Source of the DNA: Desulfatiglandales bacterium
GTDB taxonomy: Bacteria > Desulfobacterota > DSM-4660 > Desulfatiglandales > HGW-15
Assembly (NCBI GenBank): GCA_030145585.1
Contig: JAQYVK010000302.1
Span: 1 to 37,604, forward strand
Length of the DNA stretch: 37,604 bases
Reading direction: 5' to 3'
Below are positions 1 to 37,604 of this stretch, piece by piece. A program made the position numbers and the translations under genes. A model generated the notes under the pieces. It was not told the DNA's origin. It did not search any database and saw only the letters and a list, made by a program, of their open reading frames with translations. Position 1 is the first letter of the stretch. Each line of letters opens with the position of its first letter.

Positions 1-95
1 AGACTTGACTCTTTTAGGCTACTTGTGATATTTTAAGTAAAAGTTAATTAAAGTGCTTTATTGAACTGATGTGAAGTTATAGTCGAAACAAGAGC

Positions 96-671
96 ATGAA
101 AAAAATTCTGAAATTTATCGGTTTCCTGGTGGCAATCGTCATTCTCTTCTACATTTTTGATGCTGCGCTTATGTTGTGGCAGCTCACACCCATAACCACT
201 GCCTCTAAGTATCAAAATGTAATGACCCTCCGCTGGCATGATCAAAGCCTTATTGAACATTTCCCGGGAAAAATTCCTTCGGACGCAAAAAACACTCGGT
301 TTTATTACCGGGCCGGTTTTTTACAGGGGGGATCTTCGATCGAACTAAGAGTGAAAATGCCGACGAACTTCGTTGAAGAAGTTCTTGCAACCTATAAGCA
401 GAAAGCCAAGGCGGTATTCAATGGAGCTGAAAAACTTGATAGGGGCACAAGCAATCCCGATATGCTGCCCAAATGGAGTTTTCTTACATTGCCACCTGAT
501 GAAAATGAAATACCAGGCACGTACTCTCTTTTACCAAAAGATTTTAAAATTCTCCTGCTTTCATCGGAGCCTTATAAGTCGAATCCAACGGATTGGAACC
601 ATGGCAAGGCTACAGGGATCAGCATAAGCCGACAGAGAAGGGAAATTATCTATTGGGCCGAAGACTGGTAG
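96..671 (+). CDS. Hypothetical protein with one N-terminal membrane anchor
   Basis: I do not recognise this 191-residue protein. Residues about 5-27 form a single hydrophobic segment after a short Lys-rich start (MKKILKF), so it is probably a membrane-anchored protein with a soluble domain outside the cytoplasm. There is no lipobox. The remainder is polar, with no repeat or catalytic motif that I can name, and it ends in WAEDW. The upstream sequence has only a weak AAGAG-type ribosome site. It is followed 10 nt later by another membrane-protein gene with a strong ribosome site, which suggests a small co-transcribed set. A long open frame and a sensible N-terminus support it as real. The function is unknown. 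Confidence 0.65.
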   Translation: MKKILKFIGFLVAIVILFYIFDAALMLWQLTPITTASKYQNVMTLRWHDQSLIEHFPGKIPSDAKNTRFYYRAGFLQGGSSIELRVKMPTNFVEEVLATYKQKAKAVFNGAEKLDRGTSNPDMLPKWSFLTLPPDENEIPGTYSLLPKDFKILLLSSEPYKSNPTDWNHGKATGISISRQRREIIYWAEDW

Positions 672-681
672 GAGGATTGAT

Positions 682-1074
682 GTGACCGAAGAAAAAGTAC
701 AGAAGCTATTGCAAATCTTGTATCTTGAACCCCTCGTCGTAGGTCTTATTCTGTTGGGGATATCGGTGCTCTATTTCCTTGAGGGCCGCCATATGGCGTT
801 TTTTGAAAGAATCCTGAAAAGCAGTCACGGGGTTTTTTTCCTCTGTCTCATGTACCCATTAGTCCTCAGTAACTCCACGGCTTTCGCAGATGCAGGATGG
901 TTCGGGTATCCCTACTGGGCCTTTCTTCTGCTGGGACTCGCAATGACGGTCTATTCCCTGGCCGGACGCTATGTCAAGCACTGGGCTCTTCACTTCTTAC
1001 ATATATTTACGATTCTGTATGGATCTCTTGCAGCACTGTACGGAATGAATACATTGCCACCTGGCTTTTTGTAA
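682..1074 (+). CDS. Small multi-pass membrane protein, unknown function
   Basis: This 130-residue protein has about four predicted membrane segments (near residues 14-33, 50-67, 75-95 and 103-121) and short loops. The start is GTG at 682, chosen because GGAGG lies at 671-675 with good spacing; the nearby ATG at 680 runs straight into a stop. It begins 10 nt after the preceding gene, so the two are probably translated from one message. I recognise no family and no charged or metal-binding motif inside the segments. It could be a small uncharacterised integral membrane protein. Confidence 0.6.
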   Translation: MTEEKVQKLLQILYLEPLVVGLILLGISVLYFLEGRHMAFFERILKSSHGVFFLCLMYPLVLSNSTAFADAGWFGYPYWAFLLLGLAMTVYSLAGRYVKHWALHFLHIFTILYGSLAALYGMNTLPPGFL

Positions 1075-1117
1075 GTAATTGGTGTCTAAAATATCTCACT
1101 CTACCTTGTGAAATGTT

Positions 1118-1612
1118 GTGATACCAAAAGTACCCAAAATAGCATGTGGGACAAATGTGAAATCCGGAAATCAAGAAATAGAGAAGTGGAAGCCGGGTGT
1201 TCCTAAAAACACCCTTTTACTTATTGCGGGGATACTTTGGGTAGGCGTGGGCATTATTCTTGATGGTGTTTCCTATTCATGGTTAAGGAGTGAAGACCTG
1301 AACCATGCTATTTTAGCATCGATTATCGGATTTATTTGTGCTCTCGTTATTCATCATTTTGGATTCCTTCGCATCGTCGATAGAAACCTGGATCGAATTC
1401 TTCCAATGGAAGGCAAACGATGTGTTTTTTCATTCATGCCTTGGAAGAGCTATATTCTTATCATCATCATGGTTTTAGTAGGGTTTTTACTTCGTCATTC
1501 ACCAATTCCGAAACTGTACCTATCAGTTCCATACATCGGAATCGGGACGGCATTAATTCTGTCAAGCGTGCGGTATTTGCGATATCTGTTACTGTCGGTT
1601 AAGAACAAGTAA
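1118..1612 (+). CDS. Multi-pass membrane protein, unknown function
   Basis: This open frame of 164 residues has about four hydrophobic segments (near residues 32-52, 63-82, 110-126 and 133-153) and a basic C-terminus (RYLRYLLLSVKNK). The start is uncertain. GTG at 1118 has no clear ribosome site, and an in-frame GTG at 1157 preceded by GGGA would remove 13 residues and still leave all the membrane segments. It lies 43 nt after the preceding membrane-protein gene. No family recognised. The hydrophobic pattern makes a chance reading frame unlikely. Confidence 0.5.
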   Translation: MIPKVPKIACGTNVKSGNQEIEKWKPGVPKNTLLLIAGILWVGVGIILDGVSYSWLRSEDLNHAILASIIGFICALVIHHFGFLRIVDRNLDRILPMEGKRCVFSFMPWKSYILIIIMVLVGFLLRHSPIPKLYLSVPYIGIGTALILSSVRYLRYLLLSVKNK

Positions 1613-1680
1613 ATATGGTGGTCCGAATTCCAAGCTGTTTGTTGGCGTTCTTGAAAAATAAAAATTCTTAGGAATAGTTT

Positions 1681-2073
1681 ATGCCTTTAGTGAAAATAAG
1701 TATACTTAAGGGAAGGTCAAAATCAGAGAAGCAGGCTTTATTGGACGCGGTTCATGCCGCTTTGGTCGAAGCCTTTAAAATTCCTGATTGGGACAGGGAT
1801 CAAAGAATTTTCGAATTTGAAAAAGAAAACTTTGAGATCCCAAATAATCGAACGGATTATTTTACACTCATTGAAATCATTATTTATCCTGGAAGGTCGC
1901 TAAAAGTAAAACGCGAACTGTATAAGTCAATAAATGATAGACTCAAAGCCAATGGATATAAGAACCCGAATGATATTGTCATTGTTTTACTGGAACCGCC
2001 ATTGGAAAACTGGGGAATCAGAGGGGGTGTTCCCGCAAGTGAGATAGATATTGGCTACAAGCTGGACGTGTAA
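1681..2073 (+). CDS. Tautomerase family protein (4-oxalocrotonate tautomerase-like, long form)
   Basis: This 130-residue protein belongs by sequence character to the tautomerase superfamily (Tautomerase_2 type). These beta-alpha-beta fold enzymes use an N-terminal proline as general base or acid once the initiator Met is removed. The start MPLVKISILKG puts Pro at position 2. The C-terminal half carries the family-like stretch ENWGIRGGVPASE (about residues 107-119). At 130 residues it has the length of the fused two-unit forms, not the 60-residue 4-OT. The substrate cannot be predicted; relatives act on enol/keto acids or halo-acrylates, or have no known role. It stands alone between membrane-protein genes and a lipoprotein gene. 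Confidence 0.8.
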   Translation: MPLVKISILKGRSKSEKQALLDAVHAALVEAFKIPDWDRDQRIFEFEKENFEIPNNRTDYFTLIEIIIYPGRSLKVKRELYKSINDRLKANGYKNPNDIVIVLLEPPLENWGIRGGVPASEIDIGYKLDV

Positions 2074-2123
2074 ATATAGAAAGGGAGTCAGGTTTCACCA
2101 TCTCATAAGATAGGAGAGAGAGC

Positions 2124-2789
2124 ATGGAAAAGGTAAGGGGAAGGCAAATCTTACAAACAGCAATCATATTATTGACTGCCTGGGTGGTGATCGGCTGTCA
2201 GTCTGTTTACTACAAGACTATGGAGCAGTTCGGATATGAAAAACGCGAGATTCTTGTGGATCGGGTCGTGGAAGCCCGGGATGCACAAAAAGAGTCCAAG
2301 GAACAGTTCAAGTCGGCTCTAGAAAAATTCAGTGATGTGGTTAATTTTGAAGGGGGTGACCTGGAAGAAAAGTACGAAGTGCTCAATTCGGAGTTCAAAC
2401 GTTGTGAATCGAAGGCAGAAGCCGTCAACACGAGGATCAATGATGTTGAAAATGTGGGGACAGCACTTTTTCAAGAGTGGAAAGCGGAGTTGGAGCAATA
2501 CTCCAGCGCCAAACTGAGAAATTCAAGCCGCAAAAAACTCGAACAGACACGCGATCAGTATGACCAGCTCGTCCGTTCAATGCGAAAGGCCGAATCCAAA
2601 ATCGCCCCGGTCCTTTCGGCCTTTCAAGACCAGGTCCTCTACCTGAAGCACAACCTGAACGCCCATGCCATTGCCTCACTGAAGCAGGAACTGGTGTCAG
2701 TTGAGAACAACGTAGCCACGCTGATACGGGAAATGGAAGCAGCCATTGCTGAAGCAGATGGGTTTATTAAGACCATGGTCGAATCATAG
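2124..2789 (+). CDS. DUF2959 family lipoprotein
   Basis: This 221-residue protein matches my knowledge of the DUF2959 family of bacterial lipoproteins. Residues about 10-25 form a hydrophobic export signal ending in a lipobox (VVIGC), so Cys25 is the likely lipidated residue. The mature part is almost entirely alpha-helical and rich in Glu, Lys and Gln, with long heptad-like stretches suggesting coiled coil (about residues 45-215), and the phrase YYKTMEQFGYEKREILVDRV typical of the family N-terminus. The ribosome site GGAGAGAG lies before the ATG. The function of the family is unknown; an envelope location is inferred from the lipobox. It appears to be monocistronic. Confidence 0.82.
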   Translation: MEKVRGRQILQTAIILLTAWVVIGCQSVYYKTMEQFGYEKREILVDRVVEARDAQKESKEQFKSALEKFSDVVNFEGGDLEEKYEVLNSEFKRCESKAEAVNTRINDVENVGTALFQEWKAELEQYSSAKLRNSSRKKLEQTRDQYDQLVRSMRKAESKIAPVLSAFQDQVLYLKHNLNAHAIASLKQELVSVENNVATLIREMEAAIAEADGFIKTMVES

Positions 2790-2939
2790 GAGTCATCTTA
2801 AAAATACCAAATAGTGTATTCGGACAGTCAGCGTGACTGCAACTCGCCGACATGTCTCATGGCCCTGAGCCACCCTCCTACAAGAAAAAGTATCCGGTTA
2901 TAGTAATTGTCAGAAATCTGTTCCGATTAGCCTTTTTAT

Positions 2940-2975
2940 AAATCCCCCTGTCCCCCTTTGTCAAAGGGGGAACTT
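2940..2975 (+). repeat. C-rich dispersed hairpin repeat, copy 1
   Basis: A C-run (AATCCCCCTGT) is followed by a 9-bp hairpin: CCCCCTTTG at 2952-2960 and CAAAGGGGG at 2962-2970. A second copy lies about 70 bp downstream in the opposite orientation. This kind of element is frequent in intergenic regions of many Desulfobacterota genomes (recalled, not searched). It is not followed by a T-run in a way that makes it a clear terminator for the upstream lipoprotein gene. Confidence 0.6.
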
Positions 2976-3036
2976 ATGAAAGCCTGAAGTAATATCAGCA
3001 CACCTATGGCCGCAATGAGCAATACTAGAGTATAAG

Positions 3037-3076
3037 CGTTCCCCCCTTTTAAAAGGGGGGGCCAGGGGGGATTTTA
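3037..3076 (-). repeat. C-rich dispersed hairpin repeat, copy 2 (inverted)
   Basis: On the minus strand this reads AAATCCCCCCTGG followed by a perfect 10-bp hairpin, on the plus strand CCCCCCTTTT (3041-3050) directly abutting AAAAGGGGGG (3051-3060). It is the inverted relative of the element at 2940-2975, with the same order of C-run, spacer, hairpin and AAC. The two copies could pair with each other across about 60 nt. Confidence 0.6.
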
Positions 3077-3132
3077 TGCTGTCGCACGCTCCTTCCAATC
3101 GGAACATATTTATGACATCAGCTATAATATAC

Positions 3133-3159
3133 AAAAAAGCCCCGACCTTGTCGGGGCTT
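3133..3159 (-). terminator. Rho-independent terminator of iorAB
   Basis: A 9-bp perfect stem (AAGCCCCGA at 3137-3145, TCGGGGCTT at 3151-3159) with a 5-nt loop. Read on the minus strand it is followed by a run of six T (plus-strand A at 3133-3138). It lies about 58 nt after the iorB stop codon, as expected for the end of the iorA-iorB message. Confidence 0.85.
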
Positions 3160-3216
3160 CATACATTATGGAGTATTTGACGAAAGCGGGAAAGGAAAAA
3201 CGCTGGGAATCAATGT

Positions 3217-3810
3217 CTACCGGTTGGCAGCCACGCCCATGCCGAGGTCAAAGGCCTTCAGGTTGGATTCCAGAAAGGCCTTTTTTGTGGACGTTGAAAT
3301 GGTCTCCTTCATCGCTTCCGCTGTGATCGGAACGGCTTTTGAGCCAATCAGGGCTCCCAACATGACCATATTCAAGGAGAGTGGATTGCCCGCTTCCTTT
3401 GCCAATTCAACGCCATTCAAGGCGATGACGTTCTCCACTTTGGTATGAATTTTGTCTAAGACTTCATCTACTGGGGGATATTTCCCCTGTCCTATGGAAA
3501 CAGTGAAGGGAGGAAGGGGAGAAATATTCGTGATGACCAGGGTGTCCTTGTTACACTTTCCAAGGGCTCTCAAGGTTTCCAGGGGTTCGAAGCCTATCAA
3601 GACATCAGCCTCTCCATTGGAAACAATAGGGCTGGTAACATCACCCAATAATACGGCGGATTCCACAATACCCCCCCGCTGAGCCATCCCATGAATTTCA
3701 CTGACCACGACCGGAATATCAACAGAGAGGGCGGCCTCTCCTAATAGCCGTGACACCAGAAGATTTCCCTGGCCACCAACGCCAATAAACACAAATCTCT
3801 TTGATTCCAT
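3217..3810 (-). CDS. iorB: Indolepyruvate:ferredoxin oxidoreductase, beta (gamma-domain) subunit
   Basis: This 197-residue protein is the small subunit of indolepyruvate ferredoxin oxidoreductase, which oxidatively decarboxylates aryl-2-oxoacids (from Trp, Phe or Tyr) to aryl-acetyl-CoA and reduces ferredoxin. The N-terminus FIGVGGQGNLLVSRLL is the glycine-rich start of the pyruvate-ferredoxin-oxidoreductase gamma-type domain. The stretch SEIHGMAQRGG (about residues 38-48) is the family's conserved segment. The length is normal. The ATG is preceded by GGAG at good spacing. The gene follows iorA after a 138-nt gap holding a GC-rich hairpin, and precedes a strong terminator. The direction of the reaction in vivo (degradation or reductive synthesis of aryl-pyruvates) cannot be told from sequence. 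Confidence 0.93.
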   Translation of the reverse strand: MESKRFVFIGVGGQGNLLVSRLLGEAALSVDIPVVVSEIHGMAQRGGIVESAVLLGDVTSPIVSNGEADVLIGFEPLETLRALGKCNKDTLVITNISPLPPFTVSIGQGKYPPVDEVLDKIHTKVENVIALNGVELAKEAGNPLSLNMVMLGALIGSKAVPITAEAMKETISTSTKKAFLESNLKAFDLGMGVAANR

Positions 3811-3871
3811 TTGATTCTCCGTAATAAAAATCTTTATATTTCCTCAAGAGCCAATATCGTTAATTTTTACT

Positions 3872-3932
3872 CTTGTCTTCCTTGGGGCGCCAAAGCCGGC
3901 CCACCAAGGGTGGGCGAGGCGACGGCGGCTGA
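3872..3932 (+). repeat. GC-rich hairpin element in the iorA-iorB gap
   Basis: The 138-nt gap between iorA and iorB contains a GC-rich insert in otherwise A/T-rich sequence. It holds TGTCTTCCTTGG followed by a 7-bp hairpin, GCCCACC (3899-3905) and GGTGGGC (3909-3915), and then GGCGACGGCGG. The 12-mer TGTCTTCCTTGG recurs inverted beside another GC-rich hairpin between murG and murC (19697-19728). I read these as copies of one dispersed intergenic element. It may form a structure within the iorAB message. Confidence 0.5.
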
Positions 3933-3948
3933 CTTCTTTATTATTATC

Positions 3949-5799
3949 CTATTTCTTTACCGGCAAAATGGCATTTTCAGGGCAGATCTGGGCACACAAA
4001 GCACAGCCGGTACACATATTTTCATCGATGGAAACATTATTTTCGTCCAGGAACATAGCCGGACAGGCCAACTCGTCGATGCACACGCGATGCCCTTTGC
4101 ATTTGTCTAGGTTAACATAGAAGGGTCTGGTCCGCTTCAACTCGCCAATGCCCTTTGCAAATAGGGGGCAAAAATCTCTCGAAATGATAACCGACAGGCC
4201 GTCGTATTCATAGGAAGCCCGTACCGCCTCTATGGTCTTTTTTACCTTAAAGGGTTGAACCACATGGACGTCCTTGACCCCGCAGCCTTTCACCAATTCT
4301 TCAATGGATACTTGTGTGTTTTCGCGACCCATTGGCTTGGAGTCCACCCCTGGATGGGGCTGGTGGCCGGTCATAGCGGTGGTGCCGTTGTCCATGATAA
4401 CGAGGGTAAATTTGTGGTTATTGTGCACCGCATTGACCAACCCTGTGATCCCTGAATGAAAAAAGGTGGAATCACCGATGAAGGCGACCACCTTCTGATT
4501 GGTAGCCTCTGAAAAACCGCATGAGGTGCTCACCGAAGCCCCCATGCAGAGGACCAGGTCGGCCATTTTAAGGGGTGGAAGAAAACCGAGGGTATAACAA
4601 CCGATATCTGAAGGATAAATCGCCTCCTGGCCGTAAACCTGCTTGATCTCATAAAGGGTGGCCCTGTGGGGACAACCGGCACAAAGCGTGGGCGGCCTTG
4701 CAGGAAGATCCGGGAGATCTGAGGTATCAACGACTACCGGGGCTTTGTAATCAATCCCGACATATTTGGCCACCGCCTCCCTGACCATACCGGGATCATA
4801 TTCGAAAAGGCGGGACAATCGACTGACGCCCTTTCCCTTTATGGAAAGCGTCAGGCCGTTTTCCTGGGCAATGGCCTTTAATTCGGTCTCTATAATTGGT
4901 TCCAGTTCCTCTACGACCAGGACGTTTTCGACCTGATTGAGAAAGCGAATGCAGAGATTTTTGGGCATCGGCCAGGAAAAGCCCAACTTCAGGACGCTGA
5001 CCTGATCATTGATCCCCAGATCTGAAATTGCATCCATGGCATAGTTGAAACTGACACCATTGGCGATGACTCCCCATTTTCCATCACCGATGATTTCATT
5101 GTATGGCCAGTTTTCTGTCTTCTGCATGATACGATCATTTTTTTCAAGGAGTTTTTTGTGCAATTGACGTGAGACAGCCGGGACGGTCACAAAATTCAAG
5201 GGGTCCTTAGCGAAGGTATCCTTCGTTTTCATTGGTTTGAGTTCTGCCAGTTTTACAGGACCCCTGATATGGTTTAATCGTGTGGTGGTGCGGATGAGGA
5301 CCGGAAGTTTCAGTTCTTCAGACAGGTCGAAGGCCAGTGCCGTCATATCCTTCATTTCCTGGGTATTTGTCGGTTCCAGCATGGGAAGACCGGACAGACG
5401 GGCATAGTATCGATTGTCCTGTTCATTCTGACTGGAAAATAGAGAGGGATCATCGGCCGTAATAATGACCATGCCTCCCTTGACTCCGGTATAAGCGAGG
5501 ATCATTAAAGGGTCTGCGGCCACGTTGACCCCCACATGTTTCATGGTCACCATAGTTCTCAAGCCGGCGAGGGCCGCGCTTGCTCCCACTTCCATCGCCA
5601 CCTTTTCATTGGTGGAGTACTCAAAGTAAAGATCGGTCTCTTGACTAAGGTTGTAAAATTGTTCAGGAATCTCTGAAGATGGTGTCCCGGGATAGCAAGT
5701 GGCAAAGGAGACCCCTGCCTCCAGGGCGCCGCGGGCGATGGCCTCGTTGCCTAAAAGAAATATTTCTTTCCCCGGCGCATCAAGAAGTAATTTGTGCAT
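3949..5799 (-). CDS. iorA: Indolepyruvate:ferredoxin oxidoreductase, alpha subunit
   Basis: This is the large subunit of indolepyruvate ferredoxin oxidoreductase. In order it has the pyrimidine-binding thiamine-diphosphate domain (ATCYPGTPSSEIPE near residue 40), the central domain, the pyrophosphate-binding domain (LCAGCPHR, then GDSTFFHSGI and MDNGTTAMTG, the ThDP/Mg site), and a C-terminal two-cluster ferredoxin domain. The second cluster is complete (C596, C599, C602, C606). In the first, the expected second Cys is His570 (C567-K-G-H570-R-V-C573). I chose ATG 5799, which has GGGGGA just upstream; an in-frame TTG at 5811 would add four residues (MGDK). The 616-residue length is normal. It is followed by iorB. 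The enzyme should be cytoplasmic and oxygen-sensitive. Confidence 0.93.
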   Translation of the reverse strand: MHKLLLDAPGKEIFLLGNEAIARGALEAGVSFATCYPGTPSSEIPEQFYNLSQETDLYFEYSTNEKVAMEVGASAALAGLRTMVTMKHVGVNVAADPLMILAYTGVKGGMVIITADDPSLFSSQNEQDNRYYARLSGLPMLEPTNTQEMKDMTALAFDLSEELKLPVLIRTTTRLNHIRGPVKLAELKPMKTKDTFAKDPLNFVTVPAVSRQLHKKLLEKNDRIMQKTENWPYNEIIGDGKWGVIANGVSFNYAMDAISDLGINDQVSVLKLGFSWPMPKNLCIRFLNQVENVLVVEELEPIIETELKAIAQENGLTLSIKGKGVSRLSRLFEYDPGMVREAVAKYVGIDYKAPVVVDTSDLPDLPARPPTLCAGCPHRATLYEIKQVYGQEAIYPSDIGCYTLGFLPPLKMADLVLCMGASVSTSCGFSEATNQKVVAFIGDSTFFHSGITGLVNAVHNNHKFTLVIMDNGTTAMTGHQPHPGVDSKPMGRENTQVSIEELVKGCGVKDVHVVQPFKVKKTIEAVRASYEYDGLSVIISRDFCPLFAKGIGELKRTRPFYVNLDKCKGHRVCIDELACPAMFLDENNVSIDENMCTGCALCAQICPENAILPVKK

Positions 5800-5811
5800 T
5801 TTGTCCCCCAA

Positions 5812-6164
5812 ACATGATTAAAGATTATTTTCAAGGCCACCTTCGGACAGTCCCGAAAGCAGGCATTGTCAGGCAGATCGAAAAAAGCTACAACTTAGCT
5901 GCGATGTAAACCTAACGAAACGGGTGTGGGCTGTCAAGAGATTATTCCAAGAGAAACTGACACAGCCGGAAGGAACTCCGGGAATGATCCAGCCTAATTA
6001 CAGAAATTGTGATGGGATAAGCATGTTTCAAAATAAATTTAACAATTTCTTATGGTTAATCCATTTTCTCATGATTGTATCTCGAGAATATCAAGGGTCG
6101 CTCAGTTTAAAGCGGCGGCTACATTTTTAAACCGGATCACCAATGGCCTTGTTTCAGCATTTTA
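5812..6164. other. Intergenic region upstream of iorA and of the response regulator
   Basis: About 350 bp between divergently transcribed genes. I see no convincing open frame. It should hold the iorA promoter on the minus strand, but I could not pick out a good -35/-10 pair. A small imperfect palindrome (TTCGG, ACAGTC, CCGAA) lies at about 5843-5858. Confidence 0.3.
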
Positions 6165-6193
6165 TTGAATTAATTTATAGTAAGATGTATATA
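6165..6193 (+). promoter_or_regulatory. Putative sigma70 promoter of the response regulator
   Basis: TTGAAT at 6165-6170 and TATATA at 6188-6193 are separated by 17 nt, about 30 nt before a strong ribosome site. This is a plausible housekeeping-type promoter identified by eye only. Confidence 0.45.
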
Positions 6194-6226
6194 TGAACAA
6201 TAATATCACTCATGAGGAGGAGAGCT

Positions 6227-6712
6227 ATGGAAAATGATGGTTTGTTGGAGGGCAAGAAAATTCTCATTGTGGATGACGAGCCGGATGTTCTGGAGACCCT
6301 TGAAGAACTGTTGACCATGTGCGAGGTCAAAAAAGCAATCAGCTTTGATGAAGCGAAAGATCTTCTTGAGGGCGAATATTTTGATATGGCCATTCTGGAC
6401 ATTATGGGCGTGGATGGATACAAACTGCTCGAAATAGCGAAGAACAGAGAGGTGGTCGCTGTCATGTTGACCGCCCATGCCTTGAGCCCTGAGAACACTG
6501 TTAGATCTTACAAGGAAGGGGCGGCCTCCTATATACCTAAAGAGGAAATGACCAATATCACGACCTATTTAAATGATATTTTAGAGGCCAAAGAAAAAGG
6601 GAAAAATCTGTGGTGGCGCTGGTTTGATCGGTTCGCCAATTTTTATGAGAAGAAATTCGGTGAAGATTGGCAAGAGCATGATGAAGAATTTTGGAAAAAT
6701 TTCTATATCTAA
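6227..6712 (+). CDS. Receiver-only response regulator with aromatic C-terminal tail
   Basis: This 161-residue protein is a CheY-like receiver with no DNA-binding output domain. The acidic pair is D16-D17 (IVDDEPD), the phosphoacceptor is D58 (AILDIMGVDGY), and T82 (MLTAHA) and K105 (YIPKEE) complete the active site. After the receiver, residues about 127-161 form a charged tail very rich in aromatics: five Trp, six Phe and two Tyr in 35 residues (WWRWFDRFANFYEKKFG, then DW and FW). I chose ATG 6227 because GAGGAGG at 6214-6220 is well spaced; the ATG at 6212 overlaps that site. No histidine kinase lies nearby, so the partner is unknown. The role of the tail is unknown; it may contact a protein or a membrane. 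Confidence 0.9.
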   Translation: MENDGLLEGKKILIVDDEPDVLETLEELLTMCEVKKAISFDEAKDLLEGEYFDMAILDIMGVDGYKLLEIAKNREVVAVMLTAHALSPENTVRSYKEGAASYIPKEEMTNITTYLNDILEAKEKGKNLWWRWFDRFANFYEKKFGEDWQEHDEEFWKNFYI

Positions 6713-6840
6713 AGATCCGACCGATGGCTCATTATCAATCCTGTAATTAATGGTGGAGCGGGGTCTCCCCAGCCATAATCCGGAATTGAATAAATGTCTT
6801 TTCAGTCCTTTATGAATGCCCTTTTAAAAAGGAAAGCCGC

Positions 6841-6869
6841 TTGACAATGGAGGGGTTAAGGGATATTTG
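6841..6869 (+). promoter_or_regulatory. Weak candidate promoter of the corrinoid protein gene
   Basis: A perfect TTGACA at 6841-6846 is followed by a poor -10 (TATTTG at 6864-6869, 17-nt spacing). It lies about 120 nt upstream of the corrinoid protein gene and suggests separate transcription from the response regulator. Low certainty because of the weak -10. Confidence 0.3.
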
Positions 6870-6988
6870 AAAGTGCAAAGGTTCCATGGTTTGATCGTTT
6901 AATAACCCGGCTCGAACCCATGGATAGGTCATAATAATTGAGGTGAGGGCCGAGGAATAAACTAACTGCTGAAAGGGGGAAGCCGGTA

Positions 6989-7618
6989 ATGTCTGAAAAG
7001 TTGGTCGATGCGATCGTGAATATGCAAGAGGAGGAAGCCATATCCCTCACGAATGAACTCATCGAGGGCGGTGAGGATCCGGTAAAGATTCTAGACGCTT
7101 GTAGAGAAGCTGTGGGGGTCGTGGGAAAACGCTTTGAGGAAGGCACTTATTTCCTCCCTGAATTGATCATGGCTGGTGAGATGATGTCGCAAATCTCGAC
7201 GATTGTAAAGCCAAAGCTGCAAGGGACCCAAGAATCAAAAAAGGCGGGAAAAGTTCTCATAGGGACGGTAGAAGGAGATATCCATGACATCGGTAAGGAT
7301 ATCGTCACCTTCATGTTGGATGTCAACGGCTTTGATGTCCTCGACCTTGGGATCGATATCCCTCCCGCTAAATTTGTTGAGGCGATAAAAGACTTCCAAC
7401 CTGAAGTGGTCGGCCTAAGCGGGTTCTTGACTCTGGCTTTTGATTCCATGGTGGAGACTGTGAAAGCGATCAAAGATGCGGGTCTGCGAGATCAGGTAAA
7501 AATCATGATCGGTGGGGGTCAGATAGATGATGTGATAAAAGAATACACCGGCGCGGACGCGTATGGATTGGACGCGATCGCTGCCGTAAATCTGACCAAA
7601 GGATGGATCGGAGGCTAA
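6989..7618 (+). CDS. Corrinoid (B12)-binding methyl-carrier protein
   Basis: This 209-residue protein has the two-domain layout of the methylamine/methanol-type corrinoid proteins (MtaC/MtbC/MttC-like) and of the B12 module of methionine synthase. An N-terminal helical cap (about 1-85) carries the EEGTYFLPELIMAGE phrase. The C-terminal cobalamin-binding domain (about 87-209) has D97-x-H99-x-x-G102 with His99 as lower cobalt ligand, the SGFLT segment (144-148) and GGG (175-177). It carries a methyl group on cobalt between a substrate-specific methyltransferase and an acceptor. The start is ATG with AAGGGGG upstream. No methyltransferase (MtaB/MttB type) or reactivase gene is nearby, so the substrate is unknown. 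It ends at a strong terminator. Confidence 0.9.
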   Translation: MSEKLVDAIVNMQEEEAISLTNELIEGGEDPVKILDACREAVGVVGKRFEEGTYFLPELIMAGEMMSQISTIVKPKLQGTQESKKAGKVLIGTVEGDIHDIGKDIVTFMLDVNGFDVLDLGIDIPPAKFVEAIKDFQPEVVGLSGFLTLAFDSMVETVKAIKDAGLRDQVKIMIGGGQIDDVIKEYTGADAYGLDAIAAVNLTKGWIGG

Positions 7619-7650
7619 GAAGCCTCGAAATACTGCTGACGAGTTGCTGA

Positions 7651-7684
7651 AGAGAGGGTTTCATTGGCCCTCTCTTTTTTTTTT
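7651..7684 (+). terminator. Rho-independent terminator after the corrinoid protein gene
   Basis: AGAGAGGG (7651-7658) pairs with CCCTCTCT (7668-7675), followed by about ten T. It lies 33 nt after the stop codon. Confidence 0.9.
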
Positions 7685-8046
7685 GAAAGTCGTGTCTGAT
7701 TAATTTGAGCTTTTCTCCTCAGGCCCACTGAGCCCGCTATCCTCCCACACCTACTTTTTGATACCCACCATAAGGAATACCCACATTACCGTCACACCTG
7801 TTCAGCCGTCTTATCAATAGGCTGCTATGGCGAAGTCGGCCATTCCATAATTCCAGAATATGATTTTAGGGGAAACTTATTCCCTCCCAGTGATTAGCTC
7901 AATACAACATGAGGGGGCTATGTTGCTCGTGGACCACAACAGGTGCCAAAATATGGTCTTCAAGGGCCTATTAAGGGAAAGTTCGAAGCAGTCTTAAAAA
8001 TGGCATGGAAATCGGGCTAAATATTTTATTTCTATTAAGTTTTTGC
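7685..8046. other. Intergenic region upstream of the dcw promoter
   Basis: About 360 bp between the corrinoid-gene terminator and the mraZ promoter. I see no open frame with a ribosome site and no repeat. It may simply be spacer that insulates the dcw cluster from upstream transcription. Confidence 0.3.
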
Positions 8047-8076
8047 TTGACAAGGAGTGATTTATGGACGTATAGT
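8047..8076 (+). promoter_or_regulatory. dcw cluster promoter (PmraZ), sigma70-like
   Basis: A perfect TTGACA at 8047-8052 and TATAGT at 8071-8076 with an 18-nt spacer, 48 nt before the mraZ start codon. The -10 overlaps the first of the GTG boxes, so MraZ binding would be expected to block it. This is the only clear promoter I found for the division cluster. Confidence 0.8.
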
Positions 8077-8110
8077 GTCACAAAGTGAAATAAAGTGACA
8101 TGAAGTGTCA
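8075..8110 (+). promoter_or_regulatory. MraZ operator: four direct GTG boxes at 10-bp spacing
   Basis: Four direct repeats, GTGTCA (8075), GTGAAA (8085), GTGACA (8095) and GTGTCA (8105), begin exactly 10 bp apart. The last three are preceded by an A-rich spacer (AAAGTG, AAAGTG, GAAGTG). Known MraZ proteins bind tandem short boxes upstream of their own gene, and the Mycoplasma box is AAAGTG-like. The array lies between the -10 and the mraZ start, so autorepression of the whole dcw cluster is the natural inference. Four boxes match one face of an oligomeric MraZ ring. Confidence 0.85.
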
Positions 8111-8123
8111 GGAATGAGTATTA

Positions 8124-8561
8124 ATGTTTAGAGGACGTTCAAAACATAATCTGGATGAAAAGGGACGTTTGGCGATTCCGGCACGCTTTAAAGAGGTCAT
8201 GAATAAGACAAATGACCAGTGCCTGGTTCTAACGAACCATTTCAATTGTATCTGGGCCTTTCTCAGTGATGATTGGAAAATTATTGAAGAGAAAGCGGCC
8301 AACCTTTCTCTTTTCGATCGTGCCGTCAACACCTATCGCCGCTATTTTATCTCCGGAGCACAAGAATGTCCACTAAAACAGGGGAGGGTGACCATTCCTC
8401 CTGATCTGAGAGAGATCGCCGGTTTAAAGAAGGAGGTTGTCCTGGTAGGCGAATTAAAACTATTTGAAATTTGGGATAGGGAGGAATGGGAGAAGGAATT
8501 TGAGAGGGCAAAGGCAACTTTCCCTGAAGCCAGCCAGTCCCTCTCAGAATTGGGTATTTGA
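8124..8561 (+). CDS. mraZ: Transcriptional regulator MraZ
   Basis: This 145-residue protein is MraZ, the DNA-binding regulator that heads division and cell-wall clusters. It has two SpoVT/AbrB-like half-domains, each with the conserved loop: LDEKGRLAIPARF near residues 11-23 and QGRVTIPPDLRE near residues 87-98. MraZ forms a ring that binds tandem boxes at its own promoter; four such boxes lie just upstream here. The length is typical. It overlaps the next gene by 4 nt when the TTG start of rsmH is used, so the two are translationally linked. Confidence 0.96.
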   Translation: MFRGRSKHNLDEKGRLAIPARFKEVMNKTNDQCLVLTNHFNCIWAFLSDDWKIIEEKAANLSLFDRAVNTYRRYFISGAQECPLKQGRVTIPPDLREIAGLKKEVVLVGELKLFEIWDREEWEKEFERAKATFPEASQSLSELGI

Positions 8562-9508
8562 AGGGGGTGGAATTGGAATACCCTCACCAACCGGTTCTCA
8601 CAGGAGAGGTTGTGAGGACCTTGATCACAGAACCCGAAGGCATTTATGTAGACGGGACGGTTGGAAGTGGGGGGCACAGCGAAGCCATAGGAAGAAAAAT
8701 AAAGGCAAAAGGGCGGTTGATCTGCCTTGATAGGGATTCGGAGGCCATCCGGATTTCCAAGGGGAGGCTTACTCCCCTCGGCAAAAAAGTTACCTTGGTC
8801 AAAGGGAATTTTGCCGAGCTTGATAGGATTAATCATGATCTTGGGTTTGAGAAGGTTCAGGGAATTTTTCTGGATCTTGGGATGTCAAGTTTTCAACTGG
8901 AGCAATCCGGTCGGGGCTTCAGTTTTAACCGGGACGAACCCCTTGACATGAGAATGGATGCGAATGAGGAGGCCACGGCATACCAATTGATTAATCAACT
9001 CGCCCAGAAAGACCTTGAAAAGATTTTGAAGAATTATGGAGAAGAGAGAAGGGCTAAGGCTGTTGCAAAAATGATTACCAGGGAGCGGAAAATAAAGTCA
9101 GTAGACACTTCACTGCAATTGGCAAATTTGATCCGGTCAGTTGTTCCCCCCTCTCGTCGACCAGGAGCGAAACACCCTGCTACCCGCACCTTCCAGGCCC
9201 TCAGAATTGCAGTTAACAGAGAATTGGAAAATTTGGAGGCATTTCTGGGTAATGTCCCATCCCTCATTCAAGCAGGGGGACGATTGGTCATCTTGTCCTA
9301 TCATTCCCTTGAAGACAGACAGGTCAAACAGGCCATGGTGGATTGGGAAAAGAGATGTCACTGTCCGCCGGATCTTCCCGTATGTGCGTGTAAAAAAAGG
9401 CCCCTCTTTAGACGCCTGCTGAAAAAAGGGATTAGGCCGAGTCAAGAAGAAATAAAGGCGAACCCAAGGGCTCGAAGCGCCCTCTTAAGGGCTGCGGAAA
9501 GGATTTGA
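8558..9508 (+). CDS. rsmH: 16S rRNA (cytosine(1402)-N(4))-methyltransferase RsmH
   Basis: RsmH (MraW) methylates N4 of C1402 in 16S rRNA using S-adenosylmethionine. Seen in the sequence: YPHQPVL at the N-terminus, the SAM-binding loop DGTVGSGGHSEAI (about residues 29-41), the acidic CLDRDSEAI turn, LDLGMSSFQL, and the C-terminal RSALLRAAER. The 316-residue length is normal. The start is uncertain. TTG 8558 overlaps the mraZ stop; TTG 8573, just after the G-rich stretch at 8563-8570, would remove five residues; GTG 8567 is also in frame. It is the second gene of the dcw cluster, one nt before ftsL. Confidence 0.95.
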   Translation: MKGVELEYPHQPVLTGEVVRTLITEPEGIYVDGTVGSGGHSEAIGRKIKAKGRLICLDRDSEAIRISKGRLTPLGKKVTLVKGNFAELDRINHDLGFEKVQGIFLDLGMSSFQLEQSGRGFSFNRDEPLDMRMDANEEATAYQLINQLAQKDLEKILKNYGEERRAKAVAKMITRERKIKSVDTSLQLANLIRSVVPPSRRPGAKHPATRTFQALRIAVNRELENLEAFLGNVPSLIQAGGRLVILSYHSLEDRQVKQAMVDWEKRCHCPPDLPVCACKKRPLFRRLLKKGIRPSQEEIKANPRARSALLRAAERI

Positions 9509-9509
9509 T

Positions 9510-9875
9510 ATGGTTAGACGGATGAAATTCTCTGAGCTCCAGGGGAAACGGAACGAGAAATCAGGCGTCCGCATAAAGAATGCAAAAAAACGAGAGAGGA
9601 AACCCCGTCTCACCCATCACCAGATCTTCCTTGTGGGCTTCCTCCTCCTCGTCTTTATGGGGAGCGGTATTGGCTATGTCTGGTCTAATTTTGAAGGGAC
9701 CCAGATCGGATATGACTTGAGTCGATTGCAAAAGGAAGAACGAGAGCTCATCGAACTGAACAAGAAGCTGAGAGTTGAGCTGGCAACCTTAAAATCACCC
9801 CAATTCCTAGAAAAGCACATTCGTGCATTAGGGCTTAAAGAGGCCTCTCCGGATCAGATTGTCATTTTGCCATGA
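9510..9875 (+). CDS. ftsL: Cell division protein FtsL
   Basis: This 121-residue bitopic protein sits where FtsL always does, between rsmH and ftsI. A basic cytoplasmic segment (about 1-36) precedes one membrane span (about 38-59), then a leucine-heptad coiled coil (about 65-100, LSRLQKEERELIELNKKLRVEL) and the short LGLKEASPDQIVIL tail typical of the FtsL/DivIC family. It would pair with an FtsB/DivIC partner and link FtsQ to FtsW-FtsI; the partner is not in this window. The stop overlaps the ftsI start (ATGA). Confidence 0.88.
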   Translation: MVRRMKFSELQGKRNEKSGVRIKNAKKRERKPRLTHHQIFLVGFLLLVFMGSGIGYVWSNFEGTQIGYDLSRLQKEERELIELNKKLRVELATLKSPQFLEKHIRALGLKEASPDQIVILP

Positions 9876-11824
9876 AAGTCAGGGAGAAAAATTGGATTAG
9901 GTTCAGAATGTACCTGGTGGCAGTCTTCTTCCTGGTGGGGCTGGGAATTATCTTGGCGAGGGCGTATCAACTCCAGGTCCTTCAAAAGGACAAATTGACC
10001 ACCATGGCCCGTGTCGGCTACAGGGACACCATAAAACTTCCACCGAAACGGGGCACCATCTATGACCGGGAAGGACATGAGCTGGCAGTGAGTATTGAAG
10101 TTGATTCGATTTATGCACACCCCAATCATGTGAAGAATAAGCCTGAAACGGCCCGTCAGCTGTCTAAAATACTCTCTATGAATCGGGGTAACATCCTTAA
10201 GGACCTTAAAAAAAAGCGCTCCTTTGTATGGATAGCCAGGAAGATTTCCCCGGAGAAGGGGAGTCAGATTAAGGCCTTGAAACTGGCAGGGATTGGTTTC
10301 ACGAAGGAAAGTCGCCGATATTACCCAGGGAGGGAGATAGGAGCCCATCTCATCGGGTTTTCGGGAGAGGATAACCAGGGCCTGGAGGGATTGGAAAGGA
10401 AGTATGACCGGTTATTAAAGGGTCCGGAACGCACCCTTGTCCAGATGAGGGATGCCCTCGGGCGCCCTTTTTTTATCAGCAGGGAAGTATCTCATGGGGA
10501 TGAGATGCACAACCTGATTCTGACCATTGATAAAGACATCCAATATAAGGCCCAGGAATCCCTCAAGGCGGCCGTAAAAAAAACAAAGGCAAAGAGCGGC
10601 CAGTGCATTGTCATAAATCCGGAGACGGGCGAAGTTTTGGCTATGGCCGTCGTCCCCCTCTTCAATCCCAACGTATTCAAGAAACATCGGCCTTTTCAAT
10701 GGAGAAATCGGATTATTACCGATGTCTATGAGCCGGGGTCGGCCGTGAAACCCTTTCTTTTAGCAGCTGCCCTCGATCGAAATATCGTAACCCCAAATAC
10801 AAAATTTTACTGTGAAGATGGGAAATACAGAGTGGCCAACCATACCATCCACGACACGAAAAAACACGACTATCTGAGTGCGGCGGAAATCGTCGCCTTT
10901 TCCAGCAACATCGGAGCCGTAAAGATTGGAAAGAGGGTGGGCTACGAAACATTCACTGCTTACTTAAAAAAGTTTGGATTCGGAGAGAAAACGGGCATCG
11001 AGCTTCTTGGAGAGCGAACAGGATTTATTCGCCCGGCCAAATCTGCAAAAGAAATCGATAAGGCAAACATTTATTTTGGCCAGGGCATGTCCGCAAGTTC
11101 CATCCAGCTGGCCATGGCCATGGGAGCCATAGCAAACGGGGGCAACCTAATGCGTCCCTTTGTTGTTAAAACTATCACGGATCAACGAGGAAGCGTGGTC
11201 AAAGAGAACCATCCCACAGTGATAAGACGGGTCATCCCTCCTAAAATCGCGAGGAAAGTGAAACGGGTGCTGGAGAGGGTGGTCATTGAAGGGACTGGAC
11301 CTGAAGCGGCCATTTCCGGGTTCAGGGTGGCGGGAAAGACCGGTACCTCCCAGAAAGTGGACCCCAAGACAAAAAAATATTCCAAAAAGAATTATGTGGC
11401 CCTATTTGTCGGGTTTGTGCCTGCAGAAAAGCCGAAACTGGTCATCATGATCTCGGTCGATGAGCCTAAGGGCGACCCCTACGGGGGCTTGGTAGCGGGG
11501 CCTGTCTTTAGGGAAGTGGGTGGGTGGACGCTCAACCATCTCCGGATCAACCCACAACTGAGGCTGGTTAAGGAGGAACCCCCGGGATTAAGTGATGTGA
11601 GAAGGCAAATCATAGAACCGGAGCCTGTAGTGAGTATAAAAGTTCCAGGACAACTCCCGGATTTCAAGGGTCAAAGTATGCGGGAGGTCCTGAAAGGGGG
11701 AAGATCCTTGGGGCTTGAGGTGATTTTAGAGGGGACGGGATTGGCTATCAAACAAGCTCCACGACCCGGATCTCCCTTAAAGAAAGTAACAAAAGTTAGG
11801 ATCCAATTTAGTCCCCCCATGTAA
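9872..11824 (+). CDS. ftsI: Septal peptidoglycan transpeptidase FtsI (PBP3) with C-terminal PASTA domain
   Basis: This 650-residue class B penicillin-binding protein cross-links septal peptidoglycan. It has a short cytoplasmic tail, one membrane anchor (about 13-30), the PBP dimerisation domain (RGTIYDREG near residue 60 onwards) and the transpeptidase domain. Catalytic motifs: S290-A-V-K293 (most relatives have STFK or STMK here), S344-S-N346 and K489-T-G491. The last 60 or so residues (VPGQLPDFKGQSMREVL, then LGLEVILEGTG and PGSPLKK) form a PASTA domain, which is usual in Firmicutes PBPs and also met in this phylum. It acts in the periplasm with FtsW. It overlaps ftsL by 4 nt. Confidence 0.95.
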   Translation: MKVREKNWIRFRMYLVAVFFLVGLGIILARAYQLQVLQKDKLTTMARVGYRDTIKLPPKRGTIYDREGHELAVSIEVDSIYAHPNHVKNKPETARQLSKILSMNRGNILKDLKKKRSFVWIARKISPEKGSQIKALKLAGIGFTKESRRYYPGREIGAHLIGFSGEDNQGLEGLERKYDRLLKGPERTLVQMRDALGRPFFISREVSHGDEMHNLILTIDKDIQYKAQESLKAAVKKTKAKSGQCIVINPETGEVLAMAVVPLFNPNVFKKHRPFQWRNRIITDVYEPGSAVKPFLLAAALDRNIVTPNTKFYCEDGKYRVANHTIHDTKKHDYLSAAEIVAFSSNIGAVKIGKRVGYETFTAYLKKFGFGEKTGIELLGERTGFIRPAKSAKEIDKANIYFGQGMSASSIQLAMAMGAIANGGNLMRPFVVKTITDQRGSVVKENHPTVIRRVIPPKIARKVKRVLERVVIEGTGPEAAISGFRVAGKTGTSQKVDPKTKKYSKKNYVALFVGFVPAEKPKLVIMISVDEPKGDPYGGLVAGPVFREVGGWTLNHLRINPQLRLVKEEPPGLSDVRRQIIEPEPVVSIKVPGQLPDFKGQSMREVLKGGRSLGLEVILEGTGLAIKQAPRPGSPLKKVTKVRIQFSPPM

Positions 11825-11895
11825 GACGTAACATGTTGGGGGCTAATCACATATCAACGCGTACCGGACAGATTGTGGAAGGGCGTCGGGAAACA

Positions 11896-13401
11896 ATGAA
11901 ACTTGGACAACTGATAACAGGGATGAGTCATTGCCAAATCTCCGGTGACCCGGAACAACCGATCAATGGGCTGGCCTATGATTCTCGTCAGGTCAAACCC
12001 GGAAATCTGTTTGTGGCCCTTAGAGGTCATGAGCGAGACGGGCATGATTATCTCGGGGATGCCCTTGAAAGAGGGGCGATGGCATTGGTTGGTGAAAGTT
12101 TTCTCGGGATCGGGGAGAACGTGACAAAGGTCCGTGTAGACGATTCTAGAGAAGCCCTGTCAAGATTGTCGATTCAATTTTACAACCACCCGTTCGATGG
12201 CCTAAACCTCATCGGCATCACGGGTACGAACGGAAAAACAACCACAAGCTATCTCTTGGAATCGATTCTGACTTCAGCAGGAGCAAAACCGGGCGTGGTG
12301 GGGACAATCAATTATCGCTACTCGGGTAAGAGTCATCCGGCACCAGTCACGACACCGGAATCCCTTGATCTGATGCGATTTCTCAGGGAGATGGCCGATG
12401 ATGGGGTAACGGATGTCATCATGGAAGTCTCCTCCCACGCCCTCGATCAAAAAAGGACTAAGGGTTGCCCCTTCAAGGTGGCTATCTTCACTAATTTTTC
12501 GAGGGATCACCTGGACTATCATCACACCATGGAGAATTATTTTAGATCCAAAAGTCTTCTATTCAGCGATTTGTTACGAAACGGGCAGAGTAAAAAAAAT
12601 ATCGCGATCTTAAACATGGATGATCCCAAAGGTGTCGAACTGGCCGCCCTAACCCAAGCGGAGATCATGACTTACGGTTTACGGGAGGTGTGTGATGTAG
12701 GGGCCGAATCCATAGCCTCGGACAAAGCCGGTCTTAAAGGAGATTTGATAACCCCTCAGGGAAAGAGGACTTTCCAGTCCCCGCTCATCGGTGAGATCAA
12801 TGTCTACAACATTTTGGCGGCGTCTGCGGCAGCGATAGCATTGGATATCGATCTGGACAGTGTTGTTGAAGGGATTGAAAGACTCGAAAGGGTGCCGGGT
12901 CGTCTGGAACCGGTGCGAAACAAACGAGGTCTGACCATCGTAGTAGATTATGCCCATACACCGGATGCCCTTCTGAAGGCCCTGCGGGACGTAAGGCCCT
13001 TCGTAAAAGGGAAATTGATAACAGTCTTTGGGTGCGGTGGTGACAGAGACAAGGGGAAGCGGCCCGAGATGGGACGCGTCGCCGGAGAACACAGTGATCT
13101 GGTTTTTATCACCTCAGATAATCCGCGCCGTGAAGAACCCATGTCTATTATAGGGCAGATTGAAAAGGGGACCCAAGAATCGGGTATGAAAAGGGTCGGG
13201 GGGTCTTCAAATCATCGGAGCAAAACACTCGGTTACATTATGGAAGTGGATCGCGAGACAGCCATTCGCCAAGCCATTTCGGAGGCCGATATAGAGGATT
13301 TCGTTCTGATAGCAGGTAAGGGTCACGAGGACTACCAGATTGTGGGCCGTGAGAGAAGGCACTTTGATGATAGGGAGGTGGCCGCTTCGGCCGCCCAGTA
13401 G
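11896..13401 (+). CDS. murE: UDP-MurNAc-L-Ala-D-Glu:meso-diaminopimelate ligase MurE
   Basis: MurE adds meso-diaminopimelate to UDP-MurNAc-dipeptide in the cytoplasm. Seen: YDSRQVKPGNLFVALRG in the N-terminal domain, the ATP loop GITGTNGKTTT, the central Mur ligase segment with MEVSSHAL, and DNPRREEP, whose DNPR motif marks diaminopimelate (not lysine) enzymes. ATG 11896 is preferred because MKLGQLITG matches the normal MurE start and gives 501 residues; an in-frame ATG at 11833 would add 21 atypical residues. It lies 71 nt after ftsI and 48 nt before murF. The sequence implies a Gram-negative type, DAP-containing wall. Confidence 0.95.
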   Translation: MKLGQLITGMSHCQISGDPEQPINGLAYDSRQVKPGNLFVALRGHERDGHDYLGDALERGAMALVGESFLGIGENVTKVRVDDSREALSRLSIQFYNHPFDGLNLIGITGTNGKTTTSYLLESILTSAGAKPGVVGTINYRYSGKSHPAPVTTPESLDLMRFLREMADDGVTDVIMEVSSHALDQKRTKGCPFKVAIFTNFSRDHLDYHHTMENYFRSKSLLFSDLLRNGQSKKNIAILNMDDPKGVELAALTQAEIMTYGLREVCDVGAESIASDKAGLKGDLITPQGKRTFQSPLIGEINVYNILAASAAAIALDIDLDSVVEGIERLERVPGRLEPVRNKRGLTIVVDYAHTPDALLKALRDVRPFVKGKLITVFGCGGDRDKGKRPEMGRVAGEHSDLVFITSDNPRREEPMSIIGQIEKGTQESGMKRVGGSSNHRSKTLGYIMEVDRETAIRQAISEADIEDFVLIAGKGHEDYQIVGRERRHFDDREVAASAAQ

Positions 13402-13449
13402 AATGGTTGTATAGTAGGTAAAATGTGACACAAACGGGAGTAGTGCTTC

Positions 13450-14859
13450 ATGGCTGCCAGATGGGGTGAAGTCACCCTAAAGGAGATTATTGTCGCCATC
13501 AAGGGTGATTTGATCTCCGGTCAGAGAGATCAAATCATTGAAGGTCTGAGCACGGATTCAAGGGGTATAAAAAAGGGCGACCTCTTTTTAGCACTCAAGG
13601 GCCTAAAATATGATGGCCATGATTTTATCAAGCAGGTCATGGATAAAGGGGCGGCCGGTGTCGTACTCCAGAGGGATTTCGAACCTAAAATCCCTAAAGA
13701 TAGAAACCGGGCGCTAATAATTGTAACCGATACGTTAAATGCCCTTGGAGATCTGGCCGGTTGGTGGAGACATCAGCAGAGGGTCCGTGTGGCAGCCATA
13801 ACGGGAAGTGCCGGCAAGACCACCACAAAAGAAATGTCGGCCGCGATCCTGGGAATCGGTGCTTCGACTTTAAAAAATGAGGGGAATTTCAATAATCTTG
13901 TGGGGCTTCCTCTCACGTTATTGATGCTGAAAAAAGATCATCGAAAGGCCGTATTGGAAATGGGGATGAATAGACCAGGGGAGATTGCCCGACTCACAGA
14001 GATTGCAGATCCGGATATTGGGCTTATCACAAATGTGGGCAGGGCTCACCTGGAAGGAGTGGGCGACATCAGGGGGGTGGCGAGGGCAAAGGTTGAACTG
14101 CTTGAGGAGATATCCTCAGATTCTCATGTGCTTTTAAACGGGGACGATGATTTGTTGATGGAAGTTGCCAAACCCTTTCAAAAAACAGTATCCACCTATG
14201 GCCTTGGGTCGGGAAACCATATTAAGGCCGAGAATATCGGCAGCCTCGGTCGCGAAGGGTCTTCATTTGAGCTCCAACATGAGGGAGGTTCTTTTGGGAT
14301 AAGACTAAAAGTCCCCGGGATTCAGAATGTACGGAACGCACTTGCTGCTTCAGCCATTGCTCTTTGCATGGAAACACCCGTGAACCAAATCGTCCAGGGA
14401 TTAAAGGGTTTTCGGGGAATCAAAGGCCGTTTTATGCCGACAAAACTCCCTGGCGGCGCTGTGCTCGTGGACGACACATATAATTCCAATCCCACCTCCC
14501 TCAAGGCCGCCCTAAACGCCCTAAAGGATCTTAAACCTGAGGGGGGCAGGGTCCTCGTAGGATTGGGGGAGATGATGGAGCTTGGGCAGGAAACCGTCAC
14601 GGCACACACCGAAGCGGGAGGGTTGGTAGCTGAGATGGCCCCCTTTTTTTTTACGGCCATGGGTGAGCATGCAAAAGAGATGATCAGGGGAGCCGTTGAA
14701 AAAGGTATGTCGTCGAAAATGGCGGTGTTGGTTGAGACTCACCAGGAAATGGCGCAAGCGTTGAGAGGTAAGATGGATGCCGGTGATCTGATTCTTTTGA
14801 AGGGTTCGAGGAGAGCAGGGCTTGAAAAAGTGGTGGAGAATCTGAAGGGTGGGTGCTGA
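13450..14859 (+). CDS. murF: UDP-MurNAc-tripeptide:D-Ala-D-Ala ligase MurF
   Basis: MurF adds D-Ala-D-Ala to the UDP-MurNAc-tripeptide, completing the pentapeptide. Seen: STDSRGIKKGDLFLALKG in the N-terminal domain, the ATP loop ITGSAGKTTTKEM (about residues 117-129), NFNNLVGLPLTLL, EMGMNRPGEI, and DDTYNSNPTSL near residue 340, all standard for MurF. The 469-residue length is normal. The stop directly abuts the mraY start (TGAATG), which suggests translational coupling. No ddl gene, which makes the D-Ala-D-Ala substrate, is present in the cluster. Confidence 0.96.
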   Translation: MAARWGEVTLKEIIVAIKGDLISGQRDQIIEGLSTDSRGIKKGDLFLALKGLKYDGHDFIKQVMDKGAAGVVLQRDFEPKIPKDRNRALIIVTDTLNALGDLAGWWRHQQRVRVAAITGSAGKTTTKEMSAAILGIGASTLKNEGNFNNLVGLPLTLLMLKKDHRKAVLEMGMNRPGEIARLTEIADPDIGLITNVGRAHLEGVGDIRGVARAKVELLEEISSDSHVLLNGDDDLLMEVAKPFQKTVSTYGLGSGNHIKAENIGSLGREGSSFELQHEGGSFGIRLKVPGIQNVRNALAASAIALCMETPVNQIVQGLKGFRGIKGRFMPTKLPGGAVLVDDTYNSNPTSLKAALNALKDLKPEGGRVLVGLGEMMELGQETVTAHTEAGGLVAEMAPFFFTAMGEHAKEMIRGAVEKGMSSKMAVLVETHQEMAQALRGKMDAGDLILLKGSRRAGLEKVVENLKGGC

Positions 14860-15939
14860 ATGTTATATAAACTGATTTATTTTTTTCATATTGATTTTTC
14901 AGTGCTCAATGTCTTTCGATATATCACCTTCAGGACCATTCTCTCGACCCTTGCTTCCCTTGCCTTCCTGTTTATTTTTGGAACCTGGGTCATCGGCAAA
15001 CTACGGGCTATGCAAATTGGAGAGTTCATTCGAGATGACGGTCCGCCCAATCACATAGACAAAGCGGGCACCCCAACCATGGGAGGTTGTTTGATCATCC
15101 CGGTCATTATAGTATCCACGCTTCTATGGGCGGAGTTGAACAATATCTATGTCTGGCTGGTGTTGTTTGTCATGTTTTGTTTCGGGCTGATTGGTTTTAT
15201 CGATGATTATCTCAAAGTGGTTCGGAGAGACAGTCAGGGACTCAGTAAGAAGGCAAAATTTTCTCTTCAGGTTCTTGTAGCACTGGTCGTTGCCATTGTT
15301 CTGGAACTTTACCCGGGGTTTGATGCGCGATTGAATCTCCCATTCTTTAAGACCATCACCCCTGATATAGGATTGTGGTACATTCCAGTCGCCATATTCA
15401 TAATCGTAGGGGCTTCGAACGCGGTCAACCTAACGGACGGATTGGATGGCCTGGCCATAGGCCCCATTATTGTCGCTTTTGCAAGCTACCTGGTCTTTGC
15501 CTATATGGCCGGGCATGTGAAAATCGCTTCTTACCTTCAGATTCCTTATGTTGCGGGAGCAGGTGAACTGTCGGTGCTATGTGGTGCGGTCGTTGGGGCG
15601 GGCCTTGGCTTTTTATGGTACAACGCGTTCCCCGCTGAACTTTTCATGGGTGATGTTGGGTCACTACCCATCGGGGCGGTTCTAGGGACAGTCGCAGTGA
15701 TTACCAAACAGGAACTGGTCCTCATTCTTGTTGGAGGCATTTTTGTGGTTGAGACCCTTTCGGTCATATTCCAGGTCGTCTATTTTAAGCTGACCGGGGG
15801 GCAAAGGATTTTTCGCATGGCCCCATTACACCATCATTTTGAATTAAAGGGATGGCCCGAAACGAAGGTTACTGTTCGTTTCTGGATCATAGCCGTCATT
15901 TTGGCTCTGTTTTCGCTCAGTACCTTTAAATTGCGATAA
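14860..15939 (+). CDS. mraY: Phospho-MurNAc-pentapeptide transferase MraY
   Basis: MraY transfers phospho-MurNAc-pentapeptide to undecaprenyl phosphate in the inner membrane, making lipid I. It has about ten membrane segments over 359 residues. Catalytic features are visible: the conserved [15 protein letters not shown] with the paired aspartates, [13 protein letters not shown], and the [11 protein letters not shown] loop near the C-terminus. The length is the usual 360. It starts directly after the murF stop codon and is followed by a 151-nt gap before murD, the largest gap in the murine-precursor part of the cluster. Confidence 0.97.
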
Positions 15940-16090
15940 TCGTCCATAAGATGAAGAATTGATAATTTCCTCCAGGTCAACGAGTGTTATGTCATAAGGA
16001 TACCTTTTAAAGTCACCGCTGGGGGTGATCCTAAATTCATAAAGGACTTATTTCTAGGACACAACACTATAGAAAAGTTTCAAAAGGAAA

Positions 16091-17452
16091 ATGTCACTTT
16101 TAAAAAAAAAGGTCCTTGTCATCGGGTTAGGGAAATCCGGCCTTTCAGTCTCTCGCTGGTTGACCGGTGAAGGGGCGGAGGTGACGGTCAGTGAAATGAA
16201 AGAACAATCGGTGATAGATAACCATTTGGTCAATGAAATTTTGGAACTCGGTGTAAAGCTGGAGACAGGAGGCCATAAACAGGCGACCTTTTTGAACTCG
16301 GACATGATCGTCGTCAGTCCCGGAATTCCTCTGGATCTCGAACCTCTTGCAACCTCGAGAAGAAAAGGGATTCCGGTCTTGGGGGAGATGGAACTGGCGG
16401 GGAGACTCATAGATATCCCCCTTGTAGCCATTACGGGAACGAACGGTAAATCGACCACCACCTCCCTTCTGGGCGCTATGATCAAAAATGCGGGATTCAG
16501 GGTCTTTGTTGGGGGGAATATCGGTACCCCCCTCATGGATTATGTGACGGGGGAACAGAGTGCGGAATTTGCCGTAGTTGAGGTTAGCAGTTTTCAATTG
16601 GATACTATCGAAAAATTTTGTCCGACCGTTTCCTTATTATTGAATATTTCGCCAGACCATCTGGACAGATATCCAAATTACGAGGCCTACGTCCAATCCA
16701 AATTGAAGATATTTCAAAACCAAGGGCCCGGTCAATACGCTGTTCTAAATGATGAAGATGAGGTGTTGTCTCAGTTAGATCTCTCCAGGGGCATTTCCGT
16801 CTTGCGCTATGGAATGCGGAAAAAGAAAAATCGCCATGCCTTCATCGAAGGGAAGAAAATGATTGTATTTTTACCCGGAATGGAACAGCAGGAATTTGAT
16901 ATTGAACGATACCGGCTGCCTGGAAAACACAATCTGGAAAACCTCATGGCCGGTGTATTGGCAGGTCTGGTGTTAAAAATAGAGCCGACTATCATACAGA
17001 ATACCATAGAACATTTTACAAGTCTCTCTCATCGGCTTGAGCTTGTGCGTCGCATCAGCGGCGTTACGTTTTATAATGATTCCAAGGCGACAAATGTCAA
17101 TGCCGCATTGAGTTCAATCAACAGTTTTGACCGACCGGTCATTCTCATAGCGGGGGGACGTCACAAAGGAGGCGATTATTCGCCTCTGGCTGACGCAGCA
17201 CGAGACAGAGTAAGAAAAGCGGTATTGTTGGGTGAATCGAAAAATATTTTGGCGAAGGCTTTTGAAGGTCTTATTCCGTTCACCTTGGCTGGGAATATGA
17301 CGGATGCAGTCTCTCAGGCGTTTTCGTCAGCCGAGAAGAATGATGTCGTTTTGCTGGCGCCGGCATGTTCCAGTTTTGACATGTTTTCGGATTACGGGCA
17401 AAGGGGAACGGTCTTTAGAGAAGCGGTGGAAAGGCTCCGTGATGGCGGATAA
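16091..17452 (+). CDS. murD: UDP-MurNAc-L-alanine:D-glutamate ligase MurD
   Basis: MurD adds D-glutamate to UDP-MurNAc-L-Ala. Seen: the N-terminal nucleotide-binding fold VLVIGLGKSGLS, VVSPGIPLD, the ATP loop ITGTNGKSTTTSLLG (about residues 115-129), VEVSSFQLD, NISPDHLDRY and FYNDSKATN. The 453-residue length is normal. The ATG has AAAAGGAAA just upstream. The preceding 151-nt gap contains a small TCACC/GGTGA dyad (about 16013-16028) but no clear terminator, so read-through from mraY is likely. The 3' end overlaps ftsW by 11 nt. Confidence 0.96.
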   Translation: MSLLKKKVLVIGLGKSGLSVSRWLTGEGAEVTVSEMKEQSVIDNHLVNEILELGVKLETGGHKQATFLNSDMIVVSPGIPLDLEPLATSRRKGIPVLGEMELAGRLIDIPLVAITGTNGKSTTTSLLGAMIKNAGFRVFVGGNIGTPLMDYVTGEQSAEFAVVEVSSFQLDTIEKFCPTVSLLLNISPDHLDRYPNYEAYVQSKLKIFQNQGPGQYAVLNDEDEVLSQLDLSRGISVLRYGMRKKKNRHAFIEGKKMIVFLPGMEQQEFDIERYRLPGKHNLENLMAGVLAGLVLKIEPTIIQNTIEHFTSLSHRLELVRRISGVTFYNDSKATNVNAALSSINSFDRPVILIAGGRHKGGDYSPLADAARDRVRKAVLLGESKNILAKAFEGLIPFTLAGNMTDAVSQAFSSAEKNDVVLLAPACSSFDMFSDYGQRGTVFREAVERLRDGG

Positions 17453-18545
17453 AAAAGCTGTAAATCAAGGATATGACTATCTACTCCTTGTCCCATCTCT
17501 CCTCCTTTTAGGATTGGGGTTGGTGATCATCTACAGTGCCAGCTCCTCCCTTGCGGAATACAGGCTCGGGGACAGCTACTATTTTTTGAAAAAACAGGCG
17601 TTGTTTTGCCTTATTGGTCTCGGTTTGATGATACTCGCAAAAAATATCCCAACCAACCTTTACAAGAAGCTCGTCTATCCGGCGCTCTTTTTGAGTTTTG
17701 CTCTTTTGGCCCTCCTCTTTGTTCCCAGCCTGGGTGCCAAGGTGGGTGGATCCAGTCGATGGTTGCGTTTCGCAGGTCTCTCCTTTCAGCCTTCAGAACT
17801 GGCCAAACTGTCCCTGGCACTATATCTCGCCTACTCCATGGCAAAGCAAGGGCCCAACATGAGTCGTTTTTCCATTGGCTTTTTGCCCCATGTCCTGGTG
17901 GTGGGTGGATTTATGAGCTTGATTTTACTTCAACCCGATCTGGGGACTTCTGTCATTATAGGCTGTTGGGTCTTGATCCTTCTCTTCGTGGGCGGCGCCA
18001 AACTTTTTCAATTGTTTACAGCCGTGCTTCTGTTTATGCCGATCGTGTTGTGGCTTATCTCGCAAGCCGATTATCGAATGAAGAGGTGGTCGGCCTTCCT
18101 TAATCCCTGGGAAGACCCCGAGGGCCTTGGGTTCCAGATTATTCACTCATTCTTGGCCATAGGTTCGGGCGGGATTTTCGGGGTGGGACTCGGAAACAGT
18201 AAACAGAAACTCTTCTATCTCCCGGAACCCCATACGGATTTCATCTTTTCTGTAGTGGCCGAAGAACTTGGGTTGGTGGGATTGACGGTCATCGTTGTTC
18301 TTTTTGGAGTGTTGATCACAAGGGGGATCAAAATAGCACTCAATGCCAATGATCTTTATAGTTCCTATCTCGCCATGGGAATTAGTTGTTTCTTGGGATT
18401 GCAAGTTCTTATCAATATGGGTGTCGTCATGGGCCTGCTCCCCACTAAGGGCCTGACGCTTCCTTTAATCAGTTACGGGGGGTCATCGCTGGTCATCAGT
18501 CTCCTGAGTATTGGGATCCTTCTCAATATCTCGGCAAAAAGATAA
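17442..18545 (+). CDS. ftsW: Septal peptidoglycan glycosyltransferase FtsW
   Basis: FtsW polymerises lipid II at the division site together with FtsI. This SEDS-family protein has about ten membrane segments over 367 residues. Diagnostic segments are IIYSASSSLA in the first span, FQPSELAKL, LQPDLGTS, the loop with EDPEGLGFQI, and PTKGLTLPLISYGGSSL near the C-terminus. I chose ATG 17442 (MADKK), 11 nt inside murD, since sequence upstream in this frame is murD shadow; GTG at 17439 is an alternative. RodA has the same fold, but the position between murD and murG identifies FtsW. Confidence 0.95.
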   Translation: MADKKAVNQGYDYLLLVPSLLLLGLGLVIIYSASSSLAEYRLGDSYYFLKKQALFCLIGLGLMILAKNIPTNLYKKLVYPALFLSFALLALLFVPSLGAKVGGSSRWLRFAGLSFQPSELAKLSLALYLAYSMAKQGPNMSRFSIGFLPHVLVVGGFMSLILLQPDLGTSVIIGCWVLILLFVGGAKLFQLFTAVLLFMPIVLWLISQADYRMKRWSAFLNPWEDPEGLGFQIIHSFLAIGSGGIFGVGLGNSKQKLFYLPEPHTDFIFSVVAEELGLVGLTVIVVLFGVLITRGIKIALNANDLYSSYLAMGISCFLGLQVLINMGVVMGLLPTKGLTLPLISYGGSSLVISLLSIGILLNISAKR

Positions 18546-18594
18546 GGAGACATCAGGAAGAAAAATTGCAGGTCTGTCAACGAGGTCCAAGGAT

Positions 18595-19686
18595 GTGGAA
18601 CCGAAGGAAGTGAGGGGCATTATCGCCGGTGGAGGTACAGGAGGCCACCTCCACCCCGGATTGGCGATAGCAAGGGAAATTTGTAGGAGATCCGAAAATG
18701 CAGAACTACTTTTTGTAACGGGTCGAAGGAAAATGGAATTGGACATATTGAACCGTACAGGTTTTCTCCAAGCATCGATCGATGTGGAAGGGCTAAAAGG
18801 GCGGGGATGGTTTAAGGGCCTCAGGGCCCTTGTAAAATTACCCCTCAGTTTTTTTCAGTCCTTTTCAATCATCAGGGGCTTCTCTCCCAACATAGTCATT
18901 GGAGTTGGGGGGTATTCGGCAGGACCGGTCTGTGTGTTATCCAGGCTCATGGGGATCCCTTCTGCCATACACGAACAGAATTCCTATCCTGGTTTGACCA
19001 ACCGGATCTTGTGTCGGGTGGTGGATAGAGTGTTTATCTCTTTCGAGGAAAGTCGCGCCCATTTCCCCGGGGGGTCTCTCCTTTTAACTGGAAACCCGAT
19101 CCTTGAAGAATTTTTAGCTGGGAATACAAAGAGTGGGGAAAAAAATCAAATATTTACGATTTTGATCGTAGGAGGGAGTCAGGGGGCCCATGCCATCAAC
19201 CGGTCCATGGTGGAGACGCTCAAAATTCTAAAGGAGAGGGGAAAGGTGCCCGGTGTCATCCATCAGACAGGAGAAACCGATTACAAGGAGGTCGTGGAGG
19301 CATACAGGCGGGAGGGAGTGAAAGGTGAAGTCCTGCCTTTTATAGAGGATATGGGTCGGGCTTATAGTCAAGCCGATCTTGTCATCGGCAGAGCCGGGGC
19401 AGCGACAGTCTCCGAATTGGCAGCCCTGGGGAAACCCTCTATCCTGATCCCTTACCCCCATGCGGCCAACAGACATCAGGAGACAAATGCCCAGATGCTG
19501 GTCAGGGCGGGGGGGGCGGAGATGATGCTAGAGGAGACATTGAGCGGCCAAAGACTGGCAGAATCTTTGATGAGGTATATGAATGACCGGCCAGCACTGA
19601 CTGAAATGGGTCAAAGGGCTAAGAAGGTAGGAAGGGGTGATGCCGCCGGTATCATCGTGGATCAATTGATGGAAATGATTAAGTAA
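18595..19686 (+). CDS. murG: Lipid II synthase: UDP-GlcNAc transferase MurG
   Basis: MurG transfers GlcNAc to lipid I at the inner face of the membrane to make lipid II. Seen: the N-terminal IIAGGGTGGHLHPGLAIA (family: GGGTGGH loop), IGVGGYSAGP, HEQNSYPGLTNR, LIVGGSQGAHAIN and the C-terminal donor-site stretch GRAGAATVSELAALGKPSILIPYPHA. The start is uncertain. GTG 18595 has GAGG nine nt upstream and gives 363 residues; TTG 18511 inside ftsW and GTG 18610 are also in frame. It is followed by an 87-nt gap with a GC-rich hairpin before murC. Confidence 0.95.
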   Translation: MEPKEVRGIIAGGGTGGHLHPGLAIAREICRRSENAELLFVTGRRKMELDILNRTGFLQASIDVEGLKGRGWFKGLRALVKLPLSFFQSFSIIRGFSPNIVIGVGGYSAGPVCVLSRLMGIPSAIHEQNSYPGLTNRILCRVVDRVFISFEESRAHFPGGSLLLTGNPILEEFLAGNTKSGEKNQIFTILIVGGSQGAHAINRSMVETLKILKERGKVPGVIHQTGETDYKEVVEAYRREGVKGEVLPFIEDMGRAYSQADLVIGRAGAATVSELAALGKPSILIPYPHAANRHQETNAQMLVRAGGAEMMLEETLSGQRLAESLMRYMNDRPALTEMGQRAKKVGRGDAAGIIVDQLMEMIK

Positions 19687-19696
19687 CAAGAATGCA

Positions 19697-19728
19697 CCCG
19701 CCGGCGACGGCGGGCCAAGGAAGACAGA
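19697..19728 (-). repeat. GC-rich hairpin element in the murG-murC gap
   Basis: A perfect 7-bp stem, CCCGCCG (19697-19703) and CGGCGGG (19708-19714), with a GCGA loop is followed by CCAAGGAAGACA, the reverse complement of the 12-mer TGTCTTCCTTGG found next to the GC-rich hairpin in the iorA-iorB gap. It has no T-run, so it is not a typical terminator. It is likely a dispersed intergenic element that may stabilise or pause the dcw transcript. Confidence 0.5.
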
Positions 19729-19773
19729 ATAGAAGCGGGAAAAACCAGAAGGGACAACGAACAAATCACGGCT

Positions 19774-21204
19774 ATGACGACATTTGGCAAGGCAAAACAT
19801 GTTCACTTTGTAGGAATCGGAGGGATCGGCATGAGCGGCATCGCCGAGCTCCTGATTAACCTAGGATATGAAGTCAGTGGTTCCGATATAAAGAAGTCAC
19901 CCGTGATTCGGAGACTCTCCGAGCTAGGGGGGAAAATTTCCATCAATCATGGAAAGGAAAACATAAAAGGGGCCGATGTAGTGGTTTACTCCTCCGCGGT
20001 CTCAGATGATAATCCGGAGATTGTGGAGGCAAAAGAAAAATACATCCCCGTAATCCCAAGGGCCGAAATGCTCGCTGAGTTGATGAGACTCAAATATGGT
20101 GTGGCTGTAGCAGGCACTCACGGTAAAACCACGACCACCTCTATGATAGCTTCCATCTTAAGCTGCGGAAATCTTGATCCGACCGTCGTCATAGGGGGAA
20201 GGCTGGATATCTGGGGCGGTTCGAACGCAAAATTAGGCATGGGCGATATCCTGATTGCAGAGTCGGACGAGAGTGACGGTTCTTTCATGGTTCTATCTCC
20301 GACTATTTCGGTAGTCACCAATATCGACTACGAACATATCGAACATTATGGTGATATGGACACCCTTAGAAAAACTTTTATCAACTTCATCAACAAGATC
20401 CCTTTTTATGGCCTGGCCATACTCTGTCTGGATGACGAGGAGATTCAAGGGATCATCCCTCAGTTAAGAAAACGGTATCTCACATACGGCATGAATTCCC
20501 AGGCGGATCTGAGGGCCGTAGACATCGAGAGAAGACAATTGGAGGTTGGTTTTGATCTCATCTTTCGCAATGAATCTTTGGGACCTGTCGTCGTGGGCAT
20601 GCCGGGAGATCACAATGTCCTCAACGCGCTGGGAGCCATATCAGTCGGGCTCGAGTTGGATATCGACTTAGACCATATTAAAGAGGGTATCCGGAACTTA
20701 GGAGGCTTGGAAAGGCGCTTTCAGGTTAAAGGGGAACAGAACAACATCCTCGTTCTCGATGATTATGGGCATCATCCCACAGAGGTGATCGCTACGCTAC
20801 AGACGGCAAAGACGTGTTGGCCTGAAAAGCGCCTCATTGTTGTCTTTCAACCTCATAGATATAGTCGTACGGAGGCGCTGTTTGATCGATTTGTGCTCAG
20901 TTTCAATCAGGCAGACATCCTCATTGTGGCCCCGATATATTCGGCGGGAGAAGCGCCTATCGAAGGTGTAAATGCCGAGTGGCTCTATCAAGGAATAAAG
21001 GAACACGGGCACAAGGAAGTGATCTTGTGCACGAACAAGAGTGATATCCTGGAGGTCCTATTGGAATTAATCAGACCGGGAGATGCGGTAATGACCCTTG
21101 GGGCCGGGGATATCTTTAATGTAGGTGAGGCCCTCTTGAAAAGGCTTGGGCATGGATCAAAGGCAAAAAAAGGAACTGGTCGAAATTCTTCAGAAAGGTG
21201 TTGA
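19774..21204 (+). CDS. murC: UDP-MurNAc:L-alanine ligase MurC
   Basis: MurC adds the first amino acid, L-Ala, to UDP-MurNAc. Seen: VHFVGIGGIGMSGIAELL at the N-terminus, SDIKKSPVIRRL, VVYSSAVSDDNPE, the ATP loop GTHGKTTTTSM (about residues 114-124), ESDESDGSF, TNIDYEHIEHY, and DDYGHHPTEVIATL with FQPHRYSRT in the C-terminal domain. The 476-residue length is normal. The ribosome site is weak. The 3' end overlaps murB by 53 nt, an unusually long overlap for this cluster. Confidence 0.96.
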   Translation: MTTFGKAKHVHFVGIGGIGMSGIAELLINLGYEVSGSDIKKSPVIRRLSELGGKISINHGKENIKGADVVVYSSAVSDDNPEIVEAKEKYIPVIPRAEMLAELMRLKYGVAVAGTHGKTTTTSMIASILSCGNLDPTVVIGGRLDIWGGSNAKLGMGDILIAESDESDGSFMVLSPTISVVTNIDYEHIEHYGDMDTLRKTFINFINKIPFYGLAILCLDDEEIQGIIPQLRKRYLTYGMNSQADLRAVDIERRQLEVGFDLIFRNESLGPVVVGMPGDHNVLNALGAISVGLELDIDLDHIKEGIRNLGGLERRFQVKGEQNNILVLDDYGHHPTEVIATLQTAKTCWPEKRLIVVFQPHRYSRTEALFDRFVLSFNQADILIVAPIYSAGEAPIEGVNAEWLYQGIKEHGHKEVILCTNKSDILEVLLELIRPGDAVMTLGAGDIFNVGEALLKRLGHGSKAKKGTGRNSSERC

Positions 21205-22060
21205 GTTTGAATGTCCCATGAGCCGGTACACGACGTTTCGTGTTGGGGGGCCGGTGGAGGCGCTCTGTATTATCAGTGATTTAGAGGGCCTACAACGGAT
21301 GGTCCCATATCTTGGGCGGGAGAAGATCCCTTACTTGGTGGTTGGTCGTGGAAGTAACCTTTTGGTTAGAGACGACGGGTTTAGAGGCGTTGCCATCATC
21401 CTGCGGGAAAAGCTGGCCCATGTAGAACCGAACGGGAAAAGTAATCAAATCGTTCTGGCCGGTGGCGGGTTGGCCCTGTTTGAGCTTCTCGATTACTGCA
21501 AAGGGAAGGGCCTTGGGGGATTGGAGTTTTTAGCAGGTATCCCCGGAACGACGGGCGGGGCGGTGGCCATGAATGCGGGCGCTTGGGGGTGCGACGTGGG
21601 AAGTCGGGTTCAACAGATACAAATCGTCACTTCAAAAGGGGAATTAGAGACGTTGGAACAGTCCCGTCTGAAATTTAAATACAGGGCCCTGTCGATACCA
21701 AAAGGTTCGGTCATTACAAGCGTTAAATTTGAATTGAATCGAGAGAGCCCCGAGGCCGTTATCGGTAAGCTTTCAGAATATCTCAAGAAGCGGCATGAAA
21801 AGCAGCCTTCACAATACCCGAGTGGTGGATCGGTGTTTAAAAACCCCCCCCAGGATTATGCAGGAAGGCTTATTGAAAAGACGGGGCTAAAAGGAAAAAG
21901 GGTTGGAGGGGCGATGATTTCTCCAAAGCATGCAAATTTTATTGTAAACACCGGGGGAGCCAGGGCAGCAGATATCCTGGCCCTTATGGATCTGGCCCGA
22001 AAGAAGGTGAAGGAGCAGATGGGGGTCGAGCTGGAACCGGAGATAAGGGTGATAGGATGA
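21152..22060 (+). CDS. murB: UDP-N-acetylenolpyruvoylglucosamine reductase MurB
   Basis: MurB is the FAD enzyme that reduces enolpyruvyl-UDP-GlcNAc to UDP-MurNAc with NADPH. Seen: YTTFRVGGPVEAL, the FAD-binding VVGRGSNLLVRDDGF, LAGIPGTTGGAVAMNAGAWG, the YPSGGSVFKNP segment with the catalytic Ser, HANFIVN, and EPEIRVIG with the catalytic Glu at the end. It is a type II enzyme by its 302-residue length. ATG 21152 is chosen because AAAAGG lies about 8 nt upstream; TTG 21146 is in frame. It overlaps murC by 53 nt and ftsQ by 4 nt. Confidence 0.96.
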   Translation: MDQRQKKELVEILQKGVEFECPMSRYTTFRVGGPVEALCIISDLEGLQRMVPYLGREKIPYLVVGRGSNLLVRDDGFRGVAIILREKLAHVEPNGKSNQIVLAGGGLALFELLDYCKGKGLGGLEFLAGIPGTTGGAVAMNAGAWGCDVGSRVQQIQIVTSKGELETLEQSRLKFKYRALSIPKGSVITSVKFELNRESPEAVIGKLSEYLKKRHEKQPSQYPSGGSVFKNPPQDYAGRLIEKTGLKGKRVGGAMISPKHANFIVNTGGARAADILALMDLARKKVKEQMGVELEPEIRVIG

Positions 22061-22878
22061 AAAGGAGATCTGTTCTCAAACGCCAGACTGTTCGAAAGAA
22101 AAGACGGAGTAGACTCACGCCGATTTGGAAGACGATATCCTTGATCGGAGTTTATTTCATTAAATTTTCATGCGTGGTGATTGTTCTGGTTATGATCAGT
22201 TTGGTTTTCGTATCACTATATGAATATTTGATCCAATCCCCATACGTAAGATTGGAGCGTGTTGTTTTTTCCGGGGTCGACGAAGACATGAGAAGTGAAC
22301 TTATTGAGTTAGCAGGGTTGAATCCCGATTTGAGCCTATTAGAAATTGACCTAAAGGAAATAAAGGAAAGCATGGAGAAGCATCTCTGGATTAGATCTGT
22401 GAAACCGGAAAAACGCTTTCCTCATACATTGGCAATCAGGGCGGAAAAAGAAGAATCCCGGGCTGTAGTGGTTATGGATAAATTGTATTTAATGAATCGT
22501 TGGGGGGAAATGTTCAAAGAGGTCGATCCGATGGGGGAGTTAGACTTCCCTATTATTACCGGTGTTTCTAAAGATAGAGCGAACAAAAGGACGCACCTGT
22601 TGCGTGCTGCACATGTGTTGAACATTCTAAGTTCTGAAAAGAGTCCCTGGTCCCTTAAGGATCTTTCCGAGGTCCACGTCAAAAGAGATGGAAATATTTC
22701 GCTCTATTTTACATCCTTTCCGGGGGTGATTCAGGCAAGGGGAAGGGATTTTGGATTCAAAATAGATGACTTGAAAAAGGTGGTCGAACATCTGGAACGT
22801 ACCGGACGTACTCAAATGGTCCGAGGCATTAATTTGGACTATCATGATGGAGCCGTCGTTTCATTTAAAAATAGTTGA
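22057..22878 (+). CDS. ftsQ: Cell division protein FtsQ
   Basis: FtsQ is the bitopic divisome scaffold that binds FtsL-FtsB. This 273-residue protein has a very basic cytoplasmic tail (about 1-28, many Lys/Arg), one membrane span (about 30-55), a POTRA domain beginning near residue 62 (VRLERVVFSGVDEDM), and the FtsQ beta domain (about 135-265) including LYLMNRWGEMFKEV. The order murB-ftsQ without ddl in between is seen. The start overlaps the murB stop (ATGA). It is followed by an unusual 198-nt gap containing the heptamer array. Confidence 0.9.
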   Translation: MKRRSVLKRQTVRKKRRSRLTPIWKTISLIGVYFIKFSCVVIVLVMISLVFVSLYEYLIQSPYVRLERVVFSGVDEDMRSELIELAGLNPDLSLLEIDLKEIKESMEKHLWIRSVKPEKRFPHTLAIRAEKEESRAVVVMDKLYLMNRWGEMFKEVDPMGELDFPIITGVSKDRANKRTHLLRAAHVLNILSSEKSPWSLKDLSEVHVKRDGNISLYFTSFPGVIQARGRDFGFKIDDLKKVVEHLERTGRTQMVRGINLDYHDGAVVSFKNS

Positions 22879-22919
22879 TGTCCTTTTCGAATTTTCGCCA
22901 CGCGATACGAGAGAATAAG

Positions 22920-23054
22920 AAAAGGTCCAAGGTATTAAGTAAAAGGTGTGAGGTTTACGGTTTAAGGCATACGGGTCGCGTAGTTTAGGTTTGTTGTTTG
23001 GGACCTTACACCATACACCTTATACCGTTCACCGTATGATACCACACACCGTTG
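22920..23054 (+). repeat. Inverted heptamer repeat array between ftsQ and ftsA
   Basis: Two blocks of imperfect 7-bp units face each other. Block 1 (22920-22975) has eight units in exact phase, mostly NNNAGGT (AAAAGGT, CCAAGGT, ATTAAGT, AAAAGGT, GTGAGGT, TTACGGT, TTAAGGC, ATACGGG). Block 2 (23003-23054) has seven units on the other strand (plus-strand ACCTTAC, ACCATAC, ACCTTAT, ACCGTTC, ACCGTAT, a 3-nt slip, ACCACAC, ACCGTTG). The centre is 22976-23002. The blocks can pair imperfectly into a long hairpin in the ftsQ-ftsA transcript. Similar heptamer repeats occur in several unrelated bacterial groups. Its function is unknown. Confidence 0.75.
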
Positions 23055-23076
23055 TTTTATCATGAGAGGATAGGCC

Positions 23077-24300
23077 ATGGGTGGAGATATTATTGTGGGT
23101 TTGGATATTGGCACGACAAAGATCTGTGCGGTTGTGGGTGAACTGCGACCCGATGCCATAGAAATCATCGGGATTGGAAGCCATCCTTCCGAAGGTCTTA
23201 GAAAAGGTGTCGTGATTAACATCGAAAAGACGGTAAATTCCATTAAGGAAACCATTGAAGAAGCAGAAACCATGGCAGGCTGTGAAATCAGTTCCGTATA
23301 CGCGGGTATCGCGGGTGGCCATATCAAGGGTTTTAACAGCCATGGGGTTATTGCCCTCAAAGAGAGGGAAGTTACGAAGAAAGATGTTGACAGGGCGATT
23401 GAGGCGGCCAGTGCAGTAGCCATTCCAATGGATCGTGAGGTTATTCATATCCTCACCCAGGAGTTCATAGTGGATGAGCAGGACGGTATCATTGACCCCC
23501 TCGGCATGGCGGGTGTTCGATTGGAGACGAAGATCCACATTGTCACGGGAGCCGTCACTTCCGCACAGAATATTATCAAATGCGCCAACAGAGCGGGACT
23601 GGATGTCTGTGATATCGTGCTTGAGTCCTTGGCATCCAGCGAAGCGGTGCTTTCCGATGAAGAGCGCAACCTTGGGGTTGCTCTCATCGACTTCGGGGGG
23701 GGGACAACGGATATGGCGGTCTTCTCGCGAGGGACCATTAAACATACGTCGGTTTTGGCCTTGGGCGGAGATAATCTCACATACGATATTTCCATAGGCC
23801 TGAGGACTCCGGGAAAGGAGGCGGAAAAAATAAAAATTAAATATGGATGTGGACTCACTTCCATGATCGAAAGGGATGAGACCATTGAAGTGCCGGGTGT
23901 AGGCGGCAGGAAGCCAAGGGTTTTATCCAGACAGATTTTGGGTGAAATCCTGGAGCCAAGGGTTGAGGAGATATTTACCCTCATACACAACGAACTGGTG
24001 CGGTCAGGTTATGAGGACTTGGTCAATTCAGGTGTGGTCGTCACCGGTGGTTCGGCGGAACTTGCAGGGATTCCGGAGATGGCGGACCAGATATTTAATG
24101 CGCCGTCGAGGAGGGGTTATCCCAGGGGGATTAGTGGCTTGGTGGAAGTGGTCAACAAGCCGATGTATGCGACAGCGGTTGGGCTTGTCCTCTACGGGGC
24201 AAAAAGGAGCAAGGAGGGTAAAAAATTTAGGATAAGAGATACCAATATTTTTGGGCGTGTCATGGAGAGAATGAAGAAATGGTTTAAAGATGTAATTTAA
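23077..24300 (+). CDS. ftsA: Cell division protein FtsA
   Basis: FtsA is the actin-like ATPase that tethers FtsZ to the membrane. Seen: the phosphate-1 loop VGLDIGTTKICAVVGE (residues about 8-23), the 1C subdomain following near residue 85, the phosphate-2 loop LIDFGGGTTDMAVF, and VVTGGSAELAG in the adenosine motif. The last residues, MERMKKWFKDVI, form the expected amphipathic membrane-targeting helix. The 407-residue length is normal. The ATG is preceded by AGAGGATAGG. The gene is 84 nt before ftsZ. The array upstream may separate its expression from that of ftsQ. Confidence 0.96.
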   Translation: MGGDIIVGLDIGTTKICAVVGELRPDAIEIIGIGSHPSEGLRKGVVINIEKTVNSIKETIEEAETMAGCEISSVYAGIAGGHIKGFNSHGVIALKEREVTKKDVDRAIEAASAVAIPMDREVIHILTQEFIVDEQDGIIDPLGMAGVRLETKIHIVTGAVTSAQNIIKCANRAGLDVCDIVLESLASSEAVLSDEERNLGVALIDFGGGTTDMAVFSRGTIKHTSVLALGGDNLTYDISIGLRTPGKEAEKIKIKYGCGLTSMIERDETIEVPGVGGRKPRVLSRQILGEILEPRVEEIFTLIHNELVRSGYEDLVNSGVVVTGGSAELAGIPEMADQIFNAPSRRGYPRGISGLVEVVNKPMYATAVGLVLYGAKRSKEGKKFRIRDTNIFGRVMERMKKWFKDVI

Positions 24301-24384
24301 CCATCCGGTAGACCTCTCGGCCCCGTGGGTTTTCTAAGTTGTCGAGTGTATTAACCGGGAAACCAAATAAAAGGAGGGACATTT

Positions 24385-25602
24385 ATGAAATTCGAATTTG
24401 TAGAAGAGAAACAGAGGTACAACGCCAAAATAAAGGTCGTTGGCGTTGGGGGAGCGGGCGGTAACGCCATTAACAACATGATGGCCTCCAAACTCAAGGG
24501 CGTTGAGTTTATTACCGCTAATACGGATAGCCAGAACCTCGAAATTTCCCCTTGCTTCAACAAGATACAGCTAGGGGCGACGGTAACAAGGGGGCTCGGT
24601 GCAGGGGCAGATCCGGAAATAGGCCGATTGTCCGCCGAGGAAAGTATCAACGAAGTTCGGGACGCTATTGCTGAGTCCGATATGGTCTTCCTGACGGCAG
24701 GCATGGGAGGTGGAACCGGAACGGGTGCCGCTCCGGTGCTTGCACGGGAATCCCGGGAAAGCGGTGCCCTCACCGTTGCCGTTGTCACCAAGCCCTTTGT
24801 TTTCGAAGGGGAAAAAAGAATGGACAGAGCACTGGAGGGCATTGAAAAATTGAAAAGGGAAGTGGACACCCTGATTGTAATTCCCAACGAGAGACTTAAG
24901 GCGATAGGGGAAGGGAAACCCACCTTCAAAGAGCTCATTGTTCGTGCCGATGAGGTACTCCTCAACGCCGTAAGGGGAATCTCCGATCTGATTATGAGTA
25001 ACGGATTTATCAATTTGGATTTTGCTGATATAAAGAAGGTCATGGAGCAAATGGGAACGGCCATTATGGGGACAGGAAAGGCCAGTGGAGAGGGGCGGGC
25101 CTTTGAAGCGGCCAAAGAATCGGTCAACAGTCCCCTCCTGGAAGACATCTCTATCAGCGGAGCCAGGGGTCTTTTAATGAATGTGACCGGACCTCCCGAC
25201 ATGACGATGGAAGAGATCGACGAGGCATCCGCTTACATCAAGGGTGAAGTGGACAGCGATGCGGAGATCTTCTGGGGGGTGGTTTTTGATGACACCATGG
25301 GAGATGAGATTCAAATAACGGTCATTGCTACCGGGATTGATAAAGACCATCACCATAACGTCATAAGATTAAGAGAAGTTACCCCCGAAGAAGCAGAGGA
25401 CTCCTGGACTGTAAGGGTGAACGGAGAAGGGAAGGAAACTTTGGACACCCCCACATTCCAAAGGCTCAAAAAGGAGCCGGAACCCGCTCCCTTTATGGAA
25501 GAGGAAGTGCAACTGAATGAGAGTAAAAAGAGTTTTTTTAAGCGCCCCTTTCTTAAAGATAACCTGGATTACCCTACTTTTCTCAGGGCAAAAGCGGATT
25601 GA
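24385..25602 (+). CDS. ftsZ: Cell division GTPase FtsZ
   Basis: FtsZ is the tubulin-like GTPase that forms the division ring. Seen: VVGVGGAGGNAINNM (residues about 18-32), NTDSQNL, the tubulin signature GGGTGTG (108-114), the T7 catalytic loop NLDFAD (210-215), and after a variable linker the conserved C-terminal peptide DYPTFLRAKAD, which would bind FtsA and other partners. The 405-residue length is normal. A strong ribosome site (AAAGGAGGG) lies upstream, in line with the high amounts of FtsZ needed. It is the last canonical dcw gene here. Confidence 0.98.
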   Translation: MKFEFVEEKQRYNAKIKVVGVGGAGGNAINNMMASKLKGVEFITANTDSQNLEISPCFNKIQLGATVTRGLGAGADPEIGRLSAEESINEVRDAIAESDMVFLTAGMGGGTGTGAAPVLARESRESGALTVAVVTKPFVFEGEKRMDRALEGIEKLKREVDTLIVIPNERLKAIGEGKPTFKELIVRADEVLLNAVRGISDLIMSNGFINLDFADIKKVMEQMGTAIMGTGKASGEGRAFEAAKESVNSPLLEDISISGARGLLMNVTGPPDMTMEEIDEASAYIKGEVDSDAEIFWGVVFDDTMGDEIQITVIATGIDKDHHHNVIRLREVTPEEAEDSWTVRVNGEGKETLDTPTFQRLKKEPEPAPFMEEEVQLNESKKSFFKRPFLKDNLDYPTFLRAKAD

Positions 25603-25612
25603 TGGAGGGGTC

Positions 25613-25702
25613 TTGAAGAGGCTTGCAGAAGGTCTTGCCAAAGGTGTTAAGAACGCCTTACAAGGCAGGGTGACCCATAGGGTGGGTTTGAAAAGGGCAT
25701 AA
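25613..25702 (+). CDS. Possible 29-residue basic peptide between ftsZ and the radical SAM gene
   Basis: A TTG start at 25613 preceded by GGAGGGG (25604-25610) opens a 29-codon frame encoding a basic peptide (MKRLAEGLAKGVKNALQG, then a Val/Arg/Leu tail). It could form an amphipathic helix. Against it are the rare start, the short spacing of about 4 nt and the small size. It might instead be spacer. I know of no named relative. Confidence 0.2.
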   Translation: MKRLAEGLAKGVKNALQGRVTHRVGLKRA

Positions 25703-25727
25703 CTGTCGGAAAATTGGAGCCAAGTCT

Positions 25728-27479
25728 GTGTCTGAAAAGATTGTTTCCCTGTACCGGCGGAGACTTGCTAGGGAAAAAGGCCCCATAAAAAAGGATTGGG
25801 GTGGGAAGATTTCCATAGGCCTCGCCTACCCAAATCATTACCGGACAGGTATGTCCAACCTGGGATTCCAGGTCCTTTACCATCTTTTTAACAGAAAGGA
25901 CAATGTTGTAGCGGAGCGTTTTTTTCTCCCCGAAGGCAAAGAAATGTCCCTCTACCTTGAGGGGGGAAAGAGCCTCCTTTCCCTGGAATCCCAGGCTCCT
26001 ATGGGCAAGTTTGATCTTGTCGCTTTTTCTCTGTCTTTCGAAAATGATTATCCCAATATCTTAAAAATCCTTGACCTGGGGAAGATCCCCCTGCTCGCCG
26101 AAGCCAGGGATGAGTACCATCCCTTTGTCATGTCTGGGGGGATTACCACTTTCCTGAATCCGGAACCTGTCGCCTCTTTTTTTGATTTTTTCCTGTTGGG
26201 GGAGGCGGAAGCCATTCTTGATGAATTCACGGCATCATTCGCTGAGATCCTCCATAAAAATCAAGGGAGGCGAAGCCTTCTCATATCTCTGGCGCAACAG
26301 GTAAGTTCTCTATATGTTCCTTCATTGTACATACCCAAATATCATAAAAAGGGCACCCTTAAATCCATGGAACCGATGGAGGACGGAATTCCGGAGAAAG
26401 TGAAGGTCGCCTGCCATGTTTCTACGGATGCTCTAGTAAACAGATCTGTGATTCTGACACCGGACACGGCATTCGCTGAGAGAGTACTGATTGAACTGGG
26501 CAGGGGGTGTGGGAGGTCATGCCGGTTTTGTGCCGCAGGGTACGTATACAGGCCCCCAAGGGTCCATGAGGAGTCTAAGATACGTGCTTCCATCGACGAA
26601 GCCATGGAGGACTCGAATCGTATCGGTCTCTTGAGCCCTGCCGTATCAGACATTCCGGGCATCGAACACATTACCAACTACATCGTAAAAAAGGGGGGAC
26701 AGTTTTCCGTCTCTTCTTTTCGGGCCGATTCTCTCACCGAAGCTTTGATCGGGGATTTGAAAAGTGCGGGTCAGAAGACCCTGGCCATAGCCCCTGAAGC
26801 GGGTTCAGAAAGGCTGAGAAAGGTCATCAACAAACACCTGACGCAGGATCAAATCATCGAGGCCGCAACGACCATTGGGCGTGTGGGGGACTTCGCATTG
26901 AGGCTCTATTTTTTGATCGGCCTGCCCACTGAGGAAAAAGAGGATGTCGATCGGATCGTGGAGCTCGTTAAATCCATCAAGCACCATATCGTCAAAGAGT
27001 CGAGAACCCGAGGAAGGATCCGGCAGATAAAACTGAGCCTCAATTGCTTTGTCCCAAAGGCTTTCACACCTTTCCAGTGGTTCCCTATGGAGAATATCTC
27101 GACCCTCAAGGAGAAACAGAAGGGGTTGAAAAAGACACTTGAGAAAGAAGGAGGGGTCCAGGTGAATTTTGATGTCCCCAAATGGGCCTATGTCCAGACC
27201 CTGCTCTCCATGGGGGACAGGCGCGTGGGTTCAATCCTGCGCCTCAACCATGAATTCAAGGGGGACTGGAATAGGGCATTCCGACACTCAGACCTTAATC
27301 CCGATTTTTTTGTTTACCGACCCAAAGGACTCGATGAAATCCTGCCATGGGATTTTGTCGATCACGGCATCGATAAGGCTTACCTGATAAAAGAATATAA
27401 ATTGGCTCTAAAAGCGAAGGAATCAGATGAATGTCATGTGGGAGAATGCGAACGATGCGGCGTGTGTCCCGTGGAGTAA
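25728..27479 (+). CDS. Radical SAM protein (TIGR03960/YgiQ-like group) with C-terminal Cys cluster
   Basis: This 583-residue protein has a B12-binding-like N-terminal part (ISIGLAYPNHYRTGMSNLGFQ) and a radical SAM core with C261-x3-C265-x2-C268 (GRGCGRSCRFCAAG), which binds the 4Fe-4S cluster that cleaves S-adenosylmethionine. Later core segments are AIAPEAGSERLRKVINK and LYFLIGLPTEEKEDV. The extreme C-terminus holds a second Cys set, C569-x4-C574-x2-C577-x2-C580, which could bind another Fe-S cluster or zinc. GTG 25728 is chosen because GGAG lies 8 nt upstream. Proteins of this group are uncharacterised as far as I know. It follows ftsZ by 125 nt on the same strand with no visible terminator, so co-transcription is possible. 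Confidence 0.85.
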   Translation: MSEKIVSLYRRRLAREKGPIKKDWGGKISIGLAYPNHYRTGMSNLGFQVLYHLFNRKDNVVAERFFLPEGKEMSLYLEGGKSLLSLESQAPMGKFDLVAFSLSFENDYPNILKILDLGKIPLLAEARDEYHPFVMSGGITTFLNPEPVASFFDFFLLGEAEAILDEFTASFAEILHKNQGRRSLLISLAQQVSSLYVPSLYIPKYHKKGTLKSMEPMEDGIPEKVKVACHVSTDALVNRSVILTPDTAFAERVLIELGRGCGRSCRFCAAGYVYRPPRVHEESKIRASIDEAMEDSNRIGLLSPAVSDIPGIEHITNYIVKKGGQFSVSSFRADSLTEALIGDLKSAGQKTLAIAPEAGSERLRKVINKHLTQDQIIEAATTIGRVGDFALRLYFLIGLPTEEKEDVDRIVELVKSIKHHIVKESRTRGRIRQIKLSLNCFVPKAFTPFQWFPMENISTLKEKQKGLKKTLEKEGGVQVNFDVPKWAYVQTLLSMGDRRVGSILRLNHEFKGDWNRAFRHSDLNPDFFVYRPKGLDEILPWDFVDHGIDKAYLIKEYKLALKAKESDECHVGECERCGVCPVE

Positions 27480-27814
27480 ATATTTTTTAATCAAGTTTCG
27501 CCCCCTAAACAAGATGAAGCCCTAAATATGCAGGGTCTCCTTATGGTCCTGAGCGGCCGGTTGCAAAGGCCAATTTTCACAACCGACATAGAAAGACTTT
27601 CGCAGGAATGACGAGCACTCGCTCCATATTGTCATTCCGGCGAACGCCGGAATCCAGGAGCCTTGGATATCGAATAAATAACTATTCCCTGGTTGATTGC
27701 CCTTTTTATGACTACCTTTTTTATCAGACCGGTATGAAAATTGCTTAAAAAGTTCTCGATCAAATCAAACTGCGCCGCATTATGGCGAGAGGAAATTAAA
27801 GTAAGGGGGTCAAG
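27480..27814. other. Intergenic region with a GC-rich palindromic repeat
   Basis: About 335 bp without a convincing gene. It holds the ATTCCGGCG/CGCCGGAAT palindrome, listed separately, and no obvious terminator for the radical SAM gene beyond a short T-run at about 27482-27488. Confidence 0.4.
27599..27660 (+). repeat. REP-like palindromic element (ATTCCGGCG type)
   Basis: A 9-bp perfect stem, ATTCCGGCG (27634-27642) and CGCCGGAAT (27645-27653), with a 2-nt loop is followed by CCAGGAG and preceded at 27604-27613 by AGGAATGACG, the complement of the CATTCC start. The phrase GTCATTCCGGCGAANGCCGG is a very common dispersed intergenic repeat in many Proteobacteria and Desulfobacterota (recalled, not searched). 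Confidence 0.65.
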
Positions 27815-28507
27815 ATGAGTCGTCCGGATTTGTTACTTCTGCATGGTGTATTGGGAACGAGCACTCAATTTAAGCAATTGATTCCGCTCCTCAGGGATAA
27901 ATATGATGTCCACACACTCGATTTTGAAGGGCATGGAGGTTCACCTCCAAAAAATAGGCCCTTCAGGTCAAAGCATTTTGCCGAAAACGTGCTGGAATAC
28001 ATGAAGATGAACGCCGTTAAAGCGGCGGACATTTTTGGGCACAGTATGGGCGGTCATATCGGTCTGTATTTGGCAAGATTTTACCCTAAACGGATCAAAC
28101 GTGTGTTCACCCTGGGTACCAAGTTTGTGTGGACCCCTGAGATTGCTGATAAGGAAAACGCCTTTTTAGATCCAAAAAAGCTCACAGAAAAAGTGCCTAA
28201 ATATGCCATAGAATTGCGAGGGAGGCATGCCGCTTGCGGTTTTGAGAAGATACTTGAAAAGGTACGAGAAATGAATGTGAGTATAGGCAAGAAAAATGAG
28301 TTAAATGACGAGGACATCCAGAAAATTAATAAGAAGGTGAGAATCGGTGTGGGCGACAGAGACTATATGGTCAGCATAGAAGAAAGCGTCAATGTGTACC
28401 GGTTGCTCCAACATGGCGAACTGCAAATTTTCCCCGATACACAACATCCGCTTGAGAGGGTATCATTTCCAAACTTAGCCTATTCCATATTGAACTTTTT
28501 CAAATAA
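27815..28507 (+). CDS. Alpha/beta hydrolase
   Basis: This 230-residue protein is a soluble alpha/beta-fold hydrolase. Seen: LLLHGVLGTSTQF with the oxyanion-hole HG (residues 10-11), DFEGHGGSP, the nucleophile elbow GHSMGG with Ser77, an acidic residue in GVGDRDYMV (Asp181 or Asp183), and His211 in DTQHPLE. So the full catalytic triad is present. The cap region is short. The substrate cannot be predicted; relatives include esterases, lactonases and MhpC-type C-C hydrolases. The start has AAGTAAGGGGG upstream. No neighbour suggests a pathway. Confidence 0.88.
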   Translation: MSRPDLLLLHGVLGTSTQFKQLIPLLRDKYDVHTLDFEGHGGSPPKNRPFRSKHFAENVLEYMKMNAVKAADIFGHSMGGHIGLYLARFYPKRIKRVFTLGTKFVWTPEIADKENAFLDPKKLTEKVPKYAIELRGRHAACGFEKILEKVREMNVSIGKKNELNDEDIQKINKKVRIGVGDRDYMVSIEESVNVYRLLQHGELQIFPDTQHPLERVSFPNLAYSILNFFK

Positions 28508-28511
28508 CAGT

Positions 28512-28774
28512 CGGGGTCAAACCTACACATTTGACAAAACGACCTGTCATCATTAGCTAATATTAGAAAGACAAATCACTACAATCGGATTATGGACCGC
28601 AAAATAGGGCTCGAGTATTGCGATGCTTTCTGCCAATTTAGTTTTGATCGTGTCAACGGCAACCCAAACCGGTAGAATAATTTGAGTTAAGCGAAAAAAG
28701 GATAGAAAGTTGGGGAAGTTAATTTTAAAGATTATATAGAAAGTGCTTTTGTCAAATGTGTAGGTTTGACCCCG
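28512..28774. mobile_element. 263-bp MITE-like element with perfect 28-bp inverted ends
   Basis: The two ends, 28512-28539 and 28747-28774, are perfect reverse complements over 28 bp (left end begins CGGGGTCAAACCTACACA, right end finishes TAGGTTTGACCCCG). The 207-bp interior has no convincing gene. The end sequence resembles, from memory, the GGGGTCA...ACACATTTGAC motifs found beside IS200-like REP-associated tyrosine transposases, so it may be a non-autonomous element moved in trans. I see no target-site duplication. Confidence 0.75.
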
Positions 28775-28961
28775 TTTTTTTAATACATCCCAATTGATCC
28801 AGAGGAATTTCAACCCGCTTGAAGACATCCTACCGGTCATCCTAATTCCGGAATATTTTAGTTCATTCAAGGCCTTGACCCATGATAGGGTGCAGGGTGC
28901 TCGAGCCTTCTTCACACTCATCCAAAAAACGTATTATCTAAGGAAATGAAGCATTCAAGAT
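28775..28961. other. Short intergenic stretch before the MFS exporter
   Basis: A 187-bp stretch with no clear gene. A minus-strand open frame of 122 codons covers this and the MITE-like element but crosses both inverted ends and has no ribosome site or family resemblance, so I do not call it. Confidence 0.3.
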
Positions 28962-30254
28962 ATGAAAAACAAAAGTAAAAAAATTAATTCCAACCAGGGT
29001 CGAAAATCCGTTGTTCGAGCCCTGCGGCATCGAAATTACCGACTATTCTTCGGGGGCCAAAGCCTTTCTATGGTTGGTACCTGGATGCAACGAATTGCCA
29101 TTCCTTGGTTGGTATATCGATTAACAGACTCCCCTTTTCTCCTCGGGGTTGTCGGATTTGCCGGACAGATTCCAGGATTCCTTTTACTCCCATTTGCCGG
29201 CGTCCTGGCCGATAGGTGGAATCGACAACGCATGCTGATCTTGACCCAAAGTCTTTTAATGGTACAAGCCTTTGCACTATCCCTCTTGGTCCTCACAGGC
29301 ACCGTTCAGGTTTGGCATCTCGTTGTATTGAGTTTGTTCTTCGGCGCCGTCTTTGCATTTGACATCCCAACACGTCAGTCCTTCTTAATGGATATGATAG
29401 GAGAAAAGGAGGATTTAGGGAATGCTGTTGCCTTAAATTCATCCATAGTAACCGGGGCCCGTTTACTGGGGCCGACCCTGGCAGGGATTCTGATTGGATT
29501 GGTGGGAGAGGGAATATGCTTCTTAATAAATGGGACCAGTTATTTGGCTGTCATTGCCGCATTACTCGCCATGAAAATTCCGTCACAAGATTTGCAATCG
29601 CAGGGTTCGAGGGTGTGGGACGGACTAAAAGAGGGCTTTGTTTATGCCTCCGGGTTTGCCCCTATCCGAGTTATTCTGGTTCTGCTTGCCCTGGTGAGCC
29701 TTATGGGAATGCCACATATGGTACTCATGCCTGTCTTTGCTAAAAATATCCTGCATGGGGGTCCGCACGCGCTCGGTTTTCTCATGGGGGCGGGTGGTCT
29801 GGGAGCCATGGTGGGTGCCTTGTATCTCGCCTCCAGGAGCACAGTTCTTGGGCTTGGGAAAATAATTCTAATATCGGTCATTGTTTTTGGACTCGGGCTT
29901 GTTGCTTTCTCTTTTTCACGAATTTTGTGGCTTTCTTTGGTATTAATCCTGATATCCGGCTTCGGGCATATGGTTCAAATGGCATCGAGCAACACCATCC
30001 TACAAACTATTTCGGATGACGACAAACGGGGGAGGGTGATGAGTTTTTACGCCATGGCATTCTCGGGTATGATGCCTTTCGGCAGTTTATTCGCCGGTTT
30101 ATTCGCCGGTAAAATAGGAGCACCGGCCACGGTATTAATTGGTGGACTCGCTTGCCTGTTGGGTGCGGCTGTATATGCGCGTAGGCTCCCGGCATTGAGG
30201 AAGATGGTTCATCCCATTTATAGTAAGATGGGGATTATATCTGAACACTACTAG
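28962..30254 (+). CDS. MFS transporter, MFS_3/EntS-like exporter group
   Basis: This 430-residue protein has about twelve membrane segments and the features of the MFS_3 (transmembrane secretion effector, EntS-like) group: RHRNYRLFFGGQSLSMVGTWMQRIA at the N-terminus and the motif-A-like loop ADRWNRQRML between spans 2 and 3, then FDIPTRQSF. It is probably a proton-driven exporter of a small molecule; the substrate is unknown. The start ATG has AAGGAAATG about 15 nt upstream, a rather long spacing. It stands alone on the plus strand, facing the convergent OFA-type transporter gene. It is likely intrinsic to this locus; nothing in its base use looks foreign. Confidence 0.88.
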   Translation: MKNKSKKINSNQGRKSVVRALRHRNYRLFFGGQSLSMVGTWMQRIAIPWLVYRLTDSPFLLGVVGFAGQIPGFLLLPFAGVLADRWNRQRMLILTQSLLMVQAFALSLLVLTGTVQVWHLVVLSLFFGAVFAFDIPTRQSFLMDMIGEKEDLGNAVALNSSIVTGARLLGPTLAGILIGLVGEGICFLINGTSYLAVIAALLAMKIPSQDLQSQGSRVWDGLKEGFVYASGFAPIRVILVLLALVSLMGMPHMVLMPVFAKNILHGGPHALGFLMGAGGLGAMVGALYLASRSTVLGLGKIILISVIVFGLGLVAFSFSRILWLSLVLILISGFGHMVQMASSNTILQTISDDDKRGRVMSFYAMAFSGMMPFGSLFAGLFAGKIGAPATVLIGGLACLLGAAVYARRLPALRKMVHPIYSKMGIISEHY

Positions 30255-30311
30255 GTTTTTCCTCTCTATCCGGGCTGCGGTACAACGCCGAGATGTCTTG
30301 AACATTCTATA

Positions 30312-30333
30312 AAGTTTGAAATCTTTCAAACCT
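30312..30333. repeat. Short perfect palindrome between convergent genes
   Basis: GTTTGAAA (30314-30321), TC, TTTCAAAC (30324-30331) is an 18-bp near-complete palindrome with a 2-nt centre. It lies 60 nt after the MFS exporter gene. It has no T-run. It could be a protein-binding site or a weak stem for both convergent transcripts. Confidence 0.3.
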
Positions 30334-30364
30334 TCCAGGGTCATGGCAACCCAATAATCCATTC

Positions 30365-30436
30365 TCATTTCACGGTATATTTTTCAGCCTTTTCCAAGTT
30401 TTCAGGATTTTCATGTTGGCATTTAGGACAATTCAT
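30365..30436 (-). pseudogene. Zinc-ribbon-like start of a cyclase-type protein, broken
   Basis: On the minus strand a 23-codon frame reads MNCPKCQHENPENLEKAEKY and stops three codons later. Its first 13 residues closely match the start of the large cyclase gene nearby (MQCANCQTENPEN), which continues with a second Cys pair that is missing here. It starts 34 nt after the OFA-type transporter gene and has AGGA next to the ATG. I read it as the remnant of a paralogous zinc-ribbon regulator, or a chance short frame. Confidence 0.35.
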
Positions 30437-30470
30437 TCCTAATCACCTTTTATTTTCCGGTAAGCGTTTT

Positions 30471-31718
30471 TCATTTAGCCAGCAATACCTCTTGCTTTCG
30501 TGTGACGTATAGTACCAAGGAACCCAGGATTATGAGATTCACGACCCCGGCCAACGCTGCATTTATAAAGGAAAAAGTGTAATTCCCAGTCAAGTCGAAG
30601 AAATAGCCGCCCTGGTAACCACCCAAGCCCATACCGATCATGGCGAATAGAGAAGTAATGCCCAGCGACAAACTGCCGAATTCAGGTGGTATCATTTCCC
30701 TGACACAGATCCAGACACCGGTCATCACCCCGCTGAAGCCTAGACCAAAGAGTATGGCAAGGATATAAAAAGCAGCCGCAGAATGGAGTTGGGTGAACCA
30801 GAAGACAAGGACGGTTTGAAACAAGGAGGCCAACAGATAAGCGCGGAGCCCGCCAATATAATCGGCGATTTTTCCGAACATAATACGGCCAAACAACCCG
30901 GCAATCATGATCGAGCTAAGTACCCCGGCAGCGATCTGCGGGTCTATGCCTCTATCGGAAGCTAAAGCAACCACATGAATGATCGGGGTGGCCATGCAAA
31001 TGCAGCAGAAGATCACTGCTATGCTGAGCCAAATGACGAGTTTCGTCGGTGTGATTGGGAAGGCCGGCACCGTGTCGGGTGGTTTTTCCGATGAGGTTGA
31101 GCGTCTCTCTTTGGCGAGGGAAGGTGGTGTTCTTACAAGCAGCGAAAGTGGAATCAGCAGGGCCCAAAATATGATCGCCAGGGTGGTAAAGGCCTCACGC
31201 CAGCCTGAAAATGTTATCAAATAACGCGTAAAATAGGGTACCAATGCTTGCCCAAAGGCCCCTCCAGCCGAGGTGATCCCCAAAGCCAATCCCTTGTTGC
31301 GGTTGAACCATTGGCCAACATTACTGACCATGGGCACAACCATGGCTGCGAAACCTAATCCACCTATGATACCGTAGAAAAGATAAAGTTGCCAAATGAC
31401 TTTCACATTTGAAAGCAGAAGCAAAGTCAGCCCCAGCATAATTGATCCGAATAACACAACAGGACGGGTGGAGAAGCGATCGGCCATCCAGCCCATCACA
31501 ATGCCACCCACCCCCGAAGCAACCGTGCCGACAGTATAGGCGAAGGAGGTATCCCCCCGTGACCAGCCAAACTCGAGAACCAGTGGTTTGAGAAAGACCG
31601 AAATGGTGACCAGAGCGCCGAATGCCATTCCCAAGAAGATAAATGCGATCGTCACCATCACCCAAGCGTATCGAGGCTCACGGCCCTGCTCAACTTCTTG
31701 GTTCACTTTCCCCTTCAT
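30471..31718 (-). CDS. MFS transporter, OFA (oxalate/formate antiporter) family
   Basis: This 12-span transporter of about 415 residues resembles the oxalate/formate:H+ or anion antiporter (OFA) branch of the major facilitator superfamily. Seen: WVMVTIAFIFLGMAFGALVTISVFLKPL in span 1 and the loop GWMADRFSTRPVV, then NKGLALGITSAGGAFGQ, which is typical of the monocarboxylate/OFA type. The likely substrate is a small organic anion, not known. The start is uncertain: ATG 31718 is chosen; TTG 31730 is in frame, and neither has a strong ribosome site. The gene begins 23 nt after the stop of the cyclase-ATPase gene, so the two are probably co-transcribed. Confidence 0.88.
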   Translation of the reverse strand: MKGKVNQEVEQGREPRYAWVMVTIAFIFLGMAFGALVTISVFLKPLVLEFGWSRGDTSFAYTVGTVASGVGGIVMGWMADRFSTRPVVLFGSIMLGLTLLLLSNVKVIWQLYLFYGIIGGLGFAAMVVPMVSNVGQWFNRNKGLALGITSAGGAFGQALVPYFTRYLITFSGWREAFTTLAIIFWALLIPLSLLVRTPPSLAKERRSTSSEKPPDTVPAFPITPTKLVIWLSIAVIFCCICMATPIIHVVALASDRGIDPQIAAGVLSSIMIAGLFGRIMFGKIADYIGGLRAYLLASLFQTVLVFWFTQLHSAAAFYILAILFGLGFSGVMTGVWICVREMIPPEFGSLSLGITSLFAMIGMGLGGYQGGYFFDLTGNYTFSFINAALAGVVNLIILGSLVLYVTRKQEVLLAK

Positions 31719-31741
31719 ATTATACAGCAAGTTGATGCATT

Positions 31742-34700
31742 CTATTGCGAAGTTCTAGTAGGGTAATTGTCCATAAATTGTGACAGCATCCGTACCGGCT
31801 CTGAGTCACTAAATGGACGATACAATGGAGTATTGAGAAGTGATTTCTGTACTTGCGTTATTACGCCGTTGACCTTCTCCAAAAGTTTGTTGTCTCTTTC
31901 GATGCAAAGGAGGGCATAGGCAGGACGGAAAAACATCAAAGGGTCTTGAACCGGACGTGCCAACTGAATCGCCTCCTGAAGGTTCGCAATCCCCTCATTC
32001 CTTTTCTTACCCATCAAAACAAGTGCCTTGCCACGCGTCTCGAGAGCGGCCGCTTGATACTTTATCCTTCCAGTCTCCTGGCTTTGGTGTAGGGATTTCT
32101 CGGCAAATTGTATTGCCTTTTCCCCATCTCCCTGCGCCAAGCTTATTTCTGCCCGTGCTTGTGCGAGTCGTATTCTCCAAAGCCATCCGTGCCATCCCGC
32201 TGTTTGTTCGACCGGTTTTTCGACCTCGTCTATGAGCGCTTGAGCTTCTCCCACCTCTCCTCTTCTTGCAAAGTTGAAAAGGAGATCGATGTTCGCACTG
32301 ATGAGTGGTGCCTTGAAATCAAGGGTAGTGGCGATCTCTTTTCCTTCTTCGGTGATCGCTTGAGCGGTCTTAAAGTCGTAGAGTTCGAGATGAACCCCAC
32401 CCAACATCACCATGGAACGGGCAAGTGCCGTACCAATATCATTTTCTCTTCCAACCTGCTCTGCCTCCTTGAAGATCTGCAGGGCTTCATTGTATCTTCC
32501 CCTTGAAGCCAACGAAACCCCCAGATTTGAAAGGGCACGTAACAAGAGGAAGGTATCCCCGACTTCACCACACGTTTGTATGGCTTTTCGGCTCCACTCG
32601 ATCGCCTCGTCCAATCTTCCAGCCCAATAGAGCTCTAAAGGGTAGAACTCGAGAGCATGACCGGGAACCGTTGTGCCATACTTCGTTGCCTGAGTAATCG
32701 CAAGCTCGTATTGCTTCATGCTGGAAGATAAATGACCATCTATGCTGTCAGCCCCGGCAAGACCACTGATCGCGGCAAATTCGAGATCACGACGGTTGAT
32801 TTTTTTTGCGATTGAAAGCGTCTTATTGCAGTAGTCTCGCAACCCCACTGGATCCATTAACCAAAAACAGGCGATGGCCAGATCAGCCATCACTTCAGCC
32901 TGAAGCTCTATAGCATCTGAGGGCAGCCTTCGAAGGGCTTCCTCCAACTCCGGCCTGGCGTTTTTCCAAATGCCGATCGCAGCATAGGCTCGCCCACATC
33001 GTGCGCGTAAATCGGCAAGAACGTCTTGTTCCCCGTTTTCCTCTGCCATTGTAATAGCACGCTTCAGAAGTGTGGCCTCTTCCCGATGGGCCGCCGCCCG
33101 ATGAGCTTTTTCAGAGGCAAGGATAAGGTAATCTATAGCAGACTCTTTCTGCCCTGCTGCTGTGGCATGATAAGCCAATATTTCATAGAATTCTTCCAAC
33201 CTTTCGGCGTAGATTTCTTCAATGGCCTTTCCGATCTTCTCATGAATTTCCTTTTTCCTCTTCTGAAGCAGGCTATTATATGCAACCTCCTGGGTTAGGG
33301 TGTTTTTAAAGACATATTCCAAATCCGGAAAAAGCCTCTTCTCGTAGATAAACTCTAATTCTTGAAGGTCGAGAAGGTAAGGTTTAAGCTCCTCACGCAT
33401 TCCCGAGATGGTCTTGAGGATGAGAAAGGCAAAATCTCTTCCAATGACTGAGGCCACCTGCAGGGTGCGTTTGAGGTTGTCCTCCAGGCGGTCCAACCGG
33501 GCCGCGATGATACCTTGCACGGTATCTGGAACCTGTATATTCGAGACCTCCCTACTCAAAACATACCGATCGTCTCTCTTTTTAATAGCGCCGTTTTCCA
33601 GCAAACCTTGGGTAAACTCTTCCACAAAGAGTGGATTACCGCCGGTCCGGCTAAGGATAAGTTCCCTGAGTTCAGGCACGATCTCGCCCCCGCCAAGGAC
33701 AGACTGAACTATCGCTGAGATAGCGTCGTTGGAGAGCTGATCAACGCCGACTTGGTTGTAATAGGATTTGCTCCCCCAAGTGTGGACATATTCCGACCGG
33801 TAGAGGAGGATTAACAAGATGTTTGTATTGGCCAGCCCCTTGATCAGATAGGTTAAAAACTCCTCAGATGTACTGTCGATCCAATGAAGGTCGTCAATGG
33901 CAACAACAAGAGGCTTTATTTGACTCTCCCGAACAAGCAATTCCCTGATGGCATCGAAGGCCTTCTCCTTTTTTTGTTTTGGCTCGAGCCTCAGGTATTC
34001 TTCATCTTCGACCTTTAGAGATAAAAGATCGTTCAAGGGTGGTAGAACGCCTTGGAGTTCTTCATCGAGCTGTAAGATCTTTTCTTCCATCTTTTTTTTG
34101 ATGAGATATTCCCGATCTCCTTCCTTGATCCCCAGGTAGGACCTTATAATGTCCAGGATGGGCAGATATGCCATAGAATCCCCATAGTGGAGGCATCGGC
34201 CTTCGATGTAGGTATACGCCTTCTTGGATAGTGTCCTTTTCAGCTCTAACTTGAGTCTGGATTTCCCCACGCCCGCTTCACCCACAATTCCAACGACCTG
34301 GCCGAATCCTGCTCCTGCTTTATCAAGGGCCTCTTTGAGCGCGTCCATCTCTCTTTCCCGACCGACGAATGTCGTAAGTCCCTTGGCTTGGGCCGCCTCG
34401 ATTCTGGTCTCGACTCCGCTGGCCTTTAGAAGCTCATGGGCTTCAACAGGCTCCTTTTTCCCTTTCACATCAACTTTTCCGAGAGACTCAAATTCGAAGA
34501 AATCCCGGGCCATTTTATGAGTATGATTGGACACCGAGATCGAGGCGGGCCTGGCCATGCTTTCCATCCTGGAAGCCAGATTCGTGGTATCTCCGACGGC
34601 TGTGTAATCCATCCTAAGGTCATCTCCGATGGAGCCGACGATTACCGGGCCTGAGTTAAGGCCTATCCTCATTTTGAACTCTGAGCCTGAATCACTTTTC

Positions 34701-35227
34701 ACCTGAATGCCATAGTCTCCTACAGCTTTCTGCATGGACAGAGCTGCATAACAAGCTCTTTGGGCATGGTCCTCATGTGCCACAGGTGCCCCGAAGAGGG
34801 CCATGACGCCATCACCTGTAAATTGGTTGATGGTGCCCTCATACCTGTGGATCTCGTCCATCAGAATCTTGAAACACCCATCCATGATCTGATGGACCTC
34901 TTCAGGATCTAACTTCTCAGCCAATGAGGTGTAGTTAGCTACATCAGCAAAGAGGACCGTCACCAGCTTCCGCTCACCTTCAATTGAGCTTCGGGTCGTA
35001 AGGATCTTGTCGGCTAAGAATTTGGGCGTATAGGATTGAGGTTCGGAGTAGTCGATAGGGGAGGCTTCTTTAGGCTCCTTGAGACTATGGCCACAGTCTC
35101 CGCAAAAAAGGTCGTCCGAAAGGACTTCAGAACCACATTGAGGACAGGTTAATGAGAGTTTTGATCCACATTTTCGACAAAATTTCTTATTCTCAGGATT
35201 TTCTGTTTGGCAATTTGCGCATTGCAT
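31742..35227 (-). CDS. Zinc-ribbon, class III nucleotidyl cyclase, AAA-type ATPase and TPR protein
   Basis: This 1161-residue multidomain protein begins with two zinc ribbons (C3, C6, C17, C20; C28, C31, C42, C45). A class III cyclase homology domain follows (about 86-265) with metal-binding Asp95 (FADVANYT) and Asp139 (TGDG), and the transition-state pair Asn216 and Arg220 (TTNLASR). The usual purine-reading Lys is Gln135 but Asp207 is kept. Then an AAA-type ATPase (about 288-560) with Walker A GEAGVGKS (316-323) and Walker B VVAIDDLHW (441-449), and a TPR-rich C-terminal half. It is probably a signal-responsive cytoplasmic cyclase or scaffold. The ATG lies about 80 nt downstream of a promoter; the ribosome site is poor. 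It is followed by an OFA-type transporter gene. Confidence 0.9.
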   Translation of the reverse strand: MQCANCQTENPENKKFCRKCGSKLSLTCPQCGSEVLSDDLFCGDCGHSLKEPKEASPIDYSEPQSYTPKFLADKILTTRSSIEGERKLVTVLFADVANYTSLAEKLDPEEVHQIMDGCFKILMDEIHRYEGTINQFTGDGVMALFGAPVAHEDHAQRACYAALSMQKAVGDYGIQVKSDSGSEFKMRIGLNSGPVIVGSIGDDLRMDYTAVGDTTNLASRMESMARPASISVSNHTHKMARDFFEFESLGKVDVKGKKEPVEAHELLKASGVETRIEAAQAKGLTTFVGREREMDALKEALDKAGAGFGQVVGIVGEAGVGKSRLKLELKRTLSKKAYTYIEGRCLHYGDSMAYLPILDIIRSYLGIKEGDREYLIKKKMEEKILQLDEELQGVLPPLNDLLSLKVEDEEYLRLEPKQKKEKAFDAIRELLVRESQIKPLVVAIDDLHWIDSTSEEFLTYLIKGLANTNILLILLYRSEYVHTWGSKSYYNQVGVDQLSNDAISAIVQSVLGGGEIVPELRELILSRTGGNPLFVEEFTQGLLENGAIKKRDDRYVLSREVSNIQVPDTVQGIIAARLDRLEDNLKRTLQVASVIGRDFAFLILKTISGMREELKPYLLDLQELEFIYEKRLFPDLEYVFKNTLTQEVAYNSLLQKRKKEIHEKIGKAIEEIYAERLEEFYEILAYHATAAGQKESAIDYLILASEKAHRAAAHREEATLLKRAITMAEENGEQDVLADLRARCGRAYAAIGIWKNARPELEEALRRLPSDAIELQAEVMADLAIACFWLMDPVGLRDYCNKTLSIAKKINRRDLEFAAISGLAGADSIDGHLSSSMKQYELAITQATKYGTTVPGHALEFYPLELYWAGRLDEAIEWSRKAIQTCGEVGDTFLLLRALSNLGVSLASRGRYNEALQIFKEAEQVGRENDIGTALARSMVMLGGVHLELYDFKTAQAITEEGKEIATTLDFKAPLISANIDLLFNFARRGEVGEAQALIDEVEKPVEQTAGWHGWLWRIRLAQARAEISLAQGDGEKAIQFAEKSLHQSQETGRIKYQAAALETRGKALVLMGKKRNEGIANLQEAIQLARPVQDPLMFFRPAYALLCIERDNKLLEKVNGVITQVQKSLLNTPLYRPFSDSEPVRMLSQFMDNYPTRTSQ

Positions 35228-35303
35228 TTTTTATCTCGACCCTCTGCGACTTCCCCGAATGATGTGATGTGGTTTTCCATTTGAACCCAATCGTATTAGT
35301 CTA

Positions 35304-35331
35304 AGTATAATGATATTTTGTTTTTCCTCAA
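35304..35331 (-). promoter_or_regulatory. Candidate sigma70 promoter of the cyclase-transporter operon
   Basis: On the minus strand TTGAGG (plus-strand 35326-35331) and TATACT (plus-strand 35304-35309) are separated by 16 nt, about 77 nt upstream of the cyclase start codon. Confidence 0.5.
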
Positions 35332-35401
35332 CTCAACTAACAGATAGTCTACGCAACCTTTTTCTTGTTTGTCACCATAGTCAGCAACATGGGCCAAATT
35401 T

Positions 35402-35737
35402 CTATTTTATGGCTCTAATTGATTTTGGGGGAAGTTTTTTTTCATAATCTGCACGAGGTATAAAGACTGTGAGCTTTACGGACCCATCTAAATGAGGTGC
35501 TAATTCTTTTTCATAGTCTTTCCAATCCTTCGTCTCATACCATGCCTCCCAATCATTAACACTGGCCCAAGAAGAAATCACCAATACATCTCGATCATCA
35601 TCAGCATTGACTACTGTCTCTCCGCCTACATATCCTCTCTGCCGCAATGCCTTTACCCTAATTTCATCGATTATCCGTAAAATGTCAGAAGTAATGGGGT
35701 TCTTAAATTTCCTTTCGATCATAATTCTCGTGCTCAT
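35402..35737 (-). CDS. Antibiotic biosynthesis monooxygenase (ABM) domain protein
   Basis: This 111-residue protein has the dimeric alpha-beta barrel (ferredoxin-like) ABM fold: RIMIERKFKNP at the N-terminus, LRQRGYVGGETVVNADDDRDVLVISSW in the middle, and WEAWYETKDWKDYEKEL with the Trp/Tyr-rich helix. Members include quinol and haem oxygenases as well as many proteins of unknown role; a specific activity cannot be given. The ATG is preceded by TAGGAGG, a strong ribosome site. It is 174 nt upstream of the cyclase gene on the same strand with a promoter between, so it is probably a separate unit. Confidence 0.85.
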   Translation of the reverse strand: MSTRIMIERKFKNPITSDILRIIDEIRVKALRQRGYVGGETVVNADDDRDVLVISSWASVNDWEAWYETKDWKDYEKELAPHLDGSVKLTVFIPRADYEKKLPPKSIRAIK

Positions 35738-36653
35738 AATGTCCTCCTATTTTAAAGATCCTGATCTTAAGTATTATTGCTCTATAGGCTTCTCCCCTCC
35801 GAACAATCGAGGCTCTGTTTGGTGCTATGTTGCACAATTTGAGTGGGTATTCTAAATGATGAACGCTGCGCAAAGTATTGATCTCCTTTGCCAGGATGCC
35901 CCGTCTGAGAGGGCGGGAAGGTACCACGGGGAGCTGAAATGATTAAATGGAATGCTAATCTTTTATCTGGAGAGACTATATTTTATAGTAATCATTAATA
36001 AAAACAATAGGGTGGATACAGTATTTTAGTTGAAAAAACACCCTATTTTAGGCTACCCCCAAAATGGAAGTAAATATCAATGCATACGGCCGGGTTTAAC
36101 TACTTTTGTGTTGACGCTGGGGCTTCAATTTTACTATGGGAAAGACATAGCATGAAAACCACGGATTCAGTTTCCCAAAGCATTTTATCATGTGATTACC
36201 AGGCGAAATAGGGTTCGGAAGATGTCTCGAGATTTTCAAGACCATGAACGGTATTTAAGCTTTTTGATGGAGTCTCTCAAAAAAATTGGCAACCTGTGCT
36301 CATTTAGTTAAGCCTGCCTCCATGTCTTTCCCCTCTTGGGGTCGCAGAATGTTTTTCTGTTGACACGAGACCCCTTGTGTAGCAAAGTTAATGAGATATT
36401 GTGAAACATCCCTTTTTGACCAATCGGCATTGATTGTCAGATTCGAATATTAGCCCGCCTGTGGCGAGTTTATCCTCAAAATACTAAATGTTTTCCCGCG
36501 GTTAAAATTTTCGTCTTCCCGCCTATTGCAGGACCTTGTCCTTGAACACTGTAATAGCGGGAATCGTTTTGCAGGGATCTCACCTATTCGGTTGAAACGC
36601 AAATCTTAAACCGGCTTTTTTGAAGCCAACATGGTCATGAAAGGAGACTGTTT
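35738..36653. other. Long intergenic region upstream of the sulfhydrylase gene
   Basis: About 915 bp with no convincing gene on either strand. It holds a GC-rich dyad (CCCCGT at about 35900 and ACGGGG at about 35928), a 9-bp dyad AATAGGGTG (36006-36014) and CACCCTATT (36039-36047), a weak promoter-like pair (TTGACG 36111, TACTAT 36132), a TTGACA at 36360 without a good -10, and the stem at 36517-36562. I recognised no known riboswitch. A decayed gene or an unannotated RNA is possible. Confidence 0.4.
36517..36562 (+). promoter_or_regulatory. Possible structured leader upstream of metY
   Basis: TCCCGCCTATTGCAG (36517-36531) can pair with CTGTAATAGCGGGA (36549-36562), giving about 14 pairs with one bulge and one mismatch or wobble. 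The loop contains a small GGAC-CTT-GTCC stem. It is about 90 nt before the start codon of the sulfhydrylase gene. It is not followed by a clean T-run. A role in control of the gene is only an inference. Confidence 0.35.
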
Positions 36654-37604
36654 ATGAGTGAAACTTACAAATTTGAGACATTATGCTTGCACGCCGGTCA
36701 GCAACCCGACCCGGTCACGACTGCCAGAGGTGTTCCTGTTTACCGGACCTCCTCTTATGTGTTCAACAACACTGAACATGCGGCGAATCTCTTTGCCCTT
36801 AAAGAACTTGGCAACATTTACACCCGAATCATGAACCCAACCCAGGATACCCTTGAACAACGCGTTGCCGAGCTTGAAGGTGGCGCCGCCGCATTGGCTC
36901 TCGCATCGGGAACTTCCGGCGTGTTTTATTCTATCATCAACATCTGTTCGACCGGAGACGAGATTATATCGGCCAGCAATCTTTACGGCGGCACCTACAC
37001 AATGTTTGACTGCATTCTCCCACAGTTTGGGATCCAGGTGAAATTTGTGGATCACCATGATCCACAAAACTTTGAAAAGGCTATTACGGAAAAGACCCGT
37101 GGAATATTCATTGAAACGATTGGAAATCCCGTTCTGGACGTTATCGACATCGCTGCAGTCTCCGAGGTCGCACGGAAGCACAACCTTCCGCTGATTGTGG
37201 ATGCGACTTTCACAACGTCTTATTTAATGAAAAGTATCGACTACGGAGCCGACATCGTGATCAACTCCCTCACCAAGTGGATGGGCGGCCACGGAACCGG
37301 TATAGGAGGTGTGGTAATCGACTCAGGAAAATTCAACTGGAAGGATCCTAAGTTTACCCTATACAACGAACCCGACCCCAGTTACCACGACATCCGCTAT
37401 GCCCACGACCTGGGAGACCTTAATCCCGTCGCCTTTATTTTGAGAATGCGGCTCGTACCACTTCGCAATCTAGGGGCCTGTATCTCACCGGACAATGCCT
37501 GGATGTTTTTGCAGGGTCTGGAAACCCTCCCGCTGAGAATGGAGCGCCATTGCGAAAATGCGATGAAAGTGGCAAAGTTTCTGAAGACCCATTCAAAAGT
37601 CACC
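36654..37604 (+). CDS. metY: O-acetylhomoserine aminocarboxypropyltransferase (sulfhydrylase), partial at 3' end
   Basis: The first 317 codons of a PLP enzyme of the Cys/Met metabolism family, running off the window edge without a stop. It would make homocysteine from O-acetylhomoserine and sulfide. Seen: [12 protein letters not shown] at the N-terminus (family start), [22 protein letters not shown] with the PLP-phosphate Tyr/Arg, [11 protein letters not shown], Asp183 in IVDATF, and the Schiff-base Lys208 in [16 protein letters not shown]. The usual VDNT is VDAT here. The ATG has AAGGAGA upstream with good spacing. MetY is preferred over MetB or MetC by the long N-terminal match and the later insertion, but full length is not visible. 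Confidence 0.9.

Follow-up and report, generated by a model that had tools for sequence, protein, structure and literature searches.

The array between ftsQ and ftsA

Why should two facing arrays of heptamers lie between ftsQ and ftsA, and do they belong to the control of the division operon or to something that has settled within it? The question is raised by a 37,604-nucleotide contig of a Desulfatiglandales bacterium, which was analysed over its whole length and is called the window below. The gap between the two genes (22879-23076) is 198 nt long, and the features in and beside it are as follows, where IVP denotes a protein of the PF05635 (IVP/S23) family.

22057-22878, plus strand: ftsQ, host flank, with matches to PF08478 and PF03799 (POTRA and FtsQ/DivIB domains)
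22914-22919, no strand: left A/T edge AATAAG (TAAATAAAAG), adjoining the array; placed from the sequence and the edges of other copies
22920-22975, minus strand: left array, eight heptamers of the ACCKTAH type, reading NNNAGGT on the plus strand
22976-23002, no strand: 27-bp centre, the place of the IVP gene in the gene-bearing element, from the sequence and comparison with L073
23003-23054, plus strand: right array, seven ACC-type heptamers, with a 3-nt slip (GAT) at 23038-23040
23055-23060, no strand: right A/T edge TTTTAT, common to other copies
23077-24300, plus strand: ftsA, host flank, matching TIGR01174

Domain matches confirm the identity of the flanking genes and the location in the division operon that the first-pass annotation had given, and ftsZ was likewise confirmed. 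The geometry it had described, with eight units facing seven around a 27-bp centre and a single 3-nt slip, proved exact when units were called by a position-weight chain, which returned eight in-phase units on the minus strand and seven on the plus strand. Across the whole window, the pattern (ACCNNNN)x2-ACC has four matches, compared with 0.15 expected from shuffled sequence, and all four fall inside this array. In long exact runs, retrieved by a search that required ACC, the unit has the consensus ACC(T/G)TA(T/A/C); of 132 units, 116 carry T at position 5, and variation is wide at positions 4 and 7 and smaller at position 6. As a run of head-to-tail 7-bp units in intergenic DNA, the feature has the form of the STRR heptamer repeats. 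It also shares two marks of IVP-type array elements, being composed of two inverted arrays of one 7/8-bp unit and having that unit in common with the arrays on both sides of an IVP gene elsewhere in the genome, C212 (ACCKTAH).

Tests of an RNA hairpin

The array had been suggested to fold into a long imperfect hairpin that could set the ratio of FtsQ to FtsA/FtsZ, a suggestion favoured by its position inside the operon and by the fact that some pairing is possible, if weak. The fold of the window copy is nevertheless ordinary, with a minimum free energy of -37.1 compared with a shuffle mean of -33.5 (z -1.1), and 28 of 200 shuffles fold at least as well. If the arms paired, their variable positions should match across the arms, and the match does not rise above chance: arm identity at these positions is 0.490 compared with a null of 0.479 (48 elements), and with a free offset it is 0.521, a value that 753 of 1000 shuffles reach or exceed, compared with a null of 0.532 (41 elements). 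A sequence scan located no terminator-like site at the array, and the array is absent from the two nearest relatives. A hairpin or processing element was discarded on the fold and arm tests, and it is most improbable that RNA structure here sets the ratio of the division proteins; what stands of the hairpin is a capacity for weak pairing.

Two simpler candidates were also set aside. No curated RNA family of Rfam matches anywhere in the window, which removes a known RNA family from consideration. A terminator or promoter role was dropped because there is no terminator-like site and because the two weak promoter-like matches at the array are two readings of one A/T-rich site.

Dispersal of the array in the genome

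The genome that contains the window (4.72 Mb in 623 contigs, 83.55% complete) holds many further arrays of the same polarity. Genome-wide, (ACCNNNN)x3-ACC has 165 matches compared with 14 for the reversed pattern, and (ACCNTNN)x3-ACC has 108 compared with none for the pattern read backwards. Within 61 stretches around the listed places (376 kb, window included, counted up to C522 and exclusive of the short stretches of C532 and C543), there are 79 elements, or about 80 dispersed intergenic copies. Fifty-four of them consist of a GGT-block followed by an ACC-block, one has this arrangement plus a further minus-strand block, 24 are single-arm, a class that includes arrays cut by contig ends or with a second arm below the cut-off, and none is reversed. 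None of the 79 lies inside a called gene, where the calls outside annotated records are those of a simple caller made for this analysis. A second unit type, ACCG(C/T)T(T/C), is found in the same genome and is also arranged in inverted arrays (L056:2626-2715, L069:1652-1743, L082:1185-1283).

The placement of 61 elements in tandem, divergent and convergent gaps (38, 19 and 4) is close to that expected from intergenic length (35.6, 19.2 and 6.2). A preference for divergent gaps, apparent when gaps are counted by number, is neutral per base pair and was rejected. The first-pass annotation had proposed a genome search for the heptamers, with random scatter through intergenic DNA and no effect on transcripts as the mark of a neutral repeat insertion; the search yielded some 80 intergenic elements in proportion to gap length, and for location the picture is largely that of neutral scatter. 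Adjacent units are barely more alike than random ones (0.50 within an arm, 0.463 between different arrays), and local or recent slippage, for which neighbouring units are hardly alike enough, is not an obvious source of the arrays.

A candidate partner gene flanked by inverted arrays

One array pair with the window's unit encloses a gene, C212 (L073:2082-2480). Its product, P0001, matches PF05635, the "23S rRNA-intervening sequence protein", as well as TIGR02436, a four-helix-bundle protein, and has a solved structural relative in 2gsc, which PMC4990558 describes as a homopentamer of four-helix bundles. On one side of the gene lies lexA and on the other a Y-family polymerase gene, and an ACCKTAH array flanks it at either end (scores 62 and 37). 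It is the only one of the genome's own 24 PF05635 loci so flanked on both sides; none of 14 control genomes has a PF05635 match.

The family is present in 55 of 61 genomes, which together contain 435 matches. From these, 113 genes were taken, mostly the best-scoring, and 8 were dropped for having less than 120 bp of flank, leaving 105. An array of 7- or 8-bp units lies no more than 220 bp from 85 of the 105 genes, and 53 have one at either side, compared with 2 and 0 of 30 PIN control genes from the same genome set, one of which (L332) lies near an IVP gene and was kept. At the threshold used, 20 of the 105 genes show no array. Other periods are rare beside these genes: on either side, periods 5, 6 and 10-13 are seen at no more than 2 of 105 genes, and period 9 at 5 and 6. 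Furthermore, the arrays are inverted with respect to each other. In 63 two-sided loci, the median similarity of the left array to the reverse complement of the right is 0.88, compared with 0.33 for the direct comparison and 0.35 between different loci; the inverted orientation is the better one in 55 loci, and the direct one is as good or better in 8. Different types of PF05635 gene carry different units. These sequence comparisons establish an association of arrays with PF05635 genes in the Desulfobacterales and in other phyla. A literature search that covered few subscription journals returned no publication joining the PF05635 family to heptamer arrays.

The feature between ftsQ and ftsA is probably a gene-less derivative of such an IVP-type element. 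An element of this kind would be short, with a pair of inverted arrays at its ends, each built of degenerate 7-bp units (8-bp in other lineages), and its gene-bearing form would hold one gene for a four-helix-bundle PF05635 protein between the arrays. The IVP ring protein may recognise the units and hold the two arrays together, and an element with or without the gene could thereby be copied or moved into the junctions between genes and into loops of palindromes already present, in which case the ftsQ-ftsA copy would be a tolerated passenger. Both the movement of the element and the binding of its units by IVP we infer from sequence. The earlier suggestion of a protein-binding array is retained in this form, with IVP as the putative binding protein.

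The lexA junction and the number of cognate genes

An IVP gene follows lexA in 9 of 30 lexA loci, and all 9 have a 7-bp array. The IVP at the lexA locus of G014 is of another type (31% identical) and has another unit. In G012 and G021 the lexA-polymerase gap is only 17 and 15 bp, and at the lexA site of G013 (218 bp, inverted), G025 (40 bp), and G028 and G040 (56 bp each) there are arrays but no gene that the query used could recover. Across relatives, the one lexA junction is thus met in three states: unoccupied, holding gene plus arrays, and holding arrays only. The cognate gene keeps its place beside lexA across families and looks stationary. Several genomes, drawn from different families, have IVP flanked by lexA and a Y-family polymerase gene (L073:798-3134, L383-L412), which raises the possibility of SOS co-expression.

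The same junction gives some encouragement to an explanation in which the arrays came first, as lineage-specific heptamers that slippage or recombination had spread, and the IVP gene inserts into them as cargo or as a homing gene. The lexA sites of G013 and G025 hold arrays without a gene, this genome has more sites with arrays alone than sites with a gene, and the gene is conserved in place while the arrays are scattered. Against this order of events, the low likeness of units within an arm is unlike slippage, the arrays stand inverted on both sides of the gene, and the period follows the protein lineage, being shared in 97-100% of pairs above 50% protein identity compared with about 57-65% below. 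We regard an origin of this kind as unlikely.

For the reading that we prefer, in which the array derives from an IVP-type element and lacks its gene, a correspondence between gene and unit is of interest. In the six relatives whose P0001 homologue is 62% identical or more, the ACCNTNN matches number 61, 20, 45, 19, 15 and 11, compared with a median of 1 in the other 54 genomes (Mann-Whitney P 9e-5), the exceptions being G014, G015 and G016, which have 28, 52 and 27 matches with no close cognate gene. The plain number of IVP genes correlates with the ACCNTNN count about equally well (rho 0.54 vs 0.53), so these counts are no proof of specificity. Between genomes, motif similarity follows protein identity weakly overall (rho 0.118, 15/500 permutations) and clearly mainly at high identity, where the median motif similarity of the seven pairs above 80% protein identity is 0.96. 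That similar IVPs agree in motif and period could also be due to common descent of whole elements.

Intergenic arrays in relatives

The ftsQ-ftsA gap was compared, as the first-pass annotation had advised, in 80 ftsA loci from named records, mostly Desulfobacterales and "Deltaproteobacteria" MAGs, together with strain NaphS2. Among the 69 loci in which ftsQ was found, the median gap is 49 bp, and in the two nearest relatives, whose ftsA is 90% identical, gaps of 20 and 6 bp hold no array. Arrays of 7 or 8 bp with other motifs are present in 10 of the 69 gaps, compared with a shuffle mean of 0.33 (maximum 2) and with 0-1 for other periods. A second arm is visible in some of these 10 gaps and not in others. 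A motif-free scan of intergenic DNA in the 80 loci recovered 50 arrays with 7-bp periodicity (1 in shuffles) and 24 with 8-bp periodicity (none in shuffles), and at most one array for each of the periods 4-6 and 9-13.

These distributions bear on the proposal that the arrays are selected, functional binding platforms for regulation or chromosome organisation, and that IVP binds DNA or RNA on the host's behalf and has no part in mobility. The unit behaves as a binding site might, with ACC and T kept and the other positions free to vary, and the reading frame is intact in each of the ten best cognate IVPs, at 56-100% identity. The positions of the arrays nevertheless follow gap length and not gap class, and arrays are not conserved at orthologous gaps, and such a platform is an improbable account of them.

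Palindrome loops and target sites

Many copies in this genome lie inside a nested palindrome beginning CCTGATCACCA. Array-free copies of the palindrome are about 124 bp long and have a short loop, and elsewhere the loop is replaced by an array element at the tip. The ~124-bp nested palindromic repeat itself (CCTGATCACCATCAAGG ... GAGGCGTA) is present in many copies with and without a tip array (L198-L201, L203, L101:2776-2899).

Insertion at palindrome tips was not upheld as a general rule. No outer palindrome surrounds 22 of the 54 two-armed elements, the window's among them, and for the other 32, which were flagged by a host-repeat flank motif, the inverted-flank score is 7.66 compared with 7.40 in shuffles (7/60), barely higher, in part because the shuffles swap flanks of the same repeat family. 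A target-site duplication signal in all 54 two-armed elements (6.83 vs 6.26) vanished once palindromic hosts were set aside, the 27 elements outside such hosts scoring 6.52 compared with 6.35 (7/60 shuffles); an 8/9 duplication-like match at the window element is suggestive only. A flank search made for the idea of an outer-repeat transposase gave 44 further places, of which the paired ones read as short copies. What the window element and C212 have in common is an A/T edge and inverted arrays, with no fixed long repeat.

The replacement of palindrome loops would also suit arrays written by end-extension at breaks or hairpin tips, through repeat-adding or error-prone synthesis by IVP and a polymerase, which would account for a fixed, inverted polarity and for arms that are independent of each other. 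The constant order of the blocks, the lack of correlation between arms and the location of the cognate IVP between lexA and a Y-family polymerase agree with such a process, as does the resemblance of IVP to Avd noted in PMC10053308. The fixed A/T edge and the shared centres point instead to the copying of whole elements, and the plasmid IVP genes examined have other neighbours; end-extension is a very improbable origin.

Relation to known elements

The gene-less derivative of an IVP-type element that we favour has a close counterpart in the intervening sequences (IVSs) of 23S rRNA, of which gene-less forms are also known. The two share a protein family, since the cognate gene and the IVS gene both belong to PF05635 and TIGR02436, and both have inverted ends. 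The 23S rRNA IVS lies in rRNA, whereas the window copy lies between ftsQ and ftsA and the cognate gene between lexA and the polymerase gene; its ends form a near-perfect 28-bp stem, whereas the ends here are arrays of degenerate 7/8-mers whose arms are not complementary at variable positions; and it encodes S23p/IVP, as does the C212 copy with its PF05635 gene, whereas the 27-bp centre of the window copy holds no gene. In PMC4990558, IVSs replace the tetraloops of 23S rRNA helices, much as arrays replace palindrome loops in some copies here. The same paper gives S23p no known function and quotes an earlier suggestion in which the IVS gene is a component of mobility, with which the association of arrays and IVP fits (PMC4990558).

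The STRRs of cyanobacteria are likewise multicopy 7-bp arrays in intergenic DNA, and arrays of this sort stand beside IVP genes carried by cyanobacterial plasmids. STRRs are heptamers, which to our knowledge have been described as repeats without inverted pairing or a gene partner. MITEs and REP/BIME elements are short, gene-less, multicopy and intergenic, and have a partner protein in trans. The array element resembles them in being short, gene-less, intergenic and multicopy (79), and in having a candidate partner protein in trans; it differs in that no target-site duplication was found, its ends are arrays, and its partner falls outside known transposase families. Avd is the partner of an error-prone reverse transcriptase. 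In diversity-generating retroelements, it is a related four-helix-bundle protein, and PMC10053308 states its similarity to PF05635. Short multicopy sequences of Nostoc, some of them readable as heptamer repeats, are tabulated in PMC2408588. The TAACTGA heptamers of the Beggiatoaceae are intergenic and occur in many sets, as here, but are direct repeats of one exact unit, with only one inverted set reported in what is accessible of PMC4679880.

It is conceivable, though we advance the idea with some doubt, that these are forms of one widespread class of mobile elements distinct from transposons and introns. In such a class, each ring-forming four-helix-bundle protein would recognise a 7- or 8-bp unit of its own, set out in a pair of inverted arrays, unit and protein would diverge together, gene-less copies would multiply in trans, and entry would often be by replacement of a hairpin loop, so that the 23S rRNA intervening sequences, the cyanobacterial heptamer repeats and the ftsQ-ftsA array would all belong together. 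Descriptions of heptamer repeats from several phyla name no partner for them, and a firm link with IVP would give both repeats and protein a testable role. It would also tie ribosomal intervening sequences to a much wider element family and explain many short repeats that are easily taken for regulatory hairpins, the division-operon array included. Facing arrays around IVP genes in distantly related bacteria point to a largely undescribed type of mobile-looking DNA.

Arrays beside IVP genes on plasmids

P0001 matches 19 plasmid records, from cyanobacteria and Riemerella, of which 14 were examined (H5, H10, H16, H17 and H18 were left out). All 14 have a 7/8-bp array beside the IVP gene on at least one side, and 8 have arrays on both. 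Among 65 control genes, which are other annotated genes of four of the same plasmids, exclusive of one avd gene, genes cut by the ends of the stretches and a few others, 9 have an array on any side and none on both. Several of the plasmid IVP genes lie within apparent operons, an arrangement likened to that of the C212 IVP between lexA and the polymerase gene.

Two minor observations concern the neighbourhood of these genes. A gene annotated as the avd of a diversity-generating retroelement, on an Anabaena plasmid (L430:10186-10539), has a 7/8-bp array on one side. In CRISPR operons of cyanobacterial plasmids (L414, L417, L421), IVP genes are found in the orders cas6-IVP-cas4 and cas10-IVP-cmr3, with 7- or 8-bp arrays adjoining.
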